Assembly: GCF_041022165.1 (NCBI RefSeq)
Contig: NZ_CP163302.1
Coordinates: 3,534,001 to 3,598,000, forward strand
From: Sinomonas sp. P10A9
GTDB lineage: Bacteria > Actinomycetota > Actinomycetes > Actinomycetales > Micrococcaceae
Length of the DNA: 64,000 bases
Reading direction: 5' to 3'
Translations under genes and position numbers: made by a program
Part shown: positions 1-64,000 of the stretch, piece after piece
How the letters are laid out: each line of letters opens with the position of its first letter
Numbering within the stretch: the first letter of the stretch is position 1
Notes under the pieces: model-generated
The model's input: only the letters and a program-made list of their open reading frames with translations
Told to the model about the DNA's origin: nothing
The model's database searches: none

Positions 1-2
1 GC

Positions 3-320
3 ATCGTGTTCATCACCCTCGCGGTGGCGAGCTTCCTCTCGGTCGGCCCGATCACGTGGGCCTACCCGACAGCCTTCCTCACCGGCACCGCCGCTGCTGC
101 GGGCATCGGCCTCATCAACTCGCTCGGCAACCTCGGAGGATTCGTGGCCCCGCTCATGCGCACGGGCATCAATGCAGCGGTTCCGACGAGCTCGGGGGTC
201 TGGGGCGTCGTGTCGCTGGGCGTGTTCGCGTTCGTCGCGGCCGGGATGGTCTTCGCCACCAAGTTCTTCAAGGGTGCGAAGTCGGATGAGCTCCTCGAGC
301 AGGAGGCGCTCGCGCACTGA
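3..320 (+). CDS. MFS transporter, C-terminal fragment (5' end outside window)
   Basis: This is the last ~105 residues of a major facilitator superfamily carrier; the gene runs in from the left edge, reading from position 3. Two or three hydrophobic helices are visible, and the stretch with WAYPTAFLTGTAAAAGIG followed by LINSLGNLGGFVAPL resembles the late helices of the anion:cation symporter (ACS) branch, which imports organic acids and sugar acids. The fragment ends in a charged tail (KFFKGAKSDELLEQEA). It converges on a GntR gene across a very strong hairpin. Its nearness to the tetrulose-phosphate operon suggests it could import the substrate, but it is on the opposite strand and that link is inference. 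Confidence 0.85.
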   Translation: MVFITLAVASFLSVGPITWAYPTAFLTGTAAAAGIGLINSLGNLGGFVAPLMRTGINAAVPTSSGVWGVVSLGVFAFVAAGMVFATKFFKGAKSDELLEQEALAH

Positions 321-333
321 CAGCGTCCTGCAG

Positions 334-378
334 ACGACGTCGGCCGGTCACCCCGCGAGGGTGACCGGCCGACGTCGT
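334..378. terminator. Bidirectional hairpin between convergent genes
   Basis: A perfect inverted repeat has 20-bp arms (334-353 and 359-378, starting ACGACGTCGGCC) around a 5-nt loop. It lies between the stop codon of the MFS fragment and that of the GntR gene, so it can terminate both transcripts. There is no clear U-tract, as is common in high-GC actinobacteria. Confidence 0.8.
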
Positions 379-400
379 GCGGGTGTCAGTTCAGCTCAGT

Positions 401-1123
401 TCACTGCGAGGCGACGTCCAGGCGAGCCCGTTCCCGCACCCTGTCGATGTGGGCTCGCATCGCGGCGGCGGCCTCTTCGGCACTCCCGCCGCGGAAGGCA
501 TCGAGGATCGCGGAGTGCTCCACCACGGCGTCATCTGCATCGCTGACTCCGGACTTGACCGTCTGTCGCATCCGGTGCACGCGGGTAGAGATCGCCTCGG
601 ACATGTCGAGGAGGAACGGATTGTGCGTGCCCTCGAAGATGAGGTGGTGGAAGTTCCAGTCGATCGCGAAGTACTCGCGGATGAGGCCGACGGACAGCTT
701 CTCACCGTGGGCAACGCTCTTGTGCACGATCCGCGAGATGGCGCGGTGCTCCGTGAGCGCCTGTTCTAGCCGCGGCACCAGCTCCTCAGCGTGGCGTGCC
801 GCAAGTTCGGTGGCCCCGCCTTCCAGGACGAGGCGCGCGTCGAAGAGGGCCTCGAGCTGCCCGGCCGCCAGAGGCGGCGCAACGCGATAGCCCTTGAGCG
901 CCTCACGGGTCACGAGACCCGTCCTCTCGAGCTGTACGAGTGCCTCGCGGACCGGAGTCGGGGAGACCTTGAGGTCTCGGGCAATGGCGTCGATGGACAG
1001 CCGCGTGCCCGGCGCGATGTCTGCCGTCATGAGCATGTCGAGGACAAGATCGTAGACGCGGTCGCGCAGGCCCCTCCGCTCCAGAGCGGCAGCCCCGGCC
1101 AGAGGGTAGACGGTCTCAGACAT
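401..1123 (-). CDS. GntR family regulator, FCD (FadR) subfamily
   Basis: This is a 240-residue transcription factor. An N-terminal winged helix (about residues 15-80, with ISIDAIARDLKVSPTPVREAL-like spacing and the typical SPTPVREAL recognition helix) is followed by an all-helical FCD effector domain with metal-binding-type histidines (FHHLIFEGTHNP, EHSAILDAFR). The start at 1123 is preferred over upstream in-frame codons because GGAGGAG sits just before it. It is the last gene of a leftward operon with a DhaK-like kinase, RpiB-like and TIM-like isomerases, and overlaps the end of the TIM gene by 8 bp. It most likely represses this operon in response to a sugar phosphate or polyol; the palindrome at 4231-4240 is a candidate operator. 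Confidence 0.88.
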   Translation of the reverse strand: MSETVYPLAGAAALERRGLRDRVYDLVLDMLMTADIAPGTRLSIDAIARDLKVSPTPVREALVQLERTGLVTREALKGYRVAPPLAAGQLEALFDARLVLEGGATELAARHAEELVPRLEQALTEHRAISRIVHKSVAHGEKLSVGLIREYFAIDWNFHHLIFEGTHNPFLLDMSEAISTRVHRMRQTVKSGVSDADDAVVEHSAILDAFRGGSAEEAAAAMRAHIDRVRERARLDVASQ

Positions 1124-1934
1124 GGGCTCCTCCTGCGCCCCTGATCCTATCAGCCGGGGTCTGGCCGACGAGGGCCGAAACCTCGGTGAGGATCGCCTCG
1201 ACGGCGGCCGGATCATGGGCGAACCTGCCCAGGAACAGGCCGTCCACCGCATCGGCGATCTGGGTCAGGAGCCCGGGGCCGGCGCTGCCGCCGTAGATCA
1301 CGGCGGAGCCTTCGTGGCCCTCAAGGGCGCGGACGTGCTCCCGCAGCGGGCCGCACACCGCGCGGATGTATGCCGGCTCGGCCGGTTCCGGGGCTCCGAT
1401 GGCCCACTGCGGTTCGTACGCGACGATAGCCTTGCCGGACAGGCCGGCCGCACCGGCTCCCGCGAGGGCGTCATCGATCTGCCGGATGCACTCAGTCGCC
1501 GCGTCCGCCGGGTCGCACCGGTCGGGCTCGCCGATGCACACGAGCGGGATCAGGCCATTGCGCAGGGCCGCTTCGGTCTTGGTCCTGACCACAGCCTCGT
1601 CCTCCCCGAAGAGGCGCCGCCGCTCGGCGTGGCCAACCTCCACGAGGTCACAGCCTGCCTCAGCGAGCTGCGCCCCGCTGACCTCCCCGGTGAACGGGCC
1701 GAAGTCCTCGGTGGCGAGGTCCTGGCCGCCCACCATCGCAAGGCCGCCGAGCGCCTCGCGCGCCGCCGCGATCGAGAGGTATCCGGGCACCACGAAGAGC
1801 CCCGCAAGTCCGTCCCGAGTTGCGGGATGGCTCCGGGCGATCGCCGCGACGGCACGGCACCAGTGCACGGTGGACTCATGGCTGAAGTACATCTTGGTGC
1901 TCGCGCCGATGAGCACCGGCGGGAAAGCCGCCAT
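1116..1934 (-). CDS. Triosephosphate isomerase family, probable erythrulose-1-phosphate isomerase
   Basis: A 272-residue TIM-barrel protein. The catalytic set is present: Lys in STKMYF near residue 14, His in VEVGHAERR, and Glu in the flexible-loop region AYEPQWAIG; a phosphate-binding YGGSAGPG loop follows. Known relatives outside glycolysis (EryH of Brucella, LerI of Mycobacterium smegmatis) convert L-erythrulose 1-phosphate to D-erythrulose 4-phosphate. The genomic partners here, a DhaK-type kinase and an RpiB-type isomerase, are exactly the partners in those tetritol pathways, so this role is favoured over a second glycolytic TpiA. It starts 2 bp after the RpiB-like gene ends and overlaps the next gene, indicating one transcript. 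Substrate assignment is inference. Confidence 0.85.
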   Translation of the reverse strand: MAAFPPVLIGASTKMYFSHESTVHWCRAVAAIARSHPATRDGLAGLFVVPGYLSIAAAREALGGLAMVGGQDLATEDFGPFTGEVSGAQLAEAGCDLVEVGHAERRRLFGEDEAVVRTKTEAALRNGLIPLVCIGEPDRCDPADAATECIRQIDDALAGAGAAGLSGKAIVAYEPQWAIGAPEPAEPAYIRAVCGPLREHVRALEGHEGSAVIYGGSAGPGLLTQIADAVDGLFLGRFAHDPAAVEAILTEVSALVGQTPADRIRGAGGAHV

Positions 1935-1936
1935 GC

Positions 1937-2395
1937 TCAGATGCCTTCGTAACTGCAGATCTCGCGGACCTTGTCATTGGACGCGCTCGTCTCGTCGAAC
2001 ACGTAGGTGAGCCATTCCCGCACGTTGCGCCGGGCCTGCTCGATGCCGATGACGCGCTGGCCCATGCACAGGACCTGGGCGTTGTTGGACAGGATGCTGC
2101 GCTCCACCGAGAAGCTGTCATGGGCAGTCACGGCGCGGATTCCCCTGACCTTGTTGGCAGCGACAGCCACCCCGAGCCCCGTGCCGCAGAAGAGGATCGC
2201 ACGGTCCGCCTCGCCGCGGGCCACCATCTCGGCTGCGGTGGTGGCGATCGTCGGATAGTTGGTGCCGCCGTCGGCAGCCACGCCGACGTCTGCGAGGGAC
2301 GTCACGAGATCGCTCGCCTCAAGGTCTTTCTTGATGGCTTCCTTGTAGTCGAAGCCGGCGTCGTCCGAGCCGACGACGATGCGCCATGCAGGCAT
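1937..2395 (-). CDS. RpiB/LacA-LacB family isomerase, probable D-erythrulose-4-phosphate isomerase
   Basis: A 152-residue isomerase of the ribose-5-phosphate isomerase B fold. It opens with RIVVGSDDAGFDYKEAI and carries the active-site Cys in [15 protein letters not shown]. The segment [19 protein letters not shown] differs from classical RpiB and matches what I recall for the EryI/DerI branch, which turns D-erythrulose 4-phosphate into D-erythrose 4-phosphate for the pentose phosphate pathway. It sits between the kinase (11-bp gap) and the TIM-like isomerase (2-bp gap). A close homologue with the same signature lies at 60940-61434. Family is certain; the tetrulose substrate rests on motif and neighbours. 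Confidence 0.88.
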   Translation of the reverse strand: MPAWRIVVGSDDAGFDYKEAIKKDLEASDLVTSLADVGVAADGGTNYPTIATTAAEMVARGEADRAILFCGTGLGVAVAANKVRGIRAVTAHDSFSVERSILSNNAQVLCMGQRVIGIEQARRNVREWLTYVFDETSASNDKVREICSYEGI

Positions 2396-2405
2396 GGGTT
2401 CTCCT

Positions 2406-4175
2406 TCAGATAGATGGGATTGGTGTCACTGAAGCGGCAATGACGGTGTGGATGCGCTCGGCGATGAGGGCAAGGGAGACGGCGCCGGGGTCCGGAGTGC
2501 CGAGGGACTTCGCGCCGTGCGAGCGGGCCCGACCCATGCCGGGCATGAGATCCGCGGTCGCCTCCGCCGCCGTGGCCGCCGCCGAGGCGGCCTTCCGCCA
2601 GGCCTCCGCGAGGCTCTCGCCCGCAGTCACCCGCGCAGCGAGCGTGTCGGCGAACGGGACGAGTGCATCGACCATGGTCTTGTCGCCGACCTTCGCCTTG
2701 CCATAGTCCATGACTGCGGTCTTGGCCGCCGAGATGCCGGCTGCGAGGGTCGCTGCCGTCGCGGGGCTGGTGTCGCCCAGGTGAGAGCCGACGGTCTTCA
2801 GGATCAGGCCCCAGAGTGCGCCGGAGGTGCCGCCGGCGCGGTCGGACCAGGCGTCTCCACATCGGGTGAGGAGGCTTTCGGCTCCCGCGCCCTGCCCGCC
2901 GAGGGCCATCGCGGCCTCGGCAGCGGCAACGGTGCCGCGCTGCATCCCGATACCGTGGTCCCCGTCGCCGGCAATCGCGTCGATCCGCCCCAGCTCGGCC
3001 GCTTGGGCGTCGATCGCGTCGCGCATGACGGCGAGCGCCTGGCTGATGACGCCCGCGGCCTTCCGGGACTCCTCAGACGACGCCGGCAGCTCGGCTTCCT
3101 CTCCCCACTCGCCGTCCCCGCCGTACCCGCCGTCCATCGTGACTGCCTCGAGCGCCGAGGAGTCAACGGAGCCCGCCGCGAACGCCGGGGTATCCGCGGG
3201 TGCGAGCCACAGGCGTTCCAGCTCCTCGTCGAGCCACAGGAGGGTCAACGAGACTCCGGCCATGTCGAAGCTCGTGCAGAATTCCCCGACCCGCGGGTCG
3301 ACAAGGGTCAGCCCGGCCTCCGTGAGGAGGTCTGCGATGCGCGCGTAGACAACGTACAGTTCCTCATTCTTCACCGATCCGAGGCCGTTGAGGATCGGAA
3401 CCACGCGGCCGCCCTTGATGGTGGCCCCCTCGGGGACCTCGGCGGCATCGAGGAGTCGGTCGACGAACAGCTCGGCGAGCCCGTCGGCGCTCGGGATGTC
3501 CGTGATGTCGATTCCGGGCTCGCCGTGGATGCCCAGGCCCACCGCCATCTTCCCCTCGGGGACCGTGAAGAGCGGCTCCTCCGCCCCCGGCAGCGTGCAG
3601 CCGGTGAAGGCAACGCCCATCGAGCGGGTCCGCGCGTTCGCAAGGACCGCGGCCCTTTCGACGTCGTCGATGCCGGACCCGGCCGCCGCCGCGGCGCCAG
3701 CGGCCTTGAACACGGTCAGATCCCCGGCAATGCCGCGGCGCCTGGCCTTCTGAGACTGCGGCGCGCTGAAGATGTCGTCGGTCACGACGACGGTCCTGCA
3801 GTCGACGCCATCCTGACGCAGGGCCTCCTGCGCCGCCCCGAAATGCAGAACGTCGCCCGCGTAGTTGCCGAAGCTCAGGAGTACCCCGCGACCCTGCTCG
3901 CTCGAGCGGATCACAGACTCGACCTGATGGGCCGACGGCGAGGCGAAGAGGTTCCCCATCGCCGCGCCGTGGGCCAGGCCCGGACCGACGAGGCCGCCGA
4001 AGGCCGGGTAATGGCCTGATCCGCCGCCGATCACCACCGCGACCTCCGGCTCGGGCGAGCGCGTTGAGCGGGAGACGCCGCCGGATACCCTGCGGACCCA
4101 TCGGCCGTTGGCGCGAACGAAGCCCTCCACCATGTCATCCGCGAACGATGCCGGATCATTCCACAGCCGGGTCAT
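2406..4175 (-). CDS. Fused DhaK-DhaL ATP-dependent dihydroxyacetone/erythrulose kinase
   Basis: A 589-residue kinase. The N-terminal DhaK domain (about 1-330) has the [10 protein letters not shown] glycine motif and the [10 protein letters not shown] segment whose His forms the hemiaminal with the keto substrate. A linker of about 50 residues leads to a C-terminal DhaL domain (about 380-585) with the nucleotide/Mg site AGDGDHGIGMQRG and [15 protein letters not shown]-type fused enzymes phosphorylate dihydroxyacetone; in tetritol pathways the same architecture (LerK/DerK) acts on erythrulose. It is the first gene of the leftward operon, with a promoter in the gap to 4311. A paralogue at 59186-60943 shares order and N-terminal sequence (MTRL.NDPA.FAD). 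Confidence 0.9.
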   Translation of the reverse strand: MTRLWNDPASFADDMVEGFVRANGRWVRRVSGGVSRSTRSPEPEVAVVIGGGSGHYPAFGGLVGPGLAHGAAMGNLFASPSAHQVESVIRSSEQGRGVLLSFGNYAGDVLHFGAAQEALRQDGVDCRTVVVTDDIFSAPQSQKARRRGIAGDLTVFKAAGAAAAAGSGIDDVERAAVLANARTRSMGVAFTGCTLPGAEEPLFTVPEGKMAVGLGIHGEPGIDITDIPSADGLAELFVDRLLDAAEVPEGATIKGGRVVPILNGLGSVKNEELYVVYARIADLLTEAGLTLVDPRVGEFCTSFDMAGVSLTLLWLDEELERLWLAPADTPAFAAGSVDSSALEAVTMDGGYGGDGEWGEEAELPASSEESRKAAGVISQALAVMRDAIDAQAAELGRIDAIAGDGDHGIGMQRGTVAAAEAAMALGGQGAGAESLLTRCGDAWSDRAGGTSGALWGLILKTVGSHLGDTSPATAATLAAGISAAKTAVMDYGKAKVGDKTMVDALVPFADTLAARVTAGESLAEAWRKAASAAATAAEATADLMPGMGRARSHGAKSLGTPDPGAVSLALIAERIHTVIAASVTPIPSI

Positions 4176-4230
4176 CTGGTTCTCCTCGTCATTGAGCCAC
4201 GGTTCCAGGGAAGGATTCCCTTGTCATCTT

Positions 4231-4240
4231 TCCTATAGGA
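4231..4240. promoter_or_regulatory. Candidate GntR operator upstream of the kinase operon
   Basis: A perfect 10-bp palindrome TCCTATAGGA lies about 55 bp upstream of the kinase start in an AT-rich patch. Short palindromes like this overlap promoters of many FCD-regulator operons. The TATAGG core could also be part of a -10 element, so regulator binding is inferred. Confidence 0.4.
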
Positions 4241-4310
4241 TATTTGACGAAGGGGACCCCGCGTCAAGCACGGCTCAGACGCCGCGGCCTCCGTGCGGGA
4301 GAATGAGCCT

Positions 4311-4766
4311 ATGGACACGCCGGGCCGAGACCTCCGACTGCCGCCGCAGCCCGGCGCGCGGCACGGCCTAGTGATCCCCGCCAGCGAGCTCGTGGAGCGG
4401 TTCAGCCGTTCGAGCGGGCCAGGCGGTCAGGGGGTCAACACCACCGACAGCCGGGTCGAGCTGCTCTTCGACCCCGGCTCGAGCACGGCTTTCTCCGACG
4501 CTCAGCGCGAGCGCATCCTCAAGAGGCTGGCCGGGCGTCTCGTGGGCGGGCGGCTGAGCATCGTCGCGTCCGGCGAACGGTCGCAGTTGCGGAACCGGGA
4601 AGCGGCCCGTGAGCGACTCATCGATCTGCTGTCCGAGGCCATCCTGCCGGCGGGGCCCGCGCGGCGCGCGACGCGTCCCACCCGCGGATCGCAGATGCGC
4701 CGCCTCGAGTCGAAGAAGCGCCGGGGCGAGATCAAGTCGGCTCGGCGCCGGCCGCCGCCGTCCTAG
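4311..4766 (+). CDS. arfB: Class I release-factor-like protein, ArfB/YaeJ type
   Basis: A 151-residue protein with the peptidyl-tRNA hydrolase motif GGQ in the context SSGPGGQGVNTTDSRVELLFD near residue 35, followed by a basic tail (KKRRGEIKSARRRPPPS). The tail is what ArfB-type proteins insert in the empty mRNA channel to free stalled ribosomes without a stop codon. There is no codon-recognition domain, and the length fits the family. ATG at 4311 is chosen because GGGAG is 9 nt upstream; a GTG six codons earlier is possible. It is divergent from the kinase operon and monocistronic, ending just before a tandem repeat. Confidence 0.88.
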   Translation: MDTPGRDLRLPPQPGARHGLVIPASELVERFSRSSGPGGQGVNTTDSRVELLFDPGSSTAFSDAQRERILKRLAGRLVGGRLSIVASGERSQLRNREAARERLIDLLSEAILPAGPARRATRPTRGSQMRRLESKKRRGEIKSARRRPPPS

Positions 4767-4770
4767 CGAT

Positions 4771-4910
4771 CTGACCCCGCAACCCAGGGACCTGACCCCG
4801 CAACCCAGGGACATGACCCCTCAACCCAGGGACATGACCCCTCAACCCAGGGACATGACCCCTCAACCCAGGGACATGACCCCTCAACCCAGGGACATGA
4901 CCCTCAAGGG
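4771..4910. repeat. 21-bp tandem repeat, about 6.6 copies
   Basis: Six full copies of a 21-nt unit start at 4771, 4792, 4813, 4834, 4855 and 4876, with a partial copy to about 4910. The unit is (C/A)TGACCCC(G/T)CAACCCAGGGAC. The first two copies share one variant and the next four are identical to each other, so the array expanded recently. It lies between the 3' ends of two convergent genes. Being a multiple of three it stays open in several frames, giving spurious heptapeptide ORFs. Confidence 0.95.
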
Positions 4911-4933
4911 AACGGGCGCGCGGAGTCCGCGGG

Positions 4934-6037
4934 CTACGCGCCGTCGTCCCACCCGCCGTCACGCTGCTGGGTCGCCTCGACGGCGGCGCGCACGACGTCG
5001 GCCAGCCCGTCGCCGTCGGACGCCGCTTCGCGCTGGGCCCGCTCCCCCGAGCCGCCTGCCAGCAGTCCGTGGACGGCGCGCTCGGCCGGCGCCAGCTCTC
5101 CGCTCTCCCGCAGCACGGGTCCAAGATGCTCGAGGAGCGCGCCCATCGCGTCCGCTGCGGGAACGGGTCGGGCTTCGAGCGGGTGGACGAGGACCCCGTT
5201 GAGCCCGGACCGGCTCGCGCGCCACGAGGCGAGGCGCAGGAGCGCCACTTGCGTCCCGAGGGGCGGTCGGCCGTCGGAGGCGTCACGCGCGGCTGTCTCG
5301 ACCAGACCGCGAACGAGGACGGCGATGAGGGCCGCGTCCGCGGCATTGAGGCACACGTCCTGTGCCCGCACTTCAACGGTGGGATGGCGGCGCGAGAGCC
5401 GCGCGTCGAAGTACACCATCCCCTCGTCGAGGATCGCGCCCGTGCCGACCATGGCGGCCACGAGTCGCTCGTAGGCCTGAGCCGACCCGAACAGCTGCTG
5501 GGGACCGGCCGTGGGCCAGCGGTTCCACACCTGGGTCCGGAAGCTCGCGTAACCGGTGTTCGAGCCGTGCCAGAACGGCGAGTTGGCGCTCAGGGCAACG
5601 AGCAGCGGGAGCCATTCTCGGATGCGGTCCAGGATCGCGACGCCCTCGTCTGGGGAATCGATGGAGACATGCACGTGCAGGCCGCACGTGAGCTGCTGCT
5701 GCGAGGTGAGGCGGAACTCCTCGACCATCGCGGCGAACCGCTCCCCCGGGCTCACGTGGGTCGCAGCGCGAAACGGAGACGTGCCGAGGGCCGCGATCCT
5801 CGCACCCACCTGCCGGGCGGCGCGGTCCAGCGCACGCCGCCCGTGGTAGAGCTGGCCGAGGAGTTCCTCGTGGGTGATGCACGGCTGCGTCTGGATCTCC
5901 ACCTGCTCGAGCTTGAACTCGCGTTCGACGTCGCGTGGCCGGCCCATGACGGCGAGAACCCTGTCGACGAGCGCGAGCGGGTCGCCCGTGTCCGGGTCCA
6001 CGATCAGCAGCTCTTCCTCCACCCCAAAGGTGCGCAT
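4934..6037 (-). CDS. Carboxylate-amine ligase, YbdK / glutamate-cysteine ligase type 2
   Basis: A 367-residue protein of the GCS2 family. It begins MRTFGVEEELLIVDPDTGDP, the classic start of the family, and has QLTCGLHVHVSIDSPDEGV and WPTAGPQQLFGS, conserved around the ATP/metal site. Such enzymes make gamma-glutamyl-type bonds; actinobacterial members can make gamma-glutamylcysteine weakly, but the physiological substrate is usually unknown. A GTG 12 codons upstream is also in frame, but homologues start at this ATG. The gene converges on the ArfB gene across the 21-bp repeats. Confidence 0.88.
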   Translation of the reverse strand: MRTFGVEEELLIVDPDTGDPLALVDRVLAVMGRPRDVEREFKLEQVEIQTQPCITHEELLGQLYHGRRALDRAARQVGARIAALGTSPFRAATHVSPGERFAAMVEEFRLTSQQQLTCGLHVHVSIDSPDEGVAILDRIREWLPLLVALSANSPFWHGSNTGYASFRTQVWNRWPTAGPQQLFGSAQAYERLVAAMVGTGAILDEGMVYFDARLSRRHPTVEVRAQDVCLNAADAALIAVLVRGLVETAARDASDGRPPLGTQVALLRLASWRASRSGLNGVLVHPLEARPVPAADAMGALLEHLGPVLRESGELAPAERAVHGLLAGGSGERAQREAASDGDGLADVVRAAVEATQQRDGGWDDGA

Positions 6038-6100
6038 GCAGCCATTCTGCCAAGGAGAGCCGTCCGGGTGCACGGGCCGGCGACCTAAGTCCGCAGGGGG

Positions 6101-6448
6101 TCAGGACTTACTCGGGCCAAGCCGGGCTGGAGCGGTCGCGGCGGCATCGGTCCGGACCTCCTTGAGCTCGACGAAGATGTTGTGCGTCGTGGTAGCGCCG
6201 ATATTCGTGCCGGAATGCTCTTGGGCGTCGAGCCAGCGCGCCTGGAACTGCGGCATCTCGACCTCGACCTCACGGCCACCCGAGGACAGGCGTCTCGTGA
6301 AGCTCGACAGCGTGATCATGACGCTGTCCGGGTGCGAGTGGGTGCCCGTCGAATCGCCGGGCTGGTCGACATACTCGAGAACGCGGACGCGGTCGTTCTC
6401 GAAGACGACGCGGTAGAGGTTCGGGCTGACCTCGATGGGATCTGACAT
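6101..6448 (-). CDS. Small cupin-fold protein
   Basis: A 115-residue single-domain cupin. Metal ligands of the first motif are visible as GTHSHPDSVMITL and the second motif appears as HSGTNIGATTTHNIFVEL. Small cupins of this type bind a divalent metal and may act as isomerases or dioxygenases; no substrate can be given. The ATG at 6448 has AAGGAG upstream. It is divergent from a TetR gene, and a perfect 9-bp-arm inverted repeat lies between them, so it is probably the regulator's target. Confidence 0.78.
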   Translation of the reverse strand: MSDPIEVSPNLYRVVFENDRVRVLEYVDQPGDSTGTHSHPDSVMITLSSFTRRLSSGGREVEVEMPQFQARWLDAQEHSGTNIGATTTHNIFVELKEVRTDAAATAPARLGPSKS

Positions 6449-6482
6449 GGGACATCTCCTTCGGAATGGTCGAGACTGGGAC

Positions 6483-6504
6483 TTATGGGACTGTCGTCCC
6501 ATAA
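6483..6504. promoter_or_regulatory. Inverted-repeat operator between cupin and TetR genes
   Basis: TTATGGGAC and GTCCCATAA form perfect 9-bp arms around a 4-nt spacer. The site lies 35 bp from the cupin start and 25 bp from the TetR start, overlapping both promoters. This is the usual arrangement of an autoregulated TetR repressor. Confidence 0.8.
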
Positions 6505-6528
6505 CGGTATGCGAGTAGCATAAAGCGC

Positions 6529-7149
6529 ATGGCCCCTCCCGACAACAACCATTACGCGGACACCGGCCGGACGCGGCAGAAGTCAAGGACTCGGGACGCG
6601 CTGATCGATGCAGTGCGTGACCTCATGGCACGCGGGGAAGACCCCTCGGTATCCGACGTCGCCGAAGCCGCCGGGATCTCACGTACCACGGCATACCGCT
6701 ACTTCCCCGACAAGGAGTCCCTGCTCAATGCGGCGATGCCTCAGACCGGCGAGCGGTCGCTCCTGGGCGAGCACCCGCCGTCGGATGTCGTCGAAAGGAT
6801 GGCCCGCACGCTCGACGCACACTTCGCCTTCATGCGCAGGTGGGATCCCCAGCTGCGGGCCGCACTGAAGGCATCCATCGCCCCCGGGGCCCAGCAGCCC
6901 AGCCTCCGCGGCGGTCGGGCCGTGCGCTGGTACGAGGAGGCTCTCGCACCCCTCGCCGAGACGCACCCGCATCTTGACCGCCATGCCCTCGCGGTCCGAC
7001 TCCGTGCAGTGGCCGGCATCGAGTCCAAGGTGTGGCTCACGGGGGTCGGCGGGCTCAACTCCGACGAGGCCGACGCCGTCATGCGCGAGAATGCTCTGGA
7101 CATTCTCCGCGCGGCGATGGCACGCGATCCACTGCCGAGCGGCCGCTGA
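6529..7149 (+). CDS. TetR family transcriptional regulator
   Basis: A 206-residue regulator. The N-terminal helix-turn-helix (about residues 18-62) contains VSDVAEAAGISRTTAYRYFPDKESLL, a textbook TetR recognition region. The C-terminal helical ligand-binding domain is not assignable to a known ligand class. It is transcribed divergently from the cupin gene with the 6483-6504 inverted repeat between, implying repression of both. A TRIC-family gene starts 23 bp downstream and may be cotranscribed. Confidence 0.88.
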   Translation: MAPPDNNHYADTGRTRQKSRTRDALIDAVRDLMARGEDPSVSDVAEAAGISRTTAYRYFPDKESLLNAAMPQTGERSLLGEHPPSDVVERMARTLDAHFAFMRRWDPQLRAALKASIAPGAQQPSLRGGRAVRWYEEALAPLAETHPHLDRHALAVRLRAVAGIESKVWLTGVGGLNSDEADAVMRENALDILRAAMARDPLPSGR

Positions 7150-7172
7150 ACGTTCTCTCCTAGGCTGGTGCC

Positions 7173-7820
7173 ATGAATCCCGCCGAATGGGCACTGGCCG
7201 TCGATCTTCTGGGCGTCTTCTTCTTCGCCGTCTCCGGGTGCATGATGGCCGCCCAGAAGGGCTACGACATCGTCGGGTCGGTGCTGCTGGGAGCGCTCAC
7301 GGGGATCGGCGGCGGAGTGATACGCGATCTGGTGCTCAACCGCATCCCCAACTCGCTCGCGCAGCCCATCTACCTCGCGCCGCCCGTGGTCGCCGCGATC
7401 GTCGTCTACTTCCTGATGCCGGCCGTGCAGAAGCTCCGACGCACAGTCCTCTTCTTCGATGCCGGCGGCCTCGCCCTGTTCTGCGTCACGGGCACACTCA
7501 CGGCGCTGGGGGCGGGGATCAATCCGGTCTCTGCGGCGGTCCTGGGCACTGTCACAGCGATCGGGGGTGGCCTCATGCGGGACACCGTCGCGAACGTGCG
7601 CCCCGGCCTGTTCGACCGGCACGACATCTACGCCGTACCGGCCATGTTCGGCGCAGGCCTCGTCGCACTGCTCTCATGGCTCGGCGCGATGTCCACCACC
7701 GCAGGCTTCCTGGTCGCGGTCGCGGTCTTCGCCTTCCGCGTCCTCGCCCTCCGGCTCCGCTGGCGCGTCCCCCTCGCTGCGTCGAGCCGCCACGAGAGCA
7801 AACGGGCCAGCGCGCGGTGA
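7173..7820 (+). CDS. TRIC / UPF0126 family membrane protein (YadS-like)
   Basis: A 215-residue integral membrane protein with six to seven helices. It shows two internally repeated halves, each with a glycine-rich signature: ALTGIGGGVIRDLVL in the first and TVTAIGGGLMRDTVAN in the second. Prokaryotic TRIC proteins form trimeric cation channels; a glycine-transport role has been proposed for some UPF0126 members. The basic tail (SSRHESKRASAR) is cytoplasmic. It follows the TetR gene closely. Confidence 0.87.
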   Translation: MNPAEWALAVDLLGVFFFAVSGCMMAAQKGYDIVGSVLLGALTGIGGGVIRDLVLNRIPNSLAQPIYLAPPVVAAIVVYFLMPAVQKLRRTVLFFDAGGLALFCVTGTLTALGAGINPVSAAVLGTVTAIGGGLMRDTVANVRPGLFDRHDIYAVPAMFGAGLVALLSWLGAMSTTAGFLVAVAVFAFRVLALRLRWRVPLAASSRHESKRASAR

Positions 7821-7829
7821 CGCGCCGCC

Positions 7830-7963
7830 GTCGTGCGCTGGTCCCCGCCCTGCCCTACAGGCGGCCGGCCGCTGGAGCTCGTGGTGCTGGTCTGGGACGA
7901 CGGAAGCGAAGAACTCATCCACGCGATGAAATGCCGCCCCCAATATCTCGAGATGCTCGGCTA
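7830..7963 (+). pseudogene. Remnant of a small toxin-like protein, C-terminal part
   Basis: From about 7872 the frame reads LELVVLVWDDGSEELIHAMK and ends at a stop after CRPQYLEMLG. This matches the C-terminus of a family of roughly 90-residue putative toxins that end with hydrophobic strands and IHAM.LRPK. The upstream part continues in another frame (RRRALVPALP), so a small indel near 7850 broke it, and no start or N-terminal half remains. Assignment is by pattern memory and moderate. Confidence 0.45.
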
Positions 7964-8336
7964 GCATTACCTGGCCACTGTGAGCTTATCGATCCCCCTT
8001 TACGCGGCGAATTCCTTCTCCGAGTTGGTGTCTCAAAACCTCGGTGTCTCGAAACGGATGCCATGCAAGACGAGTTGAAGCTGCATGCTACCGGGGTTGC
8101 GACACCCAGCGACTACAGAGCCCCACCACAAAGCGTTGAAGTCCGACCCTGCTGTCAGCGAACTGTGAGTTACGCGTAGATCCCCGCCAGATAGTGACAG
8201 GGGAGGTTGCACGTGAGTCCGTCAGCCCGCGTGCGGACGAAGGGCCGTTGGACTCGGCTCCGCGGGCCTCGATGCGTGACCGCGCTGCGCGACCGTCGCG
8301 TTGCGCCTCGCCCGACCCAGGGTTTCAAATGGACAG
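7964..8336. other. Intergenic region with no recognised gene
   Basis: About 370 bp without a convincing ORF. A near-direct repeat GGTGTCTC(A/G)AAAC occurs at 8027 and 8043. A good ribosome-binding site (GGGGAGG) precedes a GTG at 8213, but the frame behind it does not look coding and runs out of frame over the MerR gene. Confidence 0.5.
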
Positions 8337-8702
8337 ATGGGCCTCAGCATCGCGGAAGTATCCGAGCAGACGGGCCTCAGCGCCCACACCCTCCGCTACT
8401 ACGAGCGGGACGGGCTCATGCTCCACGACGTGCCGCGCACGTCGTCGGGACGCCGCGAGTACTCCGACCAGGACGTCACTGGGATCATCATGGTCGCCCG
8501 GCTCCGCGCCACCGGCATGCCTGTGCGGGAGATTCGCCGGTACGCGGCGCTCGTGCGCGCTGGGAAGAGCACCGAGGGCGAACGCCTCCAGCTGCTCGCG
8601 GAGCATCGCGAACGCGTGCTGGCCCAGCTTGAGGAGGTCCGGGACAACCTCCGCGCGATCGAGGCCAAGATCGACGGCTACCGCAACAGCGTCGGGTGCT
8701 AG
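8337..8702 (+). CDS. MerR family transcriptional regulator
   Basis: A 121-residue regulator. The N-terminal winged helix reads LSIAEVSEQTGLSAHTLRYY with ERDGL following, the MerR signature, and a C-terminal coiled coil (about 75-115, LAEHRERVLAQLEEVRDNL) mediates dimerisation. No cysteine metal-binding loop is seen, so it is unlikely to sense metals. Relatives often control aldo/keto reductases or short-chain oxidoreductases, and the promoter at 9721 upstream of the aldo/keto reductase has the MerR-type palindrome. ATG 8337 is chosen as the residue just before the conserved fold. Confidence 0.85.
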   Translation: MGLSIAEVSEQTGLSAHTLRYYERDGLMLHDVPRTSSGRREYSDQDVTGIIMVARLRATGMPVREIRRYAALVRAGKSTEGERLQLLAEHRERVLAQLEEVRDNLRAIEAKIDGYRNSVGC

Positions 8703-8804
8703 GGCCCGTCTGCGGCCAGACGCCGGTCCCAGTCCCCACGGTCGCCACTGGAGGCGGAGACGCCGTCCGTTCTCTTAAGCCGTTCGAAGGGGCAGTATGG
8801 GGAG

Positions 8805-9677
8805 ATGAATGCTCCCAGCGCCGACGGTCCGGGGCAGGGAGTCTCGGTGGGCTTCGGCGCCCGCCTGCACCCATGGACTCGTTATGTGGCCCTGGGGGAT
8901 TCGTTCACCGAAGGGGTTGGTGACCCAGAACCCCGCAGCCCGGGCGGCCTACGGGGATGGGCGGATCGGGTCGCGGAAGAGCTCAGCGCCGGACACGAGG
9001 ATTTCGCGTATGCGAACCTAGCAGTCCGGAGCCGGCTGCTCCCCCAGATCCTGGACGAGCAGGTGGCCCCGGCCCTGGCACTGCGACCGGATCTGATCAC
9101 TCTCAACGCAGGCGGCAACGATCTGATCTTCCACAGGAGCGATCCCGACAAGCTCGCCGAACGGATGGACGCCGCGGTGGGACTGCTGGGGTCGACTGGG
9201 GCGACGATTGTGCTGTTCGTCGGCCCGGATTGGGGCGCGACGCCCGTGCTGGGGCGGGTTCGCAGCAAGCTGGCCATCTTCAACGAGAACCTGCGCACTA
9301 TCGCGGGGCGCCACGATGCGGTAGTCGCCGACCTCTGGGCGCTGCGCGAGCTCACCCACCCGCTCATGTGGGATCCGGACCGTCTGCACTTCTCTCCGCT
9401 GGGCCAGCACACCATCGCCATCATGGTGCTCGAGACCCTCAACGTCCCCCACACCCTGGAACCAATGTCGCCCAAGGAGCTGCCCCCGCGCAGCTGGCGT
9501 GAGGCAAAGGCAGATGACATCGTCTGGGCCCGCGAGTACCTGGTCCCGTGGGCCCTGCGACGCCTCACAGCACGAATCCCCGCAGAAGAGCCGCACGCCA
9601 AGCGCCCGGTCGCTGGCCCCGTGTTCGGCGCACCGATGCCACCGGGGACGTCAATCGGAAACGATCCGCGGGACTAG
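8805..9677 (+). CDS. SGNH/GDSL hydrolase
   Basis: A 290-residue esterase-type protein. Block I is visible as YVALGDSFTEGVGDP (catalytic Ser), block III as LNAGGNDLIF, and block V as WDPDRLHFSPLGQHTIA with the catalytic Asp and His. No signal peptide is seen, so it is probably cytoplasmic. The C-terminal ~90 residues (PWALRRLTARIPAEEPHAKRP) are typical of the actinobacterial subgroup. Substrate unknown. It stands between the MerR gene and its likely target. Confidence 0.9.
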   Translation: MNAPSADGPGQGVSVGFGARLHPWTRYVALGDSFTEGVGDPEPRSPGGLRGWADRVAEELSAGHEDFAYANLAVRSRLLPQILDEQVAPALALRPDLITLNAGGNDLIFHRSDPDKLAERMDAAVGLLGSTGATIVLFVGPDWGATPVLGRVRSKLAIFNENLRTIAGRHDAVVADLWALRELTHPLMWDPDRLHFSPLGQHTIAIMVLETLNVPHTLEPMSPKELPPRSWREAKADDIVWAREYLVPWALRRLTARIPAEEPHAKRPVAGPVFGAPMPPGTSIGNDPRD

Positions 9678-9724
9678 GGGATACGGCACATGCGCCCGGC
9701 CGCCTCCGCGGCGAAGGGCCTTGA

Positions 9725-9742
9725 CTTAGAGCGCGCTCTAAG
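9725..9742. promoter_or_regulatory. MerR-type palindromic promoter of the aldo/keto reductase
   Basis: CTTAGAGCGCGCTCTAAG is a perfect 18-bp palindrome that directly abuts a TTGACT -35 element (9721-9726). A palindrome lodged between -35 and -10 is the hallmark of MerR-activated promoters. The MerR protein 1 kb upstream is the obvious candidate regulator. Confidence 0.7.
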
Positions 9743-9757
9743 CAGTTGAGTGGAACC

Positions 9758-10756
9758 ATGACTGAACAGACCAGAACCCTCGGCACGGCCTCTCCCCTGA
9801 CTGTCTCCTCCATGGGCCTCGGCTGCATGGGCATGTCCGAGTTCTACGGCGCGCCGGACGAGGCCGCGGGCCTCGCCACGATCCACCGCGCCCTCGACCT
9901 CGGCATCACGTTCCTCGACACCGCGGACATGTACGGCCCGTTCACGAACGAGAAGCTCGTGGGCCGGGCGATCGCCGGGCGCCGCGACGAGGTGCAGCTC
10001 GCGACGAAGTTCGGGAATGTGCGCGGCGAGAACGGCGAGCGCCTCGGCATCAGCGGCGCCCCCGAATACGTGCATTCCGCGTGCGACGCGTCGCTCCAGC
10101 GGCTCGGCGTGGACTACATCGACCTCTACTACCAGCACCGCGTGGACCCGAAGGTCCCCATCGAGGACACCGTCGGCGCGATGGCGGAGCTCGTGACGGC
10201 GGGCAAGGTCCGCCACCTCGGGCTCTCGGAGGCCGCCGCCGGGACCATCCGCCGCGCCCATGCCGTCCACCCGATCACGGCCCTCGAGACCGAGTACTCG
10301 CTCTTCACTCGGGACCTCGAGGACGAGATCCTTCCGACCCTCCGCGAGCTCGGGATCGGCCTCGTGCCCTACTCCCCCTTGGGCCGCGGCATCCTCACCG
10401 GGAAGCTCACCGCGGAGTCCGTCGCGCAGGAAGGCGATGCGCGCAGCCACCCCTACTTCCCACGGTTCCAGGGCGACGCCCTCGCGACCAACCTCCGGCT
10501 GGTCGAGAACGTCGAGGCCCTCGCCGCTGCCAAGGGCGTGACGCCGGGCCAGATCGCCCTCGCATGGGTCCTCGCCCAAGGCGAGGACGTGGTCCCGATC
10601 CCCGGCACCAAGCGCGTGGCCTACCTCGAGGAGAACGCCGCGGCGCGGGACATCGTCCTCACCGACGACGAGGTCCGGGCCCTCGCCGAGGCCGTGCCGC
10701 AGGACGCCGTCGCGGGCCCGCGCTACGGGGACATGGGCAGCATCGACAGAGGTTGA
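9758..10756 (+). CDS. Aldo/keto reductase
   Basis: A 332-residue (beta/alpha)8 NADPH-dependent reductase. The catalytic Asp-Tyr pair is in [18 protein letters not shown], Lys in LATKFGN and His in LYYQHRVD; the C-terminal NADPH-binding region reads [16 protein letters not shown]. This matches the AKR13-type family of soluble reductases for aldehydes or ketones. ATG 9758 is preferred over an in-frame TTG at 9746. Its expression is probably switched by the MerR regulator through the palindrome at 9725-9742. Confidence 0.92.
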
Positions 10757-10896
10757 TGGCGGGGCTTGAAGGCCACCCCGGGGGGTCCTATCCTCGAGGC
10801 GTCACGTCCGCTGCACAAGCGGGCGGCTTTCCAGCGACCTGCATGCTGGGTGGGCGGGCCGTCGGTGAGAGCCATCTACAGATTGAAGGCACTCCC

Positions 10897-11508
10897 ATGA
10901 AGCACAAGCACACCCTCAGGCTCCTTGCCGCAGCAGTCGCCGTCGCCGCAGCAACAGCGCTCGGCTCTGCGGCCGGATGGGCCGACTCCCCTCCCACGAT
11001 CACGTGCGGCGTCACCCAGCAAGGCCCGTGCTCGCAGACCGTGCATTTCTCGAGCCAGCAGGGGGCGACGACGCCCGTCGGCACACCCACGAACAGCTCG
11101 ACGTGCCCGGACTGGTTCATCAACGACATAGGCTTTCTGGACTTCTCCGGAAACGGGGTGGCCCACGTGAACGTCGACAAGGCCCAGGATTTCTGGACGA
11201 CGAGCACCTTCACGGGCACAGGGACACTCACTCTGTACTCGCCGCAGAACGTGGTCTTCTGGCCTGATGGGAGCATCACTCCCAAGGGGTCGCCGGACCA
11301 GATCCTCACTGGGCATCTGACCGACTGGTTCGGGATCTCGGCGAACGTTTCCTCGGCCGTCGTCACCGGAACCGTCGACATCACGGGGACCCTCGCAAGC
11401 GGATCGAGCCTCGGCGTGCACTATGCATCCCACATGAACTGGAACCGTGGCGCCATACCGTTCGTCGACCCGGCGGTCGTCTCGTTCAACAAGGTCAGCT
11501 GCAACTGA
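10897..11508 (+). CDS. Secreted protein of unknown function
   Basis: A 203-residue protein with a clear Sec signal peptide (MKHKHTLRLL, alanine-rich core, cleavage likely after GWA). The mature part is rich in Thr, Ser and Gly with alternating beta-type patterns (TFTGTGTLTLYSPQNVVF) and four cysteines (CGV, GPCSQ, STCPDW, VSCN), suggesting a disulphide-stabilised beta-sandwich. I do not recognise the family. It stands alone, followed by a strong terminator hairpin. Confidence 0.75.
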   Translation: MKHKHTLRLLAAAVAVAAATALGSAAGWADSPPTITCGVTQQGPCSQTVHFSSQQGATTPVGTPTNSSTCPDWFINDIGFLDFSGNGVAHVNVDKAQDFWTTSTFTGTGTLTLYSPQNVVFWPDGSITPKGSPDQILTGHLTDWFGISANVSSAVVTGTVDITGTLASGSSLGVHYASHMNWNRGAIPFVDPAVVSFNKVSCN

Positions 11509-11527
11509 GCCAGCTGACCTCGGGCGG

Positions 11528-11576
11528 ACGACGGCGGGCCCGCACCTTCGCGCTGAAGGTGCGGGCTCGCCGTCGT
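11528..11576. terminator. Bidirectional terminator hairpin (dispersed repeat family)
   Basis: Arms of 22 bp (11528-11549 and 11555-11576) pair with one mismatch around a 5-nt loop. It lies between the secreted-protein gene and the convergent ABC operon. The left arm beginning ACGACGGCGGGCCCGCACC recurs at 31225 and in variants at 30860 and 35354. Confidence 0.85.
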
Positions 11577-11612
11577 GAGGGGGTCGACTTCGCTCAACCC
11601 TCGGCCGCAGGG

Positions 11613-12728
11613 TCAGCCGGCGTCGCCTGCTGGTGTCGTGGTGGTCTTCTCGCCGAGGGTCTCGTTCGCCTTGGTGGCGAAGCTGTTGTCGAAGGTGTCG
11701 GTGTACTTGATCTTCGAGACGTCCTTGCCGAGGGTCGTGAACATGTCCGCGATGGTCTTCGGACCGCCCGCCGGCATCAGGCCGTCGGGAAGGAACTGCG
11801 CCTTGTCCGCCGTGAGGGCCTTGACGTAGTCCGCCTTCGTGATGTTCTTGTTCGAGGTGTAGTCCGAGGGCAGCTTGTCCGCGATCTCCTGTGCCGAGTG
11901 CGTGGCGATCCAGTGCATCGTCTTGACCATGGCGTTGACGACCTTCTGGACGGTGTCCTTGTTGGCGTCGACCCACTCCTTCTTGGCGATGATGCTCGCG
12001 GCCGGCCACGCGCCACCCAAGGCCTTCGTGACGCCGTCGGTCGTCGCGAGGTCGATCGCCGACTCGGCGACGCCCTGGCCCTCGAGCGCAGTGACCGTGG
12101 GCTGAGTGGTCATGACGCAGTCCGCAAGACCGTTCTTGATGGCCGCGATCGCCGTTGCGCCGGCGCCCGCCTTGACGGTCTTGTAGTCCTTGCCGGACTT
12201 GAGCCCGGCCTTCGACGCGATGAACTGCGTGAGCGTATCCGTGCCCGAACCGAGGTCCGTGACGCCCATGTTCTTGCCCTTGATATCGGCAGCCGAGTGG
12301 ACGTTGGCGTTCGGGTTGCACATGATGCGCTCGCCGGGAGCGCCGGAGAGCTGGACGACGCTGATGATGTCCTTGCCCTGGAGCTGGAAGTCGTACGTGT
12401 GGTTGTACCACGCTCCCGACATGTCGACCTGGCCGGAGATCATCGCATCCTCCGCGCCCACGCCGCCGTCCTGCTCGGTGGAAAGCTGCATGTCGACGCC
12501 CTGCTCCTTGTAGTAGCCGAGCTGCTCCGCCAGCTTGTAGGGGAGGTAGATCTGCTTGTCGATGCCACCGATCATCATCTTCACCGTGGGCATCGGGCCG
12601 GAGGCCCCTGAGCTGCCTACGGCGCCGGCGGCGGAACTGCCGGAGCCGCCGCACGCGGTGAGGCTGAGCGCCGCCACGGTGACTGCGGCGGCGGCAAAGA
12701 TACTGCGCTTCATCATTGTTTTACGCAT
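11613..12728 (-). CDS. ABC transporter substrate-binding lipoprotein (NMT1/SsuA-like)
   Basis: A 371-residue lipoprotein: the signal peptide ends in the lipobox LTAC (Cys near residue 26) followed by a Gly/Ser linker. The mature domain has the NMT1/SsuA/ThiY fold signature (KQIYLPYKLAEQLGYYKEQG, GSGTDTLTQFIA, ATAIAAIKNGLADCV). Such proteins capture sulfonates, nitrate, pyrimidine precursors or aromatic acids. The ligand is unknown. It is the third gene of a leftward ATPase-permease-SBP operon, 51 bp after the permease. Confidence 0.9.
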   Translation of the reverse strand: MRKTMMKRSIFAAAAVTVAALSLTACGGSGSSAAGAVGSSGASGPMPTVKMMIGGIDKQIYLPYKLAEQLGYYKEQGVDMQLSTEQDGGVGAEDAMISGQVDMSGAWYNHTYDFQLQGKDIISVVQLSGAPGERIMCNPNANVHSAADIKGKNMGVTDLGSGTDTLTQFIASKAGLKSGKDYKTVKAGAGATAIAAIKNGLADCVMTTQPTVTALEGQGVAESAIDLATTDGVTKALGGAWPAASIIAKKEWVDANKDTVQKVVNAMVKTMHWIATHSAQEIADKLPSDYTSNKNITKADYVKALTADKAQFLPDGLMPAGGPKTIADMFTTLGKDVSKIKYTDTFDNSFATKANETLGEKTTTTPAGDAG

Positions 12729-12779
12729 CCTTGTTGATCAATTGGAGAGTTGCATTGTTGAGTGGACAGATATCTGCGG

Positions 12780-13709
12780 TCAGATGGCTTGGGCTTCAGA
12801 CTTGTTCGGCGGCCGCCATTTGAGGAGCGTGCGCTCGAGAAGTCCGATGAGGAATTCGGCCAGGAGGGTGAAGACGGCGATGATGATCATGCAGGCAAAG
12901 ACAGTGTCCGGATCGAACCTCCCCTGAGCCTGGCTGATGATGAGGCCGAGCCCCTGCTGCGCGCCAAGCACCTCTGCCACCAGGGCGCCGATGATCGCGA
13001 AGCCGAAAGCCGTGTGCAGGCTGGCGATGATCCACGTCATGGCGGACGGGATGGTCACGTGGATCGCGACCTGAAGCGGAGAGGCCCCGAGGACGCGGAC
13101 GTTCGCAACGAGGTTCTGGTCCACTTCGCGGACGCCTTGGAATGCATTGAAGAAGACCACGAAGAAGACCAGCACGGCCGCGAGCAGGACCTTCGGGAAG
13201 GTTCCGAGGCCGAAGGCGACGATGAAGATCGAGCCGAGGATGATTCGGGGGATCGAGTTGACGATCCGGATGTACGGGCCGACGACCGCGGAGAGGTACC
13301 TGTTCGAGCCGAGAAGCAGACCGAGCACGATTCCCACGAGCGTTCCGAGGAGGAAGCCGAAGATCGCCTCTTGGCCGGTGACCCAGATGTTCTCCCAGAT
13401 CGAGCCGAAGGAGGCATCTTCCGTGTTGGTGAAAAGCGTGACGAGGCTATCCCAGATCTGCGTCGGCATGCCGAAGAAGAAGGGATCTACCAAGGGGTGC
13501 TTGCCGTCCGGCTTCACGTTGGTGCACAGCTGCCACCCGCCGACGATGATGACGGCGAGGACGATCCTTCCGACCCAGATCAAAGCTGTGCGGCGACGAT
13601 GGGCTGCCCTGCCGGCGGCCGCGGGCGTCGGCACGGGCCCTGGGACGGGGGCCGCTTCCCGCTTCTCCTGCGTGCTCACATCTTTCTCCTCGTGGACCTG
13701 AGTCGTCAT
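12780..13709 (-). CDS. ABC transporter permease (SsuC/TauC-like)
   Basis: A 309-residue inner-membrane permease with about six helices. The cytoplasmic N-terminus is long (~50 residues, Ala/Pro-rich). The EAA coupling loop appears as VREVDQNLVANVRVLGASPLQVAIHV, which contacts the ATPase. Similarity is to the BPD_transp_1 permeases of sulfonate/nitrate systems. Its ATG overlaps the stop of the ATPase gene (ATGA), showing translational coupling. Confidence 0.9.
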   Translation of the reverse strand: MTTQVHEEKDVSTQEKREAAPVPGPVPTPAAAGRAAHRRRTALIWVGRIVLAVIIVGGWQLCTNVKPDGKHPLVDPFFFGMPTQIWDSLVTLFTNTEDASFGSIWENIWVTGQEAIFGFLLGTLVGIVLGLLLGSNRYLSAVVGPYIRIVNSIPRIILGSIFIVAFGLGTFPKVLLAAVLVFFVVFFNAFQGVREVDQNLVANVRVLGASPLQVAIHVTIPSAMTWIIASLHTAFGFAIIGALVAEVLGAQQGLGLIISQAQGRFDPDTVFACMIIIAVFTLLAEFLIGLLERTLLKWRPPNKSEAQAI

Positions 13710-14551
13710 GCTGCTGCACCTGCCGTCTTGGCGTAGGCCCGGGTGACCTCGTCCTTGAGCGACTCCCAGATACGGCCCTGCAGTTCGAGGAAGCGGTCCT
13801 CGTGCCGGATCTCCTGGACGTTGCCCCGAGGCCGGGGCAGATCGATGTCGAAGACGTCCTTCACCGTTCCGGGGCTGCTCGTCATGATCACCACACGGTC
13901 GGAGAGCGCCACGGCCTCGTCGAGATCGTGGGTGATGAACAGGACGGACGGGCGCAGCTCCTCCCAGAGCTTGAGCAGCTCGTTCTGCATGATCGCCTTG
14001 GTCTGCACGTCGAGGGCTCCGAACGGCTCGTCCATGAGCAGGATCCGGGGGTTGTTGATGAGCGCGGCGGCCATGGCGACGCGCTTGCGCATGCCGCCCG
14101 AGAGCTGGTGCGGGTAGCGGTCCTCGAAACCGGCGAGGCCCACACGGCGCAGCCAGTCCCGGGCAAGCTCCGTGGCCTCGCGCTTCGGTGTGCCGAGGAG
14201 GATGGGGCCCATCATGACGTTCGCTAGGACGCTCTTCCAGGGGAACAGCGCGTCCGCCTGGAACATGTAGCTCACGCCGTTCGTGACGCCGTCGACCGTC
14301 TGACCGGCCACCCGGACGTAGCCCTCGCTGGGGCGCTCCAGCCCGGAGACCTGGGCGAGCGTCGTCGACTTGCCGCAGCCGGTGGGGCCGACGATCGAGC
14401 AGAACTGACCCGGTTCCACCGAGAGGGTCACGTCCCGGATGGCTGTGAAGGTCTCGCCTTTGGGTGTCAGGTAGCGTTTTGTGAGCCCTGCTATCTCGAT
14501 CCGTCCCGCGGATTCTCCGGCAGGCAGCGGATGGGATTTCATGACATTCAT
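13706..14551 (-). CDS. ABC transporter ATP-binding protein (SsuB/TauB-like)
   Basis: A 281-residue ATPase. Walker A is GPTGCGKSTT, the signature is QLSGGMRKRVAMA, Walker B is ILLMDEPFGALD and the switch His is FITHDLDEA. It energises import through the adjoining permease. ATG 14551 is chosen; another ATG three codons later is possible and no strong ribosome-binding site decides. The 164-bp gap to the divergent CitA-like kinase holds both promoters, so that two-component system may control this transporter. Confidence 0.9.
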   Translation of the reverse strand: MNVMKSHPLPAGESAGRIEIAGLTKRYLTPKGETFTAIRDVTLSVEPGQFCSIVGPTGCGKSTTLAQVSGLERPSEGYVRVAGQTVDGVTNGVSYMFQADALFPWKSVLANVMMGPILLGTPKREATELARDWLRRVGLAGFEDRYPHQLSGGMRKRVAMAAALINNPRILLMDEPFGALDVQTKAIMQNELLKLWEELRPSVLFITHDLDEAVALSDRVVIMTSSPGTVKDVFDIDLPRPRGNVQEIRHEDRFLELQGRIWESLKDEVTRAYAKTAGAAA

Positions 14552-14715
14552 GGTTTTGTGGTAGATCCTTTCTTCATGCCCAGTGAGCTGGATCACAGCG
14601 AATGCCCCTACCGTAGAAAACGGCACGCCCCTGCAGGAACCGTTGCGATTCTTGCGAGGGTTATTAGCCTTCATTCATGTTTTGAAGCTTTTGCTCACCG
14701 GACCGGGAGACTGCC

Positions 14716-16308
14716 ATGAAGAAGATGCGCCGCTGGTGGCAGGCGCGTCCGCTCGCCTCGCAGATCCTCGTGTGGACGCTCGGGCTGCTCGTGGTCACGG
14801 TGGCGCTGGGCGGCCTCGTGGCGAGCCGCACGACCGGACAGGTCCTCGACGACCAGTACGGCCTCAGGGCCCTCGGCGTCGCAGAGGTGGTGGCGCAGAT
14901 GCCCGAGGTCGAGGCGGGCGTCACCGCGGAGGACCCCACGGGCCGGATCCAGGAGATCGCTGAGCTCGTGCGCACGCGGGCACAGGTGGACTACGTCGTG
15001 GTGACCGACCGGGACGGCATCCGCTACTCGCATCCCACCTCCGCGCTCATCGGGCAGCGGCTCGAGGAACCCGTCGCGGTCCTCGACGGCCAGACGCATG
15101 TCGGCATCAACCGCGGCAGCCTCGGCGACTCCGCGAACGCGAAGGCTCCCATCCTGGACGCGGGCGGCCGGGTGATCGGACAGGTCTCGGTCGGCATCCT
15201 CGAGGCCGCGGTCAGCACCGAGTTCACCCGCGACGTCGGAACCATCGCTGCCTATTCCGTGCTGATCGTGCTCCTCGGCGGGGCCGGATCCTTCCTGCTC
15301 GCACGCGGCATCAAGCGGGCCACCTTCGGCCTCGAACCCTCCGAGATCGCCTCCCTCCTCCAGGACCGCGAGGCGCTCCTGCACGGGATCCGCGAAGGCA
15401 TGGTGGGGCTCGACGACGCCGGGCGGGTCACGGTGATCAACAACGAGGCCCGCCGCCTCCTCCACCTCGAGCACACCGTCCTGGGCAGCCCGGTCGAGGA
15501 GCTCATCCCTCCCGGGCGGCTGCGCGACGTGCTCACGGGGAGCGACGCCGGCGCAGACCAGACCGTCATCACCGAGGACGCCCTGCTCGTGGCCAACCGG
15601 ATGCCCGTGAGCGTGGGCGGACGGAGCGTGGGCGCCGTCGTCACCCTGCGCGACCGCACCGAGGTGGAGGCGCTCGTGCGGGACCTGCGCTCGCTCGAGG
15701 GCCTCATGGAGGCGCTGCGCGCACAGGAGCACGAGTACGCGAACCGGCTGCACACCGTGGGCGGCCTGCTGGACCTCGGCGAGGCCGAGCAGGCCCGCGC
15801 GTTCATCTCGGGGGTCGGGGACACGTCACGCTCCCTCGGCGAGGGGCTCCGCGGCCGCATCGAGCCCCCCGAGCTCGCGGCGCTCATCCTCGCCAAGATC
15901 ACCGTGGCCGCGGAGCAGGATGTCCTGGTGCGGGTGTCGGACGAGTCCCGCCTGCGCGAGCCGGCCCTCGCCACGCAGGACCTACTGACGATCGTGGGGA
16001 ACCTCCTCGACAACGCGGTCGACGCCGTTGCGGGGCTCCCGGGGCCGCGCGAGGTCACCCTCACGCTGGACGACTCCTCGGGGGTCTTCGTGGCGGTGAC
16101 CGACAGCGGACCGGGCGTGCCCGCGGAGGCGGTGGACGACGTCGTGCGCGACGGCTACACGACGAAGGAGCCGCGCACCGGGATGCGGCGAGGGATCGGG
16201 CTCGCGCTCGTGGCGCGGATCGTGCGCCGTGCGGGTGGCACGATGGACGTGTTCGCCGGTCCGGGAGGCCGGTTCGAGGTCTGGATCCCGAAGGGAGAGT
16301 CACGGTGA
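14716..16308 (+). CDS. Sensor histidine kinase, CitA/DcuS type
   Basis: A 530-residue membrane sensor. One helix at about 18-38 and another near 180-200 flank an extracytoplasmic PAS/Cache domain that in this family binds citrate or C4-dicarboxylates. A cytoplasmic PAS (about 220-320) leads to the SPOB-type dimerisation helix with the phospho-acceptor His in AQEHEYANRLHTV, and an HATPase domain with NLLDNAVDAV (N box) and GIGLALVARIV. It is translationally coupled to the response regulator. Downstream lie a fumarate-type lyase and a DctA carrier, making a C4-dicarboxylate signal plausible. Confidence 0.92.
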   Translation: MKKMRRWWQARPLASQILVWTLGLLVVTVALGGLVASRTTGQVLDDQYGLRALGVAEVVAQMPEVEAGVTAEDPTGRIQEIAELVRTRAQVDYVVVTDRDGIRYSHPTSALIGQRLEEPVAVLDGQTHVGINRGSLGDSANAKAPILDAGGRVIGQVSVGILEAAVSTEFTRDVGTIAAYSVLIVLLGGAGSFLLARGIKRATFGLEPSEIASLLQDREALLHGIREGMVGLDDAGRVTVINNEARRLLHLEHTVLGSPVEELIPPGRLRDVLTGSDAGADQTVITEDALLVANRMPVSVGGRSVGAVVTLRDRTEVEALVRDLRSLEGLMEALRAQEHEYANRLHTVGGLLDLGEAEQARAFISGVGDTSRSLGEGLRGRIEPPELAALILAKITVAAEQDVLVRVSDESRLREPALATQDLLTIVGNLLDNAVDAVAGLPGPREVTLTLDDSSGVFVAVTDSGPGVPAEAVDDVVRDGYTTKEPRTGMRRGIGLALVARIVRRAGGTMDVFAGPGGRFEVWIPKGESR

Positions 16309-17015
16309 GCAGTCTGGCGATCAGGGTGCTCGTGGTCGACGACGACTTCCGGGTGGCCCGGCTGCACGCCGCCCAAGTGGCGCGGATCCCGGGGTACGAG
16401 TGCGTCGGGGAGGCACACACTGCGGCCGAGGCGCGGGCCGCCATTGCGCGCGAGCGGCCAGACCTCCTCCTGCTGGACGTGTACCTGCCGGACGAGGACG
16501 GCATCTCGCTGCTGACGTCGTTGCGCGAGGCGGGAGAGGACGTGGATGTCGTCATCATCACGGCGGCGCGCGATGTCGCCACCGTGCGGGCGGCGATGCG
16601 CGGAGGGGCGGTCTACTACCTCGTCAAGCCGTTCGGGTTCGGGCAGCTCGCCGAGCAGCTCGGGGCGTACCGGCGGTGGCGCGCGGACGCCGAGTCACGC
16701 AGCGCCACCGGGATCACAGGCCAGACCGACGTTGACGCGCTGTTCGCCTCGCAGCGCGCCGCCGCGGCGTGGGGCGGGACGGGCCCCACCGCGCCCCGCC
16801 GCCTCCCGCCGACCATGCAGAAGGTGCTCGACGCCGTCCTCGCCGCAGGGCATCCGCTCGGCGCCCAGGACGTCTCGGACCTCGTCGGCATTTCCCGTCC
16901 GACGTCTCAGCGCTACCTGAGCGAGCTCGAGCGGAAGGGCCGGCTCGCGCTGCACCTCGAGTATGGCGCCACCGGGCGGCCCGTCAACACCTACGTCCCG
17001 AGGGGCCGGGACTGA
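16305..17015 (+). CDS. Response regulator, CitB/DcuR type
   Basis: A 236-residue regulator starting at GTG 16305, overlapping the kinase stop (GTGA). The receiver domain has the phospho-acceptor Asp in DLLLLDVYLPDEDG and the conserved Lys in YYLVKPFGFG. The C-terminal helix-turn-helix reads LGAQDVSDLVGISRPTSQRY followed by a wing. In the family it activates transport and metabolism genes for citrate, fumarate or malate. Candidate targets are the divergent ABC operon and the convergent DctA/lyase operon. Confidence 0.92.
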   Translation: MSSLAIRVLVVDDDFRVARLHAAQVARIPGYECVGEAHTAAEARAAIARERPDLLLLDVYLPDEDGISLLTSLREAGEDVDVVIITAARDVATVRAAMRGGAVYYLVKPFGFGQLAEQLGAYRRWRADAESRSATGITGQTDVDALFASQRAAAAWGGTGPTAPRRLPPTMQKVLDAVLAAGHPLGAQDVSDLVGISRPTSQRYLSELERKGRLALHLEYGATGRPVNTYVPRGRD

Positions 17016-17032
17016 TCTGGCGTGGGCACGTC

Positions 17033-17085
17033 CCGCCCGACCCCCGCCCGGCGGGCGGGCGGGCGGGCGGGCGGGGGTCGGGCGG
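17033..17085. terminator. Hairpin terminator with GGGC repeat loop
   Basis: Perfect 18-bp arms (17033-17050 and 17068-17085) enclose a 17-nt loop made of GCGGG repeats. It separates the response-regulator gene from the convergent lyase gene. The run of GGG(C) blocks on the plus strand could also fold as a G-quadruplex. Confidence 0.85.
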
Positions 17086-17095
17086 AAGGCGAACA

Positions 17096-18448
17096 TCAGC
17101 GCCCGTGGGCCGCGAGGACCTGCTTGGTCATCTCCCCCGCGCTTCCGAGGTAGCCCGACGGCTCGCACAGCCCGTGGATCCGAGCGGCACCGAGCTTCTC
17201 CACGAGGATGGGCTCGGCGAGGAGCTGCTCCTCAAGGGTCGTGCGGGACTCGATGGCCGCCTTGCACGCCCCGTACACCACGGTGTGCGCGCGCTGCCGT
17301 CCGAGCGCGGGCGCGACGGCCATCATGACGGCCTCGGCGACGATGAGGCCGCCGGTCAGGCGGGTGTTGGCGCGCATGCGGTCGGCGTCGACCTCGAGGC
17401 CCGAGAGCATGAACTCGGCCTGGTGCAGCGAGCTCGAGATGAGCAGGAACGACTCGGGCACGGTGGCCCATTCGAGATGCCACGGGCCCGTGGCACGCTC
17501 GAAGTCCTGGATCATGGCATCGAGCATCGTGGATGACTTGTCACGCAGCATCTTTGCCGCGGCAAGCATGAGCTCGCACGAGATCGGGTTGCGCTTCTGC
17601 GGCATGGTCGAGCTCGCGCCGCGGCCCATGACGAACGGCTCCGCGGCCTCGCCGAACTCCGACGAGCACATCAGCATGACGTCGAGCGCGATCTTGCCGA
17701 GGGACGCTCCGACGGAGGCGAGGAGCGTGACGATCTCCGTGACGCCGTCGCGCGCCACGTGCCACGTGATCTCCGGATCCCGCAGGCCCAGCTCGGCGGC
17801 AAGCCCGGCGCGCACCTCGAGCCCCTCGGGCCCGGTACCGAGCGAGGCGAGCGTCCCCGCCGCCCCGCCGAACTGGACCATGAGCGCCCTCTGAGCCACT
17901 TGGGCGAGCCGTTCCGAGTGGCGGTCGAGCGCCGAGAGCCACACGGCCGCCCGGAACCCGAACGTCACGGGCAGCGCGTGCTGGAGGTGCGTGCGGCCCG
18001 CGGTGATGGTGTTGAGGTGGGCCTCGGCGAGCCCTGCGACGGCGGCCCGGACGGCATCGAGCTGCTCCCCCACGATCCGCAGGCCCTCCTTGCACTGGAG
18101 CATCGTGGCGGTGTCCATGATGTCCTGCGTCGTGGCGCCCCAGTGGATGAAGCCGCCGTCGTCGCCGCACTGCTCGCTGAGCTGCTCGACGATCGGCAGG
18201 ATCGGGTAGCCCACGATGTCCGTCTCGCGGCGCAGCCGCTCCTGGTCGAGGCCCTCGAACGAGGCGGTCGCGGTGATCCGCGCCGCGGCGTCGGCCGGGA
18301 CCAGCCCGACGGCGGCCTCGGCCCGGGCGAGCGCCGTCTCGGTGTCAATGATGCGGCGCACGTAGGCCTCATCGCTGAAGACGTCGCGCATGCCGGGGGT
18401 GCCGAACATGTCGCGGAACAGGAGGGAGTCGTAGACGGTGCTGCTCAT
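17096..18448 (-). CDS. Fumarase/aspartase superfamily lyase (adenylosuccinate lyase / PcaB-like)
   Basis: A 450-residue enzyme of the superfamily that eliminates an amine or similar group to give fumarate, or cycloisomerises carboxymuconate. The signature loop is MGRGASSTMPQKRNPISCEL; the other conserved segments are GGFIHWGATTQDIMDTA and GRTHLQHALPVTFG. It is most like the 3-carboxy-cis,cis-muconate cycloisomerase/adenylosuccinate lyase branch, but no protocatechuate genes are near. Sitting 10 bp behind a C4-dicarboxylate carrier and under the HutC-type regulator, it more likely releases fumarate from an imported N-substituted aspartate or similar compound. Substrate is inference. Confidence 0.85.
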   Translation of the reverse strand: MSSTVYDSLLFRDMFGTPGMRDVFSDEAYVRRIIDTETALARAEAAVGLVPADAAARITATASFEGLDQERLRRETDIVGYPILPIVEQLSEQCGDDGGFIHWGATTQDIMDTATMLQCKEGLRIVGEQLDAVRAAVAGLAEAHLNTITAGRTHLQHALPVTFGFRAAVWLSALDRHSERLAQVAQRALMVQFGGAAGTLASLGTGPEGLEVRAGLAAELGLRDPEITWHVARDGVTEIVTLLASVGASLGKIALDVMLMCSSEFGEAAEPFVMGRGASSTMPQKRNPISCELMLAAAKMLRDKSSTMLDAMIQDFERATGPWHLEWATVPESFLLISSSLHQAEFMLSGLEVDADRMRANTRLTGGLIVAEAVMMAVAPALGRQRAHTVVYGACKAAIESRTTLEEQLLAEPILVEKLGAARIHGLCEPSGYLGSAGEMTKQVLAAHGR

Positions 18449-18458
18449 GGTGGTTCCT

Positions 18459-19902
18459 TTACTTCTCTGCGGTGACCGAGGCGGCGGATGCGCGGACGAC
18501 GGCGGGCGGCCGGGCGGCGTCGTCCGTCGCCACGGCTGGGGCCTGGACTGGAGAGGGGTTACGGGGGCCGGCGATATCGTGGCCGGAGGGCGAGGCGTCG
18601 AGCTCGGCGAGGAATTCGCTCGGGTTGGCGAGGGCCCAGGCGAAACGGCCGCGGTCGAGTTCCTTGGTGAGCCGCGAGATCACGACGGTCGCGACGACAT
18701 TGCCGAACGTGTTGCAGAACGCGGTGGCCATGGACATGAAGCGGTAGACCCCGAACAGGATCGCGACGCCCTCGACCGGGAGGTAGCCGGTCGCGGCGAC
18801 TGTCGAGGCGAAGACGACGTACGTTCCGCCTGAGACGGTCGCTGCGCCCTTGGAGGTGAGCAGCATGATGAGCAGGAGCCCGATCTGCTCGGGCCAGCCC
18901 ATGTGCACACCGTAGGCGTTGGCGAGGAAGAGGGTGCACACGGCCATGTAGATGCTCGTGCCGTCGAGGTTGAACGCGTATCCGGTCGGGACGACGAGGC
19001 CCACGCTCTGCTGCGAGCAGCCCATCGCGGGGAGCTTGCGGAGGAGCCCCGGGAGGGCCGATTCCGACGACGCCGTGCCGAGCACCATGCTCATCTCGTC
19101 GCGCACGACGACGAGCAGGCGGAACAGATTGAACCCGGCCGCGAGCGCCACGAGCCCCAGGACAACGGTGATGAACACCGCGACGACGATCCAGTACTCG
19201 GCCACGAGGGCAGCCAGGGCCACGAGCATCGATGAGCCATTGGACGCCACTGAGTAGGCGATGGCGCCGAAGGCGCCGATGGGGGCGAGCTTCATGACCA
19301 CGTTGACGAGGCCGAAGAACGCCTCGGAGATCGTGTCGAGGCCTGAGCTGATCTTGGCCAGGACGTCCGGCTTGATGGCCAGGAGGCCCGCGCCGAAGAT
19401 GATCGCGAGGATCACAACCTGGAGCAGCTGGGTGGACGTGAACGCCCCGACGAAGCTGCTGGGGAAGACCTGCGTGAGGAATCCGTCGAGCGAGTGGTCG
19501 CCGTTCGTGGCCGGGGGTTTGCCGGACGACGACGTCAGCGCGCCTGCGCCTTGGCCGACGCCGAGCAGGTTTCCGGCGAGGAGGCCGATCGCGAGGGCGA
19601 GCGTCGAGATGATCTCGAAGTAGATGAGGGCCGAGAACCCGATGCGGCTCGCGCGCTTGAGGTTCCCGGCGGAGGATGCCCGTCACGACGGTGAGGAAGA
19701 CGAGCGGCGCGATGCCGGTCTTGATGAGCGCCAGGAACAGGTCACCGACGATCTTGAGGGACTTCGCGAAGTCCGGGAACGCGAATCCGACGGCGATGCC
19801 GAGGACCATGGCAATCATCACCTGGGCGCCGAGCCCCCGGTACCAGGCCTTCCTGGGCCGCGGCGCGGTGGCCGTGGACATGAGCTGTTCTTGCGACTTC
19901 AT
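18459..19902 (-). pseudogene. dctA: C4-dicarboxylate/proton symporter DctA, frameshifted
   Basis: The gene starts at 19902 (MKSQEQLMSTATAPRPRKAW, with AGGTGAGG upstream) and reads as a DAACS-family carrier through LVFLTVVTGI. Near 19675 the frame breaks; the proper continuation, with ANLLGVGQG-type segments, FVGAFTSTQLLQVVILAIIFG and the family hallmark regions (VVPTGYAFNLDGTSIYMAV, TSKGAATVSGGTYVV), lies in another frame to 18459. Restoring two bases (GGCATC..C to GGCATCGCC) repairs the reading. It would import succinate, fumarate or malate. It leads the operon with the lyase. The break is a real mutation or an assembly error; the rest is well preserved. Confidence 0.88.
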
Positions 19903-19914
19903 TGACGCCTCACC

Positions 19915-19941
19915 TGTCTAGACATTTAATCTGTCTAGACA
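19915..19941. promoter_or_regulatory. Two TGTCTAGACA operators upstream of dctA-lyase
   Basis: Two identical perfect palindromes TGTCTAGACA occupy 19915-19924 and 19932-19941, 17 bp apart centre to centre. They lie 13 bp upstream of the dctA start. The motif is like the core of operators of HutC-subfamily GntR regulators (for example NagR/DasR sites). The GntR gene at 20046-20783 faces the same way and has a similar site. Confidence 0.8.
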
Positions 19942-20045
19942 AATGTGAGGCATGACGCAGACGGGTGTCAAGGCCTCTGCTGCCTCAGCGCGGCGAGGGC
20001 GGGCGGCGGGACGAAGCGGAGCGGGCCGGAGCTCCGACCGAAACC

Positions 20046-20783
20046 TCAGCCCGCGCGCTCGAGCACCGACTCGTAGACGAACGATTCGCCCGGGTGCACA
20101 CTCTCGACAACCTCGAACACGGCACCGTCCCCGTCGACGTAGCGGCGGGTCAGGCGCAGGCCGAGGCTCCCGGGCTCGCGGCCGAGGAGTGCGGCCGTGT
20201 GCGGCGGGATCTCGATCGCCTGGATGCTCTGGAGGACGCGCACCAACCGCCGTCCGGTCCGGGCGGCAACGATGTCCGCGATGAGCTGTTCGCCGCTTCC
20301 CAGCTCACCGGAGACGGCGTCGAAGTCAGACTCGAGGAGGTAGACGTCGGCCGCGGAGACCGGGGCGCCGTACTCCCCCGAGTGCTGCCCGGGCAGGCGG
20401 CGCGTCGTCGCGATGCGCACGAGGCGCGTTTCCTCGTTGACGCCGAACCAGCCGGCCGCAGCGCCGCGCGCTGGTAGCCGCTCCACCGACTCGACGCGCC
20501 GCCTGGCCTCCTGGCCGTATTGCGCGAGCTCCTCGATCGAGGTGAGCCGCGAGTGGAACTCGTTGGCCGGCGTCGTGCGCAGGACCCGCGTCCCCTGGCC
20601 CTTGCGGCGGGCAATGAGGCCCTGGTCCTCGAGCTGGGCGAGGGCGGAGCGAACGGTCTCGCGCGAGCAGCCGTACTCCGCGGCGAGTGCCGGCTCCGCC
20701 GGCAGGAAGGCACCGACCTTCCAGGCTCCCCGTTCGATCTTGCTCGCCAGATCGGCCGCAATGGCCTTGTACCTCATCGTCAT
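20046..20783 (-). CDS. GntR family regulator, HutC/UTRA subfamily
   Basis: A 245-residue repressor. The winged helix (about 1-70) includes EPALAAEYGCSRETVRSALA, and the rest is a UTRA effector domain ending in RYVDGDGAVFEVVESVHPGE. ATG 20783 has GGGGAGG upstream, supporting it over earlier in-frame starts. Its own promoter has a TGTCTGGACA site, and the downstream dctA-lyase operon has two TGTCTAGACA sites, so it probably represses itself and that operon, responding to the imported dicarboxylate or a breakdown product. Confidence 0.9.
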   Translation of the reverse strand: MTMRYKAIAADLASKIERGAWKVGAFLPAEPALAAEYGCSRETVRSALAQLEDQGLIARRKGQGTRVLRTTPANEFHSRLTSIEELAQYGQEARRRVESVERLPARGAAAGWFGVNEETRLVRIATTRRLPGQHSGEYGAPVSAADVYLLESDFDAVSGELGSGEQLIADIVAARTGRRLVRVLQSIQAIEIPPHTAALLGREPGSLGLRLTRRYVDGDGAVFEVVESVHPGESFVYESVLERAG

Positions 20784-20808
20784 GCCGATGCCTCCCCGCG
20801 TGCCCACT

Positions 20809-20827
20809 TGTCTGGACATATTAGACA
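20809..20827. promoter_or_regulatory. Autoregulatory operator of the HutC-type regulator
   Basis: TGTCTGGACA at 20809-20818 differs at one base from the TGTCTAGACA pair at 19915-19941, and is followed by a half-site TTAGACA. It lies 25 bp upstream of the regulator start. Confidence 0.6.
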
Positions 20828-20859
20828 CCCGTCCGCGAGCGCGGCCGTCGAGCCCCGCC

Positions 20860-22089
20860 TCAGGCGTCGACGTTGCGCCGCCGCCCGGCGAGGTATCCGA
20901 ACACCGACGCGCCCACCCCGATGACGAGGAAGGTGTACCCGGCAGGCACGAAGCTCCCCGTCGACTGGTGGATCTGCGCCACCATGAGCGTTCCCACGGA
21001 CCCGACGCCGTATCCGACGCCCTGCATCATGCCGGACAGGTTCACGGCCGTGTGCGAATCGCGGGTGCGGAGCATGATCATCGTCAGCGCAGCGGCGGTC
21101 AAGGCCCCCTGACCGAGGCCCAGGAGCGCGATCCAGACCCAGATGAGCTCGAGGGGCCCGAGCACGCTCAGCGCGAAGCCGAGGGACGTCATGACCGCGA
21201 GCGTGACGTTGAGGGCGCGCTGGTCCCACAGGCGCGCCGCGAGCGTGGGGGCGAAGAGCGAGCCGAGGATCTGGAGCCCGATCGACGCCGACACCATGAG
21301 CCCCGCCGTCACCCCGTCGACCCCCCTCTCGCGCAGGATCGGCGCGAGCCACGCGAACACGCTGAACGAGGTCATCGCCTGGAACAGCATGTACAGGGTC
21401 ACGTGCCACGCGGTGGAGGACCGCCACACGTTCGTCCCGCCGCCCTCCACCCTGCGGCGGACCGGGCGCGCCCGCACCGCGACGGGAATGAACAGGAGCG
21501 TGACGGCAAAGGCGGGGAACGCCCAGGAGAGGAGCGCGGAGCTCCAGCTCCCCGTCGCCTGGAAGAGCGGGTAGGTGATGCCCGCGCCGAGCGCAGCGGA
21601 CGCAACGATCGCCGCGGTGTAGAGGCCGCCCATGAGGCCGAGCCGGTGGGAGAAGTCCTGCTTGACCTCGCTCGGCAGGATCACATTGCACAGCGCAATC
21701 GCCGCACCGCACAGGGCCGTGCCGAGGATGAGGCCGGGGAGGTGCCCGGCGGCGCCCCACTCGGAAGGCCGGACGAACAGGCCCGCGGTCAAGAGGGCCA
21801 TGGCCCCCAGGAGAACCCGCTTCGGCCCGAACCGTCGCGCGAGCACCGGTGCGAGCGGTGCGAAGATCCCGAGAAGTGTCACGGGCGCCGTCGTGAGCAG
21901 GGAGACGGCCCAGTCGGGCACGGAGCCGCTCGCGCGGATCTCGGTCAGCACCGCCGAGAAGCTCGAGAAGGCGGTCCGCAGGTTGACCCCGATGAGCACG
22001 AGGCACAGGCCCAGGAACGCAAGCCGCCCGGGGCTGTGCTGGGAGCTGCCCGCGGGCGGTGCATCTGTTGGTGCTGTCACTCGTGCCAC
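20860..22089 (-). CDS. MFS transporter, CynX/NimT (cyanate-permease-like) family
   Basis: A 409-residue, 12-helix carrier. The first helix carries LGLCLVLIGVNLRTAFSSFS, the characteristic start of the CynX/NimT family, and loop 2-3 has APLAPVLARRFGPKRVLLGA. Members export or import small anions and drugs (cyanate, 2-nitroimidazole); the substrate here is unknown. The start is GTG with no clear ribosome-binding site, and a GTG three codons later is equally possible. It is divergent from an NmrA-like gene. Confidence 0.88.
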   Translation of the reverse strand: MARVTAPTDAPPAGSSQHSPGRLAFLGLCLVLIGVNLRTAFSSFSAVLTEIRASGSVPDWAVSLLTTAPVTLLGIFAPLAPVLARRFGPKRVLLGAMALLTAGLFVRPSEWGAAGHLPGLILGTALCGAAIALCNVILPSEVKQDFSHRLGLMGGLYTAAIVASAALGAGITYPLFQATGSWSSALLSWAFPAFAVTLLFIPVAVRARPVRRRVEGGGTNVWRSSTAWHVTLYMLFQAMTSFSVFAWLAPILRERGVDGVTAGLMVSASIGLQILGSLFAPTLAARLWDQRALNVTLAVMTSLGFALSVLGPLELIWVWIALLGLGQGALTAAALTMIMLRTRDSHTAVNLSGMMQGVGYGVGSVGTLMVAQIHQSTGSFVPAGYTFLVIGVGASVFGYLAGRRRNVDA

Positions 22090-22170
22090 GTGTCAGAGGG
22101 TATCGGTCAGACCACACAGGTTTCGACTCCGCTCAACCACCGGACAGCCCTACCACCGTAGGCTGGGCGC

Positions 22171-22926
22171 ATGAGGATCGCCGTTGTGGGTGGAACCGGC
22201 ACGGCCGGATCGAGGGTCGCAGCGCTCGCGCAGGAGCAGGGGCACGATGTCGTGGTGATGTCGCGCAGCAGCGGCGTTGATCTCGTCACGGGCGCAGGGC
22301 TCGCGGAGGCGCTCGACGGCGTGCAGGTCGCCATCGATGCCTCGAGCCCCACACCGCCGGATGAGAGCATGAGCCGTTTCGACGCCGTCGTGCGCTCTGC
22401 CCGGAATCTCGTGCACGCGTGCGTGGACGCCGAGGTGCGCAGGCTTGTGGCCCTCTCGATCGCCAATGTCGAGAAGCCGGACTTCGACACGTTCAGCTAC
22501 TACGTGGCCAAGCGCGATCAGGAGGAGACCGTCCGGAACAGCGGACTCGAAGTGTCGGTGGTCCGCTCGGCGCAATGGTTCGAGTTCGCCGAGCGCTCGA
22601 GCGCCGTCAGCTACGAGCCCGACCGCGTGACCGCCCAGGACTGGTACGTCCAGCCGATTGCGGTCGACGCCGTGGCCGAGGTCCTCGTCCGCGAGGCCAC
22701 CCGCAGGCGGGCCCAGGATGTCACCATCGCGGGCCCCGAGGCCGTCCGCCTCCCCGACCTCGTGCGGCGGCTCCTCGCAGCCCGTGGCGACGCGAGGCCG
22801 GTCATCGTCGTCGAGCCCCCGCTGCCCGGATTCGGGAACGGGGCGCTGCTCGCCGGACCGGGAATGGAGATCCTCGGCCCGAACGTTGCTGGCTGGATTG
22901 CGGGAAGGCACTCCCGGCTGGCATGA
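22171..22926 (+). CDS. NAD(P)-binding atypical SDR (NmrA/SDR_a5-like)
   Basis: A 251-residue Rossmann protein beginning MRIAVVGGTGTAGSRVAALA, an atypical GGxGxxG nucleotide motif. The usual Tyr-x3-Lys of classical SDRs is not in the classic position but YYVAKRDQEE is near residue 110. Similar proteins act as NAD(P)H-quinone reductases or redox sensors. Function not assignable. It is followed after about 100 bp by a hotdog protein on the same strand. Confidence 0.82.
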   Translation: MRIAVVGGTGTAGSRVAALAQEQGHDVVVMSRSSGVDLVTGAGLAEALDGVQVAIDASSPTPPDESMSRFDAVVRSARNLVHACVDAEVRRLVALSIANVEKPDFDTFSYYVAKRDQEETVRNSGLEVSVVRSAQWFEFAERSSAVSYEPDRVTAQDWYVQPIAVDAVAEVLVREATRRRAQDVTIAGPEAVRLPDLVRRLLAARGDARPVIVVEPPLPGFGNGALLAGPGMEILGPNVAGWIAGRHSRLA

Positions 22927-23024
22927 ACCGGCCGCGTAACTTCGGGGCCGACCGCGTCGGTACAGGAGGTGGAAGCGTACTGCGCCCACTCACTCCACCG
23001 CCGTCCCAGCGAAAGGACCCCCGC

Positions 23025-23474
23025 GTGCCCCTGCCCGCCAGCCTCGAAGAATTCCTGACCGCGTGGGACGCGTTCCGCGCGGGCATCGGCTTCGAGGAGA
23101 TCACGGACACGCTGGGGATCGAGCCGCACGCGTGCGACGGCGCGACGCTTGCCATGCGCATCCCCCTCGCCCCGCGCCTGCGTCAGGCAGGCGGCATGTT
23201 CTCAGCCACGGCGCTCTTCGGCGCCGCGGATGTCACGGGGACGTTCCTCGCGATGCAGGCCCTCGAACCTGGGCTCTTCCCGCTCGCGGTGCAGTCGAGC
23301 CTGAACTTCATCGACAACTCGCGCAGCGGCCCCGCGGTGGCGACGGCGCGGCTCGTGCGGGCGGGGCGGACGATCGTGGTCGCCTCGGTGGATGTGGCCG
23401 ACGCCGACGGCAAGCTCCTCACGACCTCGAGCTTCACGTACGTGCCGAAGCCGTTCAGCCCGAAGGGCGACTGA
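23025..23474 (+). CDS. Hotdog-fold thioesterase-like protein (PaaI/YiiD-like)
   Basis: A 149-residue protein with a predicted hotdog fold: a long helix with GGMFSATALFGAADVTGTFL and strands ending VVASVDVADADGKLLTTSSF with TYVPKP. This is the pattern of PaaI-type and DUF4442 thioesterases that hydrolyse small acyl-CoAs. The GTG at 23025 has AAAGGA 8 nt upstream. No pathway partner is adjacent. Confidence 0.78.
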   Translation: MPLPASLEEFLTAWDAFRAGIGFEEITDTLGIEPHACDGATLAMRIPLAPRLRQAGGMFSATALFGAADVTGTFLAMQALEPGLFPLAVQSSLNFIDNSRSGPAVATARLVRAGRTIVVASVDVADADGKLLTTSSFTYVPKPFSPKGD

Positions 23475-23554
23475 CGGACAGCTGAGGGGCAGTTGAGGGA
23501 CAGCTGGGGCCCTCCGGGCAGAGAGCCGCCGACCCCCTCACGCGGTCAGTAGTA

Positions 23555-23639
23555 TTCTGCAAAGCAGAACGCATAGATCGACGATAGGCCTAGATATGGG
23601 CTTCTTTGCCGATCTTGGCTCCGATTTTTCTGCACAGAA
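23555..23639. promoter_or_regulatory. Two related palindromes in the FAD-monooxygenase promoter region
   Basis: TTCTGC-AAA-GCAGAA (23555-23569) and TTCTG-CA-CAGAA (23628-23639) lie in the AT-richer 296-bp gap before the monooxygenase. They share the TTCTGC half-site. Such sites suit an IclR- or GntR-type regulator of aromatic catabolism, but no such regulator gene adjoins. Confidence 0.5.
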
Positions 23640-23770
23640 GAACTTATTAGCACTTTCGTGAGCCGTGTCACTAGCCTTGGTGACAGGGGTCCCGCCCGGC
23701 AATGTCGCCCGCGGGATCCAGCCCGGGGTCCACGGACCCGAGCGATCAACGCGAGCAACGAGGAGCAGCC

Positions 23771-25738
23771 ATGCAGTTCTACCTTGACGGTTACCGCCCC
23801 GGAGACCCCGACCTCCGCCCCGCGGCCCCGGGGGGCGTTGAGCCCCGCTCGGGCAGCGGCGAGCTGCCCCAGGAAGTCGACGTCCTCGTCGTCGGCACCG
23901 GCCCTGCCGGTGTGGTGCTCGCGGCCCAGCTCGCCGAATTCCCCGGAATCACCACGCGGGTCGTCGAGCGCCGCAACGGACCGCTCGAGCTCGGCCAGGC
24001 GGACGGCGTCGCATGCCGCACGGTGGAGATGTTCAACGCGTTCGGCCTCGCGGAGAAGCTCATGCGCGAGGGGTACTGGGTCAACGAGACCACGTTCTGG
24101 GGCCCGGAATCGGCGGACAGCAGCGGGATTGTGCGCACAGGACGCGTCCAGGACGTGGCCGAGGGCCTCTCCGAGTACCCCCACGTGATTGTCAACCAGG
24201 CGCGCATGCAGGAGTATCTGCTCGAGCACATGCGCAACTCCCCCGCCCGCCTCGAGCCGGAGTACGGCCTCGAAGTCACCGACGTCGAGGTCCTCCCCGA
24301 CGGTGGCGACTACCCCGTGAAGGTCACCCTGCGTCGCGCGGCTGACGGCGAGGCAGGCGCTGCCGCCGTTCCGGCTGAGGCGAGCACCGTCGTCGTGCGC
24401 GCCAAGTACGTGGTGGGTGCCGACGGCGCACGCTCGGCCGTGCGGAAGTCGCTCGGGATCGAGCTGCGCGGCGATGCGCGCAACCACGCGTGGGGCGTCA
24501 TGGACGTACTCGCGGTCACCGATTTCCCGGACGTCCGCGTGAAGTCAGTCATCCAGTCGCCCTCGGGCGGCAACATCCTCATCATCCCCCGCGAGGGCGG
24601 GTACCTCGTGCGGTTTTACGTGGACCTCGGCGACCTCGATCCCGCCGACCGCGATGCGCGCAAGCGCTTCACCCGTGAGTCCCTCGTCGAGGCGGCGCAG
24701 AAGATCCTGCACCCGTACACGCTCGAGGTGAAGGAAACCGCCTGGTGGTCGGTCTACGAGGTGGGCCAGCGGATCGCGGACCGGTTCGACGACGTCTTGG
24801 ACGCCGAGCGAGGGACCCGCACCCCGCGCGTCTTCATTGCCGGCGATGCGTGCCACACCCACAGTGCCAAGGCCGGTCAGGGCATGAACGTCTCGATGCA
24901 GGACGGATTCAACCTGGGCTGGAAGCTCGCGGCCGTGCTCGAGGGGCGCAGCCCCGAGTCGCTCCTGGACACCTACGCCGGGGAGCGCAAGGCGATTGCT
25001 CAGGAGCTCATCGACTTCGATCTGCGCTTCTCCACGATGATGGCGGCCAAGCCCAAGGACCCGGAGCACGCCGAGGCCGGCGGCGTCGACCCCGCCGAGA
25101 AGCAGCAGATCTTCACCGAGGCGGGCCGGTTCACTGCCGGATTCGCCACCGAGTACACGCCCGCTCTGCTCACCGGCACCACCCAGCACCAGGCTGTGGC
25201 GACGGGCTTCCCTGTGGGCCAGCGCTTCTACTCCGCACCGGTGGTCCGGCTGGCCGACGCCAGGCCCGTGGGCCTCGGGCACGTGGCCGAGGCGGACGGC
25301 CGCTGGCGCATCTACGCGTTCGCCGGCGCCGGGGACCCGCAGTCCCCCGAGTCGGGCATCGCGGCCTTCAGCCGGTTCCTCGCCGAGTCGGAGAACTCGC
25401 CGGTGCGCCGCTTCACGCCGGACGGCGCGGACCCTGACGCCGTGTTCGACGTCCGGGCCGTCTTCCAGCAGGGCCATCGCGACCTCGCTCTCGAGAAGCT
25501 TCCGGAGTTCCTCATGCCGCGCAAGGGCCCGCTCGGGCTCGTGGACTACGAGAAGATGTTCACCGCGGACGCCGCCGGATCGGACATCTTCGAGGAGCGC
25601 GGGATCGACCGCACCCGCGGCGCCATCGTGGTGGTCCGCCCGGACCAGTACGTGGCACAGGTTCTCCCGCTGGACGCGCACCAGGAGCTCGCCGACTTCT
25701 TCACGGGGTTCATGCTGCCGACCGCTGTCCTCGTCTGA
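23771..25738 (+). CDS. FAD-dependent aromatic monooxygenase (phenol 2-monooxygenase / MobA-like)
   Basis: A 655-residue flavoprotein hydroxylase. The ADP-binding motif is VVGTGPAGVVLAAQLAE (about 42-58), the DG motif is VVGADGARSAVRKSLG, and the second FAD motif is FIAGDACHTHSAKAGQGMN. After about residue 450 a thioredoxin-like C-terminal domain follows (ADARPVGLG to DQYVAQVLPLD), as in phenol hydroxylase and 3-hydroxybenzoate 4-hydroxylase. It would hydroxylate a phenolic ring using NAD(P)H and O2 in the cytoplasm. ATG 23771 has GAGGAG upstream. No ring-cleavage gene is in the window, so the substrate is open. Confidence 0.92.
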   Translation: MQFYLDGYRPGDPDLRPAAPGGVEPRSGSGELPQEVDVLVVGTGPAGVVLAAQLAEFPGITTRVVERRNGPLELGQADGVACRTVEMFNAFGLAEKLMREGYWVNETTFWGPESADSSGIVRTGRVQDVAEGLSEYPHVIVNQARMQEYLLEHMRNSPARLEPEYGLEVTDVEVLPDGGDYPVKVTLRRAADGEAGAAAVPAEASTVVVRAKYVVGADGARSAVRKSLGIELRGDARNHAWGVMDVLAVTDFPDVRVKSVIQSPSGGNILIIPREGGYLVRFYVDLGDLDPADRDARKRFTRESLVEAAQKILHPYTLEVKETAWWSVYEVGQRIADRFDDVLDAERGTRTPRVFIAGDACHTHSAKAGQGMNVSMQDGFNLGWKLAAVLEGRSPESLLDTYAGERKAIAQELIDFDLRFSTMMAAKPKDPEHAEAGGVDPAEKQQIFTEAGRFTAGFATEYTPALLTGTTQHQAVATGFPVGQRFYSAPVVRLADARPVGLGHVAEADGRWRIYAFAGAGDPQSPESGIAAFSRFLAESENSPVRRFTPDGADPDAVFDVRAVFQQGHRDLALEKLPEFLMPRKGPLGLVDYEKMFTADAAGSDIFEERGIDRTRGAIVVVRPDQYVAQVLPLDAHQELADFFTGFMLPTAVLV

Positions 25739-25898
25739 GCCGCACGACGGCTCGCGCTGACGGCCGGTGCCCGTCGGGCTGAGACCGGCGCCCGCCGCAT
25801 GGCAGGCCCTGACCGGCATGACCGGTGTGCGCGCGCACCTGTTGTGCCGGTCAGGGCCTGTTAACGCGCAGAGGTCTTCGAAGGCGTGCGCCCCGGCG

Positions 25899-26726
25899 TC
25901 ACCGCCCCACACCGAGGCCCACCGTGATCCGGTCCCCTTCGGCCTCGAGCCACTCGAGCCGGCGCAGGATCGTCTCCCCCACGCCGTCCGCCCACATCCG
26001 CGCCCAGCCGCCTCCGAGCGTCTGGGCGCGGTGGCGCATAAGGTGCCAGGACCGCTCGGTCCTCCGGATGGCTGTGGGCACCAGCAGGGCGCGGGCGGGG
26101 TCGTCGAGGCCATAGGCATCCGCGACGAGGCGGGTGCGCACGACGGCGTCCGCTCGCCGGAGCGGATCGCTGCGGTCCTGCTCGGGAGACAGCGGGGCCC
26201 AATGCAGGCACAGGTTGACCACCTCGTCGACCCGCGTGGCGGGCCTGAGGAGGTCGAAGTCGATGAGGGCCACGGCCTGGCCGCCGCGGAACACGACGTT
26301 CTCGGGCGTGACGTCCAGGTGTCCGATGAACCGCTCGGCCCCGTCGGGCACGGAGGGCTCGGGCGGCATGCCCGGCAGGTCGGGCGGGGCGACCGCGTCG
26401 AGGAGGTGGGCCGGAGGCTCGAACCCGGCCACGGCGTCGTCGTACGCGCGGAGCAGCCGGGCCACCGAGGCGAGGCGTGCATCATCGGCGAGCCAGGCCG
26501 GGTGCGGGCGGCCGGCGACCTCGCCCTCGACGAAGGTCAGCACCTCCCGCCCGCGGTCGTCGAGGCCGAGGAACCGCGGGGCACCCTCGAACCCGACGGA
26601 CTCAAGGTGCCCCAGGACGGCATGGACGAGCGGCGAGTGCGGGCCGAGCGGCCGGCGCACGGTGCCCCCGACGCGCACGATCCCCTCAGTGACGTCCCCG
26701 CCGGGGAGCGGGACCTCATTGGTCAC
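25899..26726 (-). CDS. Aminoglycoside phosphotransferase (APH) family kinase-like protein
   Basis: A 275-residue protein with the APH/choline-kinase fold. The catalytic loop is IGHLDVTPENVVFRG (Brenner-type H.D....N) and the metal Asp is in ALIDFDLLRPATR. The N-terminal nucleotide lobe is short (PLVHAVLGHLESVGF). Many actinobacterial members phosphorylate metabolites rather than antibiotics, so resistance should not be assumed. GTG start at 26726. The 160-bp gap to the preceding monooxygenase contains nothing recognised. Confidence 0.85.
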   Translation of the reverse strand: MTNEVPLPGGDVTEGIVRVGGTVRRPLGPHSPLVHAVLGHLESVGFEGAPRFLGLDDRGREVLTFVEGEVAGRPHPAWLADDARLASVARLLRAYDDAVAGFEPPAHLLDAVAPPDLPGMPPEPSVPDGAERFIGHLDVTPENVVFRGGQAVALIDFDLLRPATRVDEVVNLCLHWAPLSPEQDRSDPLRRADAVVRTRLVADAYGLDDPARALLVPTAIRRTERSWHLMRHRAQTLGGGWARMWADGVGETILRRLEWLEAEGDRITVGLGVGR

Positions 26727-26758
26727 GGCGGCTGAGCGACGTCGAACCTCCGGAGGGC

Positions 26759-27055
26759 TCAGTGCTCGTCGTAGTGGTGCTCGTGCTCGGCGTGCTTGTG
26801 CCCGCCGTGGAGGTAGTCCACGTGGTCGCCGTGCTGGATTTCCGCGTGGCCGCAGCCGGGCTCGTGCCTGTGGTCGTGGACGTTGTGCTCTGCGACGTGC
26901 TCGTGATCGTCGTAGTGGTCCACGTGGAGGGCATGCCGGTGGTCGTCGTGCACGTAGTCGACGTGGTTGCCGTGCTCTACCGTCTCGTGTCCGCAGCCGT
27001 CACCGTGCTCGTGCTCGGTGACAGTGTGGCTCTCGTGGACGTGCGTCTTCGTCAT
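26759..27055 (-). CDS. Histidine-rich internally duplicated small protein
   Basis: A 98-residue protein that is about one third histidine with many Asp and Glu. Two related blocks are seen: CGHETVEHGNHVDYVHDDHR (from about residue 20) and CGHAEIQHGDHVDYLHGGHK (from about 67), each opening with a CGH and containing HGxHVDYxH. No signal peptide. It probably binds Zn, Ni or Co as a store, buffer or chaperone. ATG 27055 follows GGGG; longer upstream in-frame extensions lack the His pattern. It is 32 bp from the APH-like gene. Confidence 0.8.
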   Translation of the reverse strand: MTKTHVHESHTVTEHEHGDGCGHETVEHGNHVDYVHDDHRHALHVDHYDDHEHVAEHNVHDHRHEPGCGHAEIQHGDHVDYLHGGHKHAEHEHHYDEH

Positions 27056-27301
27056 CGTGACAAACCCCTTCGCCTCGGGTTCCGCGGCCCGGCATCTCGC
27101 CGAACGCTTGTCGCCTAGCCTACGGACGGCGCCCGGGCGCGGCCAGTCCTGCGGACGACCACTTGGCGCAGATCCGGGCCCTGCGAGGGACCTAAGGACG
27201 TAGCTGTGGCGGTGCGTGGCCGAAGGTGATCGGCCCGATAGCATCCTCGGGGACGTTCACCGCCCCACCCCGGCACCACACCTTCGATCCTGGGACTCGA
27301 C

Positions 27302-27787
27302 GTGCTCTTCCGCCTCGGCTACCGCCTGTTCGTCAAGCCTGCCGCGCGCATCGCGGCGGACGTCGCGTCGGCGGTGACCCAGGGGACGATGGGCCCGCCC
27401 GTCGAGCGGTCAAGGCCCGGGCGGGACTGGTGGCTGACCACCCTGCTCGCGAGCGCGATCAGCGCCGTAATCGGGGTCTGGTACGCCACGACGACGTGGC
27501 CCGCGGCGCTCCTGTGGTTCACGATCGCGCTGGCCCTGCCTGCCCGTGCGGTGAGCGAGGGCCTCCGGACGGTGCCGTACTTCCTGCTCGCCGCCGTCCT
27601 GCTCTCGACCGTTCCCGTGGTGGGGTGGTGGCTCGCGGGCGCCGTCACGGTCGTCGCGCTGGTCGCCACCGTCCGCGCGTGGACCAGATGGAGGTCCCGC
27701 GCCCATGCCGAGGCCGCGATGTACCGGAGCGAGGAGCAGGTTCCCGCCGGCCAAGGAGCTGCCGGCGGCCCAAGCGGCCGGCGTTAG
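27302..27787 (+). CDS. Small membrane protein of unknown function
   Basis: A 161-residue protein starting at GTG 27302. An N-terminal amphipathic segment (MLFRLGYRLFVKPAARIAAD) precedes three or four hydrophobic helices between about residues 45 and 125, with a basic/polar tail. No motif is recognised. It converges on and overlaps by 4 bp the end of the serine hydrolase gene. Confidence 0.65.
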   Translation: MLFRLGYRLFVKPAARIAADVASAVTQGTMGPPVERSRPGRDWWLTTLLASAISAVIGVWYATTTWPAALLWFTIALALPARAVSEGLRTVPYFLLAAVLLSTVPVVGWWLAGAVTVVALVATVRAWTRWRSRAHAEAAMYRSEEQVPAGQGAAGGPSGRR

Positions 27788-29055
27788 GACGGCGGGACGG
27801 GAGGGGCGTCGTCGGGCGCGGCTGCGGCGCCGATGAGACGGAAGAGATCCTGCGCCCGGTTGGGGGTGTTCCCCGAGCTGTCGAAGGCGTCCGCGCTGTA
27901 GGTGGCGGCGACGGCGACGGCGATCTTCTGGGATGGGAGCGAGGCCTCCACCGCGGAGTACCCGGCAAACATCGGGTTCTGCAGGAGCCAGTCACCGCTG
28001 ATCACCACGCCGAGCCCGTAGGTGTACCCGACGCTCTGCTGCGCGCAGGTGGGGCACCCGTCGATCTTGCTGCCCTTGCCGCGCAGGCTCGGGCTGACCT
28101 GCAGTGCATGGGATTCCGGCGAGAGCAGCGTGCCCGAGCCGATCGCGTCCGCGGTCGCGGCCATATCCGCAATGTCCGTGGTCTGGATGGCGCCGCGGGC
28201 GAGCGTCCAGGACGGATTCCAGTACGTCGAGTCCTCCAGGAACCGGATAGCGGCCGGGATCTTCAGCGGCTCCCGGCGCTCCGACGTGTAGGCGTGGAGG
28301 ACGGGCTCAGGGATCGCTGGAGAGCCGGGATCGCGCGTGTTTCGGAGCCCGAGGGGCCCGAGCACCTTCTCCTGCAGGAGCGCATCCAGCCGCATGCCGG
28401 TGATCTTCTCGAGGGCCAGACCGAGAAGCACGTAGTTGGTGTGGGCGTAGTCCCAGTTGGTCCCGGGCTTGTAGAAGAGCGGCTTGGACGCGCCGATCGA
28501 GGCGAGCTCCTCCGGCGTCCACGTGTGGAACGGGTCCTTGTACAGCGCGTCGATGAGGCCTTGGTCCTGGACGTAGTCGGCGTAGCCCGAGGTCATCTGT
28601 GCGAGCTGCCCGAGCGTGACGCTGTCGCTGTGGGGCACCTCCGGGAGCCACTTGGAGAGCTTGTCGTCGAGGCTGACCTCCTTCGCGTCGACGAGCTGGA
28701 GCAGCGCCGTGGACATGTACGAGATCGCCACGGCTCCGTTGCGGAAGTGCATGTCCGTGGTGGCGGGCACCCCCGGCATGGACTCACCGAACGCCTCGGT
28801 GATGACAGCCTGGCCGTCCACCGTGACCCGCACAATCACCGCTCTGAGGCGGTCCTTGGCCATCGTGTCGGTGACGATCCCGCGGACCTTCGCCGCGAGT
28901 TCGGGGTTCACGGACGACGGCGCGCTGGCGCCTCCCGTGGTCGCGGCGGCGTCCGCGGTCGGCTGGGGCGTGCACGCGGTGAGGGTGAGGAGCGCGACGA
29001 CGGCCAGGACCGCGGATCCGTGCGCCCATCGTCGGGGCACGCGCCCGGACATCAC
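27784..29055 (-). CDS. Beta-lactamase-family lipoprotein lacking the catalytic Ser-x-x-Lys
   Basis: A 423-residue lipoprotein (lipobox LTAC near residue 27) with the serine beta-lactamase/DD-peptidase fold. The region that should read F-R-x-x-S-V-x-K is FRNGAVAISYMSTALLQLVD: Ser is Ala and Lys is Ile. The Tyr motif (YAHTNYVLLGLALE) and downstream scaffold are kept, so the fold should be intact but hydrolysis by the usual mechanism is unlikely. It follows an intact homologue by 9 bp, implying cotranscription and perhaps a regulatory or binding role. Start may be GTG 29055 or ATG 29052. Confidence 0.82.
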   Translation of the reverse strand: MMSGRVPRRWAHGSAVLAVVALLTLTACTPQPTADAAATTGGASAPSSVNPELAAKVRGIVTDTMAKDRLRAVIVRVTVDGQAVITEAFGESMPGVPATTDMHFRNGAVAISYMSTALLQLVDAKEVSLDDKLSKWLPEVPHSDSVTLGQLAQMTSGYADYVQDQGLIDALYKDPFHTWTPEELASIGASKPLFYKPGTNWDYAHTNYVLLGLALEKITGMRLDALLQEKVLGPLGLRNTRDPGSPAIPEPVLHAYTSERREPLKIPAAIRFLEDSTYWNPSWTLARGAIQTTDIADMAATADAIGSGTLLSPESHALQVSPSLRGKGSKIDGCPTCAQQSVGYTYGLGVVISGDWLLQNPMFAGYSAVEASLPSQKIAVAVAATYSADAFDSSGNTPNRAQDLFRLIGAAAAPDDAPPVPPS

Positions 29056-29064
29056 ACGGCCCTC

Positions 29065-30738
29065 TCAGCCATGATTCCCGCTGCCCTGCCGGACGAACGT
29101 CCCCAGGCCGGTCTTGTCGTAGAAGTCCAGCCTGACGCTCGAGGCCGCTCCGTCGGCCCCGAGGGCAAAGATCGCTCCGGCCAGGCCGTTGCCGTTCTCG
29201 CCCACCGATTCGAAGGAGAAGGTGTCTCCGTCGAAGTGCGTGAGCCGGAACGTGGTGGGCTTGCCGGAGGGGCCCATCTGCAGGGTGAGCTCCCCGTCCG
29301 CCTCAGCCACGGCCATTGGGCCGTAATAAGGGTTGGCGTAGCTCCCGGTGTAGGCAGTGTTCGCGCGGGCCGGGGCGCTCTGGGCGGGGGGCTTGGAGTA
29401 GTCGACCGCCGGCTTCTCGGACTCGTCCATCGCCCGGAAGACGCCTCCCGTGAAGCTGAGCCAGTCGACGGTGGGGTCTCCGTTCTGGGCGACGTCGAGG
29501 AAGCCCGCGCTGATCGCCTCGGGGATGCCCTCGGGCCGGCCATTCGTCAGGACCACGATTCCCAGCTGCTCGCCGGGCAGCAGGGCCACCGCCGTCGCTG
29601 CGCCGAGGTTGAAGGCGCCCGAATGCCCAAGCTGGACCCGGGCGTGGTCGTCATAGGAGACGTTCCAGCCCATGCCGTAGAAGCGGGTCCGGGCGGCGGG
29701 TCCGGAGGGTGGCCCGGACACGATCTGTGGAACGTGGGTGGCCGCGAGCGCCTCGGGGTCCACGACGGTCTGGCCGCCGTAGGAGCCGGCCGCCAGCTGC
29801 AGGCGTATCCACTCGGCGAGGTCCCGGACTGAGGAGCTCGCGCCGCCGGCCGGTGCCTCCGCGTCGGCGTCGCGTGCGTACTTGGCCACCCAGCCCTGCC
29901 CATCCCGGACGTGGATGAGCGCCTTGTCCGCCGCATTGAGGTAGTCGCGGTGCCGGTAGCTGGTCGAGTTCATCTTCAGTGGCTTGAACAGGACCTGGTC
30001 GGCCAGGTCCTCCCACGGCATCTTCATGGCCGCTGCCGCTGCGACGCCGCCCTCGGTGAAGCCGAAGTTGCTGTAGTTGTAGCTCGCGCGGAAGGAATCA
30101 AGGGGCTGCTGGCCGATGTGCGCCAGGATGTAGGACTGGTCGAAGCCGAGGTCCTCGAGCAGGTCGCCGGACCCGGTCCTGAGGCCGCCTCGGTGGGACA
30201 GCATGTCCTCGAAGGTGGCGTTCCGGGTGACGAACGGGTCACTCAGCGCGAATCCCGGGTTGTGCTTGATGAGCGGATCGGTCCACTGCACGGCCTTGCG
30301 TCCCACAACCGCCGCGATGACGGTCGAGGCGAGGGGCTTGGACACCGAGGCGAGCTGGAACACCGTGTCCGGGCCCACCTTCTCGGGCTTGCCTGCCTCG
30401 CGCACGCCGAAGCCCTTGAGGTAGGCGACCTGGTCCCGGTAGACGACCGCCACGGCGATGCCAGGCACTCCGGTGCTCTTCATCGCATCCTGGACAATCC
30501 CGTCCAGCTTCGCCAGGGCGCTCTTGACCTTCTCCTGGTCAAGGAGGGGCGGGACCTCCCGCGCAGGGCTCGGCGCGAGCGAGGCCGTGGGGGTTGCCGA
30601 GGCTGCGTCCCGGGCGGGGACGCAGGCGGAGAGGAGTGGAGCTGCTGCGACTCCCGCCGCGCCGGCTCCCAACACCTTGAGCAGGGTGCGCCGCCCGGCC
30701 ACGTGGTTCGCGGCCGTGTCCGGTCCGGGGGACGTCAT
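29065..30738 (-). CDS. Serine hydrolase (class C beta-lactamase family), Tat lipoprotein
   Basis: A 557-residue exported enzyme. A twin-arginine-type leader (AGRRTLLKVLGAG) ends in a lipobox LLSAC. The catalytic motif is QLASVSKPLAS (Ser-x-x-Lys), followed by Tyr-x-Asn in SYNYSNFGFTEG, and RVQLGHSGAFNLG supplies the third His/Gly motif. The last ~100 residues are a DUF3471-type lipocalin-like domain. It probably acts as an esterase or D-aminopeptidase at the outer membrane face. It leads the two-gene operon with a catalytically depleted paralogue. Confidence 0.9.
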   Translation of the reverse strand: MTSPGPDTAANHVAGRRTLLKVLGAGAAGVAAAPLLSACVPARDAASATPTASLAPSPAREVPPLLDQEKVKSALAKLDGIVQDAMKSTGVPGIAVAVVYRDQVAYLKGFGVREAGKPEKVGPDTVFQLASVSKPLASTVIAAVVGRKAVQWTDPLIKHNPGFALSDPFVTRNATFEDMLSHRGGLRTGSGDLLEDLGFDQSYILAHIGQQPLDSFRASYNYSNFGFTEGGVAAAAAMKMPWEDLADQVLFKPLKMNSTSYRHRDYLNAADKALIHVRDGQGWVAKYARDADAEAPAGGASSSVRDLAEWIRLQLAAGSYGGQTVVDPEALAATHVPQIVSGPPSGPAARTRFYGMGWNVSYDDHARVQLGHSGAFNLGAATAVALLPGEQLGIVVLTNGRPEGIPEAISAGFLDVAQNGDPTVDWLSFTGGVFRAMDESEKPAVDYSKPPAQSAPARANTAYTGSYANPYYGPMAVAEADGELTLQMGPSGKPTTFRLTHFDGDTFSFESVGENGNGLAGAIFALGADGAASSVRLDFYDKTGLGTFVRQGSGNHG

Positions 30739-30859
30739 CGTTCTGAGGGGTGCCGTCGTTCACAAGCGTGCATGACAGCAACCTAGCGACGCGATCCACT
30801 CCCCCGGAATGGACTTAAGTCGCGTGTCTCAGGCCGGCCGGACGGCGAAGTGAGCGGGA

Positions 30860-30901
30860 ACGACGGCGGGCGCGCACGCTCGAGGTGCGGCCCGCCGTCG
30901 T
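30860..30901. terminator. Hairpin of the dispersed GACGGCGGG family
   Basis: ACGACGGCGGGC (30860-30871) pairs with GCCCGCCGTCGT (30890-30901), with further pairing of GCAC/GTGC inside. It lies just beyond the stop of the Cys-rich small protein and upstream of the hydrolase operon. Confidence 0.75.
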
Positions 30902-30916
30902 CCGTTTATCAGGGTT

Positions 30917-31096
30917 TCAGCGGCCGAAGATGCGGGAGAGGAGGCTCGGGCCCTTCGCGGCGTCGATTTCCGCCTGGGAGTGCTGGCCGTTGCACCAGTC
31001 AGCCTTCGCGACACCGCGCTTCACCTGATCCACATGCTGGCCGCAACCGGACCAGGTCGTCTTCTTGCACGTCTTGCACGTCACTGGGTAGCACAT
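30917..31096 (-). CDS. Small Cys-rich protein with CxxC pairs
   Basis: A 59-residue protein, MCYPVTCKTCKKTTWSGCGQ then HVDQVKRGV, with six cysteines (CYPVTCKTC, SGCGQH, DWCNG). The arrangement suggests a zinc-ribbon or thiol-reactive mini-domain; a hydrophobic tail (SLLSRIFGR) ends it. ATG 31096 is chosen because GAGGAG sits 7 nt upstream; a TTG two codons earlier is too close to it. A CsoR-like operator lies 26 bp upstream, so copper(I) or persulfide control is likely. Similar short proteins occur widely in actinobacteria without assigned function. Confidence 0.75.
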   Translation of the reverse strand: MCYPVTCKTCKKTTWSGCGQHVDQVKRGVAKADWCNGQHSQAEIDAAKGPSLLSRIFGR

Positions 31097-31121
31097 CGGC
31101 AAACTCCTCTATCGTCGGTCG

Positions 31122-31139
31122 AATACCCCCTGGGGTATT
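31122..31139. promoter_or_regulatory. CsoR/CstR-like operator
   Basis: AATACCCC-CT-GGGGTATT is a perfect palindrome with a C/G-rich centre and ATAC/GTAT ends, the form recognised by copper (CsoR) or persulfide (CstR) sensors of the DUF156 family. A degenerate second element (TATACCCCCGAGTGTAT) follows at about 31143. It overlaps the promoter of the Cys-rich gene. No csoR gene is in the window. Confidence 0.65.
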
Positions 31140-31224
31140 ACGTATACCCCCGAGTGTATCAGGAGCCGGCCGCCGTCGCTCATGCCCCTGGCCCGGGATG
31201 GCTGAGGGAGCCGGAGCTTCACGC

Positions 31225-31267
31225 ACGACGGCGGGCCCGCACCGTTGATGTGCAGGCCCGCCTGTCG
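31225..31267. repeat. Dispersed hairpin repeat upstream of the caspase gene
   Basis: ACGACGGCGGGCCCGCACC at 31225-31243 is identical to the left arm of the hairpin at 11528, and TGCAGGCCCGCCTGTCG completes an imperfect stem. Unlike the other copies it sits in the 5' region of both flanking genes, so it cannot simply be a terminator for either. Confidence 0.75.
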
Positions 31268-31392
31268 CTCGGTTGGTTACTGCCCGGCGCCGCCTCGGAC
31301 CGGTAACGCTGCGGTAACGCCTCTCACTCGATCATGTACCTGACCACTCCGACACTCGAGGTCAAAGACCCGCGTCTCGTAGGAGCTAGGAC

Positions 31393-33519
31393 ATGTCAGT
31401 AACCGCAGCGACTCCCTCCACCCCACGAAGTTCAGGGCTCACGCCGGAAGAGCTCGCATCAATTCGACCGAACGTGATCACGCTGTCTCAGGGCAGACTC
31501 GCGACGGATGGCGAGCTGCCCACCTCGCAGGCCGACGTGGACCGGATGTTCGACCCGGCCTGGGACAAGAGCCTTCCACAGTTCGTTGCCGACCATGGCC
31601 CAGGCCCGGTGCCGGTCGTCCTCTGGGCCCACGGCGGGCTCGTCGACGAGGGCGCCGGGCTGAAGAATGCACACGACCAGATCGACTGGTGGAAATCCAA
31701 CGGCGTCTATCCCGTCTATTTCGTGTGGGAGACCGGGCTCGCCGAGAGCCTCAGCGCGCTCGTCCAGCCGCCGGTGACCCGTGGGGCCCGAGGGTTCTTC
31801 AGCAACGCCAAAGACCGCATCATCGAGTTGACCCTGCATTTCGACGGTGGTCCCGCCGTCTGGGGCAATATGAAGGACAGCGCCGCGAACGCCTCGCGGC
31901 CGGCACTCGGGACACAGCCCGAGGGTGGGGCGGCGTATTTCGCGAACCTGCTGGGGGACTACGCCAAGCACAACGCCGGCGCAATCGCCACCAACGCCAT
32001 CGGCCACAGTGCAGGCGCCATCTTCCACTCGTACCTCGTGCCCACAGCGTTGGCAGTGGGAGTCCCCCACTTCGACAACGTGATCTTCCTCGCGCCGGCC
32101 GAACGCGTAGACCTGTTCAAGAGCACCATCGTTCCGGAAATCGGAGGGCGAATTTACCGGATGTCGATGTTCACGATGGACCGCGCGCACGAACGCGCGG
32201 ATAACTGCCTTCAGGTCTACAACGCTTCCCTGCTGTACCTGATCAGCCACGCCCTCGAACCCGAGTTGGACTGCCCAATACTCGGGCTTCAGGACAGCAT
32301 CAGCGCCGACAGCGACTTGCGCACGCTCTTCGGTCCCCCGGCCGTCCCCGCCTCGCCAGCGGACGTCGTCTGGACTCCGACCGTCGCAACGACTGGGGCC
32401 GACGCAAGCCAGGCCACCTCTCATGGGGACTTCGACAAGGATCCGGACACCATGAACAGCCTCGCAACCCGCGTGACTGGTAACTCTCCGGCGTTCCCCT
32501 ATCCGACGGATCGAGGCCTCGGCCCCGACCCCTGGTCGTACTCCAAGCCGTTGCCTCTCAAGCCGGTGGACACCAGGCCGAAGCGCGCCCTCTGCATCGG
32601 CATCAACGACTACCCGGGCAACCTGCGCCTGTCCGGCTGCGTCGCGGACGCCGAGGCGTGGGGAGCCCAATTCGAGACACTGGGGTTCGACGTCGAGAAG
32701 CTCATCGATCAGGACGCCACACGAGAGAACATTCTCGAGCGGATCCTGGCGCTGGTGTCCGAGAGCCAGTCAGGAGATGTCGTCGCCATCCAGTACTCGG
32801 GCCATGGGACCTATGTCCCGGACCTGACCGGCGACGACGACGCGAGCTGGCCCTACGAGCAGGCGCTCTGCCCGGTCGACTTCCTGTCCGGGAATCTCAT
32901 CATCGACGACGACCTCGGCGCGGTCTTCGACCTCATCCCCGACGGGGTGGACGTCACCTGCTTCTTCGACTCCTGCCACTCCGGGGAGGCGACCCGCTCC
33001 CCGTTCCCGGAGGCCGACTCAGCCGCACCCGTAGCAGACCAGGGCCGCAGGCCTCGCTTCGTGCACCCCACCGAGGACATGGTGGCCGCCTACAGGGCGC
33101 AGCGCGGGACGCCATCGAAGGCCGACCGCCGCACGTCGATACGCGAAGTCGCCTTCTGTGCATGCGGCCCCCGCGAGGTCGCCTACGAGACGGGCGGGCA
33201 CGGGGACTTCACGGCCGCGGCCGCCATCCTCATCGTCACCGCCGCCGGCAAAGTCACCAATGAGGACTTCCTCCAGCAGGTGCTGGCGAAGTTCAGGGAC
33301 CAGCCTAAGCAGAACCCCGAACTGGACGCGGCACCCGTCGTCGCCGCCCGACCGTTCCTCGCGACTCTGGCACCCGCCGCGATCACGCTTCCGGGCGGCG
33401 TCCCCACCGATGCCAACGTACTCAACGCCGAGACGAACATGGCCCACGCCCGTGCCGTCTCGGCCGCCGAGTTCCTGAGAGCCACCGCGGACTTCATCGA
33501 AGGCCGCGCGCACGAATGA
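31393..33519 (+). CDS. Alpha/beta-hydrolase-caspase (peptidase C14) fusion protein
   Basis: A 708-residue two-domain protein. The N-terminal part (about 60-320) resembles an alpha/beta hydrolase: an oxyanion-type strand VPVVLWAHGGLVDEG, a nucleophile elbow IGHSAGAIFH (G-x-S-x-G) and a later NVIFLAPAERVDLF. After a Ser/Ala-rich linker, a caspase fold begins KRALCIGINDYPGN (about 398) with the catalytic His in QYSGHGTYVPD and Cys in CFFDSCHSGEATR. It is a prokaryotic metacaspase/orthocaspase that should cut after Arg or Lys. No signal peptide, so both activities would be cytoplasmic. A secreted protein gene follows after 28 bp. Role unknown; caspase effectors occur in cell-suicide defence. Confidence 0.88.
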   Translation: MSVTAATPSTPRSSGLTPEELASIRPNVITLSQGRLATDGELPTSQADVDRMFDPAWDKSLPQFVADHGPGPVPVVLWAHGGLVDEGAGLKNAHDQIDWWKSNGVYPVYFVWETGLAESLSALVQPPVTRGARGFFSNAKDRIIELTLHFDGGPAVWGNMKDSAANASRPALGTQPEGGAAYFANLLGDYAKHNAGAIATNAIGHSAGAIFHSYLVPTALAVGVPHFDNVIFLAPAERVDLFKSTIVPEIGGRIYRMSMFTMDRAHERADNCLQVYNASLLYLISHALEPELDCPILGLQDSISADSDLRTLFGPPAVPASPADVVWTPTVATTGADASQATSHGDFDKDPDTMNSLATRVTGNSPAFPYPTDRGLGPDPWSYSKPLPLKPVDTRPKRALCIGINDYPGNLRLSGCVADAEAWGAQFETLGFDVEKLIDQDATRENILERILALVSESQSGDVVAIQYSGHGTYVPDLTGDDDASWPYEQALCPVDFLSGNLIIDDDLGAVFDLIPDGVDVTCFFDSCHSGEATRSPFPEADSAAPVADQGRRPRFVHPTEDMVAAYRAQRGTPSKADRRTSIREVAFCACGPREVAYETGGHGDFTAAAAILIVTAAGKVTNEDFLQQVLAKFRDQPKQNPELDAAPVVAARPFLATLAPAAITLPGGVPTDANVLNAETNMAHARAVSAAEFLRATADFIEGRAHE

Positions 33520-33546
33520 AGCAACGTCATGCCGCTTGGAGGTCCC

Positions 33547-34068
33547 GTGAACCACGCCGCAGTCCGCCGAATGTCCCCGCTCACGGTGCTCGCCGTCGTC
33601 TCGCTCGTGGGCGTGCCGCCCGCAACCGCTGCGCCACCCACGCCCGTTCCGTCCGCGCTCTTCTATGATCTGCCGGCCGGCCTCGGGTGTGCCTTTCATC
33701 TGCAGGTCTCGGGCACGGATGCGAAGACGCACATCCAGGAATTCAGGGACAAGAACGGCAACGTCATCCGCACTATCACCGCCGGCGACGGGTACACGCT
33801 CACGTACACCAACGCGGACACGGGGAAGTCGCTGGCCATCCAGTCCAGCGGCTCCGTCCAGCACACGACGCTCAATCCAGACGGAACAAGCACCGTGACG
33901 CTCACCGGCAACAACGGCCTCATCCTCTTCCCCACGGATCATCCCGCTGGCCCGACGACCACTCAGTACGTGGGGCGCGTTGTCTTCACCACCGATCAGA
34001 GCGGCAATGCCACCGTCGTGAGCACCTCGGGCAAGAGCACAGACATCTGTGCCGCTTTGGCCCAGTAA
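33547..34068 (+). CDS. Secreted protein of unknown function downstream of the caspase
   Basis: A 173-residue protein with a signal peptide (basic MNHAAVRR start, core LTVLAVVSLVGV, cleavage after ATA). The mature part is Thr- and Ser-rich and beta-type (IRTITAGDGYTLTYTNADTG), with two cysteines (GLGCAFH, STDICAAL). GTG 33547 is preferred because GGAGG precedes it; ATG 33529 is an alternative. Not recognised as a known family. The 28-bp gap suggests cotranscription with the caspase fusion. Confidence 0.7.
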   Translation: MNHAAVRRMSPLTVLAVVSLVGVPPATAAPPTPVPSALFYDLPAGLGCAFHLQVSGTDAKTHIQEFRDKNGNVIRTITAGDGYTLTYTNADTGKSLAIQSSGSVQHTTLNPDGTSTVTLTGNNGLILFPTDHPAGPTTTQYVGRVVFTTDQSGNATVVSTSGKSTDICAALAQ

Positions 34069-34070
34069 CT

Positions 34071-34120
34071 CGCTCGCCCCCAACCCACCCAAAAGCGCTC
34101 GCCCCCAACCCACCCAAAAG
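34071..34120. repeat. 25-bp tandem repeat, two copies, in a 366-bp intergenic region
   Basis: CGCTCGCCCCCAACCCACCC followed by AAAAG occurs twice in tandem (34071-34095, 34096-34120) plus a partial third. It directly follows the secreted-protein stop codon. The rest of the gap to 34434 also holds a looser repeat (CTCCCGCCTTTG twice near 34155 and 34178) and no gene I can support. Confidence 0.9.
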
Positions 34121-34434
34121 CGCTCGACGCCGGGACCCCGCGTTACTGGTCTTCCTCCCGCCTTTGCTTCCCGGTCCTCTCCCGCCTTTGTCTGGGGTTT
34201 CCGGTCTGTCAGCACGGTTGCGGCGACCGCACGTAGCCCAAGCCAAGCGCAGGGCCGCGGACGTTCCGGGACCGCCGGGAATATCCAGCGGGCCAAGCAA
34301 GGCCATCTATGGCCGGCTCGAACACCTCGGCGACTCAGCCCTAGGCCTCCGGAAGCCGACAAACGACATCGCCCGGTCCCTGCTCGGGACCGGCGGATTC
34401 AGACACGGCTACACTCCACATTGTGAAGAGCCAG

Positions 34435-35229
34435 TTATGTGAATTCGTACTTCGCATCGGCATTTATGGCACTGGTGCCAGCAGGAGTCGTCACGGTCAC
34501 ATCTACCTTTATCGGGTCCGGCATCTTCGGACTCTTTATGGTAACTTGGGTGTCCCCTGCACTCACGATGTTCGTGGTGGCATCTCCAAAACTGACCTTA
34601 GTTGCATCTTTGAATCCGGTACCGGTAATTGTGATATCTGTTCCCCCGTCCTTCGTACCACTGCCCGGGTCAACCTTCGCAATGGATGGCAGGGGGGCCG
34701 TCTTGACGACGATCATACGTGCTGATCCTGCTACGGGGCCAGGGGGCGGATCTTGGCTGATGACGATGTCGTTAGGGTCAGGTGATGGCGAGGGCAACTG
34801 AAGCGAAAATGTAGTGCCCGCAACTACCGCCTGAACCTCACTGACCGCCTTCCCTTTCAAGTTCGGCACCGCAAGCTGCCCGAAACTGTATCCAAGAATA
34901 TCTCGCCGCGTTTCGTCGGCCGCCGAAGAGGCAAAGTAGTAGGCGACTGCCGACCCGGCAAGAGAAACTATGGCACCAACCAGCAGCTTCTGGAGATCAC
35001 CGAACGAGCCTATTTCGATAGACGCCGCCGTAAATATCAGGATGCCGCCGACAAGAAGCATCGCCAATAGAGGCCTCGTCAAACTCGTCGCTTTGGGATC
35101 CTTGGACCTTTTCTGCTGAGCGAATCTAAATCTAATCAGGAAGCCAATGGAACCGACGACGATTGCCATTACCACCCAGAGAAGAATCGTCGCATCACTT
35201 AGCAAGTGGATCACCCTTTCCCTGCCCAT
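34435..35229 (-). CDS. Membrane protein with PASTA and IPT/TIG domains
   Basis: A 264-residue protein. Three hydrophobic segments in the first ~120 residues (near 12-30, 50-68 and 80-100) anchor it. A PASTA-like domain follows (VPNLKGKAVSEVQAV to VISQDPPPGPVAGSARMIVV), then an IPT/TIG immunoglobulin-like domain (VDPGSGTKDGGTDITITGTG). Both are extracellular ligand- or sugar/peptidoglycan-binding folds. No kinase domain is present. Base composition is visibly less GC-rich than the neighbours, consistent with acquisition. ATG 35229 is internal to a longer ORF but starts the hydrophobic part. Confidence 0.8.
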   Translation of the reverse strand: MGRERVIHLLSDATILLWVVMAIVVGSIGFLIRFRFAQQKRSKDPKATSLTRPLLAMLLVGGILIFTAASIEIGSFGDLQKLLVGAIVSLAGSAVAYYFASSAADETRRDILGYSFGQLAVPNLKGKAVSEVQAVVAGTTFSLQLPSPSPDPNDIVISQDPPPGPVAGSARMIVVKTAPLPSIAKVDPGSGTKDGGTDITITGTGFKDATKVSFGDATTNIVSAGDTQVTIKSPKMPDPIKVDVTVTTPAGTSAINADAKYEFT

Positions 35230-35353
35230 GGAACTCTCAGTTCCACTCACAGGGCGATTATCGCGGCAGCGCGTTACTCCGCCGTTACCGATCACCGACA
35301 CGACGCGCCCCGGCACCCGAGCCCCGTGAATCTGTCCGGACGCTCCGACGCAT

Positions 35354-35395
35354 GACGGCGGGCCCCGCACCTCTCGGTCCGGGCCCGCCTGTCGT
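35354..35395. terminator. Hairpin of the dispersed GACGGCGGG family
   Basis: GACGGCGGGCCCCG pairs with CGGGCCCGCCTGTC around a short loop. It lies just downstream of the decayed MFS gene, where a terminator for it would stand. The left arm is a variant of those at 11528 and 31225. Confidence 0.7.
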
Positions 35396-35406
35396 TTCGG
35401 CTGAGA

Positions 35407-36655
35407 TCAGTCGGCCACAGTGGCGGCGGCGACCGCGTCGGCCGGCGTGGCGCCGTCGTCCGCCGCCTGACCGCCGGCCTGGGCGAGTGTCATGCCTCGG
35501 GTCTCCTCGGCGAGGAACAGCGAGGGCAGGAACCCTGCGAAGGTGATCACGGCGGCGACCAGCTTGGTCGGGCCGATCCCCCATCCCGTGAGTGCGAACG
35601 GCAGGCCGAACGTGCCCGACACGGCGCCGATGCGGGAGACCGCGGTGGTGATGCCGACGGCCGAGGCTCGGACGTTAGTCGGGAAGAGCTCGCTCGGGTA
35701 GGCCCACTCGAGGATGCTCGGGCCACCGGAGAAGAGCGCGTAGGCCAGGAAGCACGCCACGATGACGCCGACCGGTGCGGACGGCGCGAAGCCCAGGACG
35801 AACAGTGGCATGGACATGAGCGCGAAGCACCAGATGATGAGCGGCCTGCGGCCCCACGTCTCGATGACCGTGAGCGCCGGGAGGCAGTCGATGAGGAAGA
35901 CGAGGTCGTCGCCACGGATCCTGAGGTTCGAGGCGTTGCCCTGGCCGAGCCTGAACGCGGCGAGGATGGACGGCCCGAACGTGTAGATCGCGAAGAGCGG
36001 CCCGACCTGGAGCACGTAGAAGCCGGCGCAGAAGATGATGCGGCGGAGGCAGATGGGCTGGAGCAAGATCCGGAGGTCCACCTTGCCCTTCTCCGACTCA
36101 TCCCTGTGGTCGGCATGGAAGACGACGGGCTCGACGCTGAGCTGGTCTGCTAGGGCAGCGCGGAGGGCGGCCTTTTGGCATCCTTGACGCGGCAGTGGTG
36201 GAGGAGCCAGCGGGGCGATTCCGGGGTGCCGAGGCGGAGCAGGAGCACGATCACGCCCAGGAAGGCGGAAGAGACCAGCATCCAGCGCCACGAGTCTGCG
36301 CCGAAGACCTCGAACATCGCGTAGCCGACGATCGACGCGACCGCGGCACCGATGAACCAGCCAACCTGCAGGACGCCGAGCATCTGGCCACGGCGCTTGC
36401 GCGGGAGCCATTCGGCCAGGAGGGAGTTGGCGATCGGGTAGTCCGCGCCGATGGGCCAGGCCCATGATGAACCGGGCGATGACAAGCAGGATCGAGTCCT
36501 GGACGAAGAACTGGAGCACCGAGCCGAGCACGAGCACCCAGAGGTCGACCGCGTACATGAGCTGGCGGCCAAACTTGTCCGTCAGCAGGCCGAGGAAGAG
36601 GGCTTCGAGGAAGATGCCGACGAGCGTCTTGTCGGAATAGGCATACTCGAGCGGT
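35407..36655 (-). pseudogene. MFS sugar-porter-like gene, truncated and twice frameshifted
   Basis: The C-terminal two thirds reads cleanly (CAGFYVLQVGPLFAIYTFGP, WAYPSELFPTNVRASAVGIT), a sugar-porter-like MFS protein. The N-terminal ~60 residues are missing: coding similarity starts abruptly near 36650 at EYAYSDKTLVGIFLEALFLG. Around 36456 an extra C in a C-run shifts the frame (GLA to IGADYPIANSLLAEWL in the second frame), and near 36175 a lost A in an A-run shifts it back. It is a decayed gene. The truncation edge is 35 bp from the lower-GC DUF262-HNH gene, suggesting that insertion removed its start. Confidence 0.85.
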
Positions 36656-36689
36656 TAGGCCAAAGCTGTTTCGGTTGCCGCTCAGGTGG

Positions 36690-38087
36690 TCATGGAGCAA
36701 TCAACTCGAGCTCGCGACTGGTGCCGCCGTGCCCTCTATTGCAGGGGACACACAGCGCACGAGCGTTGCTCAGCGAAGTTGGGCCTCCCTGAGAATGCCA
36801 TTTCACGTGATCCGCGTCAACTTCTTCAAGAGTTTGAAGTGGACGACCGCAGCTGGCACAACGCTTATCAGACCGCTGCCAAAGAACCCAGCGCTCCTCG
36901 GTCGTAAAGCCTCTCTTTGTATCTTTCAGAACAACTTCTGGATGCGCGAGCAAAAAGCGTTTGACAAGAATGTCTCGTCGCTTTTCCATGCTTCCCGAAT
37001 CGTTAGTTCCCTGCTGCATTAAACGACCGAATTCTGTGAGCTCAGAATCCCTCGATTCTTCATCTCGGTTGAGATTTTCATTCCTCGCAAGACGGAACTC
37101 AACCAGGAATCTCTTCATCATCTCCTTGATGCCTGCCCCACCATAATTTCCCAAAACGTGAGTTGCAAAAACGTACATTAGTTGTGGGTAGGACTGCTTC
37201 GAGAGTTCCATGTCATTCTGGTCGAAGATCGGCGAGATGTCCTTCAACCGCGCAGCAACTCGGTCGGCAAGCTTTGTGGCATCCGCGCCCGGCATCTTCT
37301 TCCCGTCGCGCACGAACTTGTCGAGGTACTTCTTCTTTAGGTCTGCGGTCCTGTCTTCTCCAAATTCAAGAAATGTCTTTTCGAGGTAAAGAAGTTTGCA
37401 AGAAACTTCATAGTGAGCATACCGCCGATTCGAGAACTTCAACTTTGTCTTGAAGAATGGTTCCTGCGCCAGATCGCGGACCGCCTTGGCGACAGGGCCG
37501 CCGATTGCATTCCTGCTTTCCGCGGCATTGAGTTTTTCGCCGTTATTCAGACGGGAGAATAGCTCTTCAATGTCATCCTCGTCTGCACCTCGAATCAGCG
37601 TGACATCCAGAGATATCTCCTTTATGATATCGCGCGTCTCCTCGCGAAGATCCTTGAAAAGCTGCCCCGCCTTCGGTGGCACCTCGCAATCTACGCCCGA
37701 ATACTTAAAGTCCTCGGCAAGTGCGAGATTCGAGTCCAGAAACTGGAGAAGAGTGGATATCCGCTGTTTTCCGTCCACCACGGCGAACTCAAAGCCCGCA
37801 TCATCAAGGTCTACTACGTGCATGTATATCTTGGGGATGTCAAAACCATTAACGATAGAGTCAATGAATAGCTGTTTCCGGTCCTTTGACCAGACGCCGC
37901 TTTCTCGCTGATAGACGGGATCCATATTGATGATTCTTCGGCTCCGACCAAACCAGGAAACAGCCTTCGGCTTCGTATCACACTCCATAGTTCGCCAGGG
38001 TACCAAGCCGCTGGCCGCGGAGAGGGAGGAATCCAGTCCCAAGGGATCGTTTGAACGCCGAGACCGCTGTCGATTGCGACTACTCAC
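36690..38087 (-). CDS. DUF262 (ParB-like NTPase/nuclease) and HNH endonuclease protein
   Basis: A 465-residue protein. The DUF262 domain has the hallmark MDPVYQRESGVWSKD and FAVVDGKQRISTLLQFLD, related to GmrS-type nucleotide-hydrolysing modules. The C-terminus is an HNH nuclease: CASCGRPLQ, then VDADHVKWHSQGG and ALCVPCNRGHGG, with the two CxxC pairs and catalytic His. The combination resembles single-chain modification-dependent or phage-defence nucleases. Base composition is much less GC-rich than the flanks, and it abuts a truncated MFS gene, so it is very likely horizontally acquired. Start uncertain: GTG 38087 or ATG 37988 just before the conserved domain. Confidence 0.85.
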   Translation of the reverse strand: MSSRNRQRSRRSNDPLGLDSSLSAASGLVPWRTMECDTKPKAVSWFGRSRRIINMDPVYQRESGVWSKDRKQLFIDSIVNGFDIPKIYMHVVDLDDAGFEFAVVDGKQRISTLLQFLDSNLALAEDFKYSGVDCEVPPKAGQLFKDLREETRDIIKEISLDVTLIRGADEDDIEELFSRLNNGEKLNAAESRNAIGGPVAKAVRDLAQEPFFKTKLKFSNRRYAHYEVSCKLLYLEKTFLEFGEDRTADLKKKYLDKFVRDGKKMPGADATKLADRVAARLKDISPIFDQNDMELSKQSYPQLMYVFATHVLGNYGGAGIKEMMKRFLVEFRLARNENLNRDEESRDSELTEFGRLMQQGTNDSGSMEKRRDILVKRFLLAHPEVVLKDTKRGFTTEERWVLWQRSDKRCASCGRPLQTLEEVDADHVKWHSQGGPTSLSNARALCVPCNRGHGGTSRELELIAP

Positions 38088-38159
38088 TGGTCCGGGAGAT
38101 CTCGGAAAACCCTGAGACGATCTCGGGACGGTGCCCTCCGGAGGAAGACCAGGGCGACT

Positions 38160-38363
38160 CTAAGCCTTCCCCTGCTCCCGCTTCCGCCGCTCCGATTCCT
38201 CGCGGTGTCGGCGGATCTCCGCCTGGATGAGCTGCTCCTCCTCCGTGAAGCGGAGGGCGTTGGCGTCGTCGACGGAGTCGCGCGAGCCGTCTGCCTCCTG
38301 CTCGGCAGGGAACTCGGCGTCGTCGTCGGCGGGTTCGGGGGTGGTGGCACGCTGCTCAGTCAT
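38160..38363 (-). CDS. Small acidic/charged protein
   Basis: A 67-residue protein, MTEQRATTPEPADDDAEFPA then a highly charged helix (EEEQLIQAEIRRHREESERR). The first half is acidic and probably disordered; the second is a likely coiled coil. No motif. ATG 38363 fits where coding character begins. It is divergent from the NmrA-like gene at 38458. Confidence 0.6.
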   Translation of the reverse strand: MTEQRATTPEPADDDAEFPAEQEADGSRDSVDDANALRFTEEEQLIQAEIRRHREESERRKREQGKA

Positions 38364-38457
38364 GGCCACACTGTAAACCCGTTGGAGTGAGATATGGGGT
38401 TTCGACTTCACCGCGGATTTCGGCTTCACTCTGCCACCGTCCCGGTACGCTCGCAGC

Positions 38458-39291
38458 ATGACAATCGGCATCACCGGCGTCACTGGGACGATCGGCGGGC
38501 AGGTCGCCCGGTTCCTCGCCGCCGACGACCTCCCGCTCGTTCTGCTCGCGCGAACCCCAGCGAAGGCACCCAAGCTGCCACGCGCCGTCGTGCGCCCGGC
38601 CGACTACGGCGACCGCCCTCTCTGCGAGCGCTCGCTCGAGGGCGTCGAGACGCTCTTCATGGTCTCCGGGCGGGAGAGCGAGACGCGTATGGACGAGCAC
38701 CGCAGCTTCATCGATGCAGCCGCCGCGGCCGGGGTGCGGCACGTGGTCTACACGTCCTTCATGGGAGCCGAGCCCGACGCGACCTTCACCCTCGCCCGCG
38801 ACCACTTCGCCACCGAGGAGTACATCAAGGACGCCGGCCTCGCCTACACGTTCCTTCGCGACTGCCTCTACTCCGACTTCCTCGAGGGCATGGTGGGGGA
38901 CGACGGCGTCATCCGCGGGCCCGCGGGCAACGGCGCCGTCGCCGTGGTCGCCCAGGCGGACGTCGCCAGGTGCGCCGCCGCCGTGCTGCGCGACCCGGCC
39001 GCCCACGCTGGCGTGACCTACACCCTCACCGGCCCCGAGGCCCTCACCATGGCTCAGATCGCGCACATCATCTCCGCCATCCGTGGCACCCACGTGACCT
39101 TCCACAATGAGACCGTCCCCGAGGCCTACGAGTCGCGCAGGAAATGGCCGGCGCCCGACTGGGAGTACGACGCCTGGGTCTCCACCTACACGGCCGTCGC
39201 AGCCGGCGAGATGGAGCACGTCACCGACGACGTCGAGACCCTCACCGGACGCCGATCTATGAGCCTCAAGGAAGTACTGCTGGCCGAGTAG
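38458..39291 (+). CDS. NAD(P)-binding NmrA-like / quinone oxidoreductase-type protein
   Basis: A 277-residue atypical SDR. It starts MTIGITGVTGTIGGQVARFL (GxxGxxG nucleotide site) and has AGVRHVVYTSFMGAEPDATF, then AVAVVAQADVARCAAAVL, the pattern of QorB/YtfG-type NAD(P)H:quinone reductases. Probably cytoplasmic detoxification. Monocistronic, followed 3 bp later by a convergent small gene. Confidence 0.88.
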   Translation: MTIGITGVTGTIGGQVARFLAADDLPLVLLARTPAKAPKLPRAVVRPADYGDRPLCERSLEGVETLFMVSGRESETRMDEHRSFIDAAAAAGVRHVVYTSFMGAEPDATFTLARDHFATEEYIKDAGLAYTFLRDCLYSDFLEGMVGDDGVIRGPAGNGAVAVVAQADVARCAAAVLRDPAAHAGVTYTLTGPEALTMAQIAHIISAIRGTHVTFHNETVPEAYESRRKWPAPDWEYDAWVSTYTAVAAGEMEHVTDDVETLTGRRSMSLKEVLLAE

Positions 39292-39294
39292 GCA

Positions 39295-39525
39295 TCAGCC
39301 GACCGGGTGGCCGTGGCTGCAGACATCCTGCCCAGGAAGGATGTCGTGGCCCTGGATGCATGTCCTTTCGGGCGCGAGGGGCGCGTCATGCTGGCTGACG
39401 AATAGGCTGCTCCGGCCGTGGGCGATGCCGTCGCCCTCCCGGGTGTGCCATCTCTTGTGCGGACCTTCTTTGGGCGGGACCGCATGCGAGGAGGCCTCGG
39501 ACTTGGGTGCGAATGGATTCTTCAT
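39295..39525 (-). CDS. Small protein with C-terminal Cys/His motif
   Basis: A 76-residue protein, MKNPFAPKSEASSHAVPPKE, ending TCIQGHDILPGQDVCSHGHP with VG, a possible metal-binding C-x2-GH...C-x-HGH arrangement. ATG 39525 is preceded by GGTGGGG. It ends 3 bp from the convergent NmrA-like gene. Real coding is likely but not certain. The 268-bp gap to the next start holds only short direct repeats (ATGTGGGGC at about 39590 and 39613). Confidence 0.5.
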   Translation of the reverse strand: MKNPFAPKSEASSHAVPPKEGPHKRWHTREGDGIAHGRSSLFVSQHDAPLAPERTCIQGHDILPGQDVCSHGHPVG

Positions 39526-39793
39526 GATCCCCACCGCCTCGGGTGCTGGGCGGCGCCCCTACGGCGCCGATAGTCAAGGATAGGCTCGAAATGTGGGGCC
39601 ATCACCCCCGCAATGTGGGGCGAACGCGGCTTTGGCTGGGGTGCGGCGAGTCCCGGCCAGGCACCTCGACCCGAAGGCGCGGGAGGCCGCCGTCGTGCCT
39701 TGGTCCCGGAGGTGGGCCGACCGTGGACCACGGGCTCTACACCCGCGGGCCCAGCGGCGGTACCGTTACGCCACGAGCGGCGGAAGGACTGTG

Positions 39794-40099
39794 ATGGCAC
39801 GCTTCCTCATCACCTACCACGGCTACCCCTACCCGGACATGGACGTCCTCACCGCCCAGCGGCGCGACTTCCGGGCATGGGCCCAGAAGGCCCTCGGACA
39901 GGCCATGGTGGACTTCGGTGCGCCGGTCTACGACGCCGGGCAAATGTCCACCAAGGGGCCGCCTCTCCCGCCGGTGGAGATCGACGGCTACACGATCATC
40001 GAGGCGCGTTCCGTGTCCGAGGTCCGCGCTCTCCTCGAGGACCACCCGTTCCTCGAACTCGGAGGCACGATCCAGATCAACGCATGCTTCGACGTGTGA
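39794..40099 (+). CDS. YCII-related family protein, copy 1
   Basis: A 101-residue protein, MARFLITYHGYPYPDMDVLT, with MVDFGAPVYDAG and VEIDGYTIIEARSVSEVRAL then LEDHPFLELGGTIQINACFD. The fold is the ferredoxin-like YCII/DGPF type; function unknown, possibly a small-molecule-binding or hydrolase-like domain. A paralogue with about two-thirds identity by eye is at 41819-42121, and even the bases before both starts match (GCGGAAGGAC). Its 3' end overlaps the convergent TetR gene by 23 bp. Confidence 0.82.
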   Translation: MARFLITYHGYPYPDMDVLTAQRRDFRAWAQKALGQAMVDFGAPVYDAGQMSTKGPPLPPVEIDGYTIIEARSVSEVRALLEDHPFLELGGTIQINACFDV

Positions 40100-40712
40100 C
40101 CTGACCCGCGGCCCCGCGGAGGCCGAGGAGCTCGAGGACCCTCGCGACGGTCGCGGTCGCCGCGGCGAGGCCGGCGTCGGCCTCCGTCCCGTCGGCGTGG
40201 AGTAGGCCCGCCGCGATGACCTGCATGACGAGCTCGACGTCGCGGTCCGCGAGGCGGCGGCCGGTCATGCGCTCGAGGGCGGCGTTGACCGCCTCGGCCA
40301 GGAGCGGCCGGTGGGCCTGCATGATGCGCTGCAGGCCGGCGTCGCGCCCGGCGTCGAGCATCGGGAGGAGTCGGAGCACTACGACGTCCGCGGCGAGCCC
40401 CGGCGCGAAGAACACGTCCATGAGCTCCCGCGCGATCTCCTCGAGGGTCCGCGGCTGCGCGTCCAACTCGGCGGCTCTCGCTTGGGCCGCACGTAAGCGG
40501 AGGTCCTCCGCGCCCTCCACCGCCGCCGCATAGAGCACCTGCTTGGTCGGGAAGTAGTAGTTGCCCGATCCCGGCGCGAGCCCGGCGGCCTCCGCGACAG
40601 CGCGGTGCGTGATCGCCGCCGGCCCGTCGGAGATGAGGAGGCGGGCCGCGGCGTCGGCCATCCGGCGGCGCCGCTCGCGGCTGCGCTCCTGCTTCCCCTC
40701 CACCCTGCCCAT
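40077..40712 (-). CDS. TetR family transcriptional regulator
   Basis: A 211-residue regulator. The helix-turn-helix (about 15-65) includes THRAVAEAAGLAPGSGNYYFPTK; the C-terminal half is helical. ATG 40712 is the start of the conserved region; further in-frame upstream codons run through the operator. The divergent DUF981 membrane gene and a perfect palindrome between them point to repression of that gene and itself. Its 3' end overlaps the YCII copy 1 gene. Confidence 0.88.
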   Translation of the reverse strand: MGRVEGKQERSRERRRRMADAAARLLISDGPAAITHRAVAEAAGLAPGSGNYYFPTKQVLYAAAVEGAEDLRLRAAQARAAELDAQPRTLEEIARELMDVFFAPGLAADVVVLRLLPMLDAGRDAGLQRIMQAHRPLLAEAVNAALERMTGRRLADRDVELVMQVIAAGLLHADGTEADAGLAAATATVARVLELLGLRGAAGQVTRRSMR

Positions 40713-40755
40713 TGTGCCGGAATAAATCCCGGGGGCCCGTTGCTCCACTCCATGT

Positions 40756-40771
40756 CTATACACGTGTATAG
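40756..40771. promoter_or_regulatory. TetR operator between the regulator and DUF981 gene
   Basis: CTATACACGTGTATAG is a perfect 16-bp palindrome in the 106-bp divergent gap, 44 bp from the TetR start and 48 bp from the membrane-protein start. This is a standard autoregulatory TetR operator. Confidence 0.8.
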
Positions 40772-40818
40772 GTTTTAGAGAGGCGGGCAATCCCCGCACC
40801 ATGACCAAGGAGTCAGAC

Positions 40819-41559
40819 ATGTCGGTTCCCATGGGACTGAAGATCGACTGGTCGACGATGCCGACCTACAACACCATCATGTCGGTGGCCGCGGGCGCCG
40901 CGCTGATCGCGCTCGTCGTCCTCGGCAAGGACCTCATCAAGGCCCGCACCAACGGACCCGGATCGGAGCCCCTGCAGACAGACGGCTGGGCCGTGGCCCT
41001 GGGCATCCTCGGCCTGGTCCTGTTCCCGACCGGCCTGCACATGACCCTCACATGGCCACTCGCCAAGGGCGGCTTCCCGTTCGACAACGTGATCTTCGGT
41101 GAGACGAGCCTCGGCCTGAGCGCACTGCTCCTCGGCGCGGCGTTCTACCTCTGGAAGCGCGGCACGGTACTTCGCGAAGCCGCCGACCCGGTCGCAGCGG
41201 CAGCGCGCGTGGCCCGGCCGATCTCATGGTTCGTCGGCGGGCTCGGCCTGAGCCTCTTCGGGATCGCCGCCGCCGGAATCACCTACCAGCTCTTCGCCGC
41301 TCCCCCACAGGAGCCCATCTCCGGCGCGTTTGCGCAGTGGCCGTGGCTCGAGGCCACGTTCATGTCCGGCCTCTTCGCCCTCGTTGGCCTCGGCGCCGTC
41401 CTGTTTCCGTTTGCCGCGCGCCAGCTCCGCTCCGGCTACAAGCACCAGGTGATCGTCCGCTGGATCGGCGCACTCTGGATGATCGCGGGCATCGTCTTCC
41501 TGCTCTTCGGTGCCATGAACTTCTTCACGCACATCGGGCTCATCGTCAACACGATGTGA
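40819..41559 (+). CDS. DUF981-type membrane protein
   Basis: A 246-residue integral membrane protein with six to seven helices (first at about 21-40, last VRWIGALWMIAGIVFLLFGA). The pattern FPTGLHMTLTWPL and FGETSLGLSALLLGAAFYLW matches the uncharacterised DUF981 family. ATG 40819 has AAGGAG 7 nt upstream, so it is preferred over ATG 40801. Controlled by the divergent TetR regulator through the palindrome at 40756. Confidence 0.83.
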   Translation: MSVPMGLKIDWSTMPTYNTIMSVAAGAALIALVVLGKDLIKARTNGPGSEPLQTDGWAVALGILGLVLFPTGLHMTLTWPLAKGGFPFDNVIFGETSLGLSALLLGAAFYLWKRGTVLREAADPVAAAARVARPISWFVGGLGLSLFGIAAAGITYQLFAAPPQEPISGAFAQWPWLEATFMSGLFALVGLGAVLFPFAARQLRSGYKHQVIVRWIGALWMIAGIVFLLFGAMNFFTHIGLIVNTM

Positions 41560-41818
41560 GCCGTCAGGCTCAGACGGCGCCCCGTAGACCACGGTCTGCG
41601 GGGCGCTGCCGTGTCGGGTGTCCTCGGGGCCCGCGCGGAGAGGGCCCGGCTCACCGCGCGGCCGGGCCGCCCGCCGTGGCACCGGCAACCACCACGGACA
41701 CGACCTCGGGATGAGCCCATTCGGCGCGATGGAGGTCCTGCCAACAGCGCGGTGCGGAGCCTACCCGGGCGCCGCGCTGCGGGGGTACCTTTACGGCACG
41801 CACCGCGGAAGGACGGCC

Positions 41819-42121
41819 ATGACACGCTTCCTCATCACCTACCACGGCATGCCGTATCCGGAGACCGACGTCGTCGCCGAGAGCCGGCGCGCCCTGCGTG
41901 CCTGGGCGGATGCAAAGCTCGGCGCCGCGCTCGTCGATTTCGGGGCGCCCGTGCTTCTCGGAGGGCAGCTGTCCGCCGGTCAGGCTACAGATCCGGTCGA
42001 GATCGACGGGTACACGATCATCGAGGCACGCTCACTCTCCGAGGTGCGCGACATCCTCGCCGACCACCCTTATCTGGCGCGCGGCGGGACCCTGCAGATC
42101 AACGAGTGCGTGGCGATGTGA
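41819..42121 (+). CDS. YCII-related family protein, copy 2
   Basis: A 100-residue paralogue of the 39794 gene: MTRFLITYHGMPYPETDVVA, VDFGAPVLLGGQLS, VEIDGYTIIEARSLSEVRDI. The duplication includes about 25 bp of upstream sequence (GGTACC.TTACG.CACG then GCGGAAGGAC). A 260-bp gap precedes it. A secreted subtilase-like gene starts 23 bp downstream. Confidence 0.82.
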   Translation: MTRFLITYHGMPYPETDVVAESRRALRAWADAKLGAALVDFGAPVLLGGQLSAGQATDPVEIDGYTIIEARSLSEVRDILADHPYLARGGTLQINECVAM

Positions 42122-42144
42122 CGCCGAAAAGAGGGAGAAAAAGC

Positions 42145-43026
42145 ATGAAGAAGACCATTCTTGCCAGCATCGCCGCGGCGATCATCGCCGTCAGTCCGCT
42201 CGCGGCTGTGCCTGCGGCAAGCGCGAGAGACCAGCCGCCTTCACACGTCGCGGGGCAGATCCTCGTCAAGTTCAGCGACAATCGCGCGTCCGCGGGTGTG
42301 CTCCGCGAGCACGGGCTGAGCGATGGCCCGAACATCGGCAGCACAGGCGCCCGCCTCATCACGGTCCCGGCCGGCATCGTCGCCGCCATAGCCGACAACT
42401 CGATCGGGGTCGCGGGCGTGTGCCCGGGCTGCGTGATCCTCAACGGCAAGGTCCTCGACGACAGCGGATCGGGCTCTTCCTCGGCCATTGCGCGGGGCAT
42501 CGACTGGGCTGTTGCCAACGGCGCGAAGGTCATCAACATGAGCCTCGCGATGCGCTTCTCGTCCCTCACCCTCGAAACCGCTGTCAACAACGCGTGGAAC
42601 CACGGGGTGGTCATCGTTGCCGCGGCGGGCAACTCCGGCTCCCAGGCCAAGATGTACCCGGCCGCCTACACCAACGTCATCGCCGTGGCGGCCACCGACA
42701 ACAACGACGCGAAGGCATCCTTCTCGACATACGGTGCCAAGTGGGTGGATCTCGCGGCGCCCGGGGTCAGCGTCTACTCGACCTTCCCGAATCACCCGTT
42801 CGCCCTGCAGACCACCTACAACCGTTCGCTGGACTACGACATCGGCAGCGGCACGTCGATGGCCTCTCCCATCGTCGCCGCCACCGTGGCCTTGGCGTGG
42901 AACGCGCATCCCGCCTACACGAACGCCGATGTCCGAGCGCACGTCGAGTCCACTGCCGACAAGATCGCCGGAACCGGGTCCTACTGGGCGAATGGCCGCG
43001 TGAACGCGAACGGCGCCGTCCACTAG
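42145..43026 (+). CDS. Secreted subtilase-like protein lacking catalytic Asp and His
   Basis: A 293-residue exported protein (signal peptide MKKTILASIAAAIIAVSPLA). The propeptide-like part reaches ARLITVPAG, then the sequence jumps straight to IVAAIADNSIGVAGVCPGC, which in active S8 peptidases follows HGTxVAG. The ~90 residues with the catalytic Asp (DTG) and His (HGTHVAG) are absent. The oxyanion Asn (AAAGNSG) and nucleophile Ser (GSGTSMASPI) remain. The reading frame is intact, so an in-frame deletion produced an inactive enzyme. ATG 42145 has GAGGGAG upstream. Confidence 0.85.
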   Translation: MKKTILASIAAAIIAVSPLAAVPAASARDQPPSHVAGQILVKFSDNRASAGVLREHGLSDGPNIGSTGARLITVPAGIVAAIADNSIGVAGVCPGCVILNGKVLDDSGSGSSSAIARGIDWAVANGAKVINMSLAMRFSSLTLETAVNNAWNHGVVIVAAAGNSGSQAKMYPAAYTNVIAVAATDNNDAKASFSTYGAKWVDLAAPGVSVYSTFPNHPFALQTTYNRSLDYDIGSGTSMASPIVAATVALAWNAHPAYTNADVRAHVESTADKIAGTGSYWANGRVNANGAVH

Positions 43027-43326
43027 GCCGCGCGGCCACACTGTGGCTGGGCGCACGGGCGCGCTCAGCCTGCCAACCTGGACGTCACGTCGTCCTGTTG
43101 CCAGCCCTCCTCCCCAGCTTTAGGCTTCAAGTTACGGGGTGTCGCGGGCCTCTCGCGGCGTGTCGGACAATGAGATCGCACGAGAGCCGGGGACGACGGC
43201 ACACGGTGTCGGCCCAGGCCTCCGGCGACGACCCTCACGAGATGCCCCCAGAAGGTGACTCGTCGAGGCTGAGGTAGCCGCCGCCGTCCCAGCCGTCGAG
43301 ACAGCACTGGCTACCGGAGAGTAACA
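43027..43326. other. 300-bp intergenic region without a recognised gene
   Basis: The region between the subtilase-like and aldehyde dehydrogenase genes contains no supportable ORF, no strong hairpin and no palindromic operator that I can see. It presumably carries the dehydrogenase promoter. Confidence 0.5.
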
Positions 43327-44943
43327 ATGGCAGACTCCCAGTTCATGACATCCCGGACGACGGCGCCCGGCGCCACCGCATCCACCTCGCCTGCCGGCGG
43401 GCCCACCACCGCGCCCGACGCTCCGCGCGCCTCCTTCGAGCAGCTGGCCTCCCTCGCCACGGGAACCGGCCCAGCGCTCGAGGTGACCTCCCCGTTCGAT
43501 GGGCAGCCACTCGGCGTCGTGCGCCAGGCCGCGGAGGGCGAGGTCGCGGCGGCTGTGCAGCGCGCCAGGGAGGCGCAGATGCGCTGGGCGGCGACCCCCG
43601 CGAGGACCAGGGCCGCCGTGGCCCGGCGTTTCGCGAAGCTCGTGCTGGACCGGCGGGACGAGATCCTCGACGTGGTCCAGGCAGAGACCGGCAAGTCGCG
43701 CCTCGCCGCCCTCGAGGAGGTCGTGGACGCCTCGATGACGGCCTCGCACTACGCGCACACGGCCCCTGGGCTCCTGCGTCCGCGGCGCCATGTCGGCACG
43801 TTCCCGCTCCTGACGCAGACCACCGAGCTGCGGCATCCGAAGGGCGTGGTCGGGGTCATCACCCCCTGGAACTACCCGTTCACGCTCGTGGCGAGCGACT
43901 CCATCCCCGCGCTGCTCGCGGGCAACGCCGTAGTCATCAAGCCGGACCACCAGACCCCGTACTCGGGCCTGATGGTCCTGGACCTCCTGTGGCAGGCCGG
44001 GCTCCCCGACGGGCTCGCGCAGGTGGTGCTCGGACCCGGCGCTGTGGTGGGGCCGCAGCTCGTCGACGCGGTCGACTTCGTGATGTTCACAGGCTCGACG
44101 GCGACCGGACGGGTCGTGGCGCAGCGCGCCGCCGGGCGGCTCATCGGGTTCTCCGCGGAGCTGGGCGGCAAGAACCCGCTCATCGTGCTGCCCGACGCGA
44201 ACATCCCTGCGGCCGCGGCCGGCGCCGCGCGGGCCTGCTTCGCCAATGCGGGCCAGCTGTGCGTGGGACCCGAGCGGATCTATGTGCACGAGGCCGTCCG
44301 CTCGCGGTTCACCGAGGCGTTCCTCGACGAGGTCTCGAGGATCCGCGTCGCGCCCGGGACATCCTGGGACGCGGACATGGGCTCGCTCATCTCCCCCGCG
44401 CACCTCGCGCGGGTCCAGGCGCACTTGGACGATGCCGTGGGCAAGGGCGCACGGATCCTCGCCGGCGGCGCCGCCCGGCCCGATCTGGGTCCGGGCTTCT
44501 TCGCCCCCACCGTCCTCACCGACGTCCCCGAGACCGCGGACCTCGTGCGTTCCGAGACCTTCGGTCCCGTCGTGGCCATCTACCCCGTCCGGACCGAGGA
44601 CGAGGCCATCGCCCGCGCCAACGACAGCACGCTGGGGCTCAACGCGAGCGTGTGGACCACGCCGTCGCGCGGGCGGGCGCTCGGCTCCCGGATCGAGGCC
44701 GGAACCGTCAACGTCAACGAGGGCTACGCGGCCGCGTGGGCCTCCCACTCGGCGCCGATGGGCGGCTGGAAGGAGTCCGGACTGGGCCGCCGCCACGGAG
44801 CAGAGGGCCTCCTGAAGTACACCGAGGCCCAGACCGTCTCGGTGCAGCACGCCCTGCCCATCGCCCCCTGGACCGGGATGAGCAACGAGCGCTTCGCGAA
44901 CCTCTTCACCCGGGCCACGGGCATCCTCAACCGGTTCCGCTGA
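43327..44943 (+). CDS. Succinate-semialdehyde dehydrogenase (NADP+), GabD2-like
   Basis: A 538-residue aldehyde dehydrogenase. The catalytic Glu is in FSAELGGKNPLIVLPD and Cys in FANAGQLCVGPERIYV; cofactor-binding appears in GVITPWNYPFTLV and MFTGSTATGR. A Thr/Ala/Pro-rich ~50-residue N-terminal extension precedes the fold. The GQLCVGPERIYVHE context is typical of actinobacterial GabD2 that oxidises succinic semialdehyde to succinate in GABA or 4-hydroxybutyrate breakdown. No transaminase gene adjoins. An SDR gene follows after 68 bp and may be cotranscribed. Confidence 0.9.
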   Translation: MADSQFMTSRTTAPGATASTSPAGGPTTAPDAPRASFEQLASLATGTGPALEVTSPFDGQPLGVVRQAAEGEVAAAVQRAREAQMRWAATPARTRAAVARRFAKLVLDRRDEILDVVQAETGKSRLAALEEVVDASMTASHYAHTAPGLLRPRRHVGTFPLLTQTTELRHPKGVVGVITPWNYPFTLVASDSIPALLAGNAVVIKPDHQTPYSGLMVLDLLWQAGLPDGLAQVVLGPGAVVGPQLVDAVDFVMFTGSTATGRVVAQRAAGRLIGFSAELGGKNPLIVLPDANIPAAAAGAARACFANAGQLCVGPERIYVHEAVRSRFTEAFLDEVSRIRVAPGTSWDADMGSLISPAHLARVQAHLDDAVGKGARILAGGAARPDLGPGFFAPTVLTDVPETADLVRSETFGPVVAIYPVRTEDEAIARANDSTLGLNASVWTTPSRGRALGSRIEAGTVNVNEGYAAAWASHSAPMGGWKESGLGRRHGAEGLLKYTEAQTVSVQHALPIAPWTGMSNERFANLFTRATGILNRFR

Positions 44944-45011
44944 GGGGCCCGCGCCGGACTTCCTCCGCATGCAGGGCGCGGCCGATGCTACTCGCTGGTA
45001 ACCTACATCAC

Positions 45012-45866
45012 ATGTACCGAGGAACCCGCCTGCGTGGCACCCGCGTCCTGATTACTGGAGGAGCCTCCGGGATCGGTCGCCTCATGGCCCTGGAGTCCGC
45101 CCGACGCGGCGCCGAGGTGGTCATCTGGGACCTCTCGGCCGACGGCGGCGCAGCGGTCGCCGCTGAGATCGTCGCCGCCGGGGGCCTCGCCAGCTCGTAC
45201 TCCGTGGATGTCACTGACACCGCGCACGTCGGAGAAGCAGCCCGGCAGACGGGGGACGTGGACGTCGTCGTGAACAATGCCGGCGTCGTGTCCGGGAAGA
45301 CGCTGCTCGAGGCGAGCGAGTCCGCCCTGCGCCGGACCCTCGAGGTCAACGTGCTGGCCCTCTACTGGGTCACGCGCGCCTTCCTGCCGGGTATGATCGC
45401 CCGCGGCCGGGGCACGGTGGTGACGATCGCGAGCGCTGCCGGGCTGGTCGGCGTCGCCCGCCAGACCGACTACTCGGCGAGCAAGTTCGGCGCCTTCGGC
45501 TTCACGGAGTCGCTGCGGGCGGAACTGCGCGCGGACGGGCATGACGTCGGCACGCTCGTGGTGTGCCCGTACTACATCAACACCGGCATGTTCGAGGGCG
45601 TCGAGACGAAGTTCCCCGCCCTCCTGCCGATCCTCGAGGAACACGATGTAGCCCTCAAGGTCATCGACGGGATCGAGTCCGGTCGCGAGCAGATCATCCT
45701 GCCGCCGTTCGCCCGGCTCGTGCCGCTCATGCGCTTCCTGCCGACCCGCGCGTTCGACCGGGTGGCGGACTTCTTCGGCATCAACCACACGATGGACCAC
45801 TTCGTGGGGCGGGCCGGGGCGAAGCGGGTTGCAGCGGGGAAGGCCGAGGCTGCGGCGGAGAAGTGA
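45012..45866 (+). CDS. Short-chain dehydrogenase/reductase
   Basis: A 284-residue classical SDR. The cofactor motif is VLITGGASGIGRLMALE, NNAGVVSG is the second motif, and the active site is TIASAAG...TDYSASKFGAFG (Tyr-x3-Lys). The C-terminal extension has hydrophobic segments (LVPLMRFLPTRAFDRVADFF), as in membrane-associated retinol-dehydrogenase-like SDRs acting on lipophilic alcohols. Substrate not known. Confidence 0.88.
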   Translation: MYRGTRLRGTRVLITGGASGIGRLMALESARRGAEVVIWDLSADGGAAVAAEIVAAGGLASSYSVDVTDTAHVGEAARQTGDVDVVVNNAGVVSGKTLLEASESALRRTLEVNVLALYWVTRAFLPGMIARGRGTVVTIASAAGLVGVARQTDYSASKFGAFGFTESLRAELRADGHDVGTLVVCPYYINTGMFEGVETKFPALLPILEEHDVALKVIDGIESGREQIILPPFARLVPLMRFLPTRAFDRVADFFGINHTMDHFVGRAGAKRVAAGKAEAAAEK

Positions 45867-45954
45867 AGGTCGGCTGACGACTCGGGCCGAAGCCGCGTCA
45901 GGACGCGGCCGCTTGGTACTACCCGTTGAGGCTCCGGGGCCCTAGTCTGTGCGC

Positions 45955-46710
45955 ATGACGACGGGGCTGCCGTTCGCGGGCAACGGTCTGGTGCATGGCG
46001 TGTTCATGGGACTCGGCATCGCGGCCGCACTCGTCTTCTACGCATTCGAGAAGCGGCGCCGAGGCCTCAGCGACCCTCGGCTGTGGACGCTCGCAGGCTT
46101 TGCCCTCGCCTTCGGGGCCATCGGCTCGCGTATCACGTGGGACCCCACGCGCCCCGTCTCACCGGTGGAATGGTGGGTCGACGGCGACCGCAGCATCCTC
46201 GCCGGGCTGGTCGGGGCCTGGCTCGGCGTGCACCTCGGCAAACGGCTCATCGGGTACCGCATCTCCACCGGGGACCTGTTCGCGCCGTCCGTGGCGCTGG
46301 CCATGTCCATCGGCCGGATCGGGTGCCTGCTCACCGAGCTGCCCGGCACGCCGACGGGCGGGAATTGGGGATTCGTGCTCACCCCTGACCAGGCGGCGAT
46401 GTTCGGTGCCCAGGCCGGGGTGGGGCTCCACCCCTCCTTCGTGTACGAGATCGCTTTCCACGCCGTGGCCTTCACGCTCATGCTCCGGTTCCGGGACCGC
46501 GCGCGTCGCTCGGGCGACCTGTTCGTGTGCTACGTCGCGGCCTACGCGCTGTTCCGCTTCGGCGTCGAGTTTGTGCGGGGCAACGACGAGTTGTGGCTCG
46601 GCATGAGCCGGCCGCAGTGGTTCCTGCTCGCGATGCTGCCGCTGCTCGCGTGGCGCGTGTGGAAGGTGTTCGCCAGCCCTCGGCGCACACCTGAGAGGCA
46701 GGCTGCGTGA
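45955..46710 (+). CDS. Divergent prolipoprotein diacylglyceryl transferase (Lgt)-like membrane protein
   Basis: A 251-residue protein with about seven helices and the Lgt fold pattern. The central signature is MSIGRIGCLLTELPGTPTGG in place of the usual GRIGNF.NGE, and the C-terminal RFGVEFVRGNDELWLG keeps the Arg of the second site. The His-Gly of the first periplasmic loop (SILAGLVGAWLG here) and the Asn after GRIG are not conserved. It may therefore move a lipid group to something other than the usual prolipoprotein cysteine. It overlaps (GTGA) the next gene and opens a six-gene operon containing a radical SAM enzyme. ATG 45955 chosen; a GTG two codons earlier is possible. Confidence 0.82.
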   Translation: MTTGLPFAGNGLVHGVFMGLGIAAALVFYAFEKRRRGLSDPRLWTLAGFALAFGAIGSRITWDPTRPVSPVEWWVDGDRSILAGLVGAWLGVHLGKRLIGYRISTGDLFAPSVALAMSIGRIGCLLTELPGTPTGGNWGFVLTPDQAAMFGAQAGVGLHPSFVYEIAFHAVAFTLMLRFRDRARRSGDLFVCYVAAYALFRFGVEFVRGNDELWLGMSRPQWFLLAMLPLLAWRVWKVFASPRRTPERQAA

Positions 46711-47111
46711 GCGCGAGAAGGCGGCACCGCTGGCGCGACGCGAACCCCAGGCCCGAGAGATTCCCAGGCCTCGGGGAGGAGCCCGGGCGGCAGCGCTCCA
46801 CCGGCGGCAGCGGCAAGCCAGAGCATCGGTTCGACGGTGGGTCCTTCGGTATGGGCATCATCTTGGGCGTCCTTGCGCTCTGGGTGGTCTACCTCGTGAT
46901 CTTCTTCGCTGCCGGGGCGCCATACGCGCGCATCGGGGGCTTTGCGTTCGTCCCGGTAGGCATCTACGCGGCGGCCGCCGTCGTGCTCACGGCGAGGGCG
47001 CGCAGCGTGAGCCTCGGCGGGGGAATGCTGCTGGGCCTCGGCATCTGGCTGCTCATCGGAGGGGGAGCCTGCATCGCGGGCCTCTCCCGGACCGGCGGCG
47101 GGCTCCTGTGA
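46707..47111 (+). CDS. Small three-helix membrane protein, paralogue A
   Basis: A 134-residue protein with a ~45-residue basic/Gly-rich cytoplasmic N-terminus and three hydrophobic helices. Its last helix is GGGMLLGLGIWLLIGGGACI, a motif shared with the next two genes, including the single Cys. GTG start overlaps the Lgt-like stop; its own stop overlaps the next start. Function unknown; the coupling suggests a stoichiometric membrane complex with the Lgt-like protein. Confidence 0.8.
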   Translation: MSARRRHRWRDANPRPERFPGLGEEPGRQRSTGGSGKPEHRFDGGSFGMGIILGVLALWVVYLVIFFAAGAPYARIGGFAFVPVGIYAAAAVVLTARARSVSLGGGMLLGLGIWLLIGGGACIAGLSRTGGGLL

Positions 47112-47464
47112 GCCGTGATCCCGCCGGAACCCCGGAACATCAGCCCTCGGGCAAGGAGCCGCGCCGACGACTGAACCGAGTCCAATTCAGCGCCGGTGCT
47201 ATCGTCGGCGCCATCCTCTTGTACGTCGTTTACTCGATCATGGGGATGGATGCCGTCTTTGCTCAGTTCCAGCCGCCTTACGAATACAAGGCGCTAGGCG
47301 CCGCCGGGGCGGCTCCTGCGCTTCTGTACATAGTGGTCGCGACTGCCTTCACCGTCAGTCACCCGACCAGGGACCTGGGCACAGGAATGCTGCTCGGCGG
47401 AGGGATCTGGTTGCTCCTTGGTGGCGGACCCTGCCTTGCCCAACTGATGTTCGGGCCTCCCTGA
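47108..47464 (+). CDS. Small three-helix membrane protein, paralogue B
   Basis: A 118-residue paralogue of A: a short charged N-terminus (PEHQPSGKEPRRRLNR), three helices and the closing motif TGMLLGGGIWLLLGGGPCLA. GTG start at 47108 overlaps A by 4 bp. The loop between helices 1 and 2 (FAQFQPPYEYKALG) is the most variable part. Not assignable to a known family. Confidence 0.8.
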   Translation: MSRDPAGTPEHQPSGKEPRRRLNRVQFSAGAIVGAILLYVVYSIMGMDAVFAQFQPPYEYKALGAAGAAPALLYIVVATAFTVSHPTRDLGTGMLLGGGIWLLLGGGPCLAQLMFGPP

Positions 47465-47563
47465 GCCAATCATGGAGACACCTCGCCAAGACTCAGGCAT
47501 GAGGCCGTCGTCGGCCAACCACCGAGTTCCCTGCGAAGAGAGCCGCCCGACAGGAGGAGCCGA

Positions 47564-47962
47564 ATGAACGCCAACCCTCCGGACGACGGCGCCGGACCAC
47601 CTCCGCAGGCGCCCCCGCCGCCTCCCCCACCGCCACCCAACGGCTCGCGTGTGCCGGACCGCGGCGGTTCCATGCTGCTTGCCCTCACCCTCGGGCTCCT
47701 GGGCCTCTACATTTTCGGCATCGCGCTCGTCGGGGGCCGAGCAGTGATGCCATACCAGTACACCGGAAGCCCCGTCCCGCTGTGGCTCAGCCTCGGGTTC
47801 TGGGTGCCACTCGTCGTGTACGTCGCGCTCGCAGTGTTCCTCGCCACCCGCCGCAGGACCTCGCTCACCGGGGCTGGCATGCTCATCGCCTTCGGCGTCT
47901 GGGTGCTCCTCGGTGGCGAATTGTGCATCACAGCCATGTTCCGAATGCCGAGCGCGGCATGA
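47564..47962 (+). CDS. Small three-helix membrane protein, paralogue C, with polyproline N-terminus
   Basis: A 132-residue paralogue: the N-terminus has a run of about nine prolines (APPPPPPPPPNG), then three helices ending GAGMLIAFGVWVLLGGELCI. ATG 47564 has AGGAGG upstream. The 100-bp gap from B is the largest in the operon. The proline run could bind a partner or slow translation. Confidence 0.8.
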   Translation: MNANPPDDGAGPPPQAPPPPPPPPPNGSRVPDRGGSMLLALTLGLLGLYIFGIALVGGRAVMPYQYTGSPVPLWLSLGFWVPLVVYVALAVFLATRRRTSLTGAGMLIAFGVWVLLGGELCITAMFRMPSAA

Positions 47963-48011
47963 GTGACCCCGCGATCCGATCTACCGGAGGACCCATGAAG
48001 AGGAGCAGAGT

Positions 48012-49664
48012 ATGAGTCGAACCGTAGCCGGCCGCGCGCCGCTCGGCCCGGGGCAGCCGCTGCGCGGCGACCGGATCCACCGGTATGTCACCGCCTTCTG
48101 CCCGGAGTGCCATCAGGAGAACCCTCCCCTCGCCGAGGTGAGGAGGCTCGCGGGGGCGCTCATGGTGCGGGACGGGCGTGTGTGGCTCGAACGCGGATGC
48201 CCCGACCACGGCCTGGTCCGGACGATGTACGACGAGTCGCCCGAGATCCTCACGTACCTCGAGAAGTGGCAGGCGCCCACCAAGCAGCATGTGCCGGACG
48301 CCGCCGGCAACTACCGCCCGATCCCCGAGGCCTACGCCTACGGACTGCCGGCCATGCAGACCCAGCACACGTGCATCCTCCTGCAGGACGTGATCGAGCA
48401 CTGCAACCTCCGCTGCCCCACGTGCTTCACGGCGTCGGGCCCTCAGCTGCAGGGGGTCGCCCCGCTGGCGGAAGTTCTGGCCAACGTGGACACGCGGCTG
48501 TCCCGCGAGAACGGCCGCATCGATGTGCTCATGCTCTCCGGCGGCGAACCCACGCTCTACCCCTACCTCGAGGAGCTGCTCGACGAGCTCGTGGCGCGGC
48601 CGATCGTGCGGATCATGGTCAACAGCAACGGCGTCCTCATCGCCCACGACGACGGGCTCCTGAACCTCCTCGCCAAGCACCGCGAGCGCGTCGAGGTCTA
48701 CCTCCAGTACGACGGGCCGTCCCGCGAGTCCTCCGTGTACCACCGCGGCGGGGACCTGACCCGCATCAAGGACGCCGCCATCTCGCGGCTTTCCGAGGCC
48801 GGGGTCTTCACGACCCTCACCATGACCGCGACCCTCGGCGTGAACGACGGCGAGATCGGCGACGTCGTGCTCCGCGCCCTCGAGACCCCCTTCATGGGCG
48901 GGGTCGCGCTCCAGCCCGTCTTCGGCTCCGGCCGCGGCCACGGCATCGACTCCATGGACCGGCTCACCCACGGCGGCGTGCTGGCCCGGCTCGAGGAGCA
49001 GACCGGCGGCGCGGTCTCATGGCACGACCTCACCGCCCTTCCGTGCTCGCACCCGCACTGCGCCTCCGTGGGCTACATGCTCAAGGACGACTCCGGCGTG
49101 TGGCGTTCGCTGACCGAGCTCATCGGACACGACCGCCTGCTCCAGTGGCTCGAACTGGACCCGGACAGCATCGCGAACCGCATCGCCGACAGCGCGCTCC
49201 CGCTCGGCCTCCGCTCGATGATGAAGTCCTCCCTGCTCGACCTCCTGAGTGAGCAGTCCTCCCTGTCCCACCCGAGCACCGCGGAGCTGTGGAAGAACAT
49301 CTGCACGCAGTGCGATCTCGGCATCGGCACGCTCACAACGCTGGCGGTGGGCTCGCTCCCGGGGCAGTACCAGCGGCTGCGGAAGCTGCTCGCCGAGCGG
49401 GTCACGCGCATCACGGTCAAGCCGTTCATGGACATCTCGACCATGATCGAGGAGCGGCTCATGCAGTGCTGCGTGCACGTGGGCACGAAGTCGGACGACG
49501 GCGCCCACCAGTGCGCTCCGTTCTGCGCCGTCCAGGCCTGGCCGCAGCTGTCGCGGCAGCGGATGAGCACCGCGACGGGGCACCGCGCCAGCGGCCAGGC
49601 CGCCGGTCTGGGGCTCCCCGTGGTCCGTCACGAGCCGGTCTTCTCGACCCTGGAGACCCCGTGA
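48012..49664 (+). CDS. Radical SAM enzyme of the Tes/MJ0619-like family
   Basis: A 550-residue enzyme. The N-terminal zinc-ribbon-like part has AFCPECHQENPP and RGCPDHGLV. The SAM-cleaving cluster is EHCNLRCPTCFTASGP (C-x3-C-x2-C, about residue 130) followed by VLMLSGGEPTLYP. Later Cys-rich segments LPCSHPHCASVGYML, NICTQCDLG, MQCCVHVG and QCAPFCAVQ are arranged as in the MJ0619 family, now known to include tetraether lipid synthase (Tes) that joins C-H bonds of lipid tails and binds several Fe-S clusters. Databases often call relatives dihydro-hydroxymethylpterin dimethyltransferase. In an operon with an Lgt-like protein, a lipid or envelope substrate is plausible; this is inference. Confidence 0.85.
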   Translation: MSRTVAGRAPLGPGQPLRGDRIHRYVTAFCPECHQENPPLAEVRRLAGALMVRDGRVWLERGCPDHGLVRTMYDESPEILTYLEKWQAPTKQHVPDAAGNYRPIPEAYAYGLPAMQTQHTCILLQDVIEHCNLRCPTCFTASGPQLQGVAPLAEVLANVDTRLSRENGRIDVLMLSGGEPTLYPYLEELLDELVARPIVRIMVNSNGVLIAHDDGLLNLLAKHRERVEVYLQYDGPSRESSVYHRGGDLTRIKDAAISRLSEAGVFTTLTMTATLGVNDGEIGDVVLRALETPFMGGVALQPVFGSGRGHGIDSMDRLTHGGVLARLEEQTGGAVSWHDLTALPCSHPHCASVGYMLKDDSGVWRSLTELIGHDRLLQWLELDPDSIANRIADSALPLGLRSMMKSSLLDLLSEQSSLSHPSTAELWKNICTQCDLGIGTLTTLAVGSLPGQYQRLRKLLAERVTRITVKPFMDISTMIEERLMQCCVHVGTKSDDGAHQCAPFCAVQAWPQLSRQRMSTATGHRASGQAAGLGLPVVRHEPVFSTLETP

Positions 49665-50074
49665 GCGAGCAGGACGAGCGGGCCGCTGCAGCGCGGCGCA
49701 TCGCGGCCGGCCCGACGCCGTCGCGCCTCGTCGGAGCGGGAGGTGCGCAGGCGCCGTCGCCCGCGATCGGCGCGGAAGGCGACCCGCCGGCGTCGTCCGC
49801 GCCCGACACCGCACCGGCGACCGCCGCGCCGTTCGACCCCCTCCGGCTGTGCATCTTCGCGACGATCGCGCTGCTCGGGTGGATCGCAGGGCCGGTGGCG
49901 CTCGTCGTGTTCTCCGGCGTGGGTTTCGCGGGGTACTGGAAGGCGCGGCGGGCCGGGCTCACGCGGTCGAAGTGCTATCTCCGGGACACTCGGCTCGTGC
50001 TCGCGTACCTCGCGGTGCTCACGGCGGCAGGGCTGTGGGGCGTCTACGCGGCGGTGCACTCGCTCATCGCCTGA
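49661..50074 (+). CDS. Small membrane protein closing the radical SAM operon
   Basis: A 137-residue protein starting at GTG 49661, overlapping the radical SAM stop (GTGA). A ~55-residue Ala/Pro-rich segment precedes two or three hydrophobic segments (LCIFATIALLGWIAGPVALVV and LVLAYLAVLTAAGLWGVYAA) separated by KARRAGLTRSKCYLRDTR. No motif recognised, but its coupling to the radical SAM gene marks it as part of the same system. It converges on the GntR gene at 50095 with only 20 bp between. Confidence 0.75.
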   Translation: MSEQDERAAAARRIAAGPTPSRLVGAGGAQAPSPAIGAEGDPPASSAPDTAPATAAPFDPLRLCIFATIALLGWIAGPVALVVFSGVGFAGYWKARRAGLTRSKCYLRDTRLVLAYLAVLTAAGLWGVYAAVHSLIA

Positions 50075-50094
50075 GGCCCGGGAGAGGCATGCGG

Positions 50095-50775
50095 TCAGCG
50101 GACCGCGGGCTCCCGAGTCTCGCTGACGAGATTGTCCGAGGCGGAGTCCATGTGGGTCAGGATCGTCTCGCGGGCGGTCGCGGCGTCGCCGGACTCGACA
50201 GCGTCCACGATGGCGCGATGGCGGTCCACGCTCATGTTGCTCGTGGCCCGCTCGAGGCCCGCGAACATGATGGACATGCGGATCGAGCCCTCGAGGGACT
50301 GCCACTGGTGCAGGAGCGTCTCGTTCCCGGAGAGCCGGCAGAGGAGGCGGTGGAAGTCGAGGTCGGCCTCGATCCGGTCCTCGAGAGAGAACCCCGCGGC
50401 CGCGTCCATGTGCTCGAGCGCGTCGCGCAGCTCTCCCACGGCCTTGGCACGCCGCGGCTGCTCGATGAGCGTGCGGGCGGCGAGCGACTCGAGGGCCCCC
50501 CGCACGGCGAAGATGTCCCGGATCTCCTTGGCGTCGAGATGCCGCACGCTGAGCCGCCCGCGCGGTCCGGCCGTGGCGAGGCCCTCCTGCTCCAGCTGGC
50601 GCAAGGCCTCGCGGAGGGTTCCGCGGCTGATGCCGAGCATCTCGGACAGCTCGGTCTCGACGAGGTGCTGGCCCGGTGTGAGCTCGCCGGACGTGATGGC
50701 GCGGCGCAGGGCCGTAACGGCCTGCTCGCGCAGGCTCTTCTTCTCGAGCCCCAGCAGGGATGCTGCAACGGCCAT
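50095..50775 (-). CDS. GntR family regulator, FCD subfamily
   Basis: A 226-residue regulator: winged helix (ELSEMLGISRGTLREALRQL, about 40-60) and an FCD helical domain with metal/ligand residues (EADLDFHRLLCRLSGN, VDRHRAIVDAVESGD). Its promoter region carries GTCGACTGTC, the reverse complement of a 10-mer just upstream of the MFS gene at 57256 and related to the big inverted repeat at 57343, so it likely controls itself and the divergent C4-polyol unit at 55.9-61.4 kb. Confidence 0.88.
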   Translation of the reverse strand: MAVAASLLGLEKKSLREQAVTALRRAITSGELTPGQHLVETELSEMLGISRGTLREALRQLEQEGLATAGPRGRLSVRHLDAKEIRDIFAVRGALESLAARTLIEQPRRAKAVGELRDALEHMDAAAGFSLEDRIEADLDFHRLLCRLSGNETLLHQWQSLEGSIRMSIMFAGLERATSNMSVDRHRAIVDAVESGDAATARETILTHMDSASDNLVSETREPAVR

Positions 50776-50794
50776 GTCACCCTCCCGGGAGATT

Positions 50795-50826
50795 GTCGAC
50801 TGTCATCCGGCAGTCGTTAACAGTGA
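50795..50826. promoter_or_regulatory. Candidate GntR autoregulatory site
   Basis: GTCGACTGTC (50795-50804) and a downstream CAGTCGTTAACAG contain the half-sites GACTG/CAGTC. The 10-mer GTCGACTGTC is exactly the reverse complement of 57299-57308, which lies in the promoter of the second MHS carrier. Confidence 0.5.
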
Positions 50827-50887
50827 TGATACGGGCATGCGTGGCCCCCCTTTCGGATCCACGCATGCCCGCCTTCATGACCTCGCG

Positions 50888-51895
50888 TCAGCCGAGCTCC
50901 GCGAGGACCTTTGCGACGATCCGGTCCACGCTCAGCCCGTATTTCGAGTGCAGAGTGGGGAGCGCACCGGCGTCGAGGAACTCGTCCGGCAGGCCGATCG
51001 GCACCACCCGTCGGGTCTGGCCCGAACGGACCAGCGCCGACGCAACCGTCTCGAACAGCCCGCCGACCACGGTGTGGTTCTCGAGGGTCACCGCGAGCCG
51101 GTCCCCCGCGAGCTCGGCGAGGACGGTCGCTTCGTCGAACGGCTTGATCGTAGGGGTATGCACGACGGCGACATCCACCTTGTGCTTCTCGAGCTCGGCC
51201 GCCGCTTGGAGCGCCCGCATGGTCATGAGCCCCGAAGAGACCAGCACGACGTCGCGCCCGCCCCGCAGGACCTTGGCCTTGCCGAGTTCGAACGTGTAGT
51301 CGTACTCGTCCAGGACGGTGGGCACCTTGCCGCGCAGGAGCCGCAGGTACGTCGGCCCCTCCGAGGCCGCGAGCTGCGGGACGGCCTGGGCGATGTCCAC
51401 GGAGTCGCACGGATCCACGATCGTCAGGTTGGGCATGCCGCGGAAGATCGCCATGTCCTCGGTCGCCTGGTGCGAGGGTCCGTACCCGGTGGTCAGGCCC
51501 GGGAGGCCGCCCACGATGTTGACGTTGAGGTTCGGCTCCGCGATGTCCAGGCAGATGAAGTCGTAGGCCCGGCGCGCCGCGAACACCGAGTAGGTCGAGG
51601 CGAACGGCACGAGGCCGGCCTCGGCCATCCCTGCGGCAGCTCCGAAGAGCAGCTGCTCGGCCATGCCCATCTGGAAGAACCGGTCCGGGTGGGCCTCGGC
51701 GAAGACGTGCATGTCGGTGTACTTGCCGAGGTCCGCCGTGAGGCCGACGATCCGGGAGTCCGCCTCGGCGGCTGCCGCGAGCGCGTGCCCGAACGGGGCC
51801 GGGGCCGTCTTCTGGCCCGCGTCCGCGAACGAGGCGATCATTGCCGAGGTCTTGAGCCTCGGCGTCGCGCCCGTTGCCACTGCTACCGTGCTCAT
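50888..51895 (-). CDS. Transketolase, C-terminal subunit (split enzyme)
   Basis: A 335-residue protein corresponding to the pyrimidine-binding and C-terminal transketolase domains: GLTADLGKYTDM, QMGMAEQLLFGAAAGMAEAG (Glu activating thiamine diphosphate), GYGPSHQATEDMA and VDPCDSVDIAQ. It forms an alpha2beta2 enzyme with the N-terminal subunit, whose stop codon overlaps its ATG (ATGA). Split transketolases of this type serve specialised sugar pathways, including the apulose-4-phosphate transketolase AptAB. Here it probably exchanges two-carbon units from a branched or four-/five-carbon ketose phosphate. Last gene of the leftward operon. Confidence 0.9.
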   Translation of the reverse strand: MSTVAVATGATPRLKTSAMIASFADAGQKTAPAPFGHALAAAAEADSRIVGLTADLGKYTDMHVFAEAHPDRFFQMGMAEQLLFGAAAGMAEAGLVPFASTYSVFAARRAYDFICLDIAEPNLNVNIVGGLPGLTTGYGPSHQATEDMAIFRGMPNLTIVDPCDSVDIAQAVPQLAASEGPTYLRLLRGKVPTVLDEYDYTFELGKAKVLRGGRDVVLVSSGLMTMRALQAAAELEKHKVDVAVVHTPTIKPFDEATVLAELAGDRLAVTLENHTVVGGLFETVASALVRSGQTRRVVPIGLPDEFLDAGALPTLHSKYGLSVDRIVAKVLAELG

Positions 51896-52812
51896 GCCTT
51901 CTCCTCCTGACGCGCTGCGCCCTGAATGCCGTCGTGGCGTGCTGCCCAGCCAGCGTCCAGCTGCTCGTTGCAGATGGCCCACTCGTGCTCCTCGATCCGC
52001 ATGAAATGCGCCTTCTCCCGCTGCTCGAGCAGCGGAACCCCTCGGCCCACCTTCGTGTCGCAGAGCACGACGGCGGGTGCGCCGTCGCGCTCCCCCGACC
52101 CCGCGGCGTCGAACGCCTCCAGCAGCGCGCCGACGTCGTTCCCGTCCACGCGGAACACGCGCCAGCCGCACGCGGCCCACTTGTCCGCGACCGGCTCGGT
52201 GCGCAGCACGCCCTCGGTGGCACCGTCGGCCTGGAGCGCGTTGATGTCCACGACGGCGGTGAGCCGGCCGAGGCGATGGTGCGCGGCGCCCATGGCGGCC
52301 TCCCACGTCGAGCCCTCGTCGAGCTCGCCGTCGGAGAGGAAGTTGATGATCCGGGCCTGGTTGCCCCGGTAGCGCAGCCCGAGGGCGAGGCCCACGGCAA
52401 TCGTGAGCCCGTGCCCGAGCGAGCCGCCCGAGATCTCCATGCCGGGCGTGTAGGTCGACATCCCGGACATCGGCAGGCGCGAGCCGTCCGAGCCGTACGT
52501 CTCGAGCTCCTCGACCGGGATGATCCCGGCCTCGGCAAGCGCCGCGTAGAGGCCGATCGCGTAGTGGCCGGTGGAGAGCAGGAAGCGGTCGCGCCCCTCC
52601 CACTCGGGGTCCTCGGGGCGGAAGCGGAGCTGGTCCGCGTACACCGTGGCGAGGATGTCAGCGGCGCCGAGGGCCTGGCCCACGTAGCCCTGGCCCTGGA
52701 CCTCGCCCATGAACAGGGCGTGGCGGCGGATCCGATGGGCTGCCGCGTCGACGGCCATGCGGCGCTCGCTGAGGGTGGCCGGCGCGCGGCGTGATTCCTT
52801 GACGATGGTCAT
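51892..52812 (-). CDS. Transketolase, N-terminal subunit (split enzyme)
   Basis: A 306-residue protein with the diphosphate-binding transketolase domain: GHGLTIAVGLALGLRYRGN, then SDGELDEGSTWEAAMGAAHH (GDGE-type Mg/TPP motif) and LTAVVDINALQADG. It pairs with the 50888-51895 product. Its ATG overlaps the stop of the MFS gene, so carrier and both subunits are translationally coupled. Confidence 0.9.
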   Translation of the reverse strand: MTIVKESRRAPATLSERRMAVDAAAHRIRRHALFMGEVQGQGYVGQALGAADILATVYADQLRFRPEDPEWEGRDRFLLSTGHYAIGLYAALAEAGIIPVEELETYGSDGSRLPMSGMSTYTPGMEISGGSLGHGLTIAVGLALGLRYRGNQARIINFLSDGELDEGSTWEAAMGAAHHRLGRLTAVVDINALQADGATEGVLRTEPVADKWAACGWRVFRVDGNDVGALLEAFDAAGSGERDGAPAVVLCDTKVGRGVPLLEQREKAHFMRIEEHEWAICNEQLDAGWAARHDGIQGAARQEEKA

Positions 52813-54122
52813 GCAGCCACCTTCTCCATTGACATTTCTCCTGACTTGATGGGCGCCGTCTCCTTCATGAAGACCGCTGCTGCTGTTGAGATCACTCCGA
52901 GAAGGACGAAGATCAAGGCTGCACCCATCCAGCCGACCGAGCCGTATACCGCGACGGCGATGAACGGGAGGACGCCGGCGACGAGTGAAGCCGCGTTGTA
53001 GCCCAGCGAGATCCCTGACGAGCGGACATTCGCAGGGAACTGCTCCGAGAACCAGCTCGATTCGACCGCAAAGATGGGGTCGTGACTCAGGAGGAGGGCG
53101 AGAGCGACTGCGACCACGACCATGATCACCGAACCGGTGTTGATGAGCAGGAACATCGGAATCCCGAACAGGATGGTGAAGATGGCCCCGATGAGAAACA
53201 CGGGCTTGCGGCCGATGCGATCGCTGAGGGCGCCGAAGAACAGGTGACTGACCAGCCCCAGGGCCGAGCCGACCATAGTGCCGATGAGCACGGAGCTCTT
53301 ATCTGTGATCGACGCCAGACCCACATATGAGAGCACGAAGCTTGTGGTCACGTAGTAACCACCCGTCTCCGCCATCCGAAGCGCCGTGATCTTGAGGACC
53401 ATCCGCCAGTCGCGGCGGAGGACCGTCAGCGCTGGCTGCCGCACGATCGCATCCTGCTCTTTTACCCTTGTGAAGTCGGGCGACTCGCTGATGCTGAGGC
53501 GAATGAAGATGCCGATCACGACCATGATCAGTGAGGCTAGGAAGGGGGCGCGCCACACCCAGTCCCCGCTGAGGAGTGCCTGAGAGAGGAGGAACGCTCC
53601 GTTGGCGAGCAAGAGGCCGGCTGGGATCCCGATCTGTGGAATGGCCCCGAAGAATCCTCGCCGGGCCGCTGGCGCATGCTCAACCGCCATGAGGACTGCG
53701 CCGCCCCACTCGGCGCCGAACCCGATGCCCTGGATCATGCGGAGCAGGATCAACAGAATCGGCGCGACCACGCCGACTTGGGCGTAGGTCGGCAGCGCAC
53801 CCACCAGCACGGTAGCCGCACCCATGATGATCAGCGACCAGAAGAGCACCGCTTTGCGCCCCACCCGGTCACCGAAATGGCCGGCGAGATACCCACCGAC
53901 GGGTCGCATCAGGAAGCCGACGGCAAGCGTGGCGAAGGAGGCCAGCACTCCCACGATCGGCTCCTGGGCAGCGAAGAAGACCTTACCGAAGTAGGCCGCG
54001 GACGCAGTTCCGTAGATGAAGAAGTCATAGCTCTCGACGGCGCTTCCGATCATGGAAGCGATCGAGACCTTGCCTGACTGCGTTAGGGCCCGTGTCGGGT
54101 TCCCCACAATGTTCTCTGTCAC
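52809..54122 (-). CDS. MFS transporter, metabolite:H+ symporter (MHS) family
   Basis: A 437-residue, 12-helix proton symporter. The start SMIGSAVESYDFFIYGTASA, RPVGGYLAGHFGDRVGRKAV in loop 2-3 and GFGAEWGGAVLMAVEHAP are MHS hallmarks (shikimate, alpha-ketoglutarate, proline/betaine carriers). In this operon it probably imports the sugar or sugar acid processed by the neighbouring dehydrogenase and split transketolase. 27 bp after the dehydrogenase gene. Confidence 0.9.
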   Translation of the reverse strand: MTENIVGNPTRALTQSGKVSIASMIGSAVESYDFFIYGTASAAYFGKVFFAAQEPIVGVLASFATLAVGFLMRPVGGYLAGHFGDRVGRKAVLFWSLIIMGAATVLVGALPTYAQVGVVAPILLILLRMIQGIGFGAEWGGAVLMAVEHAPAARRGFFGAIPQIGIPAGLLLANGAFLLSQALLSGDWVWRAPFLASLIMVVIGIFIRLSISESPDFTRVKEQDAIVRQPALTVLRRDWRMVLKITALRMAETGGYYVTTSFVLSYVGLASITDKSSVLIGTMVGSALGLVSHLFFGALSDRIGRKPVFLIGAIFTILFGIPMFLLINTGSVIMVVVAVALALLLSHDPIFAVESSWFSEQFPANVRSSGISLGYNAASLVAGVLPFIAVAVYGSVGWMGAALIFVLLGVISTAAAVFMKETAPIKSGEMSMEKVAA

Positions 54123-54149
54123 TTGTTCTCTCCTTCGGCGACGGTGCCG

Positions 54150-55031
54150 TCAGTGGGCACTGGAATGCTGGTAGGTCTCGATCACGCGCGAGTCGTCACG
54201 TCCCAGGAGCCCACGGGCTGCGGCCATCTCGTAGCGTTCCTTGGCAACATCGAGCAATGGCGTCGCGGCGCCGCTCCGCTGCGCTGCGGCCGCGACTAGG
54301 GAACTGTCCTTCACAAAGATTCCAACCGTGCTGGTCACTTCCACGTCGGTGGACTGGAGCATGCGGGGTCCGCGGTCGTTGAGCATCCAGGAGCCCGCAG
54401 CACCTCCCGCGATGAGGTCCAGCACCGCCGTCTTGTCCAGTCCGAGGGTCTCGGCCAGGCTCAGTGCCTCCGCCGCTGCAACGATGTGCACCGAGCATAG
54501 GTGTTGGTTCACGACCTTGATCGACTGGCCGTCGCCGATCGTCGCCCCGACGTTGCGCACCGTTCCGAGCGGGCTGAGGACACCCCGAACACTCTCGAGA
54601 GCTGCCGCGGGGCCGGAGGCGAAGACCGTGAGCTCGCCGGTGACTGCGCGCGCGACACCGCCCGTGACGGGTGCATCGACAACTTCGGCGCCGGCGGCCT
54701 CGAGGCGCCTGCCCTGCGCCCGCACTGCCTCGGGCCCGACGGTGCTCATGATGACCCACCTCTGGCCGTTCACGTCAGGGCGGCCGACCGCCGAGGAGAC
54801 AACGGCCTCCAGCTGATCCGGTGTCGCGACCATGACGACTACAATTTCCGCCTCCGGCGCATCGGAGAGCCGTTCGACCGGCGTGATCCCTGCGGCCCGG
54901 GCGCGATCGTGTGCAGCCGGAACAGGATCGACCCCTGTCACGCTGAAGCCGGCGTCGACCAGCCTGCGCGCCATGGGAAGGCCTATGGCGCCTATGCCGA
55001 CGAAGACAAGATGCTCTTGTGAGCTCATCAT
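54150..55031 (-). CDS. NAD-dependent beta-hydroxyacid dehydrogenase (L-threonate dehydrogenase LtnD-like)
   Basis: A 293-residue enzyme of the 3-hydroxyisobutyrate/6-phosphogluconate dehydrogenase class. The Rossmann start is LVFVGIGAIGLPMARRLVDA, the substrate motif is DAPVTGGVARA and the catalytic Lys is in QSIKVVNQHLCSV. The segment GGAAGSWMLNDRGPRML is like that of LtnD, which oxidises L-threonate at C2, or of D-apionate-type oxidoisomerases. GGAGGAG precedes ATG 55031. It lies between the FCD regulator and the MHS carrier. Precise substrate open. Confidence 0.88.
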   Translation of the reverse strand: MMSSQEHLVFVGIGAIGLPMARRLVDAGFSVTGVDPVPAAHDRARAAGITPVERLSDAPEAEIVVVMVATPDQLEAVVSSAVGRPDVNGQRWVIMSTVGPEAVRAQGRRLEAAGAEVVDAPVTGGVARAVTGELTVFASGPAAALESVRGVLSPLGTVRNVGATIGDGQSIKVVNQHLCSVHIVAAAEALSLAETLGLDKTAVLDLIAGGAAGSWMLNDRGPRMLQSTDVEVTSTVGIFVKDSSLVAAAAQRSGAATPLLDVAKERYEMAAARGLLGRDDSRVIETYQHSSAH

Positions 55032-55119
55032 GAAAGACTCCTCCGGCGGTGGATCTGGGCGCGTTTGAGCAGCCAGGCACCGCGTCAGTGGTGGGAAGAA
55101 GGAAAACGAGGGTAACGCG

Positions 55120-55821
55120 CTAGCGGATGTCAGGTCCGGCAGTCATGGTGCGCCACACGTCGAAATGGCGCTTCATAGCCGCGCGGGCCGCATCGACATC
55201 GTTGGCGGCGAGGGCGTCGACAATCTCGTAATGGACCTTGTCGGTGACGAAATCCTCGGTCGTCTCGACCGACGCCAGCGCTTTTGCACGGCGATCCGCG
55301 ACCACGTCGCGGAGGACGTCCCGCAGCGCGTCGTGGACGATGTTGAAGACTGGATTGTCTACGAGTTCGAACAGTGTCCGGTGGAAGTCGAAATCAGCAG
55401 CAATCGCTTCCTCAGCGTCCCCGTCCGATGTTGCGCTGACCATCCGATCAACGTGCCTCCGGAGGGCGGACACCTGAGCCCGTGTCGCCGTGATGGCTGC
55501 CTGCTCGATGATTGCCAGCTCGAGCATCTCGCGGGCCTGTTCAAACTGCTCCGCCGTGAAGTGGCCGAGCTGCAGAGCAAGGCGCAGATGCATGCTGAGG
55601 AATCCCGAGTCAGGTGATTCCAGATAGGTTCCCCGACCTTGGGTGCGGTTCAGGAATCCCAGCAGTTCCAAGGTGAGAAGTTGCTCCCTGAGGGCTCCGC
55701 GGCTGACCTCGAGTGCCGCTCCCAGCTCGCGCTCCGGTGGCAGCCGGAGTCGGCCGGTTCCTACCTCCGCTGTGGCCTCACCGATAAGCGATTCCACAAG
55801 CGAGCTGAGATCTCTAGTCAC
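55120..55821 (-). CDS. GntR family regulator, FCD subfamily
   Basis: A 233-residue regulator with a winged helix (PPERELGAALEVSRGALREQ) and an FCD domain (ADFDFHRTLFELVDNPVF, KVHYEIVDALAANDVD). The start is taken as GTG 55821 with GAGG just upstream; an earlier ATG would place the operator inside the gene. Two ATTGGTTGTACCAAT sites lie immediately upstream, so it is probably autoregulated and controls the operon it heads (dehydrogenase, MHS carrier, split transketolase). Confidence 0.88.
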   Translation of the reverse strand: MTRDLSSLVESLIGEATAEVGTGRLRLPPERELGAALEVSRGALREQLLTLELLGFLNRTQGRGTYLESPDSGFLSMHLRLALQLGHFTAEQFEQAREMLELAIIEQAAITATRAQVSALRRHVDRMVSATSDGDAEEAIAADFDFHRTLFELVDNPVFNIVHDALRDVLRDVVADRRAKALASVETTEDFVTDKVHYEIVDALAANDVDAARAAMKRHFDVWRTMTAGPDIR

Positions 55822-55831
55822 TACTTCCTCG

Positions 55832-55898
55832 ATTGGTTGTACCAATATTGAAAGCCTAATCATCCCCCGCAAGGGTGTCAAGGATTGGTTGTACCAAT
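55832..55898. promoter_or_regulatory. Two FCD-type operators, ATTGGT-TGT-ACCAAT
   Basis: Identical 15-bp sites at 55832-55846 and 55884-55898, 52 bp apart (about five helical turns), match the classic TTGGT-N3-ACCAA consensus of FCD GntR regulators such as PdhR and LldR. The phasing suits looping or cooperative repression of the 55821 promoter. The second site lies against the 3' end of the MFS gene. Confidence 0.85.
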
Positions 55899-55912
55899 CT
55901 AGAACAACCGCC

Positions 55913-57256
55913 TCACGAGTGAATGGGCGCTGGTTCCGGCGTCTCGGCGGAGATCCGCTCGGCGGCCTCGCGCTCGCGCTGGCCCCACGTCTCGCGGGTC
56001 GCGAGCGCGGCCCAGAGGCCGATCGCCCCGTAGAGGCTGAAGAGCAGCGCCGGGCCGATCCAGCCGAAGCTCACGAACAGGAGCGTGGTGATGAACGGGG
56101 TGAAACCGGAGACCATGGCCGAGATCTGGTAGGCGAGCGAGGCGCCGGAGGAGCGGGTCTTGGCCTGGAACAGCTCCGGGAACCAGGCGCCCTGGGCGCC
56201 GGCGAGGGAGTTCTGGCAGACGGCGTAGGCGATCACGATGGTCGCCACGATGAAGATGAACATGCCGGTGTTGACGAGCAGGAACATCGGGACGCCGAAC
56301 AGGACGGCGAACGCCGTGGACCAGATGTAGACGGGCCGGCGGCCGACCCTGTCGGTCAGGGCGCCCCACTTCCAGGTGGCGATGATGCCGATCGCGGCGG
56401 CGATGCAGAGGGCGATGAGCGTCTGGTTCTTGTCCGCGAGCTTGGTGGAGTTGATGTAGGAGATCATGTACGTGATCGAGACGGCGTAGCCCGCGGTCTC
56501 GGCGATGCGCAGGCCGATGCCGCGCAGGATGTTGCGCCAGTCCTCGCGGACCACCTGGGCGATGGGCGACTTGGCGATCTCGCCGCGCTCCTTGACCTCC
56601 TCGAACACCGGCGACTCCGGCACCTTGGAGCGGATGATGAGGCCCACGATGACGAGGGCGATGCTCGAAAGGAACGGGATGCGCCAGGCCCACTCGTTGC
56701 CGAGCTGGACGCTGAAGAGGAAGACGAGGTTGGCCAGCAGGAGGCCCACGGGGAAGCCGGCCTGGACGATGCCGGTCACGGCGCCCTTGCGACGCCACGG
56801 TGCGTGCTCGTAGCTCATGAGGATCGCGCCGCCCCATTCGGCGCCGAACGCGAGGCCCTGGATGATGCGCACCGTGACGAGCAGCACCGGGGCGAGGACG
56901 CCCACCGCGGCGTAGGTCGGCAAGAGGCCGATGAGGAACGTCGCGAGGCCCATGAGGACGAGGGAGGCGACGAGGACGGGCTTGCGGCCGAGCCGGTCGC
57001 CGAGGTGGCCGCCGATGATCCCGCCGAGCGGGCGGGCCGCGAAGCCCACGCCGAGCGTGGCGAAGGACGCCAGCGTGCCCGTGACGGCATCCGCGCCGGG
57101 GAAGAAGGCCGTGCCGAAGTAGAGTGCGGCGGCGGTGCCGAAGCCGATGAAGTCGTAGGTCTCGATGACGGCACCTACGGCGGAGCCCACGGCGACGCGC
57201 TTCGCGTCCTTGGTGCCGTGGACCGGGCCGCGCATGGCCAGAGCCTCGTTGCTCAT
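55913..57256 (-). CDS. MFS transporter, MHS family
   Basis: A 447-residue MHS-type symporter, paralogous to the 52809 product: SAVGAVIETYDFIGFGTAAA, RPLGGIIGGHLGDRLGRKPV, FGAEWGGAILMSYEHAPW. ATG 57256 is chosen because GGAAGGA precedes it; the longer form from 57310 would start inside the regulatory region. It is divergent from the isomerase-SDR-kinase-RpiB operon, with a 14-bp-arm inverted repeat in between, and is probably the importer for that pathway. Confidence 0.9.
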   Translation of the reverse strand: MSNEALAMRGPVHGTKDAKRVAVGSAVGAVIETYDFIGFGTAAALYFGTAFFPGADAVTGTLASFATLGVGFAARPLGGIIGGHLGDRLGRKPVLVASLVLMGLATFLIGLLPTYAAVGVLAPVLLVTVRIIQGLAFGAEWGGAILMSYEHAPWRRKGAVTGIVQAGFPVGLLLANLVFLFSVQLGNEWAWRIPFLSSIALVIVGLIIRSKVPESPVFEEVKERGEIAKSPIAQVVREDWRNILRGIGLRIAETAGYAVSITYMISYINSTKLADKNQTLIALCIAAAIGIIATWKWGALTDRVGRRPVYIWSTAFAVLFGVPMFLLVNTGMFIFIVATIVIAYAVCQNSLAGAQGAWFPELFQAKTRSSGASLAYQISAMVSGFTPFITTLLFVSFGWIGPALLFSLYGAIGLWAALATRETWGQREREAAERISAETPEPAPIHS

Positions 57257-57342
57257 TGCGTTCCTTCCGGAGGGGGATACTTTGCCGCCGTCGTTGTTGA
57301 CAGTCGACATGATATGCCAGTGTGCGGTGCATCACCTTTCAA

Positions 57343-57377
57343 TGTCAACAGTCAACTTTCAAGGTTGACTGTTGACA
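57343..57377. promoter_or_regulatory. Long inverted-repeat operator in the divergent C4-polyol promoter
   Basis: TGTCAACAGTCAAC (57343-57356) and GTTGACTGTTGACA (57364-57377) are perfect 14-bp arms around a 7-nt spacer. A related GTTGACAGTCGAC lies at 57296-57308. Both flank the two promoters in the 237-bp gap. The half-site resembles the site in front of the FCD regulator at 50095. Confidence 0.8.
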
Positions 57378-57417
57378 GTCAGCGGCCGTACCGTGGTTGA
57401 GGTCACACCACGTGTGC

Positions 57418-57480
57418 CGACCCACCGCCTGTTTCCCCGACCCACCGCCTGTTTCCCCCACCCGCCGCCCTGTTTTCTCC
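57418..57480. repeat. 20-bp tandem repeat, three copies, in the leader of the isomerase gene
   Basis: CGACCCACCGCCTGTTTCCC occurs at 57418 and 57438, and a degenerate third copy runs to 57480, ending 13 bp before the start codon. C/T-rich repeats in a 5' leader could affect translation or protein binding. Confidence 0.85.
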
Positions 57481-57493
57481 AGAAGGACCACTG

Positions 57494-58354
57494 ATGTTCC
57501 ACGACCGACTCGGCTGCTCGTCGATCAGCTTCCGGCACCTGCCACTCGCCGACGCCCTGCGCACTATGGCGGGCCTCGGCTTCGAGGAGATCGACCTCGG
57601 CGCACTGCCCGGAGTGTGCGACCACGTGCCGTACGGACTCACGGACGCCGATATCGACGAGGTGGCCGCCCGCGTTGCCGAGTCTGGCCTGCGCGTCCGC
57701 TCGGTGAACGGGGACATCGGCGACCTCAACGCGGTCCTCGAGGATGCGCCCGAATCGGCGCACGACGCCGGCGCGCCGGCCGAGCGGGCCGCGCACCTCG
57801 ACCGTCTCCTCACCCTCACCCGGACGGTCGGCGCCCGGGCCCTCGTGCTCCCGTGCGGGGCGCTGAGCCCCGAGCCCGTGCGCACCCTCGACGACGACCT
57901 CGACCTCGTAGCAGCCCAGCTCGCCGCAGCCGGCAGGCGCGCGGCCGCGTTCGGCGTCGAACTCTGGACCGAGTCCCTGCACTACTACCGCCTGTGCGGG
58001 ACCCTCGACCGGGCCCTCGCCCTCGCCGACCGGCTCGAGGGCACCGGGGTTCGGCACGTCGTCGACCTCTCCCATGTGGTCGCGTCGGGGAGCCGGCCGG
58101 AGGACGCGATCGCTGCCCTCGCCGGCCGGGCGGGGAACGGGATCTCCCACGTCCACCTCCGCGACGCCGTGCCCGGGAACATCAACCTCAGCATCGGCAA
58201 CGGCGCGGTGGACTTCGCCGGCGCGCTCGCCGCCCTGCGCGAGACGGGCTTCGATGGGCACTTCTCGCTCGAGCTCGAGGCGCACGACCTCACCCACGAC
58301 GAACGCCCCGCAGCAGCCGCGAAGGCCGCAAGCTTCATCACCGACCTCATCTAG
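57494..58354 (+). CDS. Xylose-isomerase-like TIM barrel sugar isomerase/epimerase
   Basis: A 286-residue AP-endonuclease-2/sugar isomerase barrel. Metal ligands are visible in FGVELWTESLHYY (Glu), VRHVVDLSHVVASG (Asp/His), ISHVHLRDAVPGN (His/Asp) and FSLELEAHD (Glu). Members include hydroxypyruvate isomerase, tagatose 3-epimerase, OtnI and D-apiose isomerase. As first gene of a kinase/RpiB operon it probably interconverts the free keto or aldo sugar before phosphorylation. AGAAGGA precedes the ATG. Confidence 0.85.
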   Translation: MFHDRLGCSSISFRHLPLADALRTMAGLGFEEIDLGALPGVCDHVPYGLTDADIDEVAARVAESGLRVRSVNGDIGDLNAVLEDAPESAHDAGAPAERAAHLDRLLTLTRTVGARALVLPCGALSPEPVRTLDDDLDLVAAQLAAAGRRAAAFGVELWTESLHYYRLCGTLDRALALADRLEGTGVRHVVDLSHVVASGSRPEDAIAALAGRAGNGISHVHLRDAVPGNINLSIGNGAVDFAGALAALRETGFDGHFSLELEAHDLTHDERPAAAAKAASFITDLI

Positions 58355-58374
58355 AGCAACCAGAAGGAACCACC

Positions 58375-59148
58375 ATGACCAGCATCCAGCGCACTGCCAT
58401 CCTCACCGGGGCCACGTCCGAGAAGGGCATCGGCGTCGCCACCGCCCGCCGCTACGCCAGCGAGGGCTGGGGCGTCGTCATCCTGGACCTCGACGGCGAG
58501 AAGTCCGCGAAGACCGCCCAGGACATCGCGAACGAGTTCAACGTGCCCGCGTTCGGGCACGAGGTCGACGTCGCGGACGAGGCCTCGGTCGCCGCTGCCG
58601 CAGCCGCTGTCGCCACCGAGGTCGGGGCGGGCCGCCTGCCCGTGGTCGGCGCGCTCGCGAACATCGCCGGGATCACCTCCCCGGTGCCGTTCCTCGAGAC
58701 GGACCTCGCACTGTGGAACAAGGTCATGGCCGTCAACGCCACGGGCACCTACCTCGTCACCAAGGCGTTCCTGCCGGCGATGATCGAGGCCGGCTGGGGC
58801 CGCATCGTGAACATGTCCTCGGTGTCCGCCCAGCGCGGCGGCGGGGTGTTCGGCAAGGTCCCCTATTCGGCCGCGAAGGCCGCCATCCTGGGCTTCACGA
58901 AGGCTCTCGCCCGTGAGATCGCCCCCACCGGGATCACCGTCAACGCGATCACGCCTGGCGCCGTCGACACCAACATCCGCGTGGGCAGCACCGACGAGCA
59001 GGAGGCCGCCATCGCGCGCGACATCCCCCTCGGCCGCACCGCGAGCACCGAGGAGATCGCCTCGGTCATCACGTGGCTCTCCTCCGACGGCGCCTCGTAC
59101 CTCACCGGCACCACGGTGGACATCAACGGCGGCAGCCACATCCACTGA
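58375..59148 (+). CDS. SDR family dehydrogenase (polyol/sugar oxidoreductase)
   Basis: A 257-residue classical SDR. The cofactor site is the variant TGATSEKGIGVATARRYASE; ANIAGITS and NMSSVSAQRGGG then YSAAKAAILGFTKALARE give the NAG-like and Ser-Tyr-Lys motifs. Position between a sugar isomerase and a DhaK-type kinase suggests oxidation of a tetritol or similar polyol to a ketose. Start 58375 after AGAAGGA. Confidence 0.88.
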   Translation: MTSIQRTAILTGATSEKGIGVATARRYASEGWGVVILDLDGEKSAKTAQDIANEFNVPAFGHEVDVADEASVAAAAAAVATEVGAGRLPVVGALANIAGITSPVPFLETDLALWNKVMAVNATGTYLVTKAFLPAMIEAGWGRIVNMSSVSAQRGGGVFGKVPYSAAKAAILGFTKALAREIAPTGITVNAITPGAVDTNIRVGSTDEQEAAIARDIPLGRTASTEEIASVITWLSSDGASYLTGTTVDINGGSHIH

Positions 59149-59185
59149 TCCGTCCCCGCCAGACTCTGTCCTTCAGGAGACACCC

Positions 59186-60943
59186 ATGACGCGCCTCTCC
59201 AACGACCCCGCGGACTTCGCCGACGAAGCCCTCGCGGGCTTCTGCGACCTCCACGCGGGCCTCGTCCGCCAGGTGCCCGGCGGCGCCGTCCGCCGGCGCC
59301 GCCCCGCCGAGCCCAAGGTCGCCGTCCTCGCGGGCGGCGGCTCGGGCCACTACCCCGCCTTCGCCGGAATCATCGGCACGGGCTTCGCCGACGGAGCCGT
59401 GGTGGGCAACATCTTCACCTCGCCCTCGGCCCAGCAGGCCTACACCGTGGCCCGCGCCGCGGAGTCCGGCGCCGGCGTCGTGTTCACGTATGGCAACTAC
59501 GCTGGCGACGTCATGAACTTCGGCCTCGCCTCCGAGCGCCTCACTGCCGAGGGAATCCGCGCCGAGAACGTCCTCGTCACGGACGACATCGCATCCGCTC
59601 CCGTCGCCGAGTCGGAACGCCGTCGCGGGATCGCGGGCGACTTCGTGGTCTTCAAGGCCATGGGCGCGGCCGCCGAGGCGGGGATGGACCTCGACGAGGT
59701 GGTGCGCGTGGGCCGCAAGGCCAACGAGCGCACCCGGACCCTCGGCACCGCGTTCTCGGGCTGCACGTTCCCCGGCGCGGACGCCCCGCTGTTCACGCTG
59801 CCGGAGGGTCACATGGGCCTCGGCCTCGGGATCCACGGCGAGCCCGGCCTGCGCGACGTCCCGCTGCCCACGGCCGCCGAGCTCGGCCGCATGCTCGTGG
59901 AGGGCGTCCTCGCGGAGGCGCCCGAAGGCGCCGCACCTGATCGCGCCGGTGCGCGGATCGCCGTCGTGCTCAACGGGCTCGGCAGCACGAAGCACGAGGA
60001 GCTCTTCGTCCTGTGGGCCACCGTTGCGCCGCTGTTGCGCGAGGCTGGGTACGAGATCGTCGCGCCGGAGGTCGGCGAGCTGGTCACGAGCCTCGACATG
60101 GCCGGCGTCTCGCTCACAGTCACGTGGCTCGACGACGAGCTCGAGGAGCTCTGGCTCGCGCCCGCCGAGACGCCTGCGTTCCGGCGAGGATCGGTCGCCG
60201 CCGGTTCCGCCGTAGAGTCCGCGGACGACGGCGCCGGGCCGGCCGCCGCTGAGGAGGCCACGCCGTCCTCCGAGGGCTCGCGCGAGTACGCCGCGGCGTG
60301 CGTCGAGGCTCTCGGCGCGGCATCCGCGCGGCTCGTGGAGCTCGAGGCGCAGCTCGGAGCGCTGGACGCCGTTGCGGGCGATGGCGACCACGGCCGCGGC
60401 ATGGTCCGCGGGGCGGGGGCCGCGCTCCTGGCCGCGCGTGAGGCGCTCGAAGCCGGGCGAGGGGCCGGATCGGTCCTGGCCGCGGCCGGGGACGCGTGGG
60501 CCGACCGGGCCGGCGGGACCTCCGGGGTCCTGTGGGGCGCCGGGCTGCGCGCGTGGGGCGAGGCGATCGGGGACCTCGAGGTGCCGGACGCCGCGGGCGT
60601 CTCTGCCGGGGTCGCCGCCTTCTCCGCCCGGATCGCCGCGCTCGGCGGGGCGCAGCCGGGCGACAAGACGCTCGTGGACGCGCTGGTGCCGTTCGAGACC
60701 GAGCTGCAGCGCGCCGTCGTGCGCGGGGCCAGCCTTGCCGATGCCTGGGCGGACGCCTGCGGCGCAGCCGAGTCCGCCGCGGCGGCAACCGCGGGGCTCA
60801 GGCCGCTCAAGGGCAGGGCCCGACCGCTCGCCGAGAAGAGCGTGGGCACGCCGGATCCTGGCGCGACATCGCTCGCCGCGGTGTTCGCGGCACTCGGTCC
60901 GGCACTTATCGCTGCTGCCAACTACGAGGAGGTGTCCGCATGA
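59186..60943 (+). CDS. Fused DhaK-DhaL kinase, paralogue of the 2406-4175 gene
   Basis: A 585-residue kinase with the same two domains. Dha[15 protein letters not shown], the covalent His in [11 protein letters not shown] and [15 protein letters not shown]. Dha[17 protein letters not shown] and [15 protein letters not shown]. The linker ([18 protein letters not shown]) is acidic and variable. It likely phosphorylates erythrulose or another short ketose made by the upstream SDR/isomerase. Its stop overlaps the RpiB start. The same kinase-RpiB order occurs in the operon at the window start. Confidence 0.9.
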
Positions 60944-61434
60944 GCGGGCAGAACACAGGTCTCGCGACGAGCGGACTGCGCATCGTCATCGGCTCCGACG
61001 AGGCCGGGGTGGACTACAAGGACGCCCTGCTGGCGGATCTCGAGGCGGACCCTCGCGTGGCCGAGGTGATCGACATCGGCGTACGCCGCGAGGCCGACGA
61101 CTTCACCCGCCCGTACCCGTACGTGGGCCTCGCGGCCGGGCAGATGATCAGCGAGGGCCGGGCTGACCGGGCACTCCTGTTCTGCGGGACCGGGCTGGGC
61201 GTCGCGATCGCGGCGAACAAGGTCCCGGGGATCCGGGCCGCGACAGCCCACGACTCGTTCTCTGTGGAGCGTTCGGTCCTGTCCAACAACTGCCAGATCC
61301 TCACGATGGGCCAGCGCGTCGTGGGGCTCGAGCTCGCCCGCCGGCTCGCCCGCGAGTGGATCGGGTACACGTTCGACCCGGCCTCTGCCTCCGCCGCCAA
61401 GGTCCAGGTCCTCAGCGACTACGAGGGCTGCTGA
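60940..61434 (+). CDS. RpiB-type isomerase, paralogue of the 1937-2395 gene
   Basis: A 164-residue isomerase: [20 protein letters not shown], the active-site Cys in [20 protein letters not shown] and the tetrulose-branch signature [22 protein letters not shown] overlaps the kinase stop (ATGA). In combination with the kinase it would turn a ketotetrose phosphate into an aldotetrose phosphate that enters the pentose phosphate pathway; the split transketolase encoded nearby could use that product. A strong terminator follows. Confidence 0.9.
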
Positions 61435-61476
61435 CCGCAGACCTCGGCGATTGAGCCGGAGTCGGCACCGAGCCCC

Positions 61477-61541
61477 GCAGCGCCGCACCGCAGCATGCCT
61501 TCCCCTCTGAGGGAGAATGGCGTGCCGCGGTGCGGCGCTGC
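61477..61541. terminator. Bidirectional terminator after the polyol operon
   Basis: Perfect 15-bp arms GCAGCGCCGCACCGC (61477-61491) and GCGGTGCGGCGCTGC (61527-61541) enclose a 35-nt loop that itself folds (TTCCCCTCTGAGGGAG). It separates the RpiB gene from the convergent MarR gene. Confidence 0.85.
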
Positions 61542-61578
61542 ACTGCGTTGCGTGGAGCGCTTGAGGCACTGGCGGCGA

Positions 61579-62061
61579 TCAGGATGCGTGCTCCGAGTTG
61601 GCGCGGAAGAGCTCGGTCATGGCCTGGGCCACCTGGCGCGCCCGATCCTCGCCGAGGACGTCGATGAATGCCTCGTGATTGATCCGCTCCACCAGCCGGA
61701 GCAGATCGTCCGCCACCTTGGCCCCCTCCGGCGTGAACTCGAGAAAGGTGACGCGCCGATCGTCGTCGCAGGCGGCGCGGGCAACGAGCCCGCGGCGGGC
61801 CATCTTGTCGGCGAGCTTGGTGAACCCGCCCGTCGTGAAGGACGAGGCGCGGGCCAATTTCGCCATCGGCGCGCGGCGGTCCGGAGTCCTGAGCAGGTTG
61901 AGCATGACCTGCGTCTCCGCCTCATTCAGGGACAGTTCGCGCTGGATGGCCCGCTGGATCCGCCTATTGGTGACATCGAAGCCGTTGATCACACGGCCCC
62001 AGAGCTCCACGGGTTCGCTGCCAGTCGATGCCTGGATGTCCACCGGTGTCGCGTCTCCCAT
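61579..62061 (-). CDS. MarR family transcriptional regulator
   Basis: A 160-residue winged-helix regulator. The recognition region is APMAKLARASSFTTGGFTKL followed by the wing (ARAACDDDRRVTFLEFTPEG). It is divergent from the GntP/dehydrogenase operon, with two related inverted repeats between (62090 and 62207), so it probably represses that sugar-acid uptake operon. Confidence 0.88.
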   Translation of the reverse strand: MGDATPVDIQASTGSEPVELWGRVINGFDVTNRRIQRAIQRELSLNEAETQVMLNLLRTPDRRAPMAKLARASSFTTGGFTKLADKMARRGLVARAACDDDRRVTFLEFTPEGAKVADDLLRLVERINHEAFIDVLGEDRARQVAQAMTELFRANSEHAS

Positions 62062-62089
62062 CTATCGCTCGCTGACCCCCACCACATTA

Positions 62090-62222
62090 GCTTCCTTGGA
62101 AGCAATATGGCACCGCAGAACCGGCCATTGTGGCGTGCCAGACAGGATCCCATGGCCAACATCACGGCATATTTCCTTGTTTCGAAACGCTACGTAGTGC
62201 AACTATCTTCTGCGGAAGCAAT
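62090..62222. promoter_or_regulatory. Pair of candidate MarR operators
   Basis: GCTTCC-TT-GGAAGCAAT (62090-62106) lies 29 bp from the MarR start, and CTTCTGCGGAAGCAAT (62207-62222) lies in front of the GntP gene. Both share CTTC-N3-GGAAGCAAT. The rest of the 275-bp gap is AT-richer promoter sequence without an ORF. Confidence 0.6.
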
Positions 62223-62336
62223 TGGCGCGGAAGCGACCGGAAGGCAACCCGTCCAGCCGGCCACGCGGAGTCGGGCCTCCACCAAAGGCCCCTGAACTGA
62301 GGAAGTCATGAGCACTGTGAACAGAGGCGAGTCACG

Positions 62337-63650
62337 ATGACCGCACTGGGCTTGATTGGCATCGTTGTGGGCCTGGCCCTTCTTGTCTACGCCATCTACA
62401 AGGGGTACAGCCTCGTGATCGCCGCTCCCGTGGCCACGATGGTCGTCATCCTGTTCAACGGCATGCCCTTCATCGGAAGCATGTTCGGACCGGAGAAGTC
62501 CTACATGTCGGGGCTCGCCTCGTTCATGCTGAGCAACTTCCCGGTGTTCCTCTTCGGGGCCATCCTGGCGAAGTACATGGACAAGAGCGGCGCCGCGCTC
62601 TCCATCGCAGAGAAGCTCATGTCCCTCGTAGGAACCAGCAGCCCCTACCGAGCGCTGGTCTCGCTGTTCGTGATCGCTTCGGTGCTCACCTTCGGCGGTA
62701 TCAACGTCTTCGTGGTGATCTTCATCCTGATCCCCATGGCACTGCCGATCTTCAAGCGCTACAACATCTCCTGGGGCCTCGTCATCATCCCGATCTTCGG
62801 CGGCGGCGCGACCTACACCATGACGATGATCCCCGGGTCCCCTTCCCTCCACAACGTCGTTCTCTCCAACGCTCTGGGGACACCGCTGACCGCGGCACCA
62901 CTGGTCGGCGCCCTCACGAGCGTGGCGGCAGTCGCCTTCCTCCTCATCTACATGAAGGTCGCTCTGGCCCGGAGCCTGAGGAAGAACGAAAAGTTCGAGG
63001 GCGAGGAGGGAAGCGTGGGCGGCACTGACATGTTCGCCCGCGAGCGCCCGTCCTTCCTGGTGAGCATCCTTCCGATCGTCGTCCTTCTGGCCCTCATCCT
63101 CTCCCTGAGCTTTGTGATCCAGATCATCATCTATGCGCTCCTCGCCGCGATCGTGCTGAGTGCGGTGCTGTTCCGTCGCTACATCAAGCAGAAGGACGTC
63201 ATCAACCAGGGCACCGCCGACTCGCTGACCTCGGTCCTGGCCACCGGCAGCACGATCGCGTTCGGCAGCTTCGCCGTGGGCGTTCCGGCCTTCTCCTCGG
63301 TATTCCACGCCATCTTGTCCATTCCGGGAAACCCCTACATCTCGTTGAGCGTGGGCACCATGGTCCTGGCAGGGATCACCGCATCATCCGTGGGAGCGGA
63401 GGGGATTGCCGTCAAGTCGTTCGCCCCCGCGTATCTGCACCTCGGTCTCAACCCCGAGACCATCCACCGCGCCATCGCGATCTCCGCTGGAACGTCCCTG
63501 TTCCCCCACAACGGGTTCCTGGCCGTGTTCAACGGCCTGGCACGGCTCACGCTCAGACAGTCCTTCGTCCGAGCCTTCATCAGCCTCCACGTACCCCACT
63601 ACATCGGAATCGTCATCCTGGTGATCCTGGCCAGCAGTGGCCTTGCCTGA
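62337..63650 (+). CDS. GntP family sugar-acid:H+ symporter
   Basis: A 437-residue protein with about 12 helices. FGGINVFVVIFILIPMALPI, GGGATYTMTMIPGSPSLHN and ASSVGAEGIAVKSFAP match the gluconate permease (GntP) family, whose members import gluconate, glycerate, threonate and related sugar acids. It directly precedes a beta-hydroxyacid dehydrogenase gene, an arrangement typical of threonate/erythronate or glycerate-type operons. Controlled probably by the divergent MarR protein. Confidence 0.88.
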   Translation: MTALGLIGIVVGLALLVYAIYKGYSLVIAAPVATMVVILFNGMPFIGSMFGPEKSYMSGLASFMLSNFPVFLFGAILAKYMDKSGAALSIAEKLMSLVGTSSPYRALVSLFVIASVLTFGGINVFVVIFILIPMALPIFKRYNISWGLVIIPIFGGGATYTMTMIPGSPSLHNVVLSNALGTPLTAAPLVGALTSVAAVAFLLIYMKVALARSLRKNEKFEGEEGSVGGTDMFARERPSFLVSILPIVVLLALILSLSFVIQIIIYALLAAIVLSAVLFRRYIKQKDVINQGTADSLTSVLATGSTIAFGSFAVGVPAFSSVFHAILSIPGNPYISLSVGTMVLAGITASSVGAEGIAVKSFAPAYLHLGLNPETIHRAIAISAGTSLFPHNGFLAVFNGLARLTLRQSFVRAFISLHVPHYIGIVILVILASSGLA

Positions 63651-63720
63651 GCGGTTAGCGTTCACAGGGAACCATGACAGCCGAGATCAAAACACAACAC
63701 CCACTGAAAAGGATCTGATC

Positions 63721-64000
63721 ATGAGCAAGAGAATCGGTTTCGTCGGACTGGGGACTATGGGGCTGCCCATGGCAGTGAACCTGAACAGGGCCGGGTTCGA
63801 GGTGATCGGCTACGACGCCTTCGAGGGCAGCCGCGTCAAGGCCAAGGCCGCCGGCATCACCATCGCCGCGAGCCTGAAGGACGTCGCCGCGCAGGCCGAG
63901 GACACCGTCATCTCCATGGTCCGCGACTACGCCCAGAACCTGGACGTCATCCTCGGCGAGGACGGGCTCCTCTCCGCCGTCCCGAAGGGCCTGACGATCA
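63721..64000 (+). CDS. Beta-hydroxyacid dehydrogenase (LtnD/GarR family), N-terminal part
   Basis: The first 93 residues read MSKRIGFVGLGTMGLPMAVN, the NAD-binding start of the 3-hydroxyisobutyrate dehydrogenase class, then VIGYDAFEGSRVKAKAAGIT and DTVISMVRDYAQNLDVILGE. The gene runs off the right edge. VRDYAQ after the third strand is like L-threonate dehydrogenase and 2-hydroxy-3-oxopropionate reductase. With GntP it would form an uptake-oxidation pair for a sugar acid. AAAAGGA precedes the ATG. Confidence 0.88.
   Translation, partial: MSKRIGFVGLGTMGLPMAVNLNRAGFEVIGYDAFEGSRVKAKAAGITIAASLKDVAAQAEDTVISMVRDYAQNLDVILGEDGLLSAVPKGLTI

Follow-up and report, generated by a model that had tools for sequence, protein, structure and literature searches.

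Six intact open reading frames on the forward strand, at positions 45955–50074 of the 64 000-nucleotide stretch of soil-bacterium DNA that was analysed (the window), encode proteins of four families. LGT is a paralogue of Lgt, the S proteins (A, B and C) are three members of a three-helix family, rSAM is a radical SAM enzyme with the Tes fold, and F is a short membrane protein. All four families are conserved as neighbours and are acquired or lost jointly, and the cassette that they form is almost certainly one functional unit. It probably acts on lipid. In the reading favoured here, to which we assign a probability of about 0.4 in its broad outline, LGT would lipidate a cysteine of S and rSAM with F would alter the lipid. 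No description of the cassette was found in searches of open-licence papers and it is apparently undescribed; in existing sources LGT is named as a lipoprotein transferase, rSAM as a radical SAM protein or pterin methyltransferase and F as a hypothetical protein.

Organization of the locus

LGT (45955–46710, 251 residues; PF01790) is an Lgt-like polytopic membrane protein; a possible GTG start lies upstream at 45949. The three S proteins, of a three-transmembrane family, follow on the same (+) strand, each with a single cysteine: A (46707–47111, 134 residues; Cys122 in GGGAC-IAGL near the C-terminus), B (47108–47464, 118 residues; Cys109 in GGGPC-LAQL) and C (47564–47962, 132 residues; Cys121 in GGELC-ITAM). 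Gene C is preceded by its own AGGAGG-type ribosome site, and an alternative GTG start is found at 47651. The cassette is completed by rSAM (48012–49664, +, 550 residues), which contains a rubredoxin-type site, and by F (49661–50074, +, 137 residues), which has a Pro/Ala-rich N-tail. A mini-ORF encoding MKRSRV (47995–48015, +), the stop codon of which overlaps the rSAM start (ATGA), is a possible coupling element.

The GTGA overlaps that the sequence-only reading of this DNA had reported for LGT/A, A/B and rSAM/F are present exactly as described, and the genes are judged to be real. The paralogy that it proposed for the three small proteins also holds, since profiles grown from A, B and C (212, 199 and 194 ORF matches, respectively, with 188 to 196 common to any pair) converge on one family.

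Conservation as a unit

Adjacency of these families recurs in about 100 non-duplicate loci, more than chance would give; among the stretches encoding an rSAM relative, the best 80 of at least 528 were read. Across 99 non-duplicate loci LGT is adjacent in 96 and F in 91, and for loci with at least 3 kb on both sides (n = 80) the counts are 80/80 and 76/80. F was undetected in the mycobacterium-like loci L073–L075 and in five others, two of which end at a contig end. Two main gene orders are observed, LGT-S-rSAM-F and rSAM-F-LGT-S. The cassette-type rSAM (group I, of which 97 sequences were counted), F and strong LGT share one set of 13 genomes among 118 (the host included), which answers the concern that the gene set might lack conservation in relatives. 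Within the host's own genus, seven of 14 genomes carry all three and seven carry none, and the entire cassette is missing from a colinear sister genome. In a phylum-wide set of 396 genomes, strong LGT (at least 282 bits) is found in exactly the ten that have group I rSAM. Mirror-tree correlations over 86 loci (rSAM/LGT r = 0.92, rSAM/F 0.73, LGT/F 0.72) agree with common descent and fit a shared species history equally well. Chance proximity without joint function, for which only the general fact that neighbours may be chance can be adduced, is refuted by conservation with changed gene order and is given practically no credence.

No further recurrent partner genes were found with rough gene calls, the largest neighbour cluster covering nine loci and being clade-specific. 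An SDR gene beside the window cassette was rejected as a partner, its close (>80%) homologues being confined to Sinomonas loci. An apparent loss of LGT from the Knoellia/Nocardioides/Janibacter clade was likewise rejected, strong LGT being present in all 12 whole genomes searched (nine from the 14 loci flagged as lacking LGT and three others).

The radical SAM protein

Tes (GDGT-MAS, MJ0619; PDB entries 7tol and 7tom; ∼22% identity) is the sole solved structure that matches rSAM by sequence at E ≤ 1 × 10−3, no enzyme of non-lipid function was found to match closely, and the Tes fold is encountered over the whole rSAM chain; confidence in the predicted model of rSAM is low (mean pLDDT 58.8, 14 sequences). 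Tes is reported to bind phospholipid and to couple sp3 carbons (PMC9433317). All of the cysteine motifs on which the sequence-only reading had based a Tes/MJ0619-type layout are present (15 cysteines listed) and conserved in relatives. The radical SAM CX3CX2C motif (Cys131, Cys135 and Cys138) and a rubredoxin-type site (Cys30, Cys33, Cys63 and His66) are kept in 97/97 group I sequences, the corresponding Tes ligands being reported as C9x2C12..C33x2H36 (PMC9433317). The C-terminal domain conserves the FMD region (472–474) and CC...PFC (Cys486, Cys487 and Cys505, all three in 97/97), where candidate ligands of a site like the C-terminal [Fe4S4] of Tes are assigned by alignment only.

The N-terminal [Fe4S4] triad of Tes (Cys73, Cys77 and Cys80, plus a histidine) is absent from the alignment in all 97 group I sequences, in which the matching segment holds one cysteine (Cys121), whereas the C-x3-C-x2-C triad is present in Tes and in the four aligned rows of other bacterial Tes-like proteins (group II). 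The position of Tes Met439 is occupied by Met in 89 and Gln in eight of the 97, and that of Tyr459, as located by sequence alignment to Tes, by Val in 96 and Ala in one; both residues are conserved in 1000 archaeal Tes sequences, and variants of each are active in vitro. Six extra cysteines (Cys121, Cys345, Cys350, Cys431, Cys434 and Cys501) are conserved in 96 or 97 of the 97. The NCBIfam Tes model (NF045702) scores rSAM at 142.6 bits, below its cut-off of 450, and the top NCBIfam match is the TrsS model (NF045646; 177.3 bits, also below its cut-off of 490), which is matched by all 14 rSAM members scanned with a best E-value better than that for Tes. Judged by these alignments and scores, rSAM is not Tes and the Tes reading holds in part only: the fold, the rubredoxin-type site and the radical SAM site are kept, and the N-cluster and Tyr459 are not. 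Without that N-cluster, rSAM may not follow the chemistry of Tes. It is further set apart by its association with an Lgt-like protein, S and F.

Group II, which includes TrsS (seleno)proteins, shares Cys345/Cys350 with rSAM in 4/4 rows and Cys431/Cys434 in 3/4. Unlike group I, these rows keep CPxxCGxCxxH, and F, S and strong LGT are all missing from each of the 11 group II loci, two of which give LGT matches of 49–58 bits. A second Lgt–radical SAM pairing in Sinomonas relatives (loci L069 and L071) was considered and rejected: the ‘radical SAM’ match there is weak (E 0.001–0.002) and is probably a pyridine-nucleotide oxidoreductase, judging from a like gene beside a canonical Lgt, and the Lgts score just 49–58 bits with the cassette LGT profile.

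The Lgt-like protein

LGT matches PF01790 with 89.5 bits (gathering cut-off 24.9), placing it in the fold family of Lgt (PDB entries 5azb and 5azc), and falls far below the Lgt equivalog cut-offs; a phmmer search against the PDB gave no match at E ≤ 1. The host genome contains two further, canonical Lgts elsewhere (217 and 215.5 bits), and LGT accompanies canonical-type Lgts and does not replace them. As had been read from the sequence, the alignment confirms that GRIG and EFVR are kept and that the His-Gly loop and Asn are missing. Residues Arg143, Glu151, Gly154, Tyr235, Arg239, Glu243 and Arg246 (E. coli numbering) are retained in 83/83 LGT sequences. Arg143, Gly154 and Arg239, and also Tyr235 and Arg246, are essential in Lgt, as are Tyr26 and Asn146. 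The retained set includes the residues reported to hold phosphatidylglycerol in Lgt (PMC13251419), with the arginines that bind its phosphate, making a link to lipid reasonable. In the same 83 sequences Tyr26 is replaced by His and Asn146 by Cys (Cys124 in the window LGT) without exception, and the His103 position, where His or Trp/Tyr/Phe is expected, is Leu in 81 (the window protein among them) and Ile in two; the canonical Lgts of the host have Trp there. Since Y26A, H103A and N146A are reported to abolish function in E. coli Lgt (PMC13251419), LGT may have no transferase activity. The Asn146-to-Cys change also occurs in housekeeping Lgts of an uncultured family and so is not diagnostic.

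The second mycobacterial Lgt, MSMEG_5408, is reported to carry Y26H and N146C and presumed to have low Lgt activity (PMC13251419). These are the two changes fixed in the LGT subfamily, to which MSMEG_5408, compared through its reported residues, may belong; relatives of one cassette LGT are common in Mycolicibacterium. Nine further matches from the phylum search (140–155 bits) were rejected as cassette LGTs, the six loci read showing housekeeping Lgts. The conserved order of these six is presumably lspA-like/lgt/rluD-like.

A possible although somewhat doubtful alternative is that the substrates of rSAM are the ordinary lipids of the membrane, with phospholipid tails being joined or altered, for instance, LGT only binding or presenting phosphatidylglycerol, and S and F acting as structural partners with structural cysteines. 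Tes itself acts on free lipids (PMC9433317), and LGT keeps the phosphate-binding arginines while lacking Tyr26, His103 and Asn146. This alternative leaves the Lgt fold in 80/80 well flanked loci unexplained, and purified Tes is reported to work in vitro without such partners (PMC9433317).

The S and F proteins

S was detected in 87 of 99 loci, with one to six matches per locus and variable N-tails; four of the 12 loci without a detected S have fewer than 200 bases on one side, and the S alignment profile (A4) finds S in just nine of the 13 cassette genomes. What is new is that, at every one of the 87 loci, one or more S copies bear a cysteine close to where the last helix ends (within the last 34 residues) and that cysteine-less copies are extras, one of which persists where the cassette is gone. 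This cysteine is the only invariant non-glycine column of A4, and the reading in which rSAM acts on free lipids gives no reason for its presence in all 87 loci; the helix-packing pattern GxGxxxxxG in the alignment is in line with a structural role for S. Lys plus Arg residues per sequence in A4 number 1.45 in the N-tail, 0.52 in loop 1, 2.48 in loop 2 and 0.59 in the C-tail, a charge distribution that would place the cysteine end outside, on the side of the membrane on which Lgt acts.

A lipoprotein precursor bears a lipobox, [LVI][ASTVI][GAS]C, after an N-terminal signal peptide. S has no lipobox and its cysteine is C-terminal. The commonest S motif is [GA]-G-x-C: among 110 cysteine-bearing matches, position −1 is Leu (28), Ala (22), Val (21), Pro (20) or Ile (14), position −2 is Gly in 103 and position −3 is Gly in 48 or Ala in 33, with Leu, Ile or Val in just about 20. 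A signal peptidase II cut at this cysteine would leave almost nothing. An AlphaFold model of a 108-residue piece of C (47636–47959) has helices at 11–36, 49–72 and 79–102 (mean pLDDT 68.3, pTM 0.34); a Foldseek search with it gave no match at E ≤ 10, and a Pfam scan of 29 S members gave isolated weak matches only. The variable copy number beside a radical SAM gene and the variable N-tails would also suit S proteins being precursors modified directly by rSAM, as by a RiPP maturase, with LGT adding a membrane anchor, which we consider improbable.

F has two cysteine motifs, DPLRLC (Cys64) and RRxGLxRSKC (Cys105); the loop containing the latter is positively charged and so is probably cytoplasmic. 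F matches no Pfam family, a scan of 25 members giving isolated weak matches only. Among the candidates scored, 2956 relatives were found at E ≤ 1 × 10−3; the named ones among the 120 listed are hypothetical proteins, one being also a ‘DUF4190 domain-containing’ protein in UniRef. Invariant cysteines in the LGT, S and F alignments, together with the six extra cysteines of rSAM, could instead form a membrane metal or disulfide relay serving the oxygen-sensitive rSAM. This is unlikely: the predicted sides differ, with the S cysteine outside and the SKC of F probably cytoplasmic, and Cys124 of LGT replaces Asn146, as also happens in housekeeping Lgts.

Functional implications

The proposal that these genes form a lipid- or lipoprotein-modifying system is reasonable in its lipid link, given the Tes fold of rSAM and the phosphatidylglycerol-holding residues of LGT, and is amended in that rSAM is not Tes. 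The four families would make up a membrane system that modifies lipids or proteolipids. In it LGT, with His for Tyr26 and Leu for His103, would move diacylglyceryl, or a lipid like it, from phosphatidylglycerol onto the S cysteine, the product being a membrane protein that carries a lipid tag and has no signal peptide. F would hold rSAM at the inner face, where rSAM would abstract hydrogen from the lipid tail in the manner of Tes, so that an unactivated carbon is coupled or changed in some other way. The role of S as the lipid acceptor is tentative and less likely than not.

Mss (with Ger), which makes membrane-spanning lipids in bacteria, is reported to couple lipid tails by radical chemistry in a catalytic architecture said to resemble that of Tes (PMC13274423); it is likened here by description, and no mention of Lgt, S or F partners was found for it. 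In two surveys, bacterial relatives of Tes serve as possible markers for makers of membrane-spanning lipids (PMC8941075, PMC11868695), a use that, according to one of them, lacks experimental confirmation. More speculatively, and with the odds well against it, common soil actinobacteria could have in this cassette a second bacterial route of protein lipidation. An Lgt paralogue would load a phosphatidylglycerol-derived lipid onto the outer-end cysteine of the last helix in a small polytopic protein lacking a signal peptide, and a Tes-fold rSAM, working from inside, would then link the tail of this lipid to a second chain, so that the protein would bear a membrane-spanning lipid.

About 100 of the actinobacterial loci read carry the cassette, and this group shows that a Tes-like gene can be part of another system, its metal sites being changed. 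The unexplained extra Lgt of actinobacteria gains a concrete set of partners and a candidate acceptor, a single cysteine, and the product of the cassette may be an unusual lipid or a protein with a lipid tag.

Gene organization

Inspection of the open reading frames in the window (3534001–3598000 of contig C1, the single contig of the 4.29 Mb genome) bears out the six same-strand genes of the sequence-only reading, all of which are intact and which together occupy 45955–50074 of the + strand. They encode an Lgt paralogue (LGT), a Tes-fold radical SAM enzyme (rSAM), a short membrane protein (F) and three small membrane proteins (A, B and C), and the GTGA overlaps described as joining several of these genes are present at LGT/A, A/B and rSAM/F. 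A mini-ORF encoding six residues (MKRSRV; 47995–48015 with its stop codon, + strand) is preceded by a GGAGG site, and its stop overlaps the rSAM start codon as ATGA, resembling the GTGA overlaps of the operon; it is possibly a leader or a coupling device. The aldehyde dehydrogenase and SDR genes upstream of the cassette and the GntR-type regulator gene downstream are outside the conserved unit. Two further ORFs (39593–40099 and 41618–42121) have similar end stretches, starting M[AT]RFLITYHG[YM]PYP, and are likely to represent a duplicated gene outside the cassette.

Conservation of the cassette

Relatives of the rSAM are of two kinds: group I, the cassette kind, with 52–99% identity, and group II, which comprises other bacterial TrsS/Tes-like proteins at about 26–37% identity, with one partial match at 44%. 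The expectation that the genes co-occur holds in a survey of 118 genomes, the host's own included, where a group I rSAM is found in 13 and F and a strong LGT match in the same 13. Within the genus of the host, rSAM, LGT and F are all present in seven of 14 genomes and all absent from the other seven. A profile of S, the three-helix family to which A, B and C belong, matches nine of the 13 cassette genomes and additionally G004 (52.7 bits) and, weakly, G113 (21.3 bits). In a phylum sample of 396 genomes, strong LGT matches (282 bits or more) occur in exactly the ten genomes with a group I rSAM; F is present in seven of these ten and was not detected in G154, G436 and G472. A scan of named genomes returned at least 528 rSAM relatives, the best 80 of 528 all being titled as actinobacteria.

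Of 99 non-duplicate loci, 96 have LGT, 91 have F and 75 have S, and in the 80 loci whose flanks extend 3 kb or more in both directions the counts are 80, 76 and 64 (S by the A4 alignment profile in both cases); pooling all S profiles places S in 87/99. Every retained LGT, F or S match in the 99 loci is on the same strand as the rSAM. The families stay adjacent though gene order varies, the commonest orders being LGT-S-rSAM-F (23 loci) and rSAM-F-LGT-S (16 loci), and clustering of neighbours using our own rough gene calls showed no other gene recurring in more than nine loci. Neither F nor S was found in any of 11 group II loci, two of which have only weak LGT matches (49–58 bits). The single LGT/rSAM/F set of one Sinomonas locus (L060) is surrounded by six S-type matches, of which two lack the cysteine, one is weak and one lies some 7 kb distant. 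Full-text searches of open-licence papers listed no description of the cassette.

The cassette is absent from G004, a genome of the same genus, in which the flanks are colinear with Sinomonas atrocyanea locus L093. The alignments of the G004 site (L173) and L093 end at 8399 and 5169, respectively (the end of the SDR gene), and restart at 9220 and 9162, so that in this single case G004 has 820 bases in place of about 4.0 kb containing LGT, rSAM, F and an S. G004 retains an S paralogue upstream of the SDR gene, the tail of which (GGEVWLSML) is without cysteine; the corresponding upstream S in L060 and L093 is likewise cysteine-less.

Protein families and conserved residues

For the rSAM, Pfam gives matches to PF04055 and to PF23545, the HMPTM zinc-ribbon family. 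Its best named relatives, at 93% to 86% identity, come from Sinomonas and Arthrobacter, so that the host is a Sinomonas-like actinobacterium. In another locus (L079), the rSAM (7002–8846) carries an in-frame insert after the PCSHPHC motif in which the stretch DLARTRGRGS...GGGGAPPEE occurs twice. Pfam scans identified no family for S or F; that A, B and C are paralogues, as first proposed, is confirmed by their membership of the one family.

LGT matches PF01790 (89.5 bits, cut-off 24.9). The host genome has two other Lgt-family genes, both canonical, which score 217 and 215.5 bits. When 83 cassette LGTs were compared with these two, using Escherichia coli Lgt numbering transferred by alignment, Tyr26 is replaced by His and Asn146 by Cys in 83/83, and His103 by Leu (81/83) or Ile (2/83), whereas Arg143, Glu151, Gly154, Tyr235, Arg239, Glu243 and Arg246 are retained in all 83. 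PMC13251419 lists Tyr26, His103, Arg143, Asn146, Gly154 and Arg239 as essential in E. coli Lgt, assigns to Arg143 and Arg239 the positioning of the phosphate of phosphatidylglycerol, and describes a second Lgt of Mycobacterium smegmatis with Y26H and N146C that is presumed to have low activity. Read against these roles, the cassette LGTs retain a lipid-binding site, while its catalytic surroundings are altered. N146C by itself does not mark a cassette LGT, because an uncultured actinobacterial family has housekeeping-type Lgts (L175–L180) that also carry Cys at this position. Most of those aligned have a CC pair soon after it.

A cysteine lies within the last 34 residues in 110/122 S matches (109/120 with two false matches removed), and each of the 87 S-containing loci encodes one or more such copies. 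It is preceded by Gly at position −2 in 103/110 and by Gly or Ala at −3 in 81/110, is followed by Val, Ile, Ala or Leu at +1 in 95/110, and is 5–24 residues (median 9.5) from the protein end; this motif is no lipobox. In A4, which was seeded with the better-scoring S copies, only two glycines and this cysteine are invariant. It is the sole cysteine of the last 100 residues in 83/110 cysteine-bearing matches, and A, B and C have one cysteine apiece. A low-confidence AlphaFold model has three helices with the cysteine in the final turns of helix 3, and charge counts predict that the N-terminal tail and loop 2 are inside and the cysteine end outside.

Functional implications

The cassette is most economically read as a membrane lipid or proteolipid system, for which the analysis establishes the unit, its residues and their predicted sides, and from which the transfer, the acceptor and the radical product are inferred. 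The S cysteine, predicted to be on the same outer face as LGT, would be a natural acceptor for a group transferred by that enzyme, which may handle phosphatidylglycerol there. The chief rival explanation is that the cassette modifies free lipids, with S acting as a scaffold. On the acceptor reading, rSAM and F would carry out radical chemistry on a lipid tail at the inner face.
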